Below, in pieces: positions 1 through 46,647 of a stretch of DNA of 46,647 nt; position 1 is the first letter of the stretch; every line of letters begins with the position of its first letter. The notes beneath the pieces are model-generated. The model had not been told where the DNA came from and made no database searches. It worked only from the letters and a program-made list of their open reading frames with translations. Made by a program: the position numbers and the translations under genes. This stretch comes from Acetobacteraceae bacterium (GTDB lineage Bacteria > Pseudomonadota > Alphaproteobacteria > Acetobacterales > Acetobacteraceae): positions 1-46,647 of the forward strand of contig JASHQG010000097.1 of NCBI GenBank assembly GCA_030037665.1. The letters are read 5' to 3'.

Positions 1-837
1 GCCCGTGTCGCGCGTCGCCTGCAGCAGATCGTAGTAGGTCGTGCGGTGGCGCTTGAAGTAGTGCGAGAGATAGAGGACGGGCTTTTCCAGCACGCCCCCC
101 TCGCAGAGCAGGAAGGCGATCAGAAGCCGCCCGACACGCCCATTGCCGTCGAGGAACGGATGGATGGTCTCGAACTGCGCATGCGCGAGGCCGATCTTGA
201 TCAGGATCGGCAGGTTGCTCTCTCCATGTAGGAATTTTTCCAGATCTCCGAGCGCCTCGGGCACCACGTGGGGCGGGGGCGGCACGAAGGTCGCTTCGTT
301 CAGCGTGCATCCCGTCGGGCCGATCCAGTTCTGCGTTCGACGAAGCTCCCCGGGAGTGAGATGCGAGCCGCGAACGCCATCCAGCAGCTTTTCGTGAATC
401 TCGCGAATGAGCCGCATCGAGACGGGCAGTTCCCGAAGCCGCGCGAGACCGTGGTTCATCGCCGCCACATAGTTGACGACCTCGTCCACGTCCTTCGGCG
501 CATCCGGCGCGTAGAGTTGGGCTTCGGCGGCCAGGAGGTCTTGGAGCGAGCTTTGCGTGCCCTCGATCTGGCTCGACAGCACGGCTTCCTTGCGGACATA
601 CATGAAGACGAACAGGTCAGGGTTCGGCAGGGTGAGGATCGAGCCGTCGAGCCGGCCAAGGGCCAGATTGGCTTCGGAAAGGAACCCTTGGAGTCGGCCT
701 GACAGATCGACCGGAGGCGCTGGCGGGAGCGGCGCCGGGACGAAAGCCCGGTAGCCGGCCGGCTGGCGCTGATATGTTCCTGCGCGGGTCTGGACGCCCT
801 TCGCGCCTTGCGCTTCCTTGGTATTGGTTTCTTGCAT
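1..837 (-). CDS. Fic family protein (class II, N-terminal inhibitory motif), C-terminus runs off the window
   Basis: Hand translation of the minus strand from ATG at 837: [32 protein letters not shown]...[17 protein letters not shown]...[21 protein letters not shown]...; matches the Fic motif HPFxxGNGRxxR and SxxxEG inhibitory motif. Not in the supplied ORF track because it is open at the window edge. Confidence 0.93.
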
Positions 838-861
838 AGCGACAGCCAGACGCACCAGTAT

Positions 862-916
862 TAAAGCCTGCCTTGCATATAGGCGCCGGCGCGACCCCAT
901 ATGCAAGGCAAACTTT
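862..916. promoter_or_regulatory. Inverted repeat upstream of fic, possible operator
   Basis: tgccttgcatat (869-880) and atatgcaaggca (899-910) are perfect 12-bp reverse complements, with further imperfect symmetry (ttaaag.../...ctttag) outside. Confidence 0.55.
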
Positions 917-1026
917 AGCTGGCTCTCGGCTTCCCGACGACGTCGGCCGTCTGCTCGCCGGGTTCCTCGGGCCGCGGCAAGCCGGTGCTCCTGGCACGAT
1001 ATCTCAGAAAGTCACATGAGCTAACC

Positions 1027-1398
1027 ATGGGTCGCCCATCACTCAAGGGAACCGCCGTGACCGACGCCCAACGCATGCGGCGCTATCGCGCCCTGATCAG
1101 GAGGCGAACGACAACGCCCAAGCCCAGCACAGGCTGCACCACCTCCGGGGCTACCTAGGCCGATCCTGAGGCGATTGCACGGGCACTCGACGACGCCGTG
1201 CGGGAGGACCAGGCGCTCTGGATAAGCGAGGCCATGCGACGGCTGGTAGCGGAATACGGCGCCGACATGCCGGCGCCCAGATTACTGCGGCTGTCGTCGG
1301 CGGACTGTCCTAAGCGCATTTGCCGGACAGAATCCGACGTGAGCGGTCAGTGGCCAGGGCAGCTGGTGCTAGGGTGGCCCGCCGGACGGCTGCTTTGA
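1027..1398 (+). pseudogene. Small ORF MGRPSLKGTAVTDAQRMRRYRALIRRR... interrupted by an in-frame TAG at 1156-1158
   Basis: Same frame continues after the TAG as ADPEAIARALDDAVREDQALWISEAMRRLVAEYG; divergent from fic. Confidence 0.4.
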
Positions 1399-1863
1399 CT
1401 GGGTGTCAGTGGACTTCGATGATGTTGGCAAAGGCGAGATCTGCGCCAGCACGAACTCCACGAAGGTCGATAGCGAGCGATTGTTCTTCCCCTCCGGAGT
1501 CAGCCACAGGTAGTAACCTCTGTGCCGCCCGAGCGGGATTAGGCCGGTTTCCGGAGGCGTGTTCTGAACGGACGCAAGCAGCCACGGCTTCGTGGGATCG
1601 TAGATCTTCAGCAGTCGGTTGATATAGTCCGGCGTCTCGACCTGACCCTCTTGGATCGTCGTCATATCGGGCGAACCAAGCGCCTTCGCCTGAGCCGCTG
1701 TGAGGCAGAACACACAATATGCAGGCTGCCTTCGACTTGGGAGGCGGGGCGCCGCGGTCTGATCGCCGTGGTCGAAGCGGCATCGCCGCCTGATACCGAG
1801 CGCGCCGCCCGCGGCGCACTCAGTGGGCGATCTGGTTCGCGCGCGCTCCCGCCGCAAACGCAT
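1369..1863 (-). CDS. Hypothetical protein, possibly a gene remnant
   Basis: 164-aa ORF; the C-terminal part (VETPDYINRLLKIYDPTKPWLLASVQNTPPETGLIPLGRHRGYYLWLTPEG) reads like real protein, the Arg-rich N-terminal part does not. Confidence 0.3.
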   Translation of the reverse strand: MRLRRERARTRSPTECAAGGALGIRRRCRFDHGDQTAAPRLPSRRQPAYCVFCLTAAQAKALGSPDMTTIQEGQVETPDYINRLLKIYDPTKPWLLASVQNTPPETGLIPLGRHRGYYLWLTPEGKNNRSLSTFVEFVLAQISPLPTSSKSTDTQSKQPSGGPP

Positions 1864-2036
1864 CCGCCACAGTCGTCGCGCCAGGGGATGTGAGGGCCGT
1901 CACGTTTGGGCGTCGATAGCACCTTTTCGGCCTACTTGTCCGCACAATGTCCGCAGACTCCGTCAGATGTCTTGAATTATCAGCGGCGGCGCTGGGGTCG
2001 AAAAACGCTCATTTACTTAATCGAATCATAGACTTG

Positions 2037-2119
2037 TGCCCGCCTAGGGATTCGAACCCTAACGTCCTCACGGACTACGGATTTTAAGTCCGCTGCGTCT
2101 ACCGTTCCGCCAGGCGGGC
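2037..2119 (-). tRNA. tRNA-Leu(UAA)
   Basis: Minus strand GCCCGCCTGGCGGAACGGTAGACGCAGCGGACTTAAAATCCGTAGTCCGTGAGGACGTTAGGGTTCGAATCCCTAGGCGGGC: 7-bp acceptor stem, long variable arm, GGTTCGAATCC T-arm, anticodon TAA; CCA not encoded. Confidence 0.95.
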
Positions 2120-2394
2120 GTGGGCGACCGTTATAGCAGGCGATCGAGTGAGCGAAATCCGTTGGGAATGGGCAAGCGCGCGGCAACGGCAGCGACCGGT
2201 ATGCCTGTTCGCCGAGTCCACTGGCGGTGAACAGGACGGGCTTTATTGCTGCCAGACCTCTTTGCGGGTCGGGACGCATCGTTACCGAAATTGCCGGTCG
2301 CGCTGCGGATCGGGACCTCATCGGCTTGGGCAATCCCAAAACGCGCCAATGTCTCATTGCTTCACGGCAGCCGGTCGACCATCTGCCTGGCAGG

Positions 2395-3312
2395 TCACCG
2401 CGCGCCGCCGGCCAGCCCATCGGCGATATCCAGCGCGCGGCGGATCAGGTTCTCGCTCGCCTCGGGGGTGCGGAACGCGGAGTGCGCCGAGAGTGTGACG
2501 TTCTCCATGCGCGTCAGTGGATGATCGGACGGCAACGGCTCGGTCGCGAATACGTCCAGCGCGGCGTGGCACAGGCGGCCGTCCTGCAGCGCGGCGATCA
2601 TCGCTGCCTCATCCACGATCGCGCCCCGCGCCGTGTTGACGAGGATTGCGCGCGGCCGCATGCGGCCGATGCGCTCCGCATTCAAGAGGCCGCGTGTCTC
2701 GTCGTTCAACAGCAAGTGCACCGACAGCACGTGGCTTTCCGCGAGCAGCGTGTCCATGTCGACAAACATGACGCCAGGCGCGCTCTTGGGCGAGCGATTC
2801 CACGCCAGTACACGCATGCCGGAGCCATGCGCGATGCGTGCCACTTCGGCCGCAATGCCGCCGAAGCCGAGCAAGCCGATGGTCTTGCCGGTTAGTTGCG
2901 GCCCCTCGGTGCGCAGCCAGTTGCCGGCGCGCACGGCGTGGTCCATCCGCGCGACGCCGCGTGCGGCCGCCCACATCAGCGCGACGGCGTGCTCCGCCAC
3001 CGCGGTGTCGCCGTAGCCTTTGATGATGTGCACCGTGATGCCGAGTTCGGCGAGTTCTTCGGGGTGCATGTAGCTGCGCGCGCCCGTGCCGAGGAAAATG
3101 ATATGTTTCAGGCCGGCGCAGCGACGCATGACGTCGGTGGGCATCTGGCTGTGGTCGTCGAGCACGAAATCGTACCCGGCCAGCAGGCCCGGCAGTTCAT
3201 CCGGCCGTACCGTATCCTGCTGACGAACGGTCACCGGCGGGTCTGTGGGGCGTACGACCCTTTGGAACACATCGGCCAGATCATCGACGGCGTCGAGAAA
3301 CACACCTCTCAT
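2395..3312 (-). CDS. D-2-hydroxyacid dehydrogenase (NAD-binding)
   Basis: GKTIGLLGFGGIAAEVARIAHGSGMRVLAWNRS Rossmann motif, LLNDETRGLLNAERIGRMRPRAILVNTARGAIVDEAAM, and HPLTRMENVTLSAHSAFRTPEA. Confidence 0.9.
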   Translation of the reverse strand: MRGVFLDAVDDLADVFQRVVRPTDPPVTVRQQDTVRPDELPGLLAGYDFVLDDHSQMPTDVMRRCAGLKHIIFLGTGARSYMHPEELAELGITVHIIKGYGDTAVAEHAVALMWAAARGVARMDHAVRAGNWLRTEGPQLTGKTIGLLGFGGIAAEVARIAHGSGMRVLAWNRSPKSAPGVMFVDMDTLLAESHVLSVHLLLNDETRGLLNAERIGRMRPRAILVNTARGAIVDEAAMIAALQDGRLCHAALDVFATEPLPSDHPLTRMENVTLSAHSAFRTPEASENLIRRALDIADGLAGGAR

Positions 3313-3432
3313 ACGCGTCCTCCACACAGCGAGCGGAGGGCTCCGCGGCGCTCGTCACGCGTGGCTCGGCGCGGCAGCAGTCCCCGACCAGAGATTGCAG
3401 CGCCGCTACGCGCGCGGCAATGATGACAGAGG

Positions 3433-4056
3433 CTATGTGCCGCGCTTGGCAGGTCCGATCGGACGCGCGGTGTCGCGGGCGGTCCATACCCGGGCGCGCG
3501 CGCTCGGGGGTGCCATGTTGGGAATGGCACGCGGTGCGATCGGCGCAACGACCGGGCTGGCCGGCGCCTGCATGCTCACCGCGCCGCAGCCGTTGCCACT
3601 GCGCGCCACATGTACCTGCGGCTTGCCGCCATTCGCCGGGTAGTCGTAGGTGATCGCCTCACTGCACACACGGTGGCCCGAATTGATGGATGTGAGGAAG
3701 ACGCCTGTCCCGGCGCCCGGCTGCGGCATGCCACGCATCGCCGCCTCAAAGACCTGCTGCGGGTCAGGCATCGGCGTGGCGAACATCGCGTTCATGTCGG
3801 CGATCATCCGCTGCATCATCGCATCCTGCTGCGCGATGATGCTGGCAATGGGGAAGCCCATCGGTGCCGATGTCACGTAAGCCGGCGCGGCGGTCGTCGC
3901 CAGGCGGGGCAGCACGACCACCGTCGCACCAGCCGGGACGTAGACGTAATGGCCGCCGGTCGGCGGCGGGGCTGCGCTGGCGCTCTTGCCTGCACAGAGG
4001 AAGAGGAACGGGAGTGCCAGGATGACACCCAGAATGGCCCGTTGGCCCTTGTGCAT
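3433..4056 (-). CDS. Exported hypothetical protein
   Basis: MHKGQRAILGVILALPFLFLCAGKSASAAPP signal peptide; Pro/Ala-rich mature region. Confidence 0.6.
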   Translation of the reverse strand: MHKGQRAILGVILALPFLFLCAGKSASAAPPPTGGHYVYVPAGATVVVLPRLATTAAPAYVTSAPMGFPIASIIAQQDAMMQRMIADMNAMFATPMPDPQQVFEAAMRGMPQPGAGTGVFLTSINSGHRVCSEAITYDYPANGGKPQVHVARSGNGCGAVSMQAPASPVVAPIAPRAIPNMAPPSARARVWTARDTARPIGPAKRGT

Positions 4057-4219
4057 CGTGCTTCCTCCAATCTTCGTCCACGTCAAAGTATCGGCAGTGT
4101 TCCGCGGGCGGCTTTGCGTGGCGTCTGCCTCGCGATGAATTTTTGGTCATGTCCGGCGCGTGACGCTCCCGGCCGCGGGGAGTAAAGCGGCCTCCGACCA
4201 GACAGCCAGACAGGAGGAA

Positions 4220-5413
4220 ATGACCATGACCACCGTCAACGCAAATATTGCCTCCCCGCGGATGCTGCTGGTCGGCGGTGGCAGCGTGCGGCAGATCGCC
4301 GACGTGCTGAGCCGGTTCGATCTGTCCCGACCGCTGGTGGTGAGCGACCCGGTGATGGTCTCCACGGGCCTCATTCAACGCGTGGTGGAACCGTTGACCG
4401 CAGCGGGCATGGCGCCGAGCGTGTTTGCAGACACCGTGTCCGACCCCACCGACATGGTGATCGAGGCCGGCGTCAAGGTCTTCGGTCAGGGCCATTACGA
4501 CTGCCTGGTCGGGTTCGGCGGCGGCTCACCAATCGACACCGCGAAGGGCATGGCCATCCTGGCCGCGGGTGGGGGAAAGATGCGCAACTACAAAGCACCG
4601 GTCGCCGCCGACAAAGGCGCGGTACCGATCATCGCCATCCCGACCACGGCGGGCACTGGCAGCGAGTGCACGCGGTTCACCGTCATCACCGATACCGAGC
4701 ATGACGAGAAGATGCTGATCGCCGGTTTCGGCGCTCTGCCGCTGGCAGCGGTCGTCGATTACGAACTGACGTACACCGTTCCGGCGCGCACCACCGCCGA
4801 TACGGGCATCGACAGTTTCACACATGCACTGGAAGCGTTCGTCTCGAAGCGTGCCAATCCATTCAGCGACGCGCTTGCTCTGTCTGCGATGGAACTGATC
4901 GGCCGGCACATCCGCACCGCCTATGCCGAACCGCGCAACGCGGGCGCTCGCGAGGGCATGATGTTGGGTGCAACCCAGGCGGGGCTGGCGTTCTCCAACT
5001 CGTCAGTCGCGCTTGTTCACGGCATGTCGCGGCCGATCGGCGCGCATTTTCACGTGCCGCATGGGTTGTCGAACGCGATGCTGTTGCCGGCGGTGACGCG
5101 CTATTCCGTTGCCGGCGCCGAGGCGCGCTATGCCGAGGCGGCGCGCCGGGTCGGCTTCGCCGCGGCGGGCGATAGAGACGCTGCGGCAGCGGCGAAGCTG
5201 ATCACCGGGCTGCAGACGTGGAACAAGGAACTGTCAGTGCCCACGCCGGCTGATTACGGGATCAAGGAAGCGGACTGGAACACCAAGATGGCGCTGATGG
5301 CGGAGCAGGCGCTGGCGTCGGGCAGCCCGGGCAACAATCCGCGCGTCCCGGATGCAGGGCAGATTGTGGCCCTCTACCGGGAAGTGTGGACCGGCGCGGC
5401 AACGAATGCGTGA
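4220..5413 (+). CDS. Iron-containing alcohol dehydrogenase
   Basis: LVGFGGGSPIDTAKGMAILA, IPTTAGTGSECTRFTVIT, VHGMSRPIGAHFHVPHGLSNAMLLP metal-binding region; SD-like aggagg before ATG 4220. Confidence 0.92.
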   Translation: MTMTTVNANIASPRMLLVGGGSVRQIADVLSRFDLSRPLVVSDPVMVSTGLIQRVVEPLTAAGMAPSVFADTVSDPTDMVIEAGVKVFGQGHYDCLVGFGGGSPIDTAKGMAILAAGGGKMRNYKAPVAADKGAVPIIAIPTTAGTGSECTRFTVITDTEHDEKMLIAGFGALPLAAVVDYELTYTVPARTTADTGIDSFTHALEAFVSKRANPFSDALALSAMELIGRHIRTAYAEPRNAGAREGMMLGATQAGLAFSNSSVALVHGMSRPIGAHFHVPHGLSNAMLLPAVTRYSVAGAEARYAEAARRVGFAAAGDRDAAAAAKLITGLQTWNKELSVPTPADYGIKEADWNTKMALMAEQALASGSPGNNPRVPDAGQIVALYREVWTGAATNA

Positions 5414-5535
5414 TGGCGATCGCGCTCTGCCATGACGGAGTGCGGTCGTGTGGCCCGCGTCCAGGAATGTCGGTCGCTACCTGCCCAACAGCTGCCCCTC
5501 GGTGACGGGGAGGCTCCGGCAGCCGCGGTTCATCG

Positions 5536-5941
5536 GTTATGAACCGCCACGGCCTCGATCTCGATCATGAAGTCCGGTCTCGCCAGGCGCGTGACGCCGG
5601 CCGTCGTGCTGGTCGGCATCGCGACGCCGAACTAGCGTATGCCCGCGTCGGTGCTTTTCCGGGACCCGCCGAAACCGGTGGCATACGCGTTTGGTCTGCA
5701 GGGCACCTGCCCGTGTTACGCCCGCCGCCTCGAGGCATCGGTCGAAATTCTCAAGTTGTGCTCCATGAGCGCACGCATCTCGCCGATACCGACACAGCGG
5801 CCGTCGATGTCACGAGTGAACTGGCCGGCAAGGAATACGATCCTGCCGGTGCCACTGAGCGTTACGCCATGCGAATACGATGGCGCCCGGCCGGCATACG
5901 CACATTCATGCCTTCGGGCTGAAGCCGATCGACTTTGATAG
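5536..5941 (-). pseudogene. RidA/YjgF family pseudogene (multiple frameshifts)
   Basis: Minus-strand pieces in different frames: VTIKVDRLQPEGMNVRMPAG / YSHGVTLSGTGRIVFLAGQFTRDIDGRCVGIGEMRALMEHN / LENFDRCLEAAGVTRA / STDAGIR...FGVAMPTSTTAGVTRLARPDFMIEIEAVAVHNR, collinear with the RidA fold. Confidence 0.75.
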
Positions 5942-6226
5942 TCACGTTCTTCCTTCCAGTCTCTGAAACGCCCCGTCCCGCTTGCGTTGCAAGGCGTGCG
6001 GAGCCGAAGCGCTCGCCCGCGGGAGCTCGCTTCGCCGCCGTGCGCCCCGCTAGGTGGAAGAACTTCTCCGACCGCCCACCGGAAACCTGCAACGAAGAGG
6101 TCTCTCATCCCGGGCGGGTGGGGTGACGGGCTGGCGGGGAACGCACACCACCGCCTCTGGCATTTGCCACTCCCGTCGTTACGCCGCACCATACCCAGGC
6201 CGCCACCTGGGAGGGGTCCGCCAACG

Positions 6227-7399
6227 ATGATCGCGCAGGAAGCCCGCAACTTCCGTCTGATCGGCCACGATCGATCCGCGGGCTGGGGCGGCGGCAGTCT
6301 GGTCGAAGTGCGGAACGGCCATGCCTATGTCGGCGCGATCGGCGGATCATCGTATGACGGCATCGAGGGCTTCACCGTCCACGATGTCACCGATCCGCGC
6401 AGACCACGCAAAGTCTGGGAATTCCGCGCCCCACCGGGTGTGCACATGCACAAGCTGCGTTACGTGCATGAAAATCTGCTCTATGTGAATTCGGAACGCC
6501 TGCCCGGCGATGCCGGCGCCAATGCGCGAGGCGGCTTCTACATCTTCGATATCTCCATTCCGCACGAGCCGCGGCAGGTCGGCTTCGTCGACATGCCTGG
6601 CAGCGGCCCACATCGCTTCGGCGTCGATAATCAACGACACCTGGCATTCTTCCCCTCCGACGCGCCCGGCTGGAAGAGACGCGTGATCTGGACGATGGAC
6701 ATCAGCAATCCGCTGGACCCGCGCGTGGTCGGCATCTGGGGCCTGCCGTGGCAGAAGGATCCCGACGCGGAACCGGCGAACGATCCGCACCCGAACGAGC
6801 GTGCCGTCACCTTCCACGGCCCGCCGATGATTCGCCACAACCGCATGTTTGCCGCGTTCTGGGGTGGTGGCGTCGCGGTGATCGACTGCTCCAACATCGG
6901 CGACATGAAGCTGCTCGGTCATGTCTGCTGGTCGCCGCCATTTGTCGGCTGTACCCATACAGCGTGGCCGATTGGTAATCGGCCATACCTCGTCGTGACC
7001 GACGAAGCGCGCGGGCGGCAGAACTATTGGGACAGCCAGTTCATGTGGGTCGTCGATATCCGCGACGAGACCAATCCCACGCCTGTCGCCACCTGGTTCC
7101 CCGAGCGCGAGAAATACTTCAACCGCGGCGGCCGGTTCGGCGCGCATAACATCCTGGAGAATGTGACCGACGAAGGCCCATGGTCCAATACGGTGTTCAT
7201 CACGTACTTCAACGCCGGTCTCCGCGCAGTCGATGTATCCGATCCATTGCGCCCGAAGGAGAAAGGCTGCTTCGTGCCGGCGCAGAGCGACAGCGAGCGT
7301 CCCGTGCAATCAAACGACATCGGCTGTGATGCGGATGGGCGGTTGTATCTGATCGACCGCTGGGGGAAGGGGATGCATATCCTGGAGTACACCGGCTGA
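6227..7399 (+). CDS. LVIVD repeat-containing beta-propeller protein
   Basis: Repeats such as GFTVHDVTDPRRPRKVWEF, GFYIFDISIPHEPRQVGFVDM, IWTMDISNPLDPRVVGIWG, LRAVDVSDPLRPKEKGCF. Confidence 0.8.
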   Translation: MIAQEARNFRLIGHDRSAGWGGGSLVEVRNGHAYVGAIGGSSYDGIEGFTVHDVTDPRRPRKVWEFRAPPGVHMHKLRYVHENLLYVNSERLPGDAGANARGGFYIFDISIPHEPRQVGFVDMPGSGPHRFGVDNQRHLAFFPSDAPGWKRRVIWTMDISNPLDPRVVGIWGLPWQKDPDAEPANDPHPNERAVTFHGPPMIRHNRMFAAFWGGGVAVIDCSNIGDMKLLGHVCWSPPFVGCTHTAWPIGNRPYLVVTDEARGRQNYWDSQFMWVVDIRDETNPTPVATWFPEREKYFNRGGRFGAHNILENVTDEGPWSNTVFITYFNAGLRAVDVSDPLRPKEKGCFVPAQSDSERPVQSNDIGCDADGRLYLIDRWGKGMHILEYTG

Positions 7400-7659
7400 T
7401 GTGTATGTTCTGCTACTATCCGGAGCAACCTCAGGCGGGCATCAGTCCGGCGTTGGCTGTTCGTGCGCGTCGCATCGAGGCAGCGCAGGCAGGGGAACGC
7501 GCGCCGGACAAAGCCTGGGAAATCTTTCTCGGCAGAGAGTCGGGCCCGGTCGCGTGGCGACACACTGCGCGCATTCTAGCGGCGCTGGAGGAAGCGTCGA
7601 ATTCGCCATCCGCCCGGCTGCGCTGTGACGCGGTCACCGCGCCGGCAGCGCCGGTGTAG
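7399..7659 (+). CDS. Hypothetical small protein
   Basis: 86-aa ORF whose ATG overlaps the stop of the upstream gene (TGATG). Confidence 0.3.
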   Translation: MCMFCYYPEQPQAGISPALAVRARRIEAAQAGERAPDKAWEIFLGRESGPVAWRHTARILAALEEASNSPSARLRCDAVTAPAAPV

Positions 7660-7690
7660 GCTCGGGCGAATGTCAAGCGGGAGATGAGCG

Positions 7691-8104
7691 ATGGCAAGTG
7701 CACTGGAGGAAAAGGACGCGATCCGCGAGGTCCTGGGAAGCTATTGCTTTTACCTCGACAGCGGCGATTTCGAAGCAATGGCCGCGCTTTTCGCCGAGGA
7801 CGGCACGTGGCACACCGATTTCGGCAAGGGCACCGGCCACGCGGGAATCGTGGAACATGCGCGGAGCCTCCGGAAAGGCAGTGCACCGCAACCGCGCGGC
7901 GTGCACCTTACCACCAATATCGTCATCGAACTGAACGGTGACCACGCCACCGTTCGTTCGAACTGGATCGTGGCGCAGAACACCGATGCGGGGCCAAGGG
8001 TCAGCTCGGCCGGTGGCTATGCGGATGATATGGTGAAACGGGACGGGCGCTGGCTGTTCCAGCTACGCAGGATCGACCGCTTCGTCGCAGAGGGAAAATT
8101 CTAA
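7691..8104 (+). CDS. SnoaL-like / NTF2-fold nuclear transport factor 2 family protein
   Basis: EEKDAIREVLGSYCFYLDSGDFEAMAALFAEDGTWHTDFGKGTGHAGIVEHARSL...LTTNIVIELNGDHATVRSNWIV. Confidence 0.85.
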   Translation: MASALEEKDAIREVLGSYCFYLDSGDFEAMAALFAEDGTWHTDFGKGTGHAGIVEHARSLRKGSAPQPRGVHLTTNIVIELNGDHATVRSNWIVAQNTDAGPRVSSAGGYADDMVKRDGRWLFQLRRIDRFVAEGKF

Positions 8105-8117
8105 GTGGCCGGAAAGC

Positions 8118-8454
8118 TCATGAGGAATTACTGAGCGGACGCACCATGAGTCGCACCGATGCCCAGCGAAGAAGCGCCAGGGCATTGTGCGCCAAGCATT
8201 CGAAATCCTTTGCGAGCCGGAGGCAACGGCCGGGCCGGGCGAATTTCTCCTTCACAGCACGGCGCCGTGGCAGCACGTTGAACCCACGGTCGGACCGGTT
8301 GACGTTCTCGGCGTTCAGTCGCGGCCTGACCGGCTTTGCTCGATCGCGGAACCTCGCGAATCGGTGCGAAGCCTGGCATCAGGTCAAGCCAACGGCTTCA
8401 CGGTCAAAATGCCAATCGACTCCGAAGACTCGTGAACTTCAGGGCCAGACACTG
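8118..8454 (-). mobile_element. IS5-family remnant (transposase C-terminus plus terminal region, internally deleted)
   Basis: Minus strand ending at 8118: GFNVLPRRRAVKEKFARPGRCLRLAKDFECLAHNALALLRWASVRLMVRPLSNSS*, the typical IS5-family C-terminus; 8357-8454 matches 10881-10978 at about 78/98 positions by hand alignment. Confidence 0.75.
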
Positions 8455-8611
8455 CGGCCTTCAGCGCGAGAGAATGCAGGGATATCCTGCACAATGCTGG
8501 TTGTGGTCAAACATCGCCGGGGCCCGCTCTCGCCGTTGCATGCCGGTTGCAGGAAGCGAGGGTGAAGCCCAATGTGGGCCCGCCCAATCGGTCCGACTAA
8601 GGAGACGGCAA

Positions 8612-10072
8612 ATGTCGATTACACGATATACCGCTCGCAAGTCGCTAGAAGACCTTGCATCGGGTGCCGAGGAGCATGGCCCCAGGAGCCTGACGAAAAC
8701 ACTCGGTCCTCTGTCATTGATCAGTCTCGGGATCGGCTGCATCATTGGCGCAGGAATCTTTGTGCTTACCGGCAAGGCTGCAGCCAGTTACGCCGGTCCA
8801 GCGATCTCTCTCTCGTTCGTGCTTTCCGGCGTCGCCTGCGCCTTCGTCGGTCTCTGCTACGCAGAGATGGCTGCGATGATCCCGATATCGGGAAGTGCTT
8901 ACACGTACGCCTATGCGACCGTGGGCGAGATATTCGCTTGGATCATCGGTTGGGACCTGATCCTCGAGTATGCAATGGGCGCGTCAACGGTCGCAGTCGG
9001 CTGGTCCGGTTACCTCGTTAGCCTTTTGAGGAATTTCGGTATCTATGTTCCGCCGCAATGGTCGGACGCGACCGGCCAGGTGGTGGCTGTCGCAAATGGC
9101 ACGACAGGGACGGCGGTGTTTAACGTTCCCGCGGTCTTTGTCGTCGCCGTGCTTACTATCCTGCTGATGTTAGGTACGCGTGAATCGACACGTGTCAACA
9201 GCACGATGGTTGCATTCAAGTTGTTCGTGGTCGCGGTGGTAATCGTCGTCGGAGCCGCGTATGTCCGTCCTAAGAACTGGTTCCCCTTCGTACCCGAGAA
9301 CAATGGTGAGTTCGGCAGTTTCGGTTGGAGCGGCGTGCTGCGGGGGGCGTCGGTGGTATTCTTTGCCTATATTGGGTTCGACGCGGTCTCGACCGCGGCC
9401 CAGGAGGCGCGGCGCCCGCAGCGGGATATGCCAATTGGCATCCTCGGCTCTCTGGTCATCTGCACCATCCTCTATATCGGGATGGCGCTGGTGATGACTG
9501 GAATGGTCCCCTATCATAAGCTTGCTGTCGCCGATCCGGTTGCGGTGGCGATCGATGTCACCGGCATCACGTGGCTTGCTATCTTGGTCAAGTTCGCAGC
9601 CCTCGCCGGCTTGACGACAGTGATATTCGTGCTGCTGTTTGGGCAGGCTCGGATCTTGTTCACAATGGCGCATGATCGCCTGCTCCCGCCGCTGTTCAGC
9701 AACGTGCATCCGCGGTTCCGCACTCCGATCGCAAGCCAAGCGGTGATCGGCATCGTGGTCGCCGTGATAGCCGGGATGTTCCCTATCGGACTGCTGGGCG
9801 AGATGGTCAGCATCGGAACTCTGTTCGCTTTTGTTCTGGTATGCATCGCCGTTATCCATCTGCGCCGCACCGCACCCCGCGTTGGTAGGCCATTTCGCAC
9901 GCCGGGGGTGCCATGGGTGCCACTCTTCGGCATATTCTTCTCTGTGCTACTCATGCTTGGGCTGCCGCTGGCCACCTGGCTCCGCTTGGTGGTTTGGCTA
10001 ATTCTCGGGTTGGTGATCTACTTCGGCTATAGCCACCGGCACAGCTTTGCATCAGGGGCGACCGGCGCTTGA
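8612..10072 (+). CDS. APC superfamily amino acid permease
   Basis: MSITRYTARKSLEDLASGAEEHGPRSLTKTLGPLSLISLGIGCIIGAGIFVLTGKAAASYAGPAISLSFV; about 12 hydrophobic helices; SD aaggaga about 7 nt upstream of ATG 8612. Confidence 0.93.
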   Translation: MSITRYTARKSLEDLASGAEEHGPRSLTKTLGPLSLISLGIGCIIGAGIFVLTGKAAASYAGPAISLSFVLSGVACAFVGLCYAEMAAMIPISGSAYTYAYATVGEIFAWIIGWDLILEYAMGASTVAVGWSGYLVSLLRNFGIYVPPQWSDATGQVVAVANGTTGTAVFNVPAVFVVAVLTILLMLGTRESTRVNSTMVAFKLFVVAVVIVVGAAYVRPKNWFPFVPENNGEFGSFGWSGVLRGASVVFFAYIGFDAVSTAAQEARRPQRDMPIGILGSLVICTILYIGMALVMTGMVPYHKLAVADPVAVAIDVTGITWLAILVKFAALAGLTTVIFVLLFGQARILFTMAHDRLLPPLFSNVHPRFRTPIASQAVIGIVVAVIAGMFPIGLLGEMVSIGTLFAFVLVCIAVIHLRRTAPRVGRPFRTPGVPWVPLFGIFFSVLLMLGLPLATWLRLVVWLILGLVIYFGYSHRHSFASGATGA

Positions 10073-10299
10073 GGCAGCCGATGTCCGCCAGCGAAAGCGG
10101 CAGAGCCAAACGAGCCTTGTTCTTGATTGGCCGACCTCAAGCTGCTGGGGGCCGCTCAGCCGGATGGCAACGTCCAATCCGAGCGGGGCCGCATATAATG
10201 TGAAACAATGTTTCCCGTGCGAGTCGCGATGCTGCCGCAAAATATCAACACTTTCGCGGCGATCAGGGCCCGTCCGGGGCTTTGGGAGGATGCAATGAC

Positions 10300-10863
10300 G
10301 CAACCAGGGCTGGCGTAATGATACGTCGGCGCCAAGCACCAGATCCCTGCCATCCCGACCCTCAATAATTGTCTGATGTATCACCGTGCCCATCCACAGG
10401 CCCACGTAGCGATCAGGATGTGCCGCTTCCTGCCGCCGATCTTCTTCTCGGCCTCATAGCCTTTTGCATCAGCGCAAGCCCCCTCCGTTTCAGCGTTTTG
10501 CGCGCTTTGACCGTCATCGACGTCCGCGCTCGGACTGGCTTCTTGTCCGGCTCGCAGGCGACGCGCGGGATGGATTCAATCGTGGACCTTTCGCAACGTT
10601 TCATCGCAGTCCCATCGGGTGAAATAACCATGCACCGTGCTCTTCGGCAGCAGGTCCTTCGGCAAGTACTGTCACCGGCGGCCGGTGCTCAGAATCGACA
10701 TGACGCGGCCGACCGCCTTACCGATGGTCGCCTCGCGCTTGCGCCCGCCGCGCCTGGCCGGCAAAATCAGCCGCTCGACGCGTGACCACTCCGCCTCGGT
10801 CAGGTCGCTCGCATCACCGAGCTCGCTCCGGTCGTATCGGACCTGGTTGTCGGTCGTCGACAT
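10300..10863 (-). pseudogene. IS5-family transposase, frameshifted remnant
   Basis: MSTTDNQVRYDRSELGDASDLTEAEWSRVERLILPARRGGRKREATIGKAVGRVM (N-terminal IS5 domain), then in other frames ...STVHGYFTRWDCDETLRKVHD... and KGYEAEKKIGGRKRHILIAT (cf. GYDAGKKIKGRKRHILVDT). Confidence 0.8.
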
Positions 10864-10880
10864 CTGGATCGGGCACCTCG

Positions 10881-10978
10881 CAAATCGGTGCCGAGCATGG
10901 GATTAGGGCAAGCCAACGGCCTCAGGATCAAAATGCAAACCGACACCGAACACTCCTGAACTTCGCGGACAGACATTA
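10881..10978. repeat. Second copy of the 98-bp repeat shared with 8357-8454 (IS terminal region)
   Basis: Direct alignment, including identical agccaacggc and tcaaaatgc blocks. Confidence 0.75.
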
Positions 10979-10992
10979 AGGGAGAGACCGCC

Positions 10993-11811
10993 ATGAATGA
11001 CGCGGTTATCGAACAAATAACCGAACAGGACATCGAATACCGGCCAGGGTTGCTGGCACGGCTATACAGGCCCAGCGGCGAGGGCCCGTTCCCCGCGATC
11101 GTCGAAGTGCACGGTGGCGCCTGGGTGAGCAGTGACCGGATGAACAATGCGCCGCTGGCGCGAGACCTGGCGCGCGATGGGATCATGACGTTGTCATTGG
11201 ATTTCCGCATGCCGCCGGACGCGGCGTATCCAGGGTCACTGCAGGACATCAACTATGGCGTGCGCTGGTTCAAGTCCCGCGCCGCGGAGTTCGGCGCACG
11301 GGCCGAGCGGGTCGGCTTGTTCGGCACGTCGAGCGGCGGCCACCAGGTAATGCTGGCGGCGATGCGGCCGAACGATCCGCGTTACGCAGCGCATCCTTTA
11401 CCTGGCGGCCCGGATGCCAGCGTGGCGTTCGTGATCTCGGCCTGGGGCGTGCTGTGCCCGCTGCTGCGTTATGGCATCGCACGCGAACAGAGCAACACTA
11501 CGATGCTGGATTCGCATCACCGGTTCTGGGGCGCCGAGACGGCGATGTCGGAAGGCAGTCCGCCGTTGATTCTGGAGCGCGGCGAAAAGGTGGAGACCCC
11601 GCCGGCCTGGGTGTTCCAGGGCGATGCCGACGAATGGGTCCCGAACGAAGTCGCCGAACGTCTCGCGGCAGGTTGGCGCAACGCAGGTGGGCAGCTGGAG
11701 CTCACCCTGTTCCCCGGAGAGAAGCACACATTCATGCGTAACTTCCCGGATTCGGCGAATTCGCAGCGTGCGTTGGCCATGCTGAAGGCATTCGTCAGGC
11801 GCCACGGATAA
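10993..11811 (+). CDS. Alpha/beta hydrolase (esterase/lipase-like)
   Basis: VEVHGGAWVSSDR (HGGAW oxyanion motif), GLFGTSSGGHQVMLAAM (GxSxGG nucleophile elbow), FQGDADEWVP, GEKHTFM catalytic His. Confidence 0.9.
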   Translation: MNDAVIEQITEQDIEYRPGLLARLYRPSGEGPFPAIVEVHGGAWVSSDRMNNAPLARDLARDGIMTLSLDFRMPPDAAYPGSLQDINYGVRWFKSRAAEFGARAERVGLFGTSSGGHQVMLAAMRPNDPRYAAHPLPGGPDASVAFVISAWGVLCPLLRYGIAREQSNTTMLDSHHRFWGAETAMSEGSPPLILERGEKVETPPAWVFQGDADEWVPNEVAERLAAGWRNAGGQLELTLFPGEKHTFMRNFPDSANSQRALAMLKAFVRRHG

Positions 11812-12000
11812 CGGCGCTTCTGTCATTGCAACGACCGGAGCGGTCCTCCTGCTTGATCGGGGGAAACCCAGTTCGGATCATGGAAATGGAATCACAACAG
11901 GGACCGCTTCGTCGCAGACGCTCCTTGCATTAACGTGACGTGGTGTGCGCACCGCACTGCTCTGGTCCTTGACGGCCCGCTTCGGCACACTGGCGGCGTG

Positions 12001-12924
12001 ATGCGAATTTCGGTCTGCGTACTCCTGGTGCTGCTTCTCCCGGCATGCGCAAACCAGGTGTCCTGTGCGTTGGTTCCCCTGTCTCGAATGCCACTCGAGA
12101 GCGCCGGCCACCTGATGTTCGTCCCCGCGCGCATCAATGGCCATCGCTTGCGGTTGCTGGTGGATACCGGGTCCGAGCGGACGACGTTGACCGAGGCTGC
12201 GGCCGCGCGGCTCGGCCTGCCGTATACCGTACAGTACGTCACACGCACGATTGGGGTTGCCGGGATGAGTGCCAGTCGGGATCTGGCTGTCCCGGGTATC
12301 GACCTTGGCGGCGCGCATTTCCCGGTCGATCGTGTCGCGGTAGGCCGCTTCGCGCTCGATCGTTTTTCTGGCCCGCGTATCGACGGCCTGCTCGGTGCAG
12401 ACATTTTGCTGGCGTTCGACATGGACATCGATCTGCCGGCGCATCAACTGACGCTGTACCGCGTCCGTGGCTGCCCCGATGCGCTGCCCCCATGGCGGCA
12501 ACCCGCGATGGAAATCACCGGGCTCGGTCGGACGCGCGACCTGATGGTCGTACCGGTCGATCTGGATGGCCAACGTGGCACGGCGATCCTTGACACGGGT
12601 GCGCAACTCGACGTCGTCAGAGCTTCGTTTGCCCGCCGGACAGGCTTGTCGCCGCACAAGATGCATTCAGATCCGCTGATCCGGCTGTACGGTGCTTCGC
12701 CGGGTATGATGCGCGTGCCGCTTCATCGGTTCCATGAATTGCGCATCGGTTCGGTTACGATTCACCGCCCTCAGATCGAGGTCGTGCCGGATGACGCTTT
12801 GGAGGCCGATGCATTGCTCGGCGAGGACTTCCTGAGCGACCGCCGGGGCTGGCTTTCCTTGGCCACGGATCATCTGTTCGTTTCCGGACCGAAGGTGGCG
12901 AATCGCCCGCGGCGCGACCGCTGA
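12001..12924 (+). CDS. Retropepsin-like aspartyl protease family protein, predicted lipoprotein
   Basis: MRISVCVLLVLLLPACANQ lipobox-like leader; two aspartyl motifs LLVDTGSERTTL and AILDTGAQLDVV. Confidence 0.8.
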   Translation: MRISVCVLLVLLLPACANQVSCALVPLSRMPLESAGHLMFVPARINGHRLRLLVDTGSERTTLTEAAAARLGLPYTVQYVTRTIGVAGMSASRDLAVPGIDLGGAHFPVDRVAVGRFALDRFSGPRIDGLLGADILLAFDMDIDLPAHQLTLYRVRGCPDALPPWRQPAMEITGLGRTRDLMVVPVDLDGQRGTAILDTGAQLDVVRASFARRTGLSPHKMHSDPLIRLYGASPGMMRVPLHRFHELRIGSVTIHRPQIEVVPDDALEADALLGEDFLSDRRGWLSLATDHLFVSGPKVANRPRRDR

Positions 12925-12996
12925 GGGCACGGGCTTACGCAAATTCACACCTGAGGGTAAGCTGAGGCAAGATGGTATGAGGGGAGAGTCCGAGTC

Positions 12997-14223
12997 ATGA
13001 GCACCAGGCCCGAGGCGTGCCTGACAGGTATGAAGGTTCTTGACCTGACCCAGTTCGAGGCGGGTCCATCCTGCACCGAAGCGCTGGCCTGGATGGGCGC
13101 CGACGTCGTGAAGGTGGAAAATCCGAAGGCGGGCGATCCCGGCCGAACCGCCGGCGGCAAGCCGGGCCAGGACGCGTACTACTTCCTGCAATATAATGCC
13201 AATAAGCGCTCGCTCGCGGTTGATCTGAAGAGTCCGCGCGGCGTCGATCTGATCAAGCAGATGGCCAGGCATGCCGACGTGTTTTGTGAGAACTTCGCGC
13301 CGGGCGCGATTGAGCGGCTTGGCCTCGGGCCGGATGTGATCCGTGCGATCAACCCCGGCATCATATACTGTCAGACGAAAGGCTTCGGAGCCGGCAGTCC
13401 GTTCGAGAAGAGCCTGGCATTCGACATGATCGCGCAGGCCGCTGGTGGGCTGATGAGCATCACCGGCGAGGAAGACGGTCCGCCCTGCAAGCCAGGTGCG
13501 ACGATCGGTGACACCGGCACTGGCATGCTGATGGCGATCACCGTGCTCGCGGCCTATGTGCGCAAGTTGCGCACCGGTGAGGGCGAGCACCTGCAACTCG
13601 CGATGCAGGATTCGATCCTGCACTACATCCGCAATTCGTTCACTTATATGGAGCGCACCGGCAAGCCCGCGCCGCGTGCCGGATCGAAGACCGTCGGAGG
13701 CGGCAATCCGCCGATCGGGGTTTATCCGTGCAAGGGCGGTGGTCCGAATGACTATGTCTACATCTACACCAGCCGCGCCAATCCCGAGCACTGGAATCGT
13801 CTGCTGAAGGTGATGGGGCGCGAAGATCTGATCGGCGATCCGAATTACGCCACGCCCGAAGCGCGCACCGAGCGACGCGAGGAAGTCGATGCCATCGTTG
13901 CGGCGTGGACCCGCCAGCATGACAAGCACGAGGCGATGCACCTGGTCGCCAGCGCAACGATTCCGGCTGGCGCCGTTATGGACACGATGGAACTTGCGAA
14001 CGACAAGAGCTTCGAGGAGCGCGGTATCCGCCAGACGATGCAACATCCGGTGGTCGGGCCATATACGATGAGCGGCTGGCCGGTACGGTTCTCCGGCCGC
14101 ACCCCGCCGATCAGCACCGCGCCGCTCCTGGGCCAGCATAGCGAGGAAGCCTTGGCGGATTGGCTCGGGCTGGATCGTGAGGAGCTGGGCAAATTGCGCC
14201 GGGACGCGGTCATCGGCGGATGA
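12997..14223 (+). CDS. Class III CaiB/BaiF-type CoA transferase
   Basis: MKVLDLTQFEAGPSCTEALAWMGADVVKVENPKAGDPGR, NANKRSLAVDLKSPRG, DVFCENFAPGAIERLGLG. Confidence 0.95.
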   Translation: MSTRPEACLTGMKVLDLTQFEAGPSCTEALAWMGADVVKVENPKAGDPGRTAGGKPGQDAYYFLQYNANKRSLAVDLKSPRGVDLIKQMARHADVFCENFAPGAIERLGLGPDVIRAINPGIIYCQTKGFGAGSPFEKSLAFDMIAQAAGGLMSITGEEDGPPCKPGATIGDTGTGMLMAITVLAAYVRKLRTGEGEHLQLAMQDSILHYIRNSFTYMERTGKPAPRAGSKTVGGGNPPIGVYPCKGGGPNDYVYIYTSRANPEHWNRLLKVMGREDLIGDPNYATPEARTERREEVDAIVAAWTRQHDKHEAMHLVASATIPAGAVMDTMELANDKSFEERGIRQTMQHPVVGPYTMSGWPVRFSGRTPPISTAPLLGQHSEEALADWLGLDREELGKLRRDAVIGG

Positions 14224-14375
14224 AGCCGCCGCGATCGGCGCCTCCCCGTGATGCACGAGAGGTCGACGTGCGGCGGCGCCGGGGGTGAGGGGAAGAACCG
14301 GGGGGACTACCTGTGCGTCGGTCCTCAGCGTGCGCCGCGCGGCGCGTTCCCCCATGAAACGGCAGACATGCGAGT

Positions 14376-15152
14376 ATGACCCACCAATACTGCATCGTCC
14401 ACGATGAGGGACGCATCCGCACGGTGACACTGAACCGTCCGGAGGTGTTGAATGCGCTGCACGCGGATGCGAACGACGAACTCGCCACGGTGTGGGATGA
14501 ATTCGCCGCGCGCGACGATCTGTGGGTCGGCATCATCACCGGCGCCGGTGATCGCGCGTTCTCGGCCGGCAACGACCTGAAGGTTCAGGCGGCCGGACGG
14601 CGACGCCCGAACGGGCCGAACGGCTTCGCCGGCATTACCCATCGGTTCAACCTCGACAAGCCACTGATTGCCGCGGTGAACGGCTGGGCGATGGGCGGAG
14701 GATTCGAAACAGCGCTGGCCTGCGACATCATCATCGCTGCTGAGAATGCCCTGTTCGCGCTACCGGAACCGCGTGTGGGACTGATTGCCGGCGGTGGCGG
14801 GGTGCACCGGCTGGCGCGCATCATCCCGATGAAAAAGGCGATGGGGATGATCCTGACCGGGCGGCGCGTCTCCGCGCGTGAGGGTTCGGAACTCGGATTC
14901 GTGACTGAAGTCGTGCCGCAGGGTGAGGCGCTCGCGGCCGCAAAACGCTGGGCCGGTCTTATCCTGGAGTGCTCGCCCAAGGCGGTGCGCGCATCGAAGC
15001 AGGCCGTCTATCGCGGCCTCGGCGACGCGAACCTGGAAAAGGCGATGCGGACGGTTTATCCGGCGCAGCGGGAGAACCTGGAGAGCCAGGATTACATCGA
15101 AGGGCCGAAGGCGTTCGCGGAAAAGCGGAAGCCGAACTGGCAGAACCGATGA
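14376..15152 (+). CDS. Enoyl-CoA hydratase/isomerase family protein
   Basis: VTLNRPEVLNALHADANDEL, GAGDRAFSAGNDLK, IAAVNGWAMGGGFETALACDIIIAAENALFALPEPRVGL. Confidence 0.95.
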   Translation: MTHQYCIVHDEGRIRTVTLNRPEVLNALHADANDELATVWDEFAARDDLWVGIITGAGDRAFSAGNDLKVQAAGRRRPNGPNGFAGITHRFNLDKPLIAAVNGWAMGGGFETALACDIIIAAENALFALPEPRVGLIAGGGGVHRLARIIPMKKAMGMILTGRRVSAREGSELGFVTEVVPQGEALAAAKRWAGLILECSPKAVRASKQAVYRGLGDANLEKAMRTVYPAQRENLESQDYIEGPKAFAEKRKPNWQNR

Positions 15153-15301
15153 AGACCAAGCATCTCTCCGGCTTCGCCGGACAGGTCGAGATGCCAAGCG
15201 GTGAGGGCGAGGGGTATAACGCAGGAAGGTAGCGGCGGCGGGTCGCTCGGCCCTCTGCGACAACCTCTCCCGCCGCGCGCGGTGGGTGTACAGGAGGTAC
15301 C

Positions 15302-17107
15302 ATGACCGCGATCGAACCGATTCCGTACGCTGACGCGAAAATTCGCGGCATTCTGTCCACCGTGCGGACCATTGCCATGGTCGGCGCCTCAACCAATTGG
15401 AACCGGCCGAGTTACTTCGTCATGAAGTACCTGCAAGGTAAGGGCTATCGCGTCATTCCGGTGAACCCCGCTGCGGCGGGTCAGCAACTGCAGGGCGAGC
15501 ACGTCTATGCTTCCCTGCGCGACATTCCCGACAAGATCGACATGGTCGACATCTTTCGCCCCTCCGACCAGGTTCCGCCAATTATTGAAGATGCCATTGC
15601 TGTCGGTGCGAAAGTCGTGTGGATGCAGCTTGGCATTCGCAACGACGAAGCAGCGGCGCGGGCCGAGGCTGCTGGCATCGAAGTGATCATGAACCGCTGC
15701 CCAAAGATTGAATTTGGTCGCCTGGGAGGCGAGCTGTCGTGGAGCGGTGTCAACTCCAACATCATTCGTAACCGCGCGCCCGAGGCGCCGACCGAGCGCC
15801 ACGCAAAGCCGCGCCCGATGCCGACGCACAATGTCAGCTATGGCTTCGACACCCGCGCGATTCATGCCGGCGCCGCGCCGGACGCCACGACCGGTGCGCG
15901 CACAACGCCGATCTTTCAGACCACCGCTTATGTTTTCGACGACGTCGATCACGCCGCATCACTCTTCAACCTCCATAATTTCGGCTACATTTACACACGC
16001 CTGACCAATCCGACCGTCGCGGTACTGGAAGAACGCGTCGCTAATCTGGAAGGCGGCCGCGCCGCGGTCGCGGCGGCATCTGGCCACGCGGCGCAGTTCC
16101 TGGTGTTCGCGACGATGATGGAGCCGGGCGATGAATTTGTCGCTTCGCGTAATTTGTATGGAGGGTCGCTTACACAATTTGGCCTGTCGTTCAAGAAGCT
16201 TGGCTGGGCCTGCCACTTTGTCGATCCGACCGATCCGGAGAACTTCAGGCGCGCGGTGACGCCGCGCTGCAAGGCGATCTTCATCGAAAGCCTGGCCAAT
16301 CCGGGCGGCATCATCGTCGATCTGGAGGCGGTAGCCAAGGTGGCACATGATGCCGGCATCCCGCTGATCGTCGATAACACGCTGGCAACCCCGTATTTGT
16401 GCCGACCAATCGAGTATGGCGCCGACATCGTCACCCACTCGACGACGAAGTTTCTTGATGGGCACGGCAATTCGCTCGGCGGCATTGTGGTCGAAAGCGG
16501 TAAGTTCGATTGGGCGCAAGGGGGCAAGTTCCCGGCTCTGACCGAGCCCGAACCTGCTTATCACGGATTGCGCTTTTACGAAAATTTCGGTGACTTTGCC
16601 TTCACCACGAAAGCACGCGCCGTTGCGCTACGCGACTTCGGCCCAACGCTGGCGCCGATGAACGCATTCCTGACGATCACCGGCATCGAAACCCTGCATG
16701 TACGCATGGAACGTCACTGCACGAATGCGCAGAAGGTGGCGGAGTTCCTCGCGGCGCACCCGCGCGTCGTCTGGGTGTCTTACGCGGGCCTGGAATCGAG
16801 CCCGTATTATACGCTGGCGAAACGATACCTGCCGAAAGGTGCCGGTGCGGTCTTCACCTTCGGCGTTAAGGGCGGTTACGATGCGGGCGTGAGGCTGGTG
16901 GAAACCGTGCGGCTGTTCTCGCATCTCGCAAATATTGGTGATACGAGAAGTCTGATCCTTCATCCCGCGTCGACAACACACCGACAGCTGACGGACGAGC
17001 AGCGGCTTGCGGCCGGTGCGGGGCCCGATGTCATACGGCTCTCGATTGGTTTGGAGACGGCGGCGGATCTGATCGCCGATCTGGATCAGGCGCTGGCCAG
17101 CTCATGA
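15302..17107 (+). CDS. Fusion: CoA-binding domain protein + O-acetylhomoserine/Cys-Met metabolism PLP enzyme
   Basis: N-terminus IAMVGASTNWNRPSYFVMKYLQGKGYRVIPVNP (YccU-like CoA-binding); from about 15818 SYGFDTRAIHAGAAPDATTGARTTPIFQTTAYVF...ADIVTHSTTKFLDGHGNSLGG (PLP lysine). Confidence 0.92.
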   Translation: MTAIEPIPYADAKIRGILSTVRTIAMVGASTNWNRPSYFVMKYLQGKGYRVIPVNPAAAGQQLQGEHVYASLRDIPDKIDMVDIFRPSDQVPPIIEDAIAVGAKVVWMQLGIRNDEAAARAEAAGIEVIMNRCPKIEFGRLGGELSWSGVNSNIIRNRAPEAPTERHAKPRPMPTHNVSYGFDTRAIHAGAAPDATTGARTTPIFQTTAYVFDDVDHAASLFNLHNFGYIYTRLTNPTVAVLEERVANLEGGRAAVAAASGHAAQFLVFATMMEPGDEFVASRNLYGGSLTQFGLSFKKLGWACHFVDPTDPENFRRAVTPRCKAIFIESLANPGGIIVDLEAVAKVAHDAGIPLIVDNTLATPYLCRPIEYGADIVTHSTTKFLDGHGNSLGGIVVESGKFDWAQGGKFPALTEPEPAYHGLRFYENFGDFAFTTKARAVALRDFGPTLAPMNAFLTITGIETLHVRMERHCTNAQKVAEFLAAHPRVVWVSYAGLESSPYYTLAKRYLPKGAGAVFTFGVKGGYDAGVRLVETVRLFSHLANIGDTRSLILHPASTTHRQLTDEQRLAAGAGPDVIRLSIGLETAADLIADLDQALASS

Positions 17108-17182
17108 CACCTCGCCCAACCGGCAGAAGGCCTCGCGGAGGAGAGCGATCCGTGTGAGGGGCAAAGCGCGGGCGAACTGTCG

Positions 17183-18052
17183 TTATTCAACCACCACTTC
17201 AATCGGTCCATCCGCATCCGTCACTGACAGCGGCGTGAAGCCCGCCGCATCACCATCTGCCTGTGCGGGGATCGCCTCGTTACCGACTACTTCGACCCGC
17301 TGCGCCCGCATGTGCGTTACGCCAGGGGCGCGACCGAGCATGTTGACCGGCAGCGCTGCACCGTACAGCAGCATCGCCCCGGGGCCACGATGCGAGAAGA
17401 GGACGACGGAGAATCCAGGCTCGGCCGGGCGCGCATCCGGCGCCAGCAGGTAATGTCCTCCGTAAAACCGGCCCTTGCTGACGATGACATTTGCTACCTG
17501 CATCTCCTGACCGTCCACGCGCACGGTGATGGGCGGATAGCGGTAGCGTATTGACTCTCGCAGCGAGTGCAGCACGTAGGCGCCACGGCCGAAGATTTGC
17601 TTCAGCGGCACCTGCAAGCGATGCACAACCTGCGCATCGAATCCGACGCTCAGCATCTGCACGAATACACGCTTGTCGTTGCCTGCGCACATCACGCCAG
17701 GCCAGACCCGACGGGTGCGGCGAAATGCCAGAGCGGCCGCCACGGCGCGCGGCGTGAACGGCAACGATAATTCGTGTGCCAACACGTTGGCGCTGCCGAG
17801 CGGAATCACACCGAGCGGCACTTTTGTCCCCGCGACCACGCTGGCGACTTCGGCAATCGTGCCGTCGCCGCCGGCAGCCACGACCATGGGGGCACCGCCG
17901 GCAACCGCTTCGCGTGCCAGTGCCGCGGCGTGACCGGCGCAATGTGTCTGCGCGACGTCGAGCCGCACGCCGTTTGCGACGAGCACGTCGAGTACCCGCC
18001 ACAGCAAGGCGGCACGACGACGCCCGGCGACCGGATTGAAGACGATTACCAT
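17183..18052 (-). CDS. Diacylglycerol kinase family lipid kinase (ORF extends to GTG at 18103)
   Basis: MVIVFNPVAGRRRAALLWRVLD, VVAAGGDGTIAEVASVV, GVIPLGSANVLAHEL. Confidence 0.9.
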   Translation of the reverse strand: MVIVFNPVAGRRRAALLWRVLDVLVANGVRLDVAQTHCAGHAAALAREAVAGGAPMVVAAGGDGTIAEVASVVAGTKVPLGVIPLGSANVLAHELSLPFTPRAVAAALAFRRTRRVWPGVMCAGNDKRVFVQMLSVGFDAQVVHRLQVPLKQIFGRGAYVLHSLRESIRYRYPPITVRVDGQEMQVANVIVSKGRFYGGHYLLAPDARPAEPGFSVVLFSHRGPGAMLLYGAALPVNMLGRAPGVTHMRAQRVEVVGNEAIPAQADGDAAGFTPLSVTDADGPIEVVVE

Positions 18053-18142
18053 GGCCGAACGTACGGCCCTAAGAGAATCGGGTAAATCGGCGGTTTCCTG
18101 CACTGCGAAGTTGCCTTGCTGCCAGGATTCTGCGTCGCTTTG

Positions 18143-18160
18143 ATGACGTTACGATGACTG
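18143..18160 (-). promoter_or_regulatory. PHO-box-like direct repeat
   Basis: Minus strand CAGTCAT-CGTA-ACGTCAT; two heptamers with 11-bp period, 11/14 match to CTGTCAT-N4-CTGTCAT. Confidence 0.35.
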
Positions 18161-18237
18161 CGGCGTTACTTTCACTAAGAGATGTAAAATCCCGTCGCGT
18201 CACGAAATGTTAATCCGCAAACCGTGCGAATCACCGT

Positions 18238-19068
18238 ATGCGCTCGCCTCGCATGAACGCGTTATCCACAACGGGCGGGCGGCCGGCTTACCGCAGCGTG
18301 TTCATCTCCGACACGCACCTGGGCACCCGTGGCTGCCGCTCCGATTTTCTTGCTGACTTTTTGCGGCGTGCGTCCTGCGAGTATCTCTACCTTGTCGGCG
18401 ATATCATCGACGGATGGCGACTGCGTAAGTCCTGGTACTGGGACGAAAATCATGACGACGTATTGCGGCAGATCGTCTGTCATGCGCGCGGCGGCACGCA
18501 GGTCACCTACATTCCGGGTAACCATGACGAGATGTTCCGGGCCTGGCTGCCGCTCGGGCTGGAAATCTCTGGCATCAAGCTGCGGCAGGAGGCGGTGCAT
18601 GTCACCGCGGACGGTACGCGCCTCTTGGTACTGCACGGCGACGAATTCGACTCAGTGGTGCGCTACGCGAAGGTCCTCGCCCTGCTTGGCGATTGGGCTT
18701 ATACGCTCGCGTTGACGGTGAACCGTTATTTCAATGCATGTCGCCGGCGGCTCGGTTATCCTTACTGGTCGCTGTCGGCCTGGCTGAAGCGGCAGGTCAA
18801 GGAAGCGGTGAAGGCGATAGACCGCTTTGAATATGCCCTCGCACACGAAGCAGAGCGGCGTGGATTCGATGGCGTGGTGTGCGGGCACATCCACCAGGCG
18901 CAGATGCGCAAAGTGGGGCGCGTTTGGTACATCAACGATGGCGACTGGGTGGAGAGCTGCACGGCGCTGGTGGAACATCATGACGGGCGGCTCGAGCTGA
19001 TCGATTGGGCCGCGTTGAACAGGCTGTCGTTCTTTGCGCCGAGGGCGCGGATGACGCAAACTGCCTGA
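18238..19068 (+). CDS. Metallophosphoesterase, LpxH/PlcP-like
   Basis: SVFISDTHLGTRGCRSDFLADFL, YLVGDIIDGWRL, YIPGNHDEMFR, LHGDEFD, VVCGHIHQAQM, YINDGDWVESCTALVE. Confidence 0.9.
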   Translation: MRSPRMNALSTTGGRPAYRSVFISDTHLGTRGCRSDFLADFLRRASCEYLYLVGDIIDGWRLRKSWYWDENHDDVLRQIVCHARGGTQVTYIPGNHDEMFRAWLPLGLEISGIKLRQEAVHVTADGTRLLVLHGDEFDSVVRYAKVLALLGDWAYTLALTVNRYFNACRRRLGYPYWSLSAWLKRQVKEAVKAIDRFEYALAHEAERRGFDGVVCGHIHQAQMRKVGRVWYINDGDWVESCTALVEHHDGRLELIDWAALNRLSFFAPRARMTQTA

Positions 19069-19102
19069 CACCGGTGTTGGAGCGGCTGCAGGAACTGATC
19101 GG

Positions 19103-20143
19103 ATGCTGCCGCCCGCTGCTTTGCATCGCATCATGATTGTGACAGATGCCTGGACGCCGCAGGTGAACGGCGTCGTGCGCACGCTCAGTATTGTCGCCGA
19201 TGAACTCCGGGCTATGGGCCACGTGGTCGCGGTGATCGGCCCAGACCAGTTCCGTACCGTACCGTGTCCGACCTATCCAGACATCGCACTGTCGCTGCTG
19301 CCGCGGCGACGCCTCGTGCGCAAGATCGAGACTTTCAACCCTGACGCGTTACACATCGCCACCGAGGGGCCACTCGGCCTTGCCGCGCGCAGCTGGGCCC
19401 GCCGGCACGGCTTCGCATTCACCACCGCGTTTCATACGCGGTTCGCTGAATACATCAACGCTCGGATGCATATTCCGACCCGTCCGATCTACGCTTGGAT
19501 GCGACGGTTCCACGGTGCCGGCGAGGGCATCATGGTGGCGACCGAATCGCTTCGCACCGAGCTGGCGCGGCGCGGCTTCCAAAATATCCGTCCCTGGACG
19601 CGCGGTGTGGACCTCGATTTGTTCAAGCCGGAACCGCGTGAGGATTGGGGTCTGCCGAGACCGGTGTTTCTGTACGTTGGCCGGGTCGCCGTGGAAAAGA
19701 ACATCGACGCCTTCCTCGATCTCGATCTACCCGGCTCGAAGGTGGTGGTGGGCGGCGGACCACAGCTGGAGCAGCTGCGCCGGTCGTATCCGGGCGTGGT
19801 GTTCGTCGGCCCGCGCTACGGGGAGGCATTGGCACGTTCTTATGCCGGCGCGGATGTGTTCGTATTTCCCTCGCTGACCGACACGTTTGGGTTGGTGATT
19901 CTGGAGGCGCTGGCGTGCGGCACGCCAGTCGCTGCTTACCCGGTCACTGGACCGATGGATGTCATGGCCAATGCGAACGGCACGATCGGGGCCATGAATG
20001 CCGATCTGCGCACGGCGGCTTTGGAGGCGCTGAGTGCCGATCGCACCGCGTGTCGCGCGCACGCTGAAGGCTATTCATGGCGTGCCTGCGCGGAGATCTT
20101 TCTGTCGAACCTTGTGCCAATCAGGGCGGGTGAGGCGGCCTGA
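19103..20143 (+). CDS. GT4-family glycosyltransferase (Agt/MgtA-like)
   Basis: IMIVTDAWTPQVNGVVRTLSIVADELRAMGHVVAVIGPDQF; YVGRVAVEKNIDAFLDL; FVFPSLTDTFGLVILEALACGTPVAAYPVTGP. Confidence 0.93.
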   Translation: MLPPAALHRIMIVTDAWTPQVNGVVRTLSIVADELRAMGHVVAVIGPDQFRTVPCPTYPDIALSLLPRRRLVRKIETFNPDALHIATEGPLGLAARSWARRHGFAFTTAFHTRFAEYINARMHIPTRPIYAWMRRFHGAGEGIMVATESLRTELARRGFQNIRPWTRGVDLDLFKPEPREDWGLPRPVFLYVGRVAVEKNIDAFLDLDLPGSKVVVGGGPQLEQLRRSYPGVVFVGPRYGEALARSYAGADVFVFPSLTDTFGLVILEALACGTPVAAYPVTGPMDVMANANGTIGAMNADLRTAALEALSADRTACRAHAEGYSWRACAEIFLSNLVPIRAGEAA

Positions 20144-20178
20144 CCGTGCGGTGGCGGACCCACACGCTCCCACCCGAC

Positions 20179-20201
20179 ATGGCCGGCTTTGTGCCGGCCA
20201 T
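20179..20201. terminator. Intergenic hairpin atggccggc-tttgt-gccggccat
   Basis: Perfect 9-bp stem, 5-nt loop, just after the glycosyltransferase stop; no clear T-tract. Confidence 0.4.
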
Positions 20202-20269
20202 CGACATATTCGCGAATTGCGGAGCGAGAGTGTGTGGACCCTCGCCACGAGGGCGACCACGCTGCTGCG

Positions 20270-20653
20270 CTATCCGCGCTGGATAAGTTCAATCGAGACG
20301 TTCTGCGGTGCCGTCAGGAAGGCGATGCGCACGCCGGGACGGATCGTCTTCGGCTCCATGGTGAAGGCCACGCCTTTGCGCTTCAGATCGGCGACGGCAG
20401 CCTCGATGTTGTCCACTGTCATGCCGAAATGATCGAGGCCCATGTAAGGCGTCTGCGGTGACGGCCCCGTACTGGCCGGATCGGCACGGGCGATGAACAC
20501 CTTCTGGCCGCTGAGGTTCAGGTCGATGCGCGTCGAACCGTCCGGTTGCGGCGTGCGGATCACCTCGGCGCCCAGCTTGTCCTCGTACCACTGCGCGGTG
20601 GCCGCCGGATCCGGCGAACGCAGATGGATGTGCTCCCAGGTGAACTTGGTCAT
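20270..20653 (-). CDS. VOC (glyoxalase) family protein
   Basis: FTWEHIHLRSPDPAATAQWYEDKLGAEVIRTPQ...MGLDHFGMTVDNIEAAVADLKRKGVAFTMEPKTIRPGVRIAFLTAPQNVSIELIQ. Confidence 0.92.
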   Translation of the reverse strand: MTKFTWEHIHLRSPDPAATAQWYEDKLGAEVIRTPQPDGSTRIDLNLSGQKVFIARADPASTGPSPQTPYMGLDHFGMTVDNIEAAVADLKRKGVAFTMEPKTIRPGVRIAFLTAPQNVSIELIQRG

Positions 20654-20733
20654 GCTTTCCTCCCGTCGGTGTCACGCCACGGACCCGACTATAGCGGCCG
20701 TGGTGACGGTTGGCACGCCGGCCGGGGGGGCCA

Positions 20734-21351
20734 TCAGTCGGTCAGATCGAGAGTGAGCTGCGCGACCGAACCGAAATCCGGTCGGTGGTGGCGGGTCGGA
20801 CCGAGCCGCTGCAGTGCCTCGCGATGGAATTCCGTGGCATAGCCAACATTCGTGTCCCAACCGTATCCGGGGAAGCGCACCGCAAGCCGTGTCATCGCGC
20901 GATCGCGCAGCACCTTCGCAACGATCGATGCCGCGGCGATCGACAGGCAGCGTGCATCGCCGCCGACCACGCAGCGCACCGGGCAGGGCAGGTCCGGAGG
21001 CCGATTGCCATCAACCAGTGCCAGGTCAGGCGGGGCGGGCAGGTGGGCGATCGCGCGCTCCATCGCAAGCATGGCGGCGCGGAGGATATTGAGGCGATGG
21101 ATTTCGCCGACCGATGCCGCGCCCACGCCGATTTCCGCCCGTCCGGAAGCGTGCAGCGCCATGAAGGCGGCGAGGCGTTGTTCGGCGGTCAGCTTCTTCG
21201 AGTCATCCAGCAACCCCGCCAATTTGCGCGGCACGCCGGTTGGGAAGACGACAGCAGCCGCGAGCACCGGACCCGCCAATGGGCCGCGTCCGACCTCATC
21301 GACGCCTGCAACACGCCCGCCAGCCGCCTTTTCCAATGCGAAGTTCGCCAC
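20734..21351 (-). CDS. rnhB: Ribonuclease HII
   Basis: [61 protein letters not shown]. Confidence 0.95.
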
Positions 21352-21405
21352 TCCCGCCGCATAGCAGGCGGCAGGGGAGTCGGGCGAGCCGAATGACCGA
21401 TCCTG

Positions 21406-21867
21406 CTATGTACTGCGCAGGCGGTAGATCGCCTCGTCGAACGCCGAGATCACCTGAGCGTGCGTCGAGTGGTCGTTCATTTTCTCGATGTCGGTGAAGC
21501 CGCGCGACACCGCGACCATCAGCAGCGCGTGGTGCGGATCGACCGGACCGGCGCGCATACCAAGCAAGCGCACTGCCGCGCGCACGGCGCCAACCGCGCA
21601 GCGGCGGCCATCCAGCGTCTCGTAACGGCGCTGGATCCAATGGCGCTCGTCCTGGATCAGCGAACGCGCCAGACCGAGAACCTGGATCGTGCTGGCGTCG
21701 GGTGACGATGCAGGAGCGTCGGGTGGTACCGCAAAGGGCAAGCTGCGGCCGCGCGCACGCAGACTTTCCCTGAGCTGACGGAGCAGCTGCAGGGGGCGGC
21801 CGGCGGGCGGTTTTGCGGGCGTGCTTTGGACAGGCGTGGCGATGAACTCGCTTCCATCGAACGGCAT
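21406..21867 (-). CDS. Hypothetical protein (DUF6197-like C-terminus, tentative)
   Basis: 153-aa ORF; RCAVGAVRAAVRLLG...MNDHSTHAQVISAFDEAIYRL. Confidence 0.5.
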   Translation of the reverse strand: MPFDGSEFIATPVQSTPAKPPAGRPLQLLRQLRESLRARGRSLPFAVPPDAPASSPDASTIQVLGLARSLIQDERHWIQRRYETLDGRRCAVGAVRAAVRLLGMRAGPVDPHHALLMVAVSRGFTDIEKMNDHSTHAQVISAFDEAIYRLRST

Positions 21868-22053
21868 GGGGCCCTCCCGCGGGTGATCGTCTTAGTAAGT
21901 TTAGGTCGGCATCGATGAGCGAAAAGCTGCCGGGCGATGACGAATCCTTGATCGCTTCTTTCGTGGCGCACGACTGTTCTTCATTTGTTCTTGACGGTCC
22001 GGTTCGGCTCTGCCATCGTGCGGTCGCAGCGGACCAGATAAGGAACTGATTGC

Positions 22054-23256
22054 ATGCGCGCCCCGACAGATCGGGACACGGATCCCGAGGCCATTGCCGC
22101 GCTGGAGCGTGCCGGCGCACCGGAGTTGCCCCCGCATGCCACCATGCCGTCACTGGCGCGGCAAGGACGCGGGGCGACGCTGAATCCTCCTGTGCGTTTC
22201 GATCAGCAGGTCGCCAGCGCATTCGATGACGGATGGGACACTCTCACCGCGGAGTTCGGCGAACTGCCGAAACTCGCCACCACGCTGACCAAAGATTCCA
22301 GCCGTTCGGCGATAAGCTGGAACACTTCACCCGACATCGGTTTCGACCGTGCGGTGAACCCGTATCGAGGCTGCGAGCATGGCTGCATTTACTGCTACGC
22401 GCGGCCGACGCATGCCTATCTCGGATACTCCCCGGGCCTGGATTTTGAGACCAAACTGATCTTCAAGCCGGAGGTAGCGGAACTCCTCGCGAAGGAGCTG
22501 CGCAAACCGGGCTACGTGCCGCGCACGCTGGCGCTTGGCTCGAACACCGATCCGTACCAACCGGTGGAGCGGACCCTTAAGCTCACGCGCGCGGTGCTGC
22601 AGGTGCTGAACCGGTTTAACCATCCGGTCAGCATCGTGACGAAGTCGGCCGGTGTGCTACGCGATCTTGATGTGCTGTCGAGTATGGCCAGGCGGAATCT
22701 GGCGCGGGTCTATGTGTCGATCACCACACTGAACCCAGCGTTGGCGCGGGTGATGGAGCCGCGGGCGGCAACCCCGGCACGGCGCCTCAACGCGATCGCC
22801 AGTTTGAGCCGCGCCGGTATTCCTTGCGGGGTAATGACGGCCCCGATGATCCCCGGGCTGAATGACGCAGAGATGGAGAAGATCCTGGAAGCTGCTGCGC
22901 GGGCCGGCGCTCGGCATGCCGGTTATGTGCTACTGCGGCTGCCGCATGAGTTGCGGCAGATGTTTGAGGACTGGCTGGCGACGCATTTCCCCGACCGGGC
23001 GAAGCACGTGCTCAGCCTGGTCCGCGAGACGCGCGGGGGCGCACTCTCGGAGGCGCGGTTCCATCACCGCATGGCAGGGCAGGGGGTATATGCCGATCTG
23101 TTGCTGCGCCGGTTTGCACGTGCGACCCGGCAATGGGGATTGGATGAGGCACGCGAGGGGCTGGACTGTAGCGCCTTTGCCGTCCCTGAGAATGGGACGG
23201 CGATAACGGCGCCGGCGCAACTGTCGTTGTTCTCACCGAGCGGCCCCCAGGATTGA
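22054..23256 (+). CDS. PA0069 family radical SAM protein
   Basis: NPYRGCEHGCIYCYARPTHAYLGYSPGLDFETKLIFKP (CxxxCxxC), ALGSNTDPYQPVERTLKLTR, VSIVTKSAGVLRDLDVL. Confidence 0.93.
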   Translation: MRAPTDRDTDPEAIAALERAGAPELPPHATMPSLARQGRGATLNPPVRFDQQVASAFDDGWDTLTAEFGELPKLATTLTKDSSRSAISWNTSPDIGFDRAVNPYRGCEHGCIYCYARPTHAYLGYSPGLDFETKLIFKPEVAELLAKELRKPGYVPRTLALGSNTDPYQPVERTLKLTRAVLQVLNRFNHPVSIVTKSAGVLRDLDVLSSMARRNLARVYVSITTLNPALARVMEPRAATPARRLNAIASLSRAGIPCGVMTAPMIPGLNDAEMEKILEAAARAGARHAGYVLLRLPHELRQMFEDWLATHFPDRAKHVLSLVRETRGGALSEARFHHRMAGQGVYADLLLRRFARATRQWGLDEAREGLDCSAFAVPENGTAITAPAQLSLFSPSGPQD

Positions 23257-23585
23257 GTCTAACATCCGGCATCGTGGCTGCGCTGCATTATTGCAATGCA
23301 TCGGCGATGATCGACGTCCTGTGCTGTGCGTTCTGGTTCGAAACGCAGTTTGTTCGGAATGCACCCGCCAGAACGATCGCGCCTGCATTGCGTGGTTATC
23401 GCGGGGCATGGTCACGGCGGGATCAGGCCAGATCCGACTGGTCTGCTTCGCTTCGGTTTGACCTTCGCACCTGGGCTGTCGCGTTCGCCGGCTGGCTTGT
23501 CATGGATCAGGTAGCCGTGCGGCTGAAGGCCGCAGGCGACCCCGGGACCTGAGGACCCGGTGGCGACCGGCGCCGCAAAAACCGC

Positions 23586-23630
23586 TTGACGAATAGCTGG
23601 ACGCTTCCTAATGTAAATGTCACTTACATT
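23586..23630 (+). promoter_or_regulatory. Sigma70-like promoter overlapped by a 21-bp palindrome
   Basis: TTGACG (23586-23591), 17-bp spacer, TAATGT (23609-23614); palindrome aatgtaa-atgtcac-ttacatt 23610-23630. Confidence 0.6.
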
Positions 23631-23644
23631 CACATGAGGTCAGC

Positions 23645-24220
23645 ATGGCCAACGCGACAAACCAACCAGGCTATGGCGGTTCGGGCGTCGGGGCCGCGCC
23701 CTGGGGCCCCGGACCGGCCTGGAACGAACCCCGGTGGAGCTATTGGCACTGGCACTCCGGCAACCGGGCAATCTGGATCGCCGCGACGATCCTCGGCTTC
23801 ATGTTCTGGTGGCCGCTGGGCTTGATCCTGCTGTTTTGCACATTCGGAGGGAGACACATGGGCTGCTGGGGATACAGCCGTCACGACGGCTATGGAGCCG
23901 GATGGCAGGGTGATGCACCGCCGCCGCCTTGGATCGGCTGGAAGCGCCACTGGAAGCGGCAAATGCGTGAATGGTGCCGCAGCCAGGCGCAGGTCCGAGG
24001 GTATGCTGCAAAACCTCCGTCCAGCGGCAACCGCGCGTTCGACGAGTATCGCGCCGACACGCTGCGCCGATTGGAGGAGGAACAAAAGGAATTTGCCGAG
24101 TTTCTCGATCGGTTGCGGTTCGCTAAGGACAAATCGGAGTTCGACCAGTTCATGACGGAACGCCGCCAGGCTCCGCCGTCTCCGCCGGAGTCACAGCCAG
24201 GCGAACCTGGCCCGGTGTAG
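23645..24220 (+). CDS. DUF2852 domain-containing membrane protein
   Basis: IWIAATILGFMFWWPLGLILLFCTFGG...FDEYRADTLRRLEEEQKEFAEFLDRLRFAKDKSEFDQFMTER; GAGG SD upstream. Confidence 0.88.
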   Translation: MANATNQPGYGGSGVGAAPWGPGPAWNEPRWSYWHWHSGNRAIWIAATILGFMFWWPLGLILLFCTFGGRHMGCWGYSRHDGYGAGWQGDAPPPPWIGWKRHWKRQMREWCRSQAQVRGYAAKPPSSGNRAFDEYRADTLRRLEEEQKEFAEFLDRLRFAKDKSEFDQFMTERRQAPPSPPESQPGEPGPV

Positions 24221-24244
24221 TTGGCGTCCCGGTGTGTGTTGCGT

Positions 24245-24273
24245 GCTGTGGCCGGCCCAAAACCGGCCACAGC
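24245..24273. terminator. Strong hairpin gctgtggccgg-cccaaaa-ccggccacagc
   Basis: Perfect 11-bp stem, 7-nt loop, 25 nt after the DUF2852 stop. Confidence 0.6.
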
Positions 24274-24343
24274 TCATTTGTCATGCCTTGCGTTCGGCCG
24301 GCCTGACACCAGTTCTGTGGCGCCACGTTTCGGTTGTCGTGGC

Positions 24344-24361
24344 TAACACACACACACACAC
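24344..24361. repeat. (AC)n dinucleotide repeat immediately before the SD of the CHRD gene
   Basis: gctaacacacacacacacacaggaaggg. Confidence 0.7.
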
Positions 24362-24377
24362 AGGAAGGGAAGCGCCT

Positions 24378-24827
24378 ATGTCGGTCTCACGCCGCACTCT
24401 GCTAGCTTTGGTTCCGGTCGCCTGGGCCGGATCGATAACAGCCGCGACCGCGGCGTCGATGAATTTCTCGGTGCCGCTGACCGGGGCGCAGCAGGTGCCG
24501 CCGGTCACAACGTCCGGCACCGGCACAGCCAACATGGCGTATGATCCAGCCACACGGGTGCTGACCTGGTCGGTCGCATTCAGCGGGCTGAGCAGCGCAG
24601 CCACCATGGCGCATATCCATGGTCCCGCGGCCCAAGGCAAGAACGCCGGCGTGGAGATCTGGCTCTCCAAGAAGGGCGCGGCGCTGTCGAGCCCGTTCTC
24701 GGGCTCGGCGACGCTGACCGAGGCGCAGGCGACGCAGCTCAAGGCGGGCGAGATGTACATCAACGTTCACACCAAAGATCACCCGACCGGCGAGATCCGC
24801 GGTCAGATCGTCCTACCGAAGAGCTGA
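24378..24827 (+). CDS. CHRD domain-containing exported protein
   Basis: FSVPLTGAQQVPPVTTSGTGTANMAYDPATRVLTWSVAFSGLSSAATMAHIHGPA...GEMYINVHTKDHPTGEIRGQI. Confidence 0.92.
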   Translation: MSVSRRTLLALVPVAWAGSITAATAASMNFSVPLTGAQQVPPVTTSGTGTANMAYDPATRVLTWSVAFSGLSSAATMAHIHGPAAQGKNAGVEIWLSKKGAALSSPFSGSATLTEAQATQLKAGEMYINVHTKDHPTGEIRGQIVLPKS

Positions 24828-24834
24828 GATCCAC

Positions 24835-25512
24835 CTAGAAGAAGCTGGCGAGCGCCACCGCCACGGCGGCGGCGCTCGCCAGTGCCAGGAGTGCCGATAG
24901 AGGCGATGCGACGCGCGGCGGTCTGGCGTCCGCGGGAAGCGTCTTGCGGCCGGTCAGCATCGGTCGCAGCAGGTTGTGTCGTTTCGCCACGGCATAGAGC
25001 GCGATGGCGATCACATGGAGCGCAATCGCCGCGAGCAATGCATCCCATAGCCAGCCGTGCAGATTGTCGATCAGATTGGACAGCCAGGCCGGCATGATGT
25101 CAGTGAGCGGCCCGGCGTCGGCCACGTCGTTGTTGTCAATGATGCCGGTCAGCGTCTGTCCCAGCAGCAGCCCAAGCATCAGCACCACCATCCAGCCGCC
25201 GGCTGGATTGTGGCCGACCTGCTCGTCCGGTTCACGCCGCAAAATGTGTGCGAGGTGCCGGAAGGCGGCGCGCGGCGAGGCGAGGAAGCGCGCGAAACGG
25301 GCGGTGTCGCTGCCGATGATACCCCAGGCGAGGCGGAACAAGACCAGGGCGAGAAGTGCCTCGCCGGCGTAAGCGTGCCAGTCCATCCAGTTCAGGCGCC
25401 ATGTGATATATGCCGCGGCGACCAGGGCAACGGTCAGCCAGTGGAACAAACGGATGGGCAGGTCCCAGACGAGGATCATGCGGCGTGGCGGGTCCGTCGG
25501 CGGCATGGGCAA
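24835..25512 (-). CDS. Cytochrome b/b6 (cytochrome b561-like) domain membrane protein
   Basis: ILVWDLPIRLFHWLTVALVAAAYITW...HAYAGEALLALVLFRLAWGIIGSDTARFARF...LHGWLWDALLAAIALHVIAI. Confidence 0.9.
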   Translation of the reverse strand: MPMPPTDPPRRMILVWDLPIRLFHWLTVALVAAAYITWRLNWMDWHAYAGEALLALVLFRLAWGIIGSDTARFARFLASPRAAFRHLAHILRREPDEQVGHNPAGGWMVVLMLGLLLGQTLTGIIDNNDVADAGPLTDIMPAWLSNLIDNLHGWLWDALLAAIALHVIAIALYAVAKRHNLLRPMLTGRKTLPADARPPRVASPLSALLALASAAAVAVALASFF

Positions 25513-25627
25513 TACTCGACGATGCTGGCATGGGATTGAACCCCCGGGGCGTGCAAAGGCGTCCCGACGGCGTGGCGAAGATCGGCGTGAGCGCCTAATA
25601 TTGCCGCCAACTACCCGGAGGTATCAC

Positions 25628-26356
25628 ATGCGTCGCGCGCTTCTCCTGCTGGTGATGCTGTGCCTGGCCGTTCCAGCGCAGGCGCGGCCCATGGATCCAG
25701 CAACGCAGCGACAATTGCTCGCCCTGTTTACGCGTTACAATCGCGCGATCGAGGCCGGCAACCTAGAGCAGGCGATGGCGCTGCGCACGGACGACGTGCG
25801 GGCTGCGGTGACGCCCCACCTCCAAAGCCCGAAGGACCGTGCCGATTTTCTCGCCGACGCGCGCGAGATGGTGCCCGACCAAATGCAGGTCCGCCACGCG
25901 AGCATCAACGATGCCGGTGACAAGGCTCTGCTGATTCTGCTTGCCGGCAAGCTGGTCTCCGGGCGGCAGGCGCAGGATGAATTCGATCTGGCCTTCGCGC
26001 GGCAGGGCGGCGCGTGGAAGCTCGCGGGAATGGGGTCAGCACCGGGTCCGGCCGACGTCAAGCGCTGTCCCGATCAGACCGCGCAGCCAGCCAGCGCCTA
26101 TGCCGGCGGTCAGCCGGTGTCGCTGGCGGGACGGATCGAGCGTGTCTTGTTCCTGCCGGATCATACCTTGGTGCTGCTCACGGCAGGTGATACCGAGGTG
26201 TGCGCGTTCCTGCCGGACCGTGCCGCACTGCGCCAGCACGGGATGGATCCTGCAATCATTCAGCCCTGGCGCGTGGCGGCTATTTCGGGCGTGGCAGCGA
26301 AGAGCGATCCGCAGAAGGTGCTGGTGAACAACATCGAGGTGCACGAGCAGAATTAG
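25628..26356 (+). CDS. Exported hypothetical protein
   Basis: MRRALLLLVMLCLAVPAQARP signal peptide; SD ggagg upstream. Confidence 0.7.
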   Translation: MRRALLLLVMLCLAVPAQARPMDPATQRQLLALFTRYNRAIEAGNLEQAMALRTDDVRAAVTPHLQSPKDRADFLADAREMVPDQMQVRHASINDAGDKALLILLAGKLVSGRQAQDEFDLAFARQGGAWKLAGMGSAPGPADVKRCPDQTAQPASAYAGGQPVSLAGRIERVLFLPDHTLVLLTAGDTEVCAFLPDRAALRQHGMDPAIIQPWRVAAISGVAAKSDPQKVLVNNIEVHEQN

Positions 26357-26412
26357 CCGGCCAGCTGCAACGGCCGTGCCGCGTGCGCCAGCCATCGGGA
26401 GCGCCAAATCCG

Positions 26413-26718
26413 ATGAGTGACAGCGACATCAGAACCCGCCCCAAGGTCTTGCCAAAAACGGCACGACCGCGCCTGCACAAAGTCATCGTGCTGAACGACG
26501 ACTACACGCCGCGCGATTTTGTCGTTTTGGTCCTGAAAGGCGAATTCGGCATGACTGAGACCCAGGCCTATCGCGTCATGATCACGGCGCATCGGCGCGG
26601 CTCCTGCGTGGTTGCGGTGTACACGAAAGATATTGCCGAATCGAAAGCAACGCGCGCCACCGATGCCGGCCGCAAGCACGGCTATCCGCTGCTTTTCACC
26701 ACCGAACCCGAAGAGTAG
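26413..26718 (+). CDS. clpS: ATP-dependent Clp protease adaptor ClpS
   Basis: LHKVIVLNDDYTPRDFVVLVLKGEFGMTETQAYRVMITAHRRGSCVVAVYTKDIAESKATRATDAGRKHGYPLLFTTEPEE. Confidence 0.93.
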   Translation: MSDSDIRTRPKVLPKTARPRLHKVIVLNDDYTPRDFVVLVLKGEFGMTETQAYRVMITAHRRGSCVVAVYTKDIAESKATRATDAGRKHGYPLLFTTEPEE

Positions 26719-26789
26719 CGTCGCCCGCCCTTGCCTTTCCACGCTATCCGGCGACACTTGCCGGTGATGCATCGATGTGGGAGGGAACC

Positions 26790-27854
26790 ATGGGCTACAA
26801 GATCGCTGTGATGGGCACGGGCGCGGTGGGCGGCTATGCCGGTGCACACATGGCGCGGGCGGGCGAGGACATCACCTTTATCGATCCCTGGCCCGAACAC
26901 GTCGAGACCATGCGCAGCAAGGGTCTGAAGATCTCCCACATCCGCGACGTGCCGGAATGGAGCACCCCGGTGCGCGCGCTGCACGTCACCGATGCGCAGC
27001 AGCTCGCCAAGGAACAGCCAGTCGACATCGCTTTCGTCTGCATGAAATCCTACGACACGCAATGGGCGGCGCAGCTGATCTCGCAGTATCTGTCGCCGAA
27101 CGGCTTCGTCGTGTCGCTGCAGAACTGCATGAACGAAGAGACAATCGCATCCGTGGTCGGCTGGGGCCGCGTGGTCGGCTGTATTGCCAGTTCCATCACC
27201 GTCGATCTGTGCGAGCCCGGCCATATACGCCGTGCGGCCGGCAAAAGTGGCGACAAGCACACCGTGTTTCGCACCGGCGAAGTGCATGGCCGCATCACCG
27301 ACCGTGTGCAGGAAATCCGCCGTCTCGTCGGCCTGGCGGACTCCGCGCTGGCGACGAGCAATCTTTGGGGCGAGCGCTGGTCGAAGCTGGTGACCAACGC
27401 AATGGCCAATGGCATGTCCGCCAGTACCGGGCTGATCAGCAGGGACATCCTGCGCAATGACGCGCTCCGTCGGTTTGGCGCGCGGCTCGGCAGCGAGGCC
27501 ATCCGTGTCGGTCAGGCGCTTGGCTACGAGTTGGAAGAAATCCACCACATCAACCCGGAGATCATCGCCAAGGCGGGCGAAGGCGACGCGGCGGCGACGC
27601 GCGAATACGATGAACATCGTCTTGCTGAAGTCAGCAAGCAAGGAGGCGGCGAGCATCGCCCGTCAATGGGTCAGGACATGGTGAAGGGAAGGCGCACGGA
27701 GATCGAGTTCCTCAACGGCCTGATCGTGCGAAAGGGCGAAGAGATCGGAATTCGCACGCCGGCGAATGCTGCACTGACGGACATCGTGAAGCGCGTGGAA
27801 AAGGGCGAGTTGAAACCCGATCCGAACCACATCATCGATCTGCGGCTGAACTGA
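26790..27854 (+). CDS. Ketopantoate reductase family protein (2-dehydropantoate 2-reductase-like), paralog 1
   Basis: MGYKIAVMGTGAVGGYAGAHMARAGEDITFID; DIAFVCMKSYDT; NLWGERWSKLVTNAMANGMSASTG. Confidence 0.9.
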   Translation: MGYKIAVMGTGAVGGYAGAHMARAGEDITFIDPWPEHVETMRSKGLKISHIRDVPEWSTPVRALHVTDAQQLAKEQPVDIAFVCMKSYDTQWAAQLISQYLSPNGFVVSLQNCMNEETIASVVGWGRVVGCIASSITVDLCEPGHIRRAAGKSGDKHTVFRTGEVHGRITDRVQEIRRLVGLADSALATSNLWGERWSKLVTNAMANGMSASTGLISRDILRNDALRRFGARLGSEAIRVGQALGYELEEIHHINPEIIAKAGEGDAAATREYDEHRLAEVSKQGGGEHRPSMGQDMVKGRRTEIEFLNGLIVRKGEEIGIRTPANAALTDIVKRVEKGELKPDPNHIIDLRLN

Positions 27855-28449
27855 CATTCAGTTCGGGCGGCCGCCGCGCGCGGGGTCGTATTGTGACGAC
27901 CACCGCGTCTCTCCGGTCGCACGGAATGGCGCTGTCACATCGTGCGCCGGACTCGCGGTGGAGCAGCGATCCTGTTCCGCGAGAGCGATGCTCGTTCTGC
28001 AAGGAAGGGTGCCTTGGCTGGCGGCGTTCTCAATCCGGGTGGCATCGGTGAGGCACCACTGTTCGACCGTGGTCATTCCGCAGAGGGATGGCCGAAGGCG
28101 TAATCACGACGTGCCGGTTGGACATCGCATAGAATAGACCGCATCAGATCCGGCCAACGAGAAGACACCATCGGGCGGCTGCAGGGCGGTCGAAGGTAAC
28201 GGCCTGAACGCCTCCCGCGGGTGAAAATGCCACGCACGTCTGAGTTGGTGATACGCCGTTCGCGAAACACCGCAAAGCCGCACCGCAGCGGCTTGATCGC
28301 AATCATGAACGTATCGCGCCAGGGGAGTAGTACGGTCTGGCCGGACCACACAGCGTGCTCTGCTGGCAAATGGTGGTCATGAAGGGCGTCGGCGTCCGGA
28401 TCGTGAACGGGCTCTATGGTGCGTCACCTTCGCATGCGATTGCAGCTTA

Positions 28450-28680
28450 CTACTCCGGATCACGTTCTGTGAGTGGCCCGCTCCTGTGCTTGGCGCGACG
28501 ATCCCAATGATCCGCGCGAGCTCTCTCCAGCTTCACCGATTTCATCACTTTGGAACGATAGAGCGGATTACGCAGCAGCTCGCGCGCTTCAGGATCACGC
28601 CGGATAATCTTGCGCGGTCGTTTCATTCGGAACTCTCTGATGCGTTCGTCGGGTGGAGTGCGTTTCGGGTAAAGTTTCAA
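28450..28680 (-). CDS. Small basic hypothetical protein
   Basis: MKLYPKRTPPDERIREFRMKRPRKIIRRDPEARELLRNPLYRSKVMKSVKLERARADHWDRRAKHRSGPLTERDPE. Confidence 0.5.
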   Translation of the reverse strand: MKLYPKRTPPDERIREFRMKRPRKIIRRDPEARELLRNPLYRSKVMKSVKLERARADHWDRRAKHRSGPLTERDPE

Positions 28681-28919
28681 TTATTTCCAAATTGGCATAG
28701 GAAGCTGTTCGCGCACGAACAGCCGTGACAGAAGCTTGACACACCGCTTCTGCGAGCGCATATACGCGGCGTCGTCAACAATCAGGAGGTGCATGAACAG
28801 CATGACTCCACCCGGGATGTTCGGGGTTGTCGACCAGCTTGGCATCGGCAGTGATCCCCAGCAGTCCAAGCATTAGCCGGGCGTATCGAGCCCGAGCGCG
28901 AAGTTGATCTTCGCATTTT

Positions 28920-28957
28920 GACCCCCGTTCAAACGCGAAAGGCGTGCGGGGGTCTTT
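28920..28957. terminator. Hairpin gacccccg...cgggggtc followed by ttt
   Basis: Perfect 8-bp outer stem (28920-28927/28947-28954) with inner acgc/gcgt stem closing a gaaag loop. Confidence 0.45.
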
Positions 28958-28979
28958 GCGTGTCTAGCGCCCCACTTTG

Positions 28980-29303
28980 TCATAGCCAGGGATTTCGCAA
29001 TTCAACCGGCATCGTGCCCTCTGCCACGGCCGGTCGTGCTTTGCGCTCCGCAGCCATGCGCACCCGCAGATTGTGCGCCGCGATGTTCAGCGCGTTCACA
29101 TCCAGCGCCACGTTTGCAAACCGGCGGTGAATCGCGCGGATGATCCCCAGCGGCGCAAACGGCGACACTAAGGTAAGCAGCGCCTGCAGTGCCGTCACAC
29201 GGGCGTACAGTACGTAGCCACGAAACAGCAACCGCCGGTACGCGACGTAACTCTCCGGTTCCGGCGCGCCGGCTGGTGCGCGCGGGGCGGCTGGGCTGGT
29301 CAT
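28980..29303 (-). CDS. Hypothetical protein
   Basis: MTSPAAPRAPAGAPEPESYVAYRRLLFRGYVLYARVTALQALLTLVSPFAPLGIIRAIHRRFANVALDVNALNIAAHNLRVRM. Confidence 0.55.
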   Translation of the reverse strand: MTSPAAPRAPAGAPEPESYVAYRRLLFRGYVLYARVTALQALLTLVSPFAPLGIIRAIHRRFANVALDVNALNIAAHNLRVRMAAERKARPAVAEGTMPVELRNPWL

Positions 29304-29438
29304 GACGGCCTCCGGCCGGGGGGGTCCCGCACGCGACGGGTGCGCGACAAAGGCTAGCATTGTGTTAACAAGAGCCCAAACTCTGCCCTTGGTCAGCCGA
29401 TTCGCCGCGATCACGTTTCCGCCCATATCAATCGAAGG

Positions 29439-30773
29439 ATGATGCAGATGGCTGCACATTTCGACCTGCTGATCCGCAACGGCACCTGCGTGTTGCCCTG
29501 GGGTCTGGAAGCGACGGATGTGGGCGTGCGCGACGGGTGGATCGTGGCGTTGGGCGTGGCTGCCGAAGCGACCGCCGAGCAGGTGATCGACGCGCGTGGC
29601 CTGCACGTGCTGCCCGGGCTGATCGATCCGCACGTGCATCTGCGCGATCCGGGCGACAAGGCAGTGGAGAGCATCCCCACTGGCACCCGTGCCGCCGTGC
29701 TGGGCGGGCTTGCCGCGGTATTCGACATGCCCAACACGGCACCATCGATCACCGACGTCGACAAGCTCGCGTGGAAACAGGAATACGCCGCGCGCGAGGC
29801 CTGGTGCGACATGGGCCTCTATGTCGGTGGCACCAAGCAGAACATTCCCGAGCTGGCGAGGCTGGAACTCGGCCGCGGCGTTTGCGGCATCAAGATCTTC
29901 GCGGGCAGCTCAACCGGAGACCTCCTGGTGGAGGACGATGAGCATCTGGAGCGCGTTATGCGCTCCGGCCGCCGCCGCATCGCCTATCATTCCGAGGACG
30001 AATACCGGCTGCAGGACCGTAAGCACATGTTCCATCGCGGTGACGCGCATCGCCGTCACATGGAATGGCGCGACGCGGAATGTGCCTTCCTTGGCACGCG
30101 ACGGCTGATGGCGCTGGCCCGCGCGACGGGGCGGCCGGCGCATATTCTCCACGTCTCCACCGCTGAAGAACTCGACTACCTGAAGGGCTTCCGGGACATC
30201 GCCACCTGCGAGGTGCTGGTCAACCATCTCACCCAGGTCGCGCCCGACTGCTATGACCGGCTGGAGGGATTCGGCGTGATGAATCCGCCGATCCGCGGCC
30301 CTGAAGTACAAGAGGCATGCTGGCGGGCCATCAACGACGGCACGGTGGACACCGTCGGCTCCGATCACGCGCCACATTCGCGCGAGAAAAAGCTGCTGCC
30401 CTGGCCGGATTGCCCCGCGGGCCTCACAGGCGTGCAGACGATCGTTCCGGTCATGCTGAACCATGTCAACGCGGGACGCCTGCCGCTGACGCGGCTGGTC
30501 GACCTGCTGTGCGCCGGCCCGGCCAGGGTCTATGGCATGGTCGGCAAGGGCCGGCTGGCCGCCGGCTACGATGCCGACTTCACGCTCGTCGACATGAAGA
30601 AGCAGCGCCGGATCGAGGAATCCTGGATTGTCTCGCCCTGCGGCTGGACGCCGTTTGCCGGAATGGACATCACTGGCTGGCCCGTCGCCACGATCATTCG
30701 CGGCCGCACGGTGATGCGAGAGGATGAAGTGCTCGGCACGCCGCGCGGGAGGCTGGTGAAGTTCATCGGCTGA
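29439..30773 (+). CDS. Dihydroorotase / cyclic amidohydrolase family
   Basis: DARGLHVLPGLIDPHVHLRDPGDKAVESIPTGTRAAVLGGLAAVFDMPNTAPSITD; VGSDHAPHSREKK. Confidence 0.93.
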   Translation: MMQMAAHFDLLIRNGTCVLPWGLEATDVGVRDGWIVALGVAAEATAEQVIDARGLHVLPGLIDPHVHLRDPGDKAVESIPTGTRAAVLGGLAAVFDMPNTAPSITDVDKLAWKQEYAAREAWCDMGLYVGGTKQNIPELARLELGRGVCGIKIFAGSSTGDLLVEDDEHLERVMRSGRRRIAYHSEDEYRLQDRKHMFHRGDAHRRHMEWRDAECAFLGTRRLMALARATGRPAHILHVSTAEELDYLKGFRDIATCEVLVNHLTQVAPDCYDRLEGFGVMNPPIRGPEVQEACWRAINDGTVDTVGSDHAPHSREKKLLPWPDCPAGLTGVQTIVPVMLNHVNAGRLPLTRLVDLLCAGPARVYGMVGKGRLAAGYDADFTLVDMKKQRRIEESWIVSPCGWTPFAGMDITGWPVATIIRGRTVMREDEVLGTPRGRLVKFIG

Positions 30774-31215
30774 CGCTGCGGTCCGATCCGCGACGCCGCT
30801 CACGTCGGTCGCAACACGGAGCGTTTGTGTCGCGCATGCACTGCCGGCGCGACCGCCGGCAACACAATGCGGATGAAAGCGTGGCTGGGCACGCCGTCAG
30901 CCGGTGCATTGCGTGTGGCAGCTGATTCATTCCAGGCAGTGAGAGGCTGGCCGCACTGACCGGTTGCCCTCACTCAGACGGCAGGACGCCGGCCCCATGC
31001 CACTCACGCGAAGCCGCAGTGTTCGGTCTACGGAACATTGCCGGCGACACGGTTCGCGTCGCGCGCGACACCAGCTGCGTCATGCCTCGGAACGCCGGTC
31101 GTCCGGCCCGCTCGGCGTCCATGCGTCGGCAGGAGCGCGCGCAGTCTGTCCGCTCCGGCCGTCCGGCAAACCGCCCAGAGATACGGCATATCAGGACTGA
31201 CCACGCCGTCGAGGC

Positions 31216-31283
31216 GGCATGCCCTGCCGCTGCACGCAGGGCATGCCTTCAGGACCGGCCATGGCGTGCCGGCTTGCCGGCAC
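31216..31283. other. Tandem hairpins in a long intergenic region
   Basis: ggcatgccctgc-cgctgcac-gcagggcatgcc (31216-31247, 12-bp perfect stem) and gtgccgg-cttg-ccggcac (31266-31283, 7-bp perfect stem). Confidence 0.5.
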
Positions 31284-31364
31284 GGGCCGGGGTGAACGCC
31301 GCGTTTGCGCCGGTTTGCCGCCGCGTCCCGCCGCCGCTATGGTCCGCCGCCCACCGCACCAGGC

Positions 31365-32045
31365 ATGAATCGGACGAGACACGACGTGGTCGATATCTTC
31401 GACGAAATTAACGAAGAACTTCGCGCTGAGCGTACCCAGGAATTTCTCAAGCGCTACGCTGGCGTGATCCTCGCGACCGTGATGCTGATCGTGGTCGCTG
31501 CCGCCGGATGGGAAGCATGGCGCTGGTGGCAGGCGAAGCAGGACCGCGTCGCCGCCGAGAAATTCCTCGCCGCGACGACCATCGCCGAAGGCGGTAAATC
31601 TGATGCAGCGTCCCGCAAGATCGCGATCGCCGACTTCAGCGCCATCGCCGCTACCGCACCCGAGGGTTATCGCACCCTCGCCCGGCTGTACTCTGCGGCG
31701 CTGCAAGCGCAGTCGGGTGATCTCGCTGGCGCCGAGCAGCAGTGGAATGCGGTCGCCACCGACCCGAATGCCGAGCACCTGATGCGCGACCTTGCCAATC
31801 TGCTCTGGGCAGAACATCAAATCGACACCGCCGATCCGTCGCTGCTGGCCGCGCGGCTGAAGGCATTGGCCGAGCCCGGCAACCCCTGGCGCCCGCTGGC
31901 CGAGGAGCAACTCGCACTGCTTGATCTGCGTCAGGGCAAGACCGCGGCGGCAAAGACGACGCTCACCCAGTTGGCAGAGGACCTGACCGCTCCGTCGGGC
32001 GTGCGCGGGCGGGCTGTCGCATTGCTCGAACGGCTTGGTGGCTGA
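31365..32045 (+). CDS. YfgM-like TPR membrane protein
   Basis: VVDIFDEINEELRAERTQEFLKRYAGVILATVMLIVVAAAGWEAWRWWQAKQ; upstream of bamB-der. Confidence 0.85.
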   Translation: MNRTRHDVVDIFDEINEELRAERTQEFLKRYAGVILATVMLIVVAAAGWEAWRWWQAKQDRVAAEKFLAATTIAEGGKSDAASRKIAIADFSAIAATAPEGYRTLARLYSAALQAQSGDLAGAEQQWNAVATDPNAEHLMRDLANLLWAEHQIDTADPSLLAARLKALAEPGNPWRPLAEEQLALLDLRQGKTAAAKTTLTQLAEDLTAPSGVRGRAVALLERLGG

Positions 32046-32050
32046 GGGCA

Positions 32051-33391
32051 ATGACGCAGCATATCCGGTCGCCGCTTCTGGCCCGGCGTGCGGCTCTGCT
32101 GGCGCCGTTGGCGCTGGCGGGCTGCGATACGATCGAGGGGTGGTTCACCACTAACAAGAAGCCACTGCCCGGCAAGCGAGAGCTGGTCATCAGCGGTCGC
32201 AACGGTCTGTTGCCCAGTCCGGGCGCGCCCAGGGTGTCGCTGCCGCCGCCGGTGCGCAACGCCGGATGGCCGCAGGCTGGCGGCAATCCGGCGCATCTGA
32301 TGGGTCACCTCCAGGCGAACGCGAATCTGACTGAGGCATGGCGGGCCGATATCGGCAGCGGCGGCGGCTATCGGCGCGTCATTCTCGCCCAGCCGGTGGT
32401 GTCCGCCGGCCGGGTGTTCGCAATGGACTCCGCCGGCGTGGTCACCGCGTTCCAGCTGAGCAACGGCGAGCGAATCTGGCGGGCCAAGACCCGTCGCAGC
32501 GATGACGACAGCACCAATGTCGGTGGCGGATTGGCCGAGGCGAACGGCGTTCTCTACGCAGTCAACGGCCTTGCCAATCTCGTCGCGTTCGACGCGGCCA
32601 CCGGCACCGTGAAATGGCGGCGCGACATCGACGCGCCGGCCCGGTCCGCTCCGACCGTTGTCGAGGGCCGCTTGTTCTGTCTCACCATCGACGACCGGTT
32701 GCTGGCGTTAACGACGACCAGCGGTCGGCAGATCTGGCAGTACCAGGCGAGCAACGCGACCACCGCCATGCTGGGTCAACCGGCGCCGGCCTATGCCAAC
32801 GGGCTGCTTGTCGCCGGGTTCGCGTCGGGCGACCTCGCCTGTCTGCGTGCGGATACGGGTACGGTGCTCTGGACAGACAACCTGGCGACCGAAACCGGTC
32901 CCGCCAGCCTGGCCAATTTCACCTCGATCCGGGGCCGTCCGGTGATTGCCAATGACCTGGTCCTGGCGATCGGAGCTGGTGGAGAGGCGGTCGGCATCGA
33001 TCTGCCGAGCGGGCGGCGTCTGTGGGAGCGTAGTATCGCGAGCGTGAACAGTCCGTGGGTTGCCGGCAATTGGATGTTCGTTGTCTCAGCCGACCAGAAG
33101 ATGGCGGCAATTTCCACGTCCGACGGACTGATCGCCTGGGCCGTCCAGCTCCCGGAATGGAACAATCCTGCGAAGCAAAAAAATGCGATCTCCTGGTTCG
33201 GGCCGGTGCTGCTGCGTGACCGGCTCGTCGTTGCGGGGACGAGCAAAGACGCGCTTTCGGTCAGCCCCTATACCGGCAGAATTCTCAGCCGGCAGAAGTT
33301 GTCGGCCGCCGCGGCGCCGCTGGAACCCGTCGTCGCCGATGGGACGCTCTTGATCGTCTCCGACGACGGCAGGTTGCTCGCGCTACGCTGA
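32051..33391 (+). CDS. bamB: PQQ-like beta-propeller outer membrane assembly protein BamB
   Basis: ALLAPLALAGCDTIEGWF lipobox; repeats such as LVAFDAATGTVKWRRDI, LLALTTTSGRQIWQYQA; adjacent to der. Confidence 0.88.
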   Translation: MTQHIRSPLLARRAALLAPLALAGCDTIEGWFTTNKKPLPGKRELVISGRNGLLPSPGAPRVSLPPPVRNAGWPQAGGNPAHLMGHLQANANLTEAWRADIGSGGGYRRVILAQPVVSAGRVFAMDSAGVVTAFQLSNGERIWRAKTRRSDDDSTNVGGGLAEANGVLYAVNGLANLVAFDAATGTVKWRRDIDAPARSAPTVVEGRLFCLTIDDRLLALTTTSGRQIWQYQASNATTAMLGQPAPAYANGLLVAGFASGDLACLRADTGTVLWTDNLATETGPASLANFTSIRGRPVIANDLVLAIGAGGEAVGIDLPSGRRLWERSIASVNSPWVAGNWMFVVSADQKMAAISTSDGLIAWAVQLPEWNNPAKQKNAISWFGPVLLRDRLVVAGTSKDALSVSPYTGRILSRQKLSAAAAPLEPVVADGTLLIVSDDGRLLALR

Positions 33392-33398
33392 GCCGCCC

Positions 33399-34739
33399 AT
33401 GCCGCCGACGGTTGTCATCACCGGCCGCCCCAACGTTGGCAAGTCCACGCTGTTCAACCGCCTCGCCGGGCGGCGTGCCGCACTGGTTGCTGACACGCCC
33501 GGTGTCACCCGTGACCGCAAGGAGACCGAAGCGAGGCTGCGTGGCAGAACCGTGCGCCTGATCGATACGGCAGGTCTCGAGGAGGCGCCGCCGGAGACGC
33601 TGGCAGGCAGGCTGCATGCCGGCGCGGCGGCGGCCGTCGCCCAGGCCGACCTCGTCGTGTTCGTCATTGACGCCCGCGACGGCATGACACCGGCCGACCG
33701 GCACTTTGCGCGCTGGCTGCGCCGCCAGGACCGGCCGGTGCTGCTGGTGGCAAACAAGGCGGAAGGGCGGCTGAGCAACTCCGCGGTGCTGGAAGGCTTC
33801 GAACTCGGCCTGGGCGATCCCGTCGCGGTGTCGGCAGAGCATGGCGAGGGCATCGCCGATCTCATGCTTGAGATCGCCGACCGGCTGCCGAGCGATGACG
33901 CCGCGGCCGAAGGGGAAGCAGCAGAGCGCCCCTTGCGGTTGGCTGTTGTCGGCCGGCCGAATGCTGGCAAGTCGACGCTGATCAACCGCCTGCTGGGCGA
34001 GGAACGGATGATCACGGGCCCGGAGCCGGGCCTGACACGCGATGCCATATCCGTGCCGCTGCACGACGCCGAGGGCCATCCCATCGAACTGGTCGACACG
34101 GCAGGCCTGCGTCGCCGCGCACGCGTCGAGTCGCTGCTCGAGAAGATGTCGGTCAGCGCCGCGATCGAGGCGCTGAAGATGGCAGAGGTGGTCGCGCTGA
34201 TGGTCGATGCGACCGAAGGTCTGCACGACCAGGACCTGCAGATTGCTCGCCTGATCGATCGTGAGGGCCGCGCCTCTGTCATCGCGCTGAACAAGTGGGA
34301 TGCGGTGACCGACCGCTCGGCCGCGCGACGGGCGCTGCACGATCGCCTGGAGGCGAGCCTGGCGCAGATGAAAGGCATCGAGGTGGTGCCGCTGTCCGCT
34401 TTGACCGGTGCGGGTGTGGAACGTCTGCTCCCGGCGGTGCGCCGCGCCCACGCTGTCTGGAACACGCGGCTGCCGACCGCAGCGCTGAATCGCTGGTTCG
34501 AGCAAGCACTGACGCGCCATCCGCCGCCTCTGGTGGACGGACGGCGGCTTCGGCTACGCTACATCACCCAGCCGAAGGCGCGCCCGCCAACATTTCTTGC
34601 ATTCGGCACGCGCGCCGAACGCATTCCCGAAGACTATCAACGCTACTTGACCAACAGCCTGCGCGAGACGTTCAGCTTGCCAGGAACGCCGATACGCCTG
34701 CAGTTGCGCGGAACGAAGAATCCGTATGTAACGGATTGA
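33399..34739 (+). CDS. der: Ribosome biogenesis GTPase Der
   Basis: Two GTPase domains: VVITGRPNVGKSTLFNRLAG...DTPGVTRDRKE and LAVVGRPNAGKSTLINRLLGEERMITGPEPGLTRDAI...DTAGLRRRARV. Confidence 0.97.
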   Translation: MPPTVVITGRPNVGKSTLFNRLAGRRAALVADTPGVTRDRKETEARLRGRTVRLIDTAGLEEAPPETLAGRLHAGAAAAVAQADLVVFVIDARDGMTPADRHFARWLRRQDRPVLLVANKAEGRLSNSAVLEGFELGLGDPVAVSAEHGEGIADLMLEIADRLPSDDAAAEGEAAERPLRLAVVGRPNAGKSTLINRLLGEERMITGPEPGLTRDAISVPLHDAEGHPIELVDTAGLRRRARVESLLEKMSVSAAIEALKMAEVVALMVDATEGLHDQDLQIARLIDREGRASVIALNKWDAVTDRSAARRALHDRLEASLAQMKGIEVVPLSALTGAGVERLLPAVRRAHAVWNTRLPTAALNRWFEQALTRHPPPLVDGRRLRLRYITQPKARPPTFLAFGTRAERIPEDYQRYLTNSLRETFSLPGTPIRLQLRGTKNPYVTD

Positions 34740-34773
34740 TCGTCGCTGCCGGATCGAACGGAGAGCCTGTCGT

Positions 34774-35904
34774 TCAGTCGGCCCCCAAATATTGAGACCT
34801 CAGATCGTCCCACCACTGAGTCGCAAGGATATGCAGCATCGTGCGATCGATTGATACACGCAAAGGGCTGCCGACCGGCAGAGCAATCGCATAGTTTTGC
34901 TGGTCGAAATTGGCATCGAGGACTTCGAGTGAATCGGCGTAGCCCGCGTGCACGAACCACGACATCTGAGGCTTGTCGAAGACGAAAGCGTCCACAGCCC
35001 CATCGTTGACCGCTTTCAGGCCGGCCTCCGGATTTGGAAAAGCCCGAAATTTTATTCCCCTGGCTAAGAGGTAATCCACCGCGGCAGTGTGCGCAGCGGT
35101 TCCGACGCGGACGGCATACAAATCCTGAACACCACGAACATAGCCCTCCAGTTGATAGGTCGTGAAGTACGTGGTGAGACCAGCTGTGAAGACGGCAACC
35201 GACGTTACAGCCACGACCAACCATGTGACCGCGATGATGCGTCCCGGCAGGGTTGTTGGTCCTTTCTCCGGCATGGTCTGGGTCAGAGTGCGGGCAGACC
35301 ACAACAGGCTGCTGCCGAACCCTTCTTTCACACCGCCGCCGAAATGCTCAGTATGACGGCGCTCGAGTAACCAGATGATGAATCCGACCAGGATCACCGC
35401 CGCAACCAACAAACCAAGCATCTCCAGGAACCGGACCGAGAACAGGCCTTCTGCCAGCCTCAACCAGTCGAAAACGGAAAGTCTCCTGACCGCGATACCG
35501 AGGCCAGTTGAGTAATACGGTTGAGAAAAATCGACGCTGTCGTCGCGTCCTGCCGTGACGGTGATCGCGGCAATAGCACCGTCAAGCCTGTGCGCAGCCG
35601 TTCCATTGATGAGTTCATCGAGGCTGACCTCCTTAAAGCGGTACTTCAGATGCAGGTCATCGGCGATCCGCCGCCAGAGCTCGATGCTGATCCCCGACCA
35701 CGCGCCGTCGTCCGACTTCATTGCGAACGGCGGCGAAATTTTTGTGCCGATGACCATGACATGGTCCGTTCCACCGACGAACCCCTGCGCGTCGGCGAAT
35801 GACGTCCCGAGGAAGCTGCCCAGGAGCCCTATGAGGCAGACGGTCCGTGCGAGCTGCCGCCAACCCATCACCGGTTGGACCACCGGGCGACAGCAACCCC
35901 GCAA
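34774..35904 (-). CDS. Prokaryotic ionotropic glutamate receptor-like protein (split periplasmic binding domain with two-TM pore domain)
   Basis: S1 VMVIGTKISPPFAMKSDDGAWSGISIELWRRIA; FLEMLGLLVAAVILVGFIIWLLERRH TM; WSARTLTQTMPEKGPTT re-entrant region; IIAVTWLVVAVTSVAVFTAGLTTYFTTYQLE TM; S2 VRGVQDLYAVRVGT...VDAFVFDKPQMSWFV. Confidence 0.85.
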   Translation of the reverse strand: MRGCCRPVVQPVMGWRQLARTVCLIGLLGSFLGTSFADAQGFVGGTDHVMVIGTKISPPFAMKSDDGAWSGISIELWRRIADDLHLKYRFKEVSLDELINGTAAHRLDGAIAAITVTAGRDDSVDFSQPYYSTGLGIAVRRLSVFDWLRLAEGLFSVRFLEMLGLLVAAVILVGFIIWLLERRHTEHFGGGVKEGFGSSLLWSARTLTQTMPEKGPTTLPGRIIAVTWLVVAVTSVAVFTAGLTTYFTTYQLEGYVRGVQDLYAVRVGTAAHTAAVDYLLARGIKFRAFPNPEAGLKAVNDGAVDAFVFDKPQMSWFVHAGYADSLEVLDANFDQQNYAIALPVGSPLRVSIDRTMLHILATQWWDDLRSQYLGAD

Positions 35905-36178
35905 CTAGCCGGCCCGCAACAAGCCGGGTGCCGATCGTGCGTGGCGGCGGGCGCACCGAGTGGCGATGGGCGTCCTGCAAACACTGCCGACCCGTCGCGC
36001 ATCGTGTCGTTTGCATAGCGTCGTCCGCCGCGCCGATACCTCCGGTGCGTGAGGCCGGTCCACGCCACGTCATCGCTCCTGTCGCGTTTGCAGGCACAAG
36101 AGAATCGCATCTCCGGGGCTCACGCAACCACGACGCAACAGTCGCCCTTGGCGTTTCGCCCCACGATATCGGCGGGTC

Positions 36179-36226
36179 GGCCAGGGTAGAGGGGGGCCAG
36201 GGTAGAGGGGGGCCAGGGTAGACGGG
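36179..36226. repeat. 16-bp tandem repeat, three copies
   Basis: ggccagggtagagggg x2 then ggccagggtagacggg. Confidence 0.85.
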
Positions 36227-36362
36227 GTGTGGCCGCCCTCACTCCGGTGAACGGTGCCGCCTGCGACGGCGGCGGCGCGGTGATTCTTCCGCTTTCCGTC
36301 GACGGTCCACTCGCTCGGCGGATGCGACAAACCGCCGGCTTACAGCCAGGTATCCATTCATT

Positions 36363-36932
36363 TCACCGGCGCCGAGCCAGCCAATTTGCAACGATTAACA
36401 TCAAAATCGACAGCGACATCATCAGGGTTGCCGCGGCAGTGATGGTTGGGTCGAGGTGTTCGCGCAGTCCGACAAACATCTGCATCGGCGGTGTCCGTTG
36501 TTGCGGTCCCGCGAGAAAAGACGCAATGACCAACTCATCGAACGAAGCGACGAACGCAAAGGCGGCGCCCGACAAGACGCGCGGGAGGATCAGGGGCAGC
36601 ATCACGCGCCGAAACGCCAGGAGTGGGTGCGCGCCGGAAATGGCCGCAGCGTGCATCAGCATGTGATCGAAGTTGGCGAGGCTCGCGCCTACAGTTACGA
36701 CGACGAATGGCGACGCAATCGTTGTCCGAGCGATCATGATTCCGACAAAGGTGTTGGCCAACCCGATCGGGGCGTAGAATTGGTAGGCACCGACGGCGGT
36801 AATGATAACCGGGACAATCAGAGGCGAGATCAGCACCGCTGCGATACTGCGTCGGGCCGGCATGCGCGGGCTCGAGAGAATGTCGCCGAATGCAGCGTAC
36901 AAAGAAATGCCGGCCGGCTCGATGAGCGACAC
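36363..36932 (-). pseudogene. ABC transporter permease (PotC-like), N-terminally truncated and orphaned
   Basis: AAVLISPLIVPVIITAVGAYQFYAPIGLANTFVGIMIARTTIASPFVVVTVGASLANFD...AAAISGAHPLLAFRRVMLPLILPRVLSGAAFAFVASFDE (EAA-like loop); lacks the usual first TM helices. Confidence 0.7.
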
Positions 36933-37096
36933 TCAGGCATCAACTCCAAGATGGCAGATAAGCCAAACCCGGCGAAACATCCGGCACTGACGCGCCCCGC
37001 CATGCCCTCCAACGCGACGCAGGGCCGCCAACGCGGTTTCCGTTTGGGTCAGACCCGTTCGAGGCGGGGCCTGACGGGTGACTGCCAGGTCATCGC

Positions 37097-38593
37097 TTAA
37101 CCTCGCGCGGACGCCGCCGCGCCTGCGCCGGCGATGCGCCCAAACGTGACGCCGGCGACAAGCCCCGTGCCGCTGCCATAGTTATGGTAGTAGAGCCCAC
37201 CGACGATTTCTCCAGCCGCGAACAGCCCAGCGATCGGTGAACCTGAGGTGTCTTCTACCTGCGCTGACTTCGTCACCTTCAGGCCACCGAACGTGAAGGT
37301 GATGCCCGCCGTCACGCCATAAGCATGGTAAGGGGGCGTATCCAGCTTCTGGGCCCAGTTGGTCTTGTCGATGGGCAGGCCCATCGTGCGCAGGCCATCA
37401 TGGATGTTCGGATTGAACGCCACGTCCGGCCGCGGTGCGGCGTTGTAGGCGCGTAGCGTCTCCAGCACACCCCCAGTATCGACTCCGGTGAGCTTTGGTG
37501 CAAGCTCTTCCAGCGTGTCGGCCGCTTCCTTTGTGATTCGGGCGATGCGGTACTCGTCGCGCAGCAGGTTGTTGATCTTCGAATCGAAGATCTGCCAGGC
37601 GAACAAGCCGTGCTGCTTCATCACCTCGTGCCCGTACTTGGCATAGGTGTAGCTGTGGAAATCGGCGCCCTCATCGAGAAAGCGTTCGCCACGGGCGTTC
37701 ACGAGAATGCCGAACGGATAATTGTGTTTCTGAAAACGGTCGCCGATCGTCAGGTCGCCGAACGGCGGCGCGTTCATGTCCCACTGCACGGCATGTGCAC
37801 CGGACCAGTGGCCGGCGACCGCGGCACCGATGTCGATTGCCATGCGGTGGCCGTAGCCCTGGTTAAAGCGCGTGCCACGCACCTTTGCCAGATCCCAGTT
37901 CGGGCCAAGATAGCGCGCCCGCATCTCCGCATTCGATTCGAAACCGCCGCAGGCAAGGACGACGGCCTCCGCGCGCAGGTCGAAAATGCTGCCGCGGTGC
38001 CGTGCACGCACGCCCCGGATGCGTGCGTCGTCATGAAGCAACGCATAGGCGGTGGTTTCGTACAGCACCGGTACGCCGGCCCTCTCAAGCGCCGTGTGCA
38101 ACGTCGGCACCAACTGCGCACCGCCGCCGAGGACGTGGCACGCGAGCCCGCCCCAGAATTTGAACTTGCCGTCGACGCGGAACGCCTGTCGCCCCAGCGC
38201 CGGCTGGAACCGAACACCATGCGCGCGCAACCATTTCGCTGATTCATAGCTGTTGGAGATCAGCACGTCGGTCAACTCGGGATCGCAGCGGTATTCCGTC
38301 AGTCGGCCCATGTCCTCGAAATACTGGCCTTCGGTGTAAGTACCGAAATCGATGCTCGCGAGATCGAGGTCCTTGATGTCCGGCGCAAGCGCGATCAGGT
38401 CGTCAACGCCAGCATAGACAAAACGGAATGCCCCGCCGGTAAACGCGGAGTTGCCACCGCGGGATTCCGCGGGCGCCGTCTCCAGCATCGCGACCCGCGC
38501 GCCGGCTTCATGGGCGGCGAGCGCCGCATTGGCGGCGGCATTGCCGGCGCCGATCACCAGAACGTCGACGGGTGCGTAATCGGCCGGCGTCAT
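37097..38593 (-). CDS. FAD-dependent tricarballylate dehydrogenase-like (TcuA family)
   Basis: VDVLVIGAGNAAANAALAAHEAGARVAMLETAPAESRGGNSAFTGGAFRFVY; C-terminal IAGLFAAGEIVGGLYYHNYGSGTGLVAGVTFGRIAG. Confidence 0.88.
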   Translation of the reverse strand: MTPADYAPVDVLVIGAGNAAANAALAAHEAGARVAMLETAPAESRGGNSAFTGGAFRFVYAGVDDLIALAPDIKDLDLASIDFGTYTEGQYFEDMGRLTEYRCDPELTDVLISNSYESAKWLRAHGVRFQPALGRQAFRVDGKFKFWGGLACHVLGGGAQLVPTLHTALERAGVPVLYETTAYALLHDDARIRGVRARHRGSIFDLRAEAVVLACGGFESNAEMRARYLGPNWDLAKVRGTRFNQGYGHRMAIDIGAAVAGHWSGAHAVQWDMNAPPFGDLTIGDRFQKHNYPFGILVNARGERFLDEGADFHSYTYAKYGHEVMKQHGLFAWQIFDSKINNLLRDEYRIARITKEAADTLEELAPKLTGVDTGGVLETLRAYNAAPRPDVAFNPNIHDGLRTMGLPIDKTNWAQKLDTPPYHAYGVTAGITFTFGGLKVTKSAQVEDTSGSPIAGLFAAGEIVGGLYYHNYGSGTGLVAGVTFGRIAGAGAAASARG

Positions 38594-38726
38594 GACGGTT
38601 CTTCCTTCCCGGAGCAGTGGTGGAATCGTGCGGTTCTCGGCTCGGGCTTGTCAAACCCTGCACCCTTGACGCGCACCACGTGGCGCGGCGCACACTCAGC
38701 GCGAGACCAGCAGTTGGAGAGTCGAA

Positions 38727-39680
38727 ATGCCCCCCCGCATCAACCGCGCGATCGAAATGCTCTCGCAAGATCAGGCGATCTACTACGTCGGCCCGCACAG
38801 CGGCCATGTGCTGACCTATGCGCAAGGCAACAAAGACGCGGGCACCTGGGCTGATTATATCAACGTCGGTATGGAGCATGGCTGCTTCGATATGACCGGT
38901 CTCGCTGAATACATGCTTGGCCTGGTCGAGGGGGGGCCAACGAAATCCGGGCATCGCTCGCCGGCGGTGATTGTCGAGGCGCCGGTGAACGGCATCGACG
39001 AAGCGCATGTTCGATATGCGGCGTGGCAGTTCCGGCAGATTCTTGGCCGTGGCGTGCATGGTATCCTGCTGTGTCAGGCGGAAACGGTTGACGCGGTTCG
39101 GACCTTCGTGGAGGCGTGCCGGTATCCGCATCATCTGCAGGGTGTCGATCCGGCGATTCCCGCGGCGCTGGACCGCATGCGGGGCGCACCGGGTGGCACG
39201 CGCGGCGGGATCGCGAAGGATGGACGTGTGCTGTTGGGGATCGGCATGCGGGGCAGGGGTTCGGAATCGACCGCAAGCTCGATCTGGGGGATTTCGCAGC
39301 AAGACTACATGCAGCGTTGCGACCCGTGGCCACTCAACCCGGAGGGCGAGCTGCTGCTCGGCGTCAAGCTGGAGAGTCCGGAAGGCATCGCCAATTGCGA
39401 TGCGATCTGCGCCGTGCCGGGGCTGGGATTCGCCGAGATGGGGCCTGGAGATTTGGGCCTGTCACTCGGCTACACGACGCTGCGCCGGGATCCCTATCCG
39501 CCCGAGATGCAGGAGGCCCGCGACAAAGTCCTGGCTGCGTGCCGGCGCAACGGCATCGCGTTCCTGGAGGGCGGCACAGTGGCGAACATCATCGAGCGGC
39601 TGGATCAGGGAGTGCGTGTGATCGCCGATCACGATGAGGAATCGGCACGCATCGGAAGAGCACATCAGAAGCGCACATAA
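38727..39680 (+). CDS. HpcH/HpaI aldolase/citrate lyase family protein
   Basis: WADYINVGMEHGCFDMTGLAEYM; LLLGVKLESPEGIANCDAICAVPGLGFAEMGPGDLGLSLGY. Confidence 0.9.
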   Translation: MPPRINRAIEMLSQDQAIYYVGPHSGHVLTYAQGNKDAGTWADYINVGMEHGCFDMTGLAEYMLGLVEGGPTKSGHRSPAVIVEAPVNGIDEAHVRYAAWQFRQILGRGVHGILLCQAETVDAVRTFVEACRYPHHLQGVDPAIPAALDRMRGAPGGTRGGIAKDGRVLLGIGMRGRGSESTASSIWGISQQDYMQRCDPWPLNPEGELLLGVKLESPEGIANCDAICAVPGLGFAEMGPGDLGLSLGYTTLRRDPYPPEMQEARDKVLAACRRNGIAFLEGGTVANIIERLDQGVRVIADHDEESARIGRAHQKRT

Positions 39681-39832
39681 CCGCTGCTCTCTGGCACTGG
39701 TGGTCCCGCACAGGAGAGGTCACGACGCGCTGCACGGAGGCGCGGCTTAAAACGACAGTCGCGTACCGAATGAGCCGCGACCCTCGCCTGCGTCGCTGCG
39801 CGCCGCGATCCTGCCAGTAGTCGAGGACGGGA

Positions 39833-40294
39833 TCAGCCACGCACCAGTGCGATTGCCTCCACTTCGACGGAAATGTTGAATGGCAGGCTGCCCATGTCAA
39901 CGGCCGACCGTGCTGGTCGCCCATGCTCTCCGAACACGTCAACGAACAGATCGGTGCAGCCGTTGATCACCTGAGGATGGCGGGTGAATTCCGGCACCGC
40001 ATTGACCATGCCGAACACCTTCAGCACAGTCTCGATGCGATCCAGTGTCCCCACCGCGGACGCCATGTTCGCGAGCAAATTCAGGCCGCACAGTTTTGCG
40101 GCTTCGTAGGCCTGCTCGATCGAAACCTCGGCGCCGACCTTACCGGTGATCATTGTGCCGTCCGCGCTGCTCGGACCGACACCGGCGAGGAACAGGAGAT
40201 TGCCGGCGAGGCGGAACGGCAGATAGTTGCCCACGGGCGTCGGTGCCGCTGGCAGAGCGAGCCCGAGCCGGGCGAAACGTTCTTCTGCGGTCAT
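39833..40294 (-). CDS. RidA family (YjgF/L-PSP) protein
   Basis: MTAEERFARLGLALPAAPTPVGNYLPFRLAGNLLFLAGVGPSSADG...INGCTDLFVDVFGEHGRPARSAVDMGSLPFNISVEVEAIALV; start assigned inside the longer 39833-41128 ORF, which is antisense to a real gene. Confidence 0.92.
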   Translation of the reverse strand: MTAEERFARLGLALPAAPTPVGNYLPFRLAGNLLFLAGVGPSSADGTMITGKVGAEVSIEQAYEAAKLCGLNLLANMASAVGTLDRIETVLKVFGMVNAVPEFTRHPQVINGCTDLFVDVFGEHGRPARSAVDMGSLPFNISVEVEAIALVRG

Positions 40295-40459
40295 TGAACA
40301 CCACTCCCTGGTTGTGACGACCTCCCAGCATGCGAGGGCGCGTCCCGGCACGCCAGAGTTGGGGTGGTGACGTCCGATCACAACGTTCGCCTGACGCTGC
40401 TTGCTCCGTCGCCCCGCCCCGTATATCCCGCCCTCTGATCGTGACGAGGGACCTCCGGG

Positions 40460-41521
40460 ATGCAGAAGCGAATTGCCATTGTCGGTGCCGGTGCCGTGGG
40501 CGGCTATGTCGGTGCCAGCCTCGCACATGCCGGGCACGACGTGACGCTGATCGACGGGTGGCCGGCCCATGTCGAGGCGATCCGCGCCAACGGCATGAAC
40601 CTCTATGGCATGACAGAAGCCGAGCGCCGCACAGTGCATGTTCCGACCATGCACGTGACCGACGTGCAGAAGCTGGCGAAGCAGCGCCCCATCGACATCG
40701 CCTTCATCTCGGTGAAGTCCTACGACACGATCTGGGCGAGCATGATGATTCGCCAGTACCTCTCGCCGGACGGGGTCGTCGTGTCGATGCAGAATTGCAT
40801 CAACGAGGAGCGTGTCGCCTCCGTTGTTGGCTGGGGCCGCACGCTCGGTGTGATCGTCGGCGGCGGCGTGGGCGTCGAACTGTACGAGCCTGGTCACATC
40901 CGCCGCGGCTATGCCAAGTCGGCGACGGCGGTCGGCTTCTCTGTCGGCGAGCCGAGCGGCCGCATAAGCCGCCGTGCGGAAGAAATCGCCGCTATGATGA
41001 ATGACGTGGACAACGCTAAGGCCACCGACAATCTTTGGGGTGAGCGCTGGACCAAGCTCTGTGTCAACGCCATGCGCAACGGCGTCTCGGCCGCCACCGG
41101 TATGGGCGGCAATGAGCGAGACAAGCACGACGCGGTGCGCCGCGTTTGCATCCGGCTCGGCGGCGAGGCGGTGCGTGTCGGGCAGGCGCGCGGCTACAAG
41201 CTCGGCAAGGTGGGCGCGCTGCCGCCGGACTCGCTGGCGCGTGCGTCGGAGAACGACAAAGGCGCGCTGGCGGAAGTCGAAGGGCTGTTGCTCTCGGCGG
41301 CGGAAGGCGGCACGCGGGCGCCGTATCAGCGCCCGTCGATGGCGCAGGACATGGCGAAGGGACGCCGCACCGAGATCGAGCTGATGAACGGCTTTATCGC
41401 CGACGAGGGGGCCAAGGTCGGCGTCTCCGCGCCGACCAACGAGATGATCACGCGGCAGGTCCTGCGCGTCGAGCGGGGCGAAATCCCGGCGCGCCCGGAG
41501 AACGTGCTGATCAATTCATAA
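40460..41521 (+). CDS. Ketopantoate reductase family protein (2-dehydropantoate 2-reductase-like), paralog 2
   Basis: MQKRIAIVGAGAVGGYVGASLAHAGHDVTLIDGWPAHVEAIRANG; SVKSYDTIWA; NLWGERWTKLCVNAMRNGVSAATG. Confidence 0.9.
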   Translation: MQKRIAIVGAGAVGGYVGASLAHAGHDVTLIDGWPAHVEAIRANGMNLYGMTEAERRTVHVPTMHVTDVQKLAKQRPIDIAFISVKSYDTIWASMMIRQYLSPDGVVVSMQNCINEERVASVVGWGRTLGVIVGGGVGVELYEPGHIRRGYAKSATAVGFSVGEPSGRISRRAEEIAAMMNDVDNAKATDNLWGERWTKLCVNAMRNGVSAATGMGGNERDKHDAVRRVCIRLGGEAVRVGQARGYKLGKVGALPPDSLARASENDKGALAEVEGLLLSAAEGGTRAPYQRPSMAQDMAKGRRTEIELMNGFIADEGAKVGVSAPTNEMITRQVLRVERGEIPARPENVLINS

Positions 41522-41575
41522 GTTCCATCAAGTGGGGCTGGGCCGGGGCCACCCAGGCCATTTCGACGATGGCCG

Positions 41576-41650
41576 TGGTGGGTGCGACAGGGATTGAACC
41601 TGTGACCCCCGCCGTGTGAAGACGGTGCTCTACCGCTGAGCTACGCACCC
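41576..41650 (-). tRNA. tRNA-Val(CAC), 3' CCA encoded
   Basis: Minus strand GGGTGCGTAGCTCAGCGGTAGAGCACCGTCTTCACACGGCGGGGGTCACAGGTTCAATCCCTGTCGCACCCACCA; anticodon loop TTCACAC. Confidence 0.95.
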
Positions 41651-41791
41651 GAACCGGGGCGGTGTTGATAGGCGGCGCGCCTTTCGTGTGTCAACCCGCC
41701 CATTCCATGGTGAGGCCGGTAGGGCTGAAGCCATCTCAAGCGGGGCATTGCCGCGGGGGCACAGGCGCGGCAGCGGCTAAGCGCCGCGCGA

Positions 41792-42679
41792 TCACAGAAC
41801 GATGCCGGCTTCGCGCGCCGCACGCGCCAGATTCTCGCGTCCCAGGGTCGCATAATGCAACGGGTTGGCTTTCTCCGGGTCCTGCTCTGCCTCGATCACC
41901 AACCAGCCGCTGTAGCCAGGCAGCCCGCTCAATACGGCAGCGAAGTCCACCATGCCGTCGCCCGGTACGGTGAACACGCCTGCCACCACTGCATCGAGGA
42001 AGCTCCAGTCCCCGCACCGCGCCCGTTCCATCGTGTCGCGGCGCACATCCTTGCAATGCACGTGTGCAATGCGGGCGCACCAGCGACGGGCCAACGCGAC
42101 CGGATCGGCGCCACTGAATGTCGCATGGCCCGTATCCAGAAGCAGCTTCAGCGCAGGTCCAGTGCTCGTCAGCAGCCAGTCGATTTCGTCACCGCTTTGT
42201 ATCACGGTTCCCATATGATGGTGGTAGGCGATTGAAATGCCCTCGGCCGCGGTCATCTCGGCAAGCTCAGCCAGCCGTTCGCCGAACCGCGGCAGTTCGG
42301 CCCGAGTGAGCACAGGGCGCTGCGACAGCGGCACGGAACGGCAGGCATGCACCGCATTCGATGTTTCCGCCAGGATCAGAACTGTGCAGCCCAGCGCTTT
42401 CAGCAGGTCAAGATGCGGTCGCATTGCAAACATCTCCGCCGCCGCATCGCGCGTCAGCAATGATGACGAGTACCAGCCGGAGACCAGGACCAGACTATGG
42501 CGGGCGAGCACGGCACGAAGTTCGGGTGCGGTGCGAGGGAACTTATGACCGAGCTCGATGCCGGCAAAGCCGGCCTGATGCGCCTCGGCAAGGCAGGTCT
42601 CCAACGGTGTCGCCACGCCGAGTTCCCGCAGGTCGTCGTTGGACCATGCAATGGGGTTGGTGCCAAGACGCACGACCAT
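41792..42679 (-). CDS. iolE: Myo-inosose-2 dehydratase-like sugar phosphate isomerase/epimerase
   Basis: LGTNPIAWSNDDLRELG; GISIAYHHHMGTVIQSGDEIDWLL; LLLDTGHATFSGADPV; next to iolD. Confidence 0.88.
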   Translation of the reverse strand: MVVRLGTNPIAWSNDDLRELGVATPLETCLAEAHQAGFAGIELGHKFPRTAPELRAVLARHSLVLVSGWYSSSLLTRDAAAEMFAMRPHLDLLKALGCTVLILAETSNAVHACRSVPLSQRPVLTRAELPRFGERLAELAEMTAAEGISIAYHHHMGTVIQSGDEIDWLLTSTGPALKLLLDTGHATFSGADPVALARRWCARIAHVHCKDVRRDTMERARCGDWSFLDAVVAGVFTVPGDGMVDFAAVLSGLPGYSGWLVIEAEQDPEKANPLHYATLGRENLARAAREAGIVL

Positions 42680-42684
42680 GTCCG

Positions 42685-44514
42685 CTAATCTCCGGAACGC
42701 TGTGTGGCGCGTCCCGCTTCATAAGCTGCGCGTGCGGCACGAACGTCCGCTCGCTCCGACACCTCTGGCACCGCCACGTCCCACCAATGTCCGCCGGCCT
42801 CTGTCGCGACTGACGGATCTGTTTCGATCACCACCACGCTGGTACGGTGACTGTCGCGGGCACGCATGAGCGCTGCTTCCAGTTCGGCGATCCCGGCTGC
42901 CTTCTCTGCAATCGCGCCGAGGCTCTCTGCATGCGCGCGAAAATCCACGACGCCTGGCGCGTCAGCCAGATTGTTGAAGGGCGCGCCGCCGGTCGCGCGT
43001 TGCAGCCGGTTGATGCAGCCGAAACCGCCATTGTCCAGCACGACGATAACGAGCTTCAGGCCCATCGAGACGCTGGTAGAGATTTCCGCATTCAGCATGA
43101 GGTAGCTGCCGTCCCCAACCAGCACGATCACCTCGCGGTCCGGTGCCGCCAGTTTCACGCCAAGGCCGCCGGCGATCTCATAGCCCATGCAGGAGTAGCC
43201 GTATTCCAGGTGGTATCCACCAGGCTGTGCCTGCCAGCATTTGTGCAGCTCGCCTGGCAGGCCTCCTGCGGCGCACACGACGATGGCATCGCGCGGCGCC
43301 GCGCGTTGCACGGCGCCAATCACCTGCGCGTCGGTGGGACGCGGCGCGTTACCCGGCGCGGTCACGGAAGATACGTCGCCTCGCCACGTCGCCAGCAGTT
43401 CCGGCACACGCTTTGTCCAGGGTTCGGGCGCCCGGTAGGTACCCAGCGTGGCAGACAGCGCCGCAATCCCTTCGCCGGCGTCGGCGACCAGAGGCAGTGC
43501 ATGATGCTTGCCGGCATCGAACGGCTGCACGTTCAGCCCAATCAGCCGCCGGACCGGATTGCGGAATAGGGCCCAGGAACCGGTGGTGAAGTCCTGCAAC
43601 CGGGTACCGATTGCCAGCACGACATCGGCTGCTTCGGCCATTGCGTTGGCCGCCGATGTCCCGGTAACGCCGATCGCGCCGAGATTGAGCGTGTGGTCGT
43701 GCGGCAATGCTCCTTTTCCTGCCTGCGTCTCGGCGAACGGTATGCCGTGCATTTCCACAAAGTGGGCCAGAGACGCCTCCGCTTCCGCGTACCAGACGCC
43801 GCCGCCGGCGATGATCAGGGGCGCTTTGGCGCGCCGCAGCACTGCAGCGGCCTCCAGCAATTCGCGCCCATCCGGCCTAGGCCGGCGCGGCACCCACAGC
43901 CGCGGAGCAAAGAAGCTGTGTGGATAGTTGAACGCTTCGGCCTGCACGTCCTGGCAGAGCGCCAGCGTCACTGGCCCGCACCTGGCCGGGTCCGTCAGCA
44001 GGGATAGCGCGCGCGGCAAGGCCGACAGCAATTGCTCGGGCCGCGTCATGCGATCGAAATACCGCGATACCGGGCGGAAACAATCATTCGCCGAGACCGT
44101 GCCGTCCGCGAAATCCTCCACCTGCTGCAGCACGGGATCAGGCGCGCGGGAGGCGAATACATCGCCAGGTAACAGCAGCACCGGTAGGCGGTTCACGTGC
44201 GCAACCGCGGCCGCGGTCACCATGTTCGTGGCACCGGGACCTATCGACGTCGTGCAGGCCATTATCCGGCGCCGCCGCAGCGTCTTGGTATACGCAATCG
44301 CTGCATGCGCCATCGCCTGCTCGTTATGGGCACGGAAGGTCGGTAGAGTATCGCGCGCCGCATACAGCGCCTCGCCGAGCGCCGCTAGATTGCCGTGGCC
44401 AAAGATCGCCCAGACACCGCGGATCAACGTGGTCTCGCTGTCTTCAATGATCGTGCGCTGCGCCGCGAGATAACGCACCAGCGCCTGCGCCAGGGTCAGC
44501 CGGATCGTGCTCAT
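42685..44514 (-). CDS. iolD: 3D-(3,5/4)-trihydroxycyclohexane-1,2-dione acylhydrolase (decyclizing)
   Basis: MSTIRLTLAQALVRYLAAQRT; ACTTSIGPGATNMVTAAAVAHVNRLPVLLLPGDVFASRAPDPVLQQ; ThDP motif VGDGSYLMLNAEI. Start reassigned from the ORF-track 44967. Confidence 0.95.
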   Translation of the reverse strand: MSTIRLTLAQALVRYLAAQRTIIEDSETTLIRGVWAIFGHGNLAALGEALYAARDTLPTFRAHNEQAMAHAAIAYTKTLRRRRIMACTTSIGPGATNMVTAAAVAHVNRLPVLLLPGDVFASRAPDPVLQQVEDFADGTVSANDCFRPVSRYFDRMTRPEQLLSALPRALSLLTDPARCGPVTLALCQDVQAEAFNYPHSFFAPRLWVPRRPRPDGRELLEAAAVLRRAKAPLIIAGGGVWYAEAEASLAHFVEMHGIPFAETQAGKGALPHDHTLNLGAIGVTGTSAANAMAEAADVVLAIGTRLQDFTTGSWALFRNPVRRLIGLNVQPFDAGKHHALPLVADAGEGIAALSATLGTYRAPEPWTKRVPELLATWRGDVSSVTAPGNAPRPTDAQVIGAVQRAAPRDAIVVCAAGGLPGELHKCWQAQPGGYHLEYGYSCMGYEIAGGLGVKLAAPDREVIVLVGDGSYLMLNAEISTSVSMGLKLVIVVLDNGGFGCINRLQRATGGAPFNNLADAPGVVDFRAHAESLGAIAEKAAGIAELEAALMRARDSHRTSVVVIETDPSVATEAGGHWWDVAVPEVSERADVRAARAAYEAGRATQRSGD

Positions 44515-44592
44515 GCTCCGTTCCCCATTTGCCGTGCGAATCAAGGCGCGACAACATGGGCGAGTCAAACCGTAACCACGGAAGGAGTGACC

Positions 44593-45576
44593 ATGACCAC
44601 GCTTAACATCGCGGTCATTGGCGCCGGGCGTATCGGCCAGATCCACGCGCGCAATGTCGCGGCGCATTCCGCTGTGCAGCTCGCTGGCATCGCCGATCCG
44701 GACCGCGCGGCGGCCGAGCGACTGGCGCAGGCAACGTCGAGCACCATCATCGCCCTGGATGACGCGTTTCGCGCGGACGCGGTGTTGATCTGCTCTCCGA
44801 CGACCACGCATGCCGACTACATCGAGCGAGCGGCCGCGGCGGGGACGCCAGTGTTCTGCGAAAAGCCCATCGATCTTTCTGCCGAGCGCGTCCGCATCTG
44901 CCTCGAAACCGTGCGCCGGTCGGGCATTCCCCTGATGGTCGGTTTCAATCGCCGCTTTGACCGGCATTTTGGTGCGCTGAAGCAGCGCCTGGACGCAGGG
45001 GAAATCGGCACGCTCGAACTGCTGACGATCATGAGCCGCGACCCGTCCCCGCCGCCGCTCAGCTATATCGCCACATCGGGGGGATTATTCCGCGACATGA
45101 TGATCCATGACCTGGACCTTGCGCGGTATTTCCTTGGCGAGGAGCCGGTCGAAGTCTTTGCGGCGGCATCGGCGCTGGTCGATCCGGCGATCGGCGCGGC
45201 GGGCGACGTCGATACCGCCGTGGCGACGCTGAAAACCGCGAGCGGCCGGCTGTGCCAGATTTCCAATTCGCGTCGTGCCACCTATGGCTATGACCAGCGC
45301 ATCGAGCTACACGGTAGCAAGGGCTTGCTGCGCGCTGGCAATGTCGCGGCAACGACGGTGGAGCATGCGGACGGCGCCGGTTTCCGCACCGATCCCGCGC
45401 TGCCATTCTTTTCCGAACGTTATGCCGAATCGTATCGGGACGAGTTCGATGCGTTCGTCGCCGCCGTGCGAACCGGCAGTACGCCGAAACCGGATGGAGA
45501 CGACGGGCTGCGCGCGCTTGTGCTCGCGGATGCAGCCACCGAATCGGTGCGGACAGCGCAGGGGGTGCGCGTGTAG
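44593..45576 (+). CDS. iolG: Inositol 2-dehydrogenase
   Basis: TTLNIAVIGAGRIGQIHARNVAAHSAVQLAGIADPD; CEKPIDLSAERV; GLFRDMMIHDLDLARYFLGEEPVEVFA. Confidence 0.92.
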   Translation: MTTLNIAVIGAGRIGQIHARNVAAHSAVQLAGIADPDRAAAERLAQATSSTIIALDDAFRADAVLICSPTTTHADYIERAAAAGTPVFCEKPIDLSAERVRICLETVRRSGIPLMVGFNRRFDRHFGALKQRLDAGEIGTLELLTIMSRDPSPPPLSYIATSGGLFRDMMIHDLDLARYFLGEEPVEVFAAASALVDPAIGAAGDVDTAVATLKTASGRLCQISNSRRATYGYDQRIELHGSKGLLRAGNVAATTVEHADGAGFRTDPALPFFSERYAESYRDEFDAFVAAVRTGSTPKPDGDDGLRALVLADAATESVRTAQGVRV

Positions 45577-45579
45577 CCG

Positions 45580-46587
45580 TCAGCCCATGCCCGCCTGCCG
45601 CCGCTTCTGCAGGTTGTCGATATAGACAACGAAAGCGATCAGGAGACCTTCGATCACCATCTGCCAAAACGAGTTTATCCCGAGCAGATTGGCCCCGTTG
45701 CCAAGGGTGGTGAACAGCAACGCGCCGACGAAGCAGCCGAGGATCGTGCCCCGCCCGCCGAACAGGCTCGCGCCACCGACGACGGCTGCAGCGATCGCTT
45801 CTAACTCGGAACCCGTCGCGGCCGTGGGGCTGCCCATCGACAAGCGCGCGACCAGCAGCAGACCGGATATTGTCGCAAACAACGCGGCGAGGGCGTAGGC
45901 AACCGTCGTCACGTGGGTGACGCGGATGCCGACGCGCCGTGCGGCCTCGGCGTTACTGCCGATCGCATACATATAGCGCCCGAGGCGCGTGTAGGTCAGC
46001 AGGAAGTGTGCGCTGAATCCCAGCGCCGCCATCAGAAGAAACAGCGTCGGCACATGCGCGACGTCGGACAGGGCGAACCGCTGCAGTCCCTCCGGCATGC
46101 CGGCGATGGTCATACCGCCGGATAGCAGCAGTGCGAGGCCTCGATAACCTTGCAGTCCGGCGAGCGTGACAATGAATGGCGGGATGCCAAGCCGGTCGGT
46201 TGCCCAGCCATTGATCACGCCGATCAAGAGCCCCATCGCGACCGTTGCGGCCAAAGCCGGAACAAGTCCCAGGCCAGCATTTGCGATGAGCATGCTGAAC
46301 ACGACACCGCTCAGTCCCGCGACGGAACCGACCGAAAGGTCGATGCCGGCAAGGATGATAGGGAACAGCGAACCGAACGCCAGGATGGCGTCTATGGAGA
46401 CCTGGCGCAGAATGTTGGCAATGTTGCCTTCGGTCCAGAAATAGGGCGAGACGACCGACAACAGCACCCACACCAGGATGGTCAGCGCCAGGACATAAGT
46501 CTCCAAGGGAAGCCGATGCTGCAGCTCCGTCAGCAGCGAGCTCCTCTCCTCTTCGTCCACGCCTCTGCTGACGATGCCCTGGCTCAT
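45580..46587 (-). CDS. Sugar (ribose/inositol-type) ABC transporter permease
   Basis: NILRQVSIDAILAFGSLFPIILAGIDLSVGSVAGLSGVVFSML; AIAAAVVGGASLFGGRGTILGCFVGALLFTTLGNGANLLG. Confidence 0.93.
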   Translation of the reverse strand: MSQGIVSRGVDEEERSSLLTELQHRLPLETYVLALTILVWVLLSVVSPYFWTEGNIANILRQVSIDAILAFGSLFPIILAGIDLSVGSVAGLSGVVFSMLIANAGLGLVPALAATVAMGLLIGVINGWATDRLGIPPFIVTLAGLQGYRGLALLLSGGMTIAGMPEGLQRFALSDVAHVPTLFLLMAALGFSAHFLLTYTRLGRYMYAIGSNAEAARRVGIRVTHVTTVAYALAALFATISGLLLVARLSMGSPTAATGSELEAIAAAVVGGASLFGGRGTILGCFVGALLFTTLGNGANLLGINSFWQMVIEGLLIAFVVYIDNLQKRRQAGMG

Positions 46588-46647
46588 GCTCCATGCGACC
46601 CGGCTGTTGTTGCGGGTTCTCCACCCGCCCGAAGACCGACTTTCCCC

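Follow-up and report, generated by a model that had tools for sequence, protein, structure and literature searches.

Genes of the locus and their conservation

The window, by which we mean the whole analysed stretch of 46,647 nucleotides, comes from an Acetobacteraceae genome, and the nearest named relatives of its phosphoesterase are likewise Acetobacteraceae proteins, for example from Acidisphaera rubrifaciens (83%). The source genome, in which the window is contig C656, comprises 6.46 Mb in 803 contigs, with 96.7% completeness and 6.3% contamination. Three neighbouring genes are the subject of this analysis:

17183..18103, minus strand: dgk, DgkB/YegS-type lipid kinase (Pfam DAGK_cat 3.8e-26 and YegS_C; Foldseek DgkB 2qvl/2qv7)
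18238..19068, plus strand: plcP, intracellular phospholipase C-like metallophosphoesterase (Pfam Metallophos; identity to PlcPs; tree)
19103..20143, plus strand: agt, GT4 diacylglycerol glycosyltransferase, as predicted (Pfam GT4/Glycos_transf_1; Agt1 identity; motifs)

These open reading frames were confirmed at the coordinates and on the strands that an earlier note on this DNA had given, together with its description of a kinase gene divergent from a unit of phosphoesterase and glycosyltransferase. Pfam domains were found for all three genes. The gap between dgk and plcP is 134 bp long and agt starts 34 nt downstream of plcP. The true start of plcP is probably the ATG at 18253 and not 18238: this ATG is conserved in most of the relatives inspected, and the conserved ATGAACGC-like start there makes it the most likely one. 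For dgk we infer that the ATG at 18052 is probably the true start and not 18103, because the relatives align from 18052 and residues 1-14 of the kinase model are of low confidence. Next to this locus, at 15302-17107, a single ORF encodes a CoA-binding domain fused to an O-acetylhomoserine sulfhydrylase.

The linkage of the three genes was surveyed in 80 named loci of relatives. Of the named relatives that could be assessed, 78 of 79 have agt downstream of plcP, and 66 of 78 have a dgk divergent from plcP. Acidisphaera rubrifaciens carries all three genes, whereas in Acidiphilium no dgk is linked to plcP. Chance adjacency of the three genes was rejected, since the linkage is kept in named relatives. 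The plcP-agt pair is conserved over the class- and phylum-level loci examined and is nearly always kept outside Acetobacteraceae.

Assignment of the phosphoesterase and the glycosyltransferase

The phosphoesterase shares 51% identity with the PlcP of S. meliloti and 54% with that of P. aeruginosa, compared with 23% for E. coli LpxH. We built an IQ-TREE tree from 27 PlcP-like sequences, including the S. meliloti and P. aeruginosa PlcPs, and six LpxHs. PlcP and LpxH form separate clades with support of 100/100 each and the window protein falls inside the PlcP clade, apart from LpxH, as the earlier note had expected when it favoured PlcP over a true LpxH. The Thioclava homologue forms a long branch in this tree and its placement is unsure. 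All 27 PlcP-like sequences carry GNHD, which in the window protein is part of GNHDEM, whereas all six LpxHs carry GNRD. The PlcP metal ligands D25, H27, D55, N95, H133, H217 and H219 are all invariant. The YWSLSAWLKRQVKEAV-type region, which the earlier note had read in this protein, is present at residues 176-191. A comparison of 21 PlcPs, with the S. meliloti and P. aeruginosa proteins among them, shows no variation at its positions Y176, S178, S180, K184, K188, A190 and V191.

Automatic annotation would name this protein LpxH, the lipid A UDP-2,3-diacylglucosamine hydrolase. Public records give its homologues that name, there are weak NCBIfam matches, and the nearest solved folds are LpxH. 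These structures all being LpxH, the fold comparison does not discriminate between the two families. Against the LpxH model TIGR01854, with its cut-off of 190.35 bits, the window phosphoesterase scores 29 bits; the S. meliloti and P. aeruginosa PlcPs, with 38.9 and 44.5 bits, also lie far under the cut-off. The search for a separate lpxH or lpxI in the source genome, proposed in the earlier note, found LpxI encoded elsewhere and no match to LpxH at an E-value of 0.001. The LpxI gene is split over contigs C46 and C220, which share 142 bp, and likely comes from the same organism as the window; this is likely rather than proved because the assembly carries some contamination. Only one PlcP-like gene was found among the 11 metallophosphoesterase matches of the genome. 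By its model score, the missing LpxH match in the genome and the tree, to which the GNHD motif and the presence of LpxI can be added, an identity as true LpxH is contradicted; it was rejected and we give it next to no credence.

The PlcP anchors were taken from a plasmid collection, with one S. meliloti record and one P. aeruginosa plasmid copy. The S. meliloti anchor gene adjoins AHL synthase and LuxR regulator genes and is presumably SMc00171, judging from the gene order, while the P. aeruginosa anchor is followed by agt. The two anchors share 47% identity, in line with the published value of 46% between PA3219 and the PlcP of S. meliloti (PMC8528852). The record CP090106.1, labelled as S. 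meliloti pSymB, has a length of 3.7 Mb and AHL synthase/LuxR genes beside plcP, and is probably a mislabelled chromosome. Several other records of the plasmid collection are also chromosome-sized.

The glycosyltransferase, called Agt-like in the earlier note, shares 51% identity with Agt1 of P. aeruginosa. The GTcp/Agt group is described as having the donor-binding motifs GRVAXEKN and FPSXTDTFG and a His-Asp dyad, with Asp in place of the usual Glu (PMC8231724). The window protein has GRVAVEKN at 193-200, FPSLTDTFG at 255-263 and a His111/Asp260 dyad, and the functional residues listed in PMC8231724, mapped by motif, are all present. It matches the characterised GTcp/Agt group, and is predicted to transfer glucose and glucuronic acid to diacylglycerol (DAG). 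The GT4 family is very broad, its members act on many different acceptors, and NCBIfam assigns nothing above cut-off to the protein, so that another acceptor, for example a cell-surface glycan precursor, might be used and the pairing with plcP be incidental. We consider this very unlikely, given the conservation of the motifs, including the Asp for Glu, and of all mapped residues, and a pairing with plcP that is near universal across the examined loci.

Predicted Pho boxes in the shared promoter

The phosphate response that the earlier note proposed for the cluster is backed, from the sequence alone, by predicted Pho boxes in the shared promoter. A Pho-box matrix was built from 30 Acetobacteraceae promoters of pstS, a classical PhoB target, and from no other promoters. 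It has the consensus CTGTCATCGAAGCTTCAT, in agreement with the Pho box known from the literature, CTGTCATNNNNCTGTCAT (PMC8528852). All 93,260 window positions on both strands were ranked with this matrix. The intergenic region contains the following elements:

18143..18171, core 18143-18160, minus strand: predicted dgk-directed Pho box (score 11.9, rank 1/93,260)
18197..18214, plus strand: predicted plcP-directed Pho box GCGTCACGAAATGTTAAT (score 9.0, rank 3/93,260)
18235..18239, plus strand: putative -10 element CGTAT, 20 nt past the plcP box

The dgk-directed box consists of three units spaced 11 bp, AAGTAACGCCG-CAGTCATCGTA-ACGTCAT, and this unit pattern is kept in relatives. For the plcP-directed box the family consensus is cGTCATgcAA.CTTCAC, and the box of the window scores under the family mean (9.0 vs 13.5). 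The cgTaT of the putative -10 element is kept at a fixed spacing from the plcP box across 71 aligned promoters. The second-best Pho-like site of the window, at 28723-28740 on the plus strand with a score of 10.3, lies about 700 bp upstream of an amidohydrolase gene (29439-30773) and is probably a chance match.

At a score of at least 6, the plcP-directed box is found in 59 of the 66 relatives with a divergent dgk and in 11 of the 13 without. The dgk-directed box is found in 29 of 66 and 0 of 13, respectively (Fisher p=0.0015), and at a score of at least 0 in 51 of 66 vs 1 of 13 (p=3.5e-6); both p-values overstate the significance, because the relatives are related and not independent. Shuffling led to an expectation of about 1 per box type in the 66 dgk-linked relatives, against the 59 and 29 observed. 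The density of Pho sites is 6.9 per kb within the gap vs 0.047 per kb in the remainder of the loci. By these shuffle and in-locus controls, noise was rejected as the source of the matches. The matrix is family-specific and performs less well outside Acetobacteraceae.

Similar direct-repeat sites are common to PhoB-type regulators, and the genome has many OmpR-family or receiver-domain proteins, with 51 matches to the PhoB model, none above cut-off. The intergenic repeats could thus be the sites of another OmpR-family regulator. We regard this as highly improbable, as pstS promoters were the source of the matrix and its consensus fits the known Pho box. Neither the PhoB nor the PhoU model reached its cut-off in the fragmented source genome. 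Four PstS-like genes were found there, on contigs C676, C131, C385 and C535, and the one on C676 has a clear predicted Pho box, CTCTCATCCAACCTTCATCAAACTGCAAT, upstream. At the locus itself, the boxes are correctly oriented upstream of both units, and we infer from them PhoB binding and the direction of regulation.

The divergent kinase and the proposed lipid remodelling system

The kinase combines a DAGK_cat domain, with the motif GGDGT, and a YegS C-terminal domain, both above the Pfam cut-off; GGDGT is invariant. By sequence and fold it groups with DgkB, YegS and BmrU, and its top Foldseek matches are DgkB 2qvl and 2qv7. With S. aureus DgkB (2qv7) it shares the fold, the GGDGT motif and the two-domain layout, but the identity is only about 20%, Asp216 is replaced, and GTVNDFG of DgkB is GSANVLA in the window kinase. 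Asp216, which we take to be the catalytic residue and general base of DgkB, aligns with Glu228, at a position that is variable in the linked kinases. The linked kinases have a G(T/S)ANVLA motif without the Asp of the classical N-D. With GTANVLA, and mostly without an equivalent of Asp216, the plcP-linked kinases may form a distinct subgroup of lipid kinases. No integral-membrane DgkA (PF01219) was found in a search of the source genome, so the linked kinase may serve as the main DAG kinase. Its context points to DAG as the most likely substrate. Recycling of DAG by the kinase, which the earlier note suggested, is plausible, and the predicted Pho box adds to this suggestion.

Taken as a whole, the cluster is likely to be a system for remodelling the membrane under phosphate starvation. 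We are highly confident in the PlcP-Agt part, and lean, with a more modest degree of confidence, towards a co-induced DAG kinase as the role of the third protein. At low Pi, PhoB would bind the shared promoter at both Pho boxes, which are separate sites. The plcP-directed box would drive plcP-agt, and PlcP would then cleave phospholipids into DAG and a phospho-headgroup, the phosphate of which could be reused. Onto this DAG, Agt would transfer glucose or glucuronic acid, so that glycolipids without phosphorus are formed. The second box would drive the divergent kinase. The most likely role of this enzyme is to convert surplus DAG into phosphatidic acid, which would limit the build-up of DAG and return acyl chains to lipid synthesis.

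What speaks against this explanation is that the re-phosphorylation of DAG looks wasteful while phosphate is being saved. PlcP-Agt could stand as described while the kinase acts on another lipid, such as a sphingoid base or ceramide, or while PhoB represses the kinase and so spares the re-phosphorylation of DAG. Neither Asp216 of DgkB nor the N-D aspartate is conserved, and the query TM-scores of the kinase model are 0.76-0.81 for SphK1 vs 0.73-0.76 for DgkB. By E-value, however, the best Foldseek matches are of the DgkB/YegS types, as are the sequence matches, and the genomic partners of the kinase produce and consume DAG. In orientation and position, the dgk box resembles an activating PhoB site, which favours, as a prediction from the promoter, activation over repression. 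In P. putida BIRD-1, a Pi-responsive DagK rises together with PlcP under Pi depletion and is described as PHO-dependent (PMC5082522). We therefore consider a kinase that does not recycle DAG unlikely, though a serious alternative to the co-induced DAG kinase.

Remodelling by PlcP and Agt is already known (PMC9239053, PMC8528852, PMC4796936). In Methylosinus trichosporium OB3b (PMC9239053) and in P. aeruginosa PA3219-PA3218 (PMC8528852), plcP likewise lies directly upstream of a GT4 agt gene; for the latter an upstream Pho box is reported, and the window proteins are 51-54% identical to its products. Compared with these operons the window adds a divergent DgkB/YegS-type kinase with its own predicted Pho box in the shared promoter. 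SAR11 and other marine bacteria, in the type 2 context of PMC4796936, also have plcP followed by agt with predicted Pho boxes, but unlike in the window, no divergent lipid kinase is described in that paper's section on plcP contexts. The Pi-responsive DagK of P. putida is known too and, like the kinase predicted here, ties a DAG-kinase-type gene to the Pi response with PlcP. The passages considered in PMC5082522 describe neither a linkage to plcP nor the kinase type, whereas the window kinase is divergently linked and of the DgkB/YegS type. We found no plcP-linked diacylglycerol kinase in the limited open-licence literature. As far as this literature shows, the divergent kinase with its own predicted Pho box, conserved across Acetobacteraceae, is new, and dgk is probably a PhoB-controlled addition to PlcP-Agt lipid remodelling.

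Phosphate-saving lipid remodelling has been studied most in marine bacteria, rhizobia, methanotrophs and pseudomonads, and would here be extended to Acetobacteraceae, for which no report of it was found in the open-licence literature. The analysis also corrects a common misannotation, the LpxH label for PlcP. That the kinase is apparently co-regulated prompts the question why DAG should be re-phosphorylated while phosphate is saved. A further reading, possible rather than probable, is that Acetobacteraceae, like several other families of Alphaproteobacteria, have a dedicated lipid kinase other than DgkA, which PhoB drives together with PlcP-Agt. Such a kinase would form a regulated branch point at which the DAG made by PlcP is divided between glycolipid on one side and phosphatidic acid, or some other phosphorylated lipid if the kinase is atypical, on the other. 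Outside Acetobacteraceae, a DAGK_cat gene in opposite orientation was found upstream of plcP in 11 of the 38 loci examined, and several further families of Alphaproteobacteria have a similarly placed kinase next to plcP.
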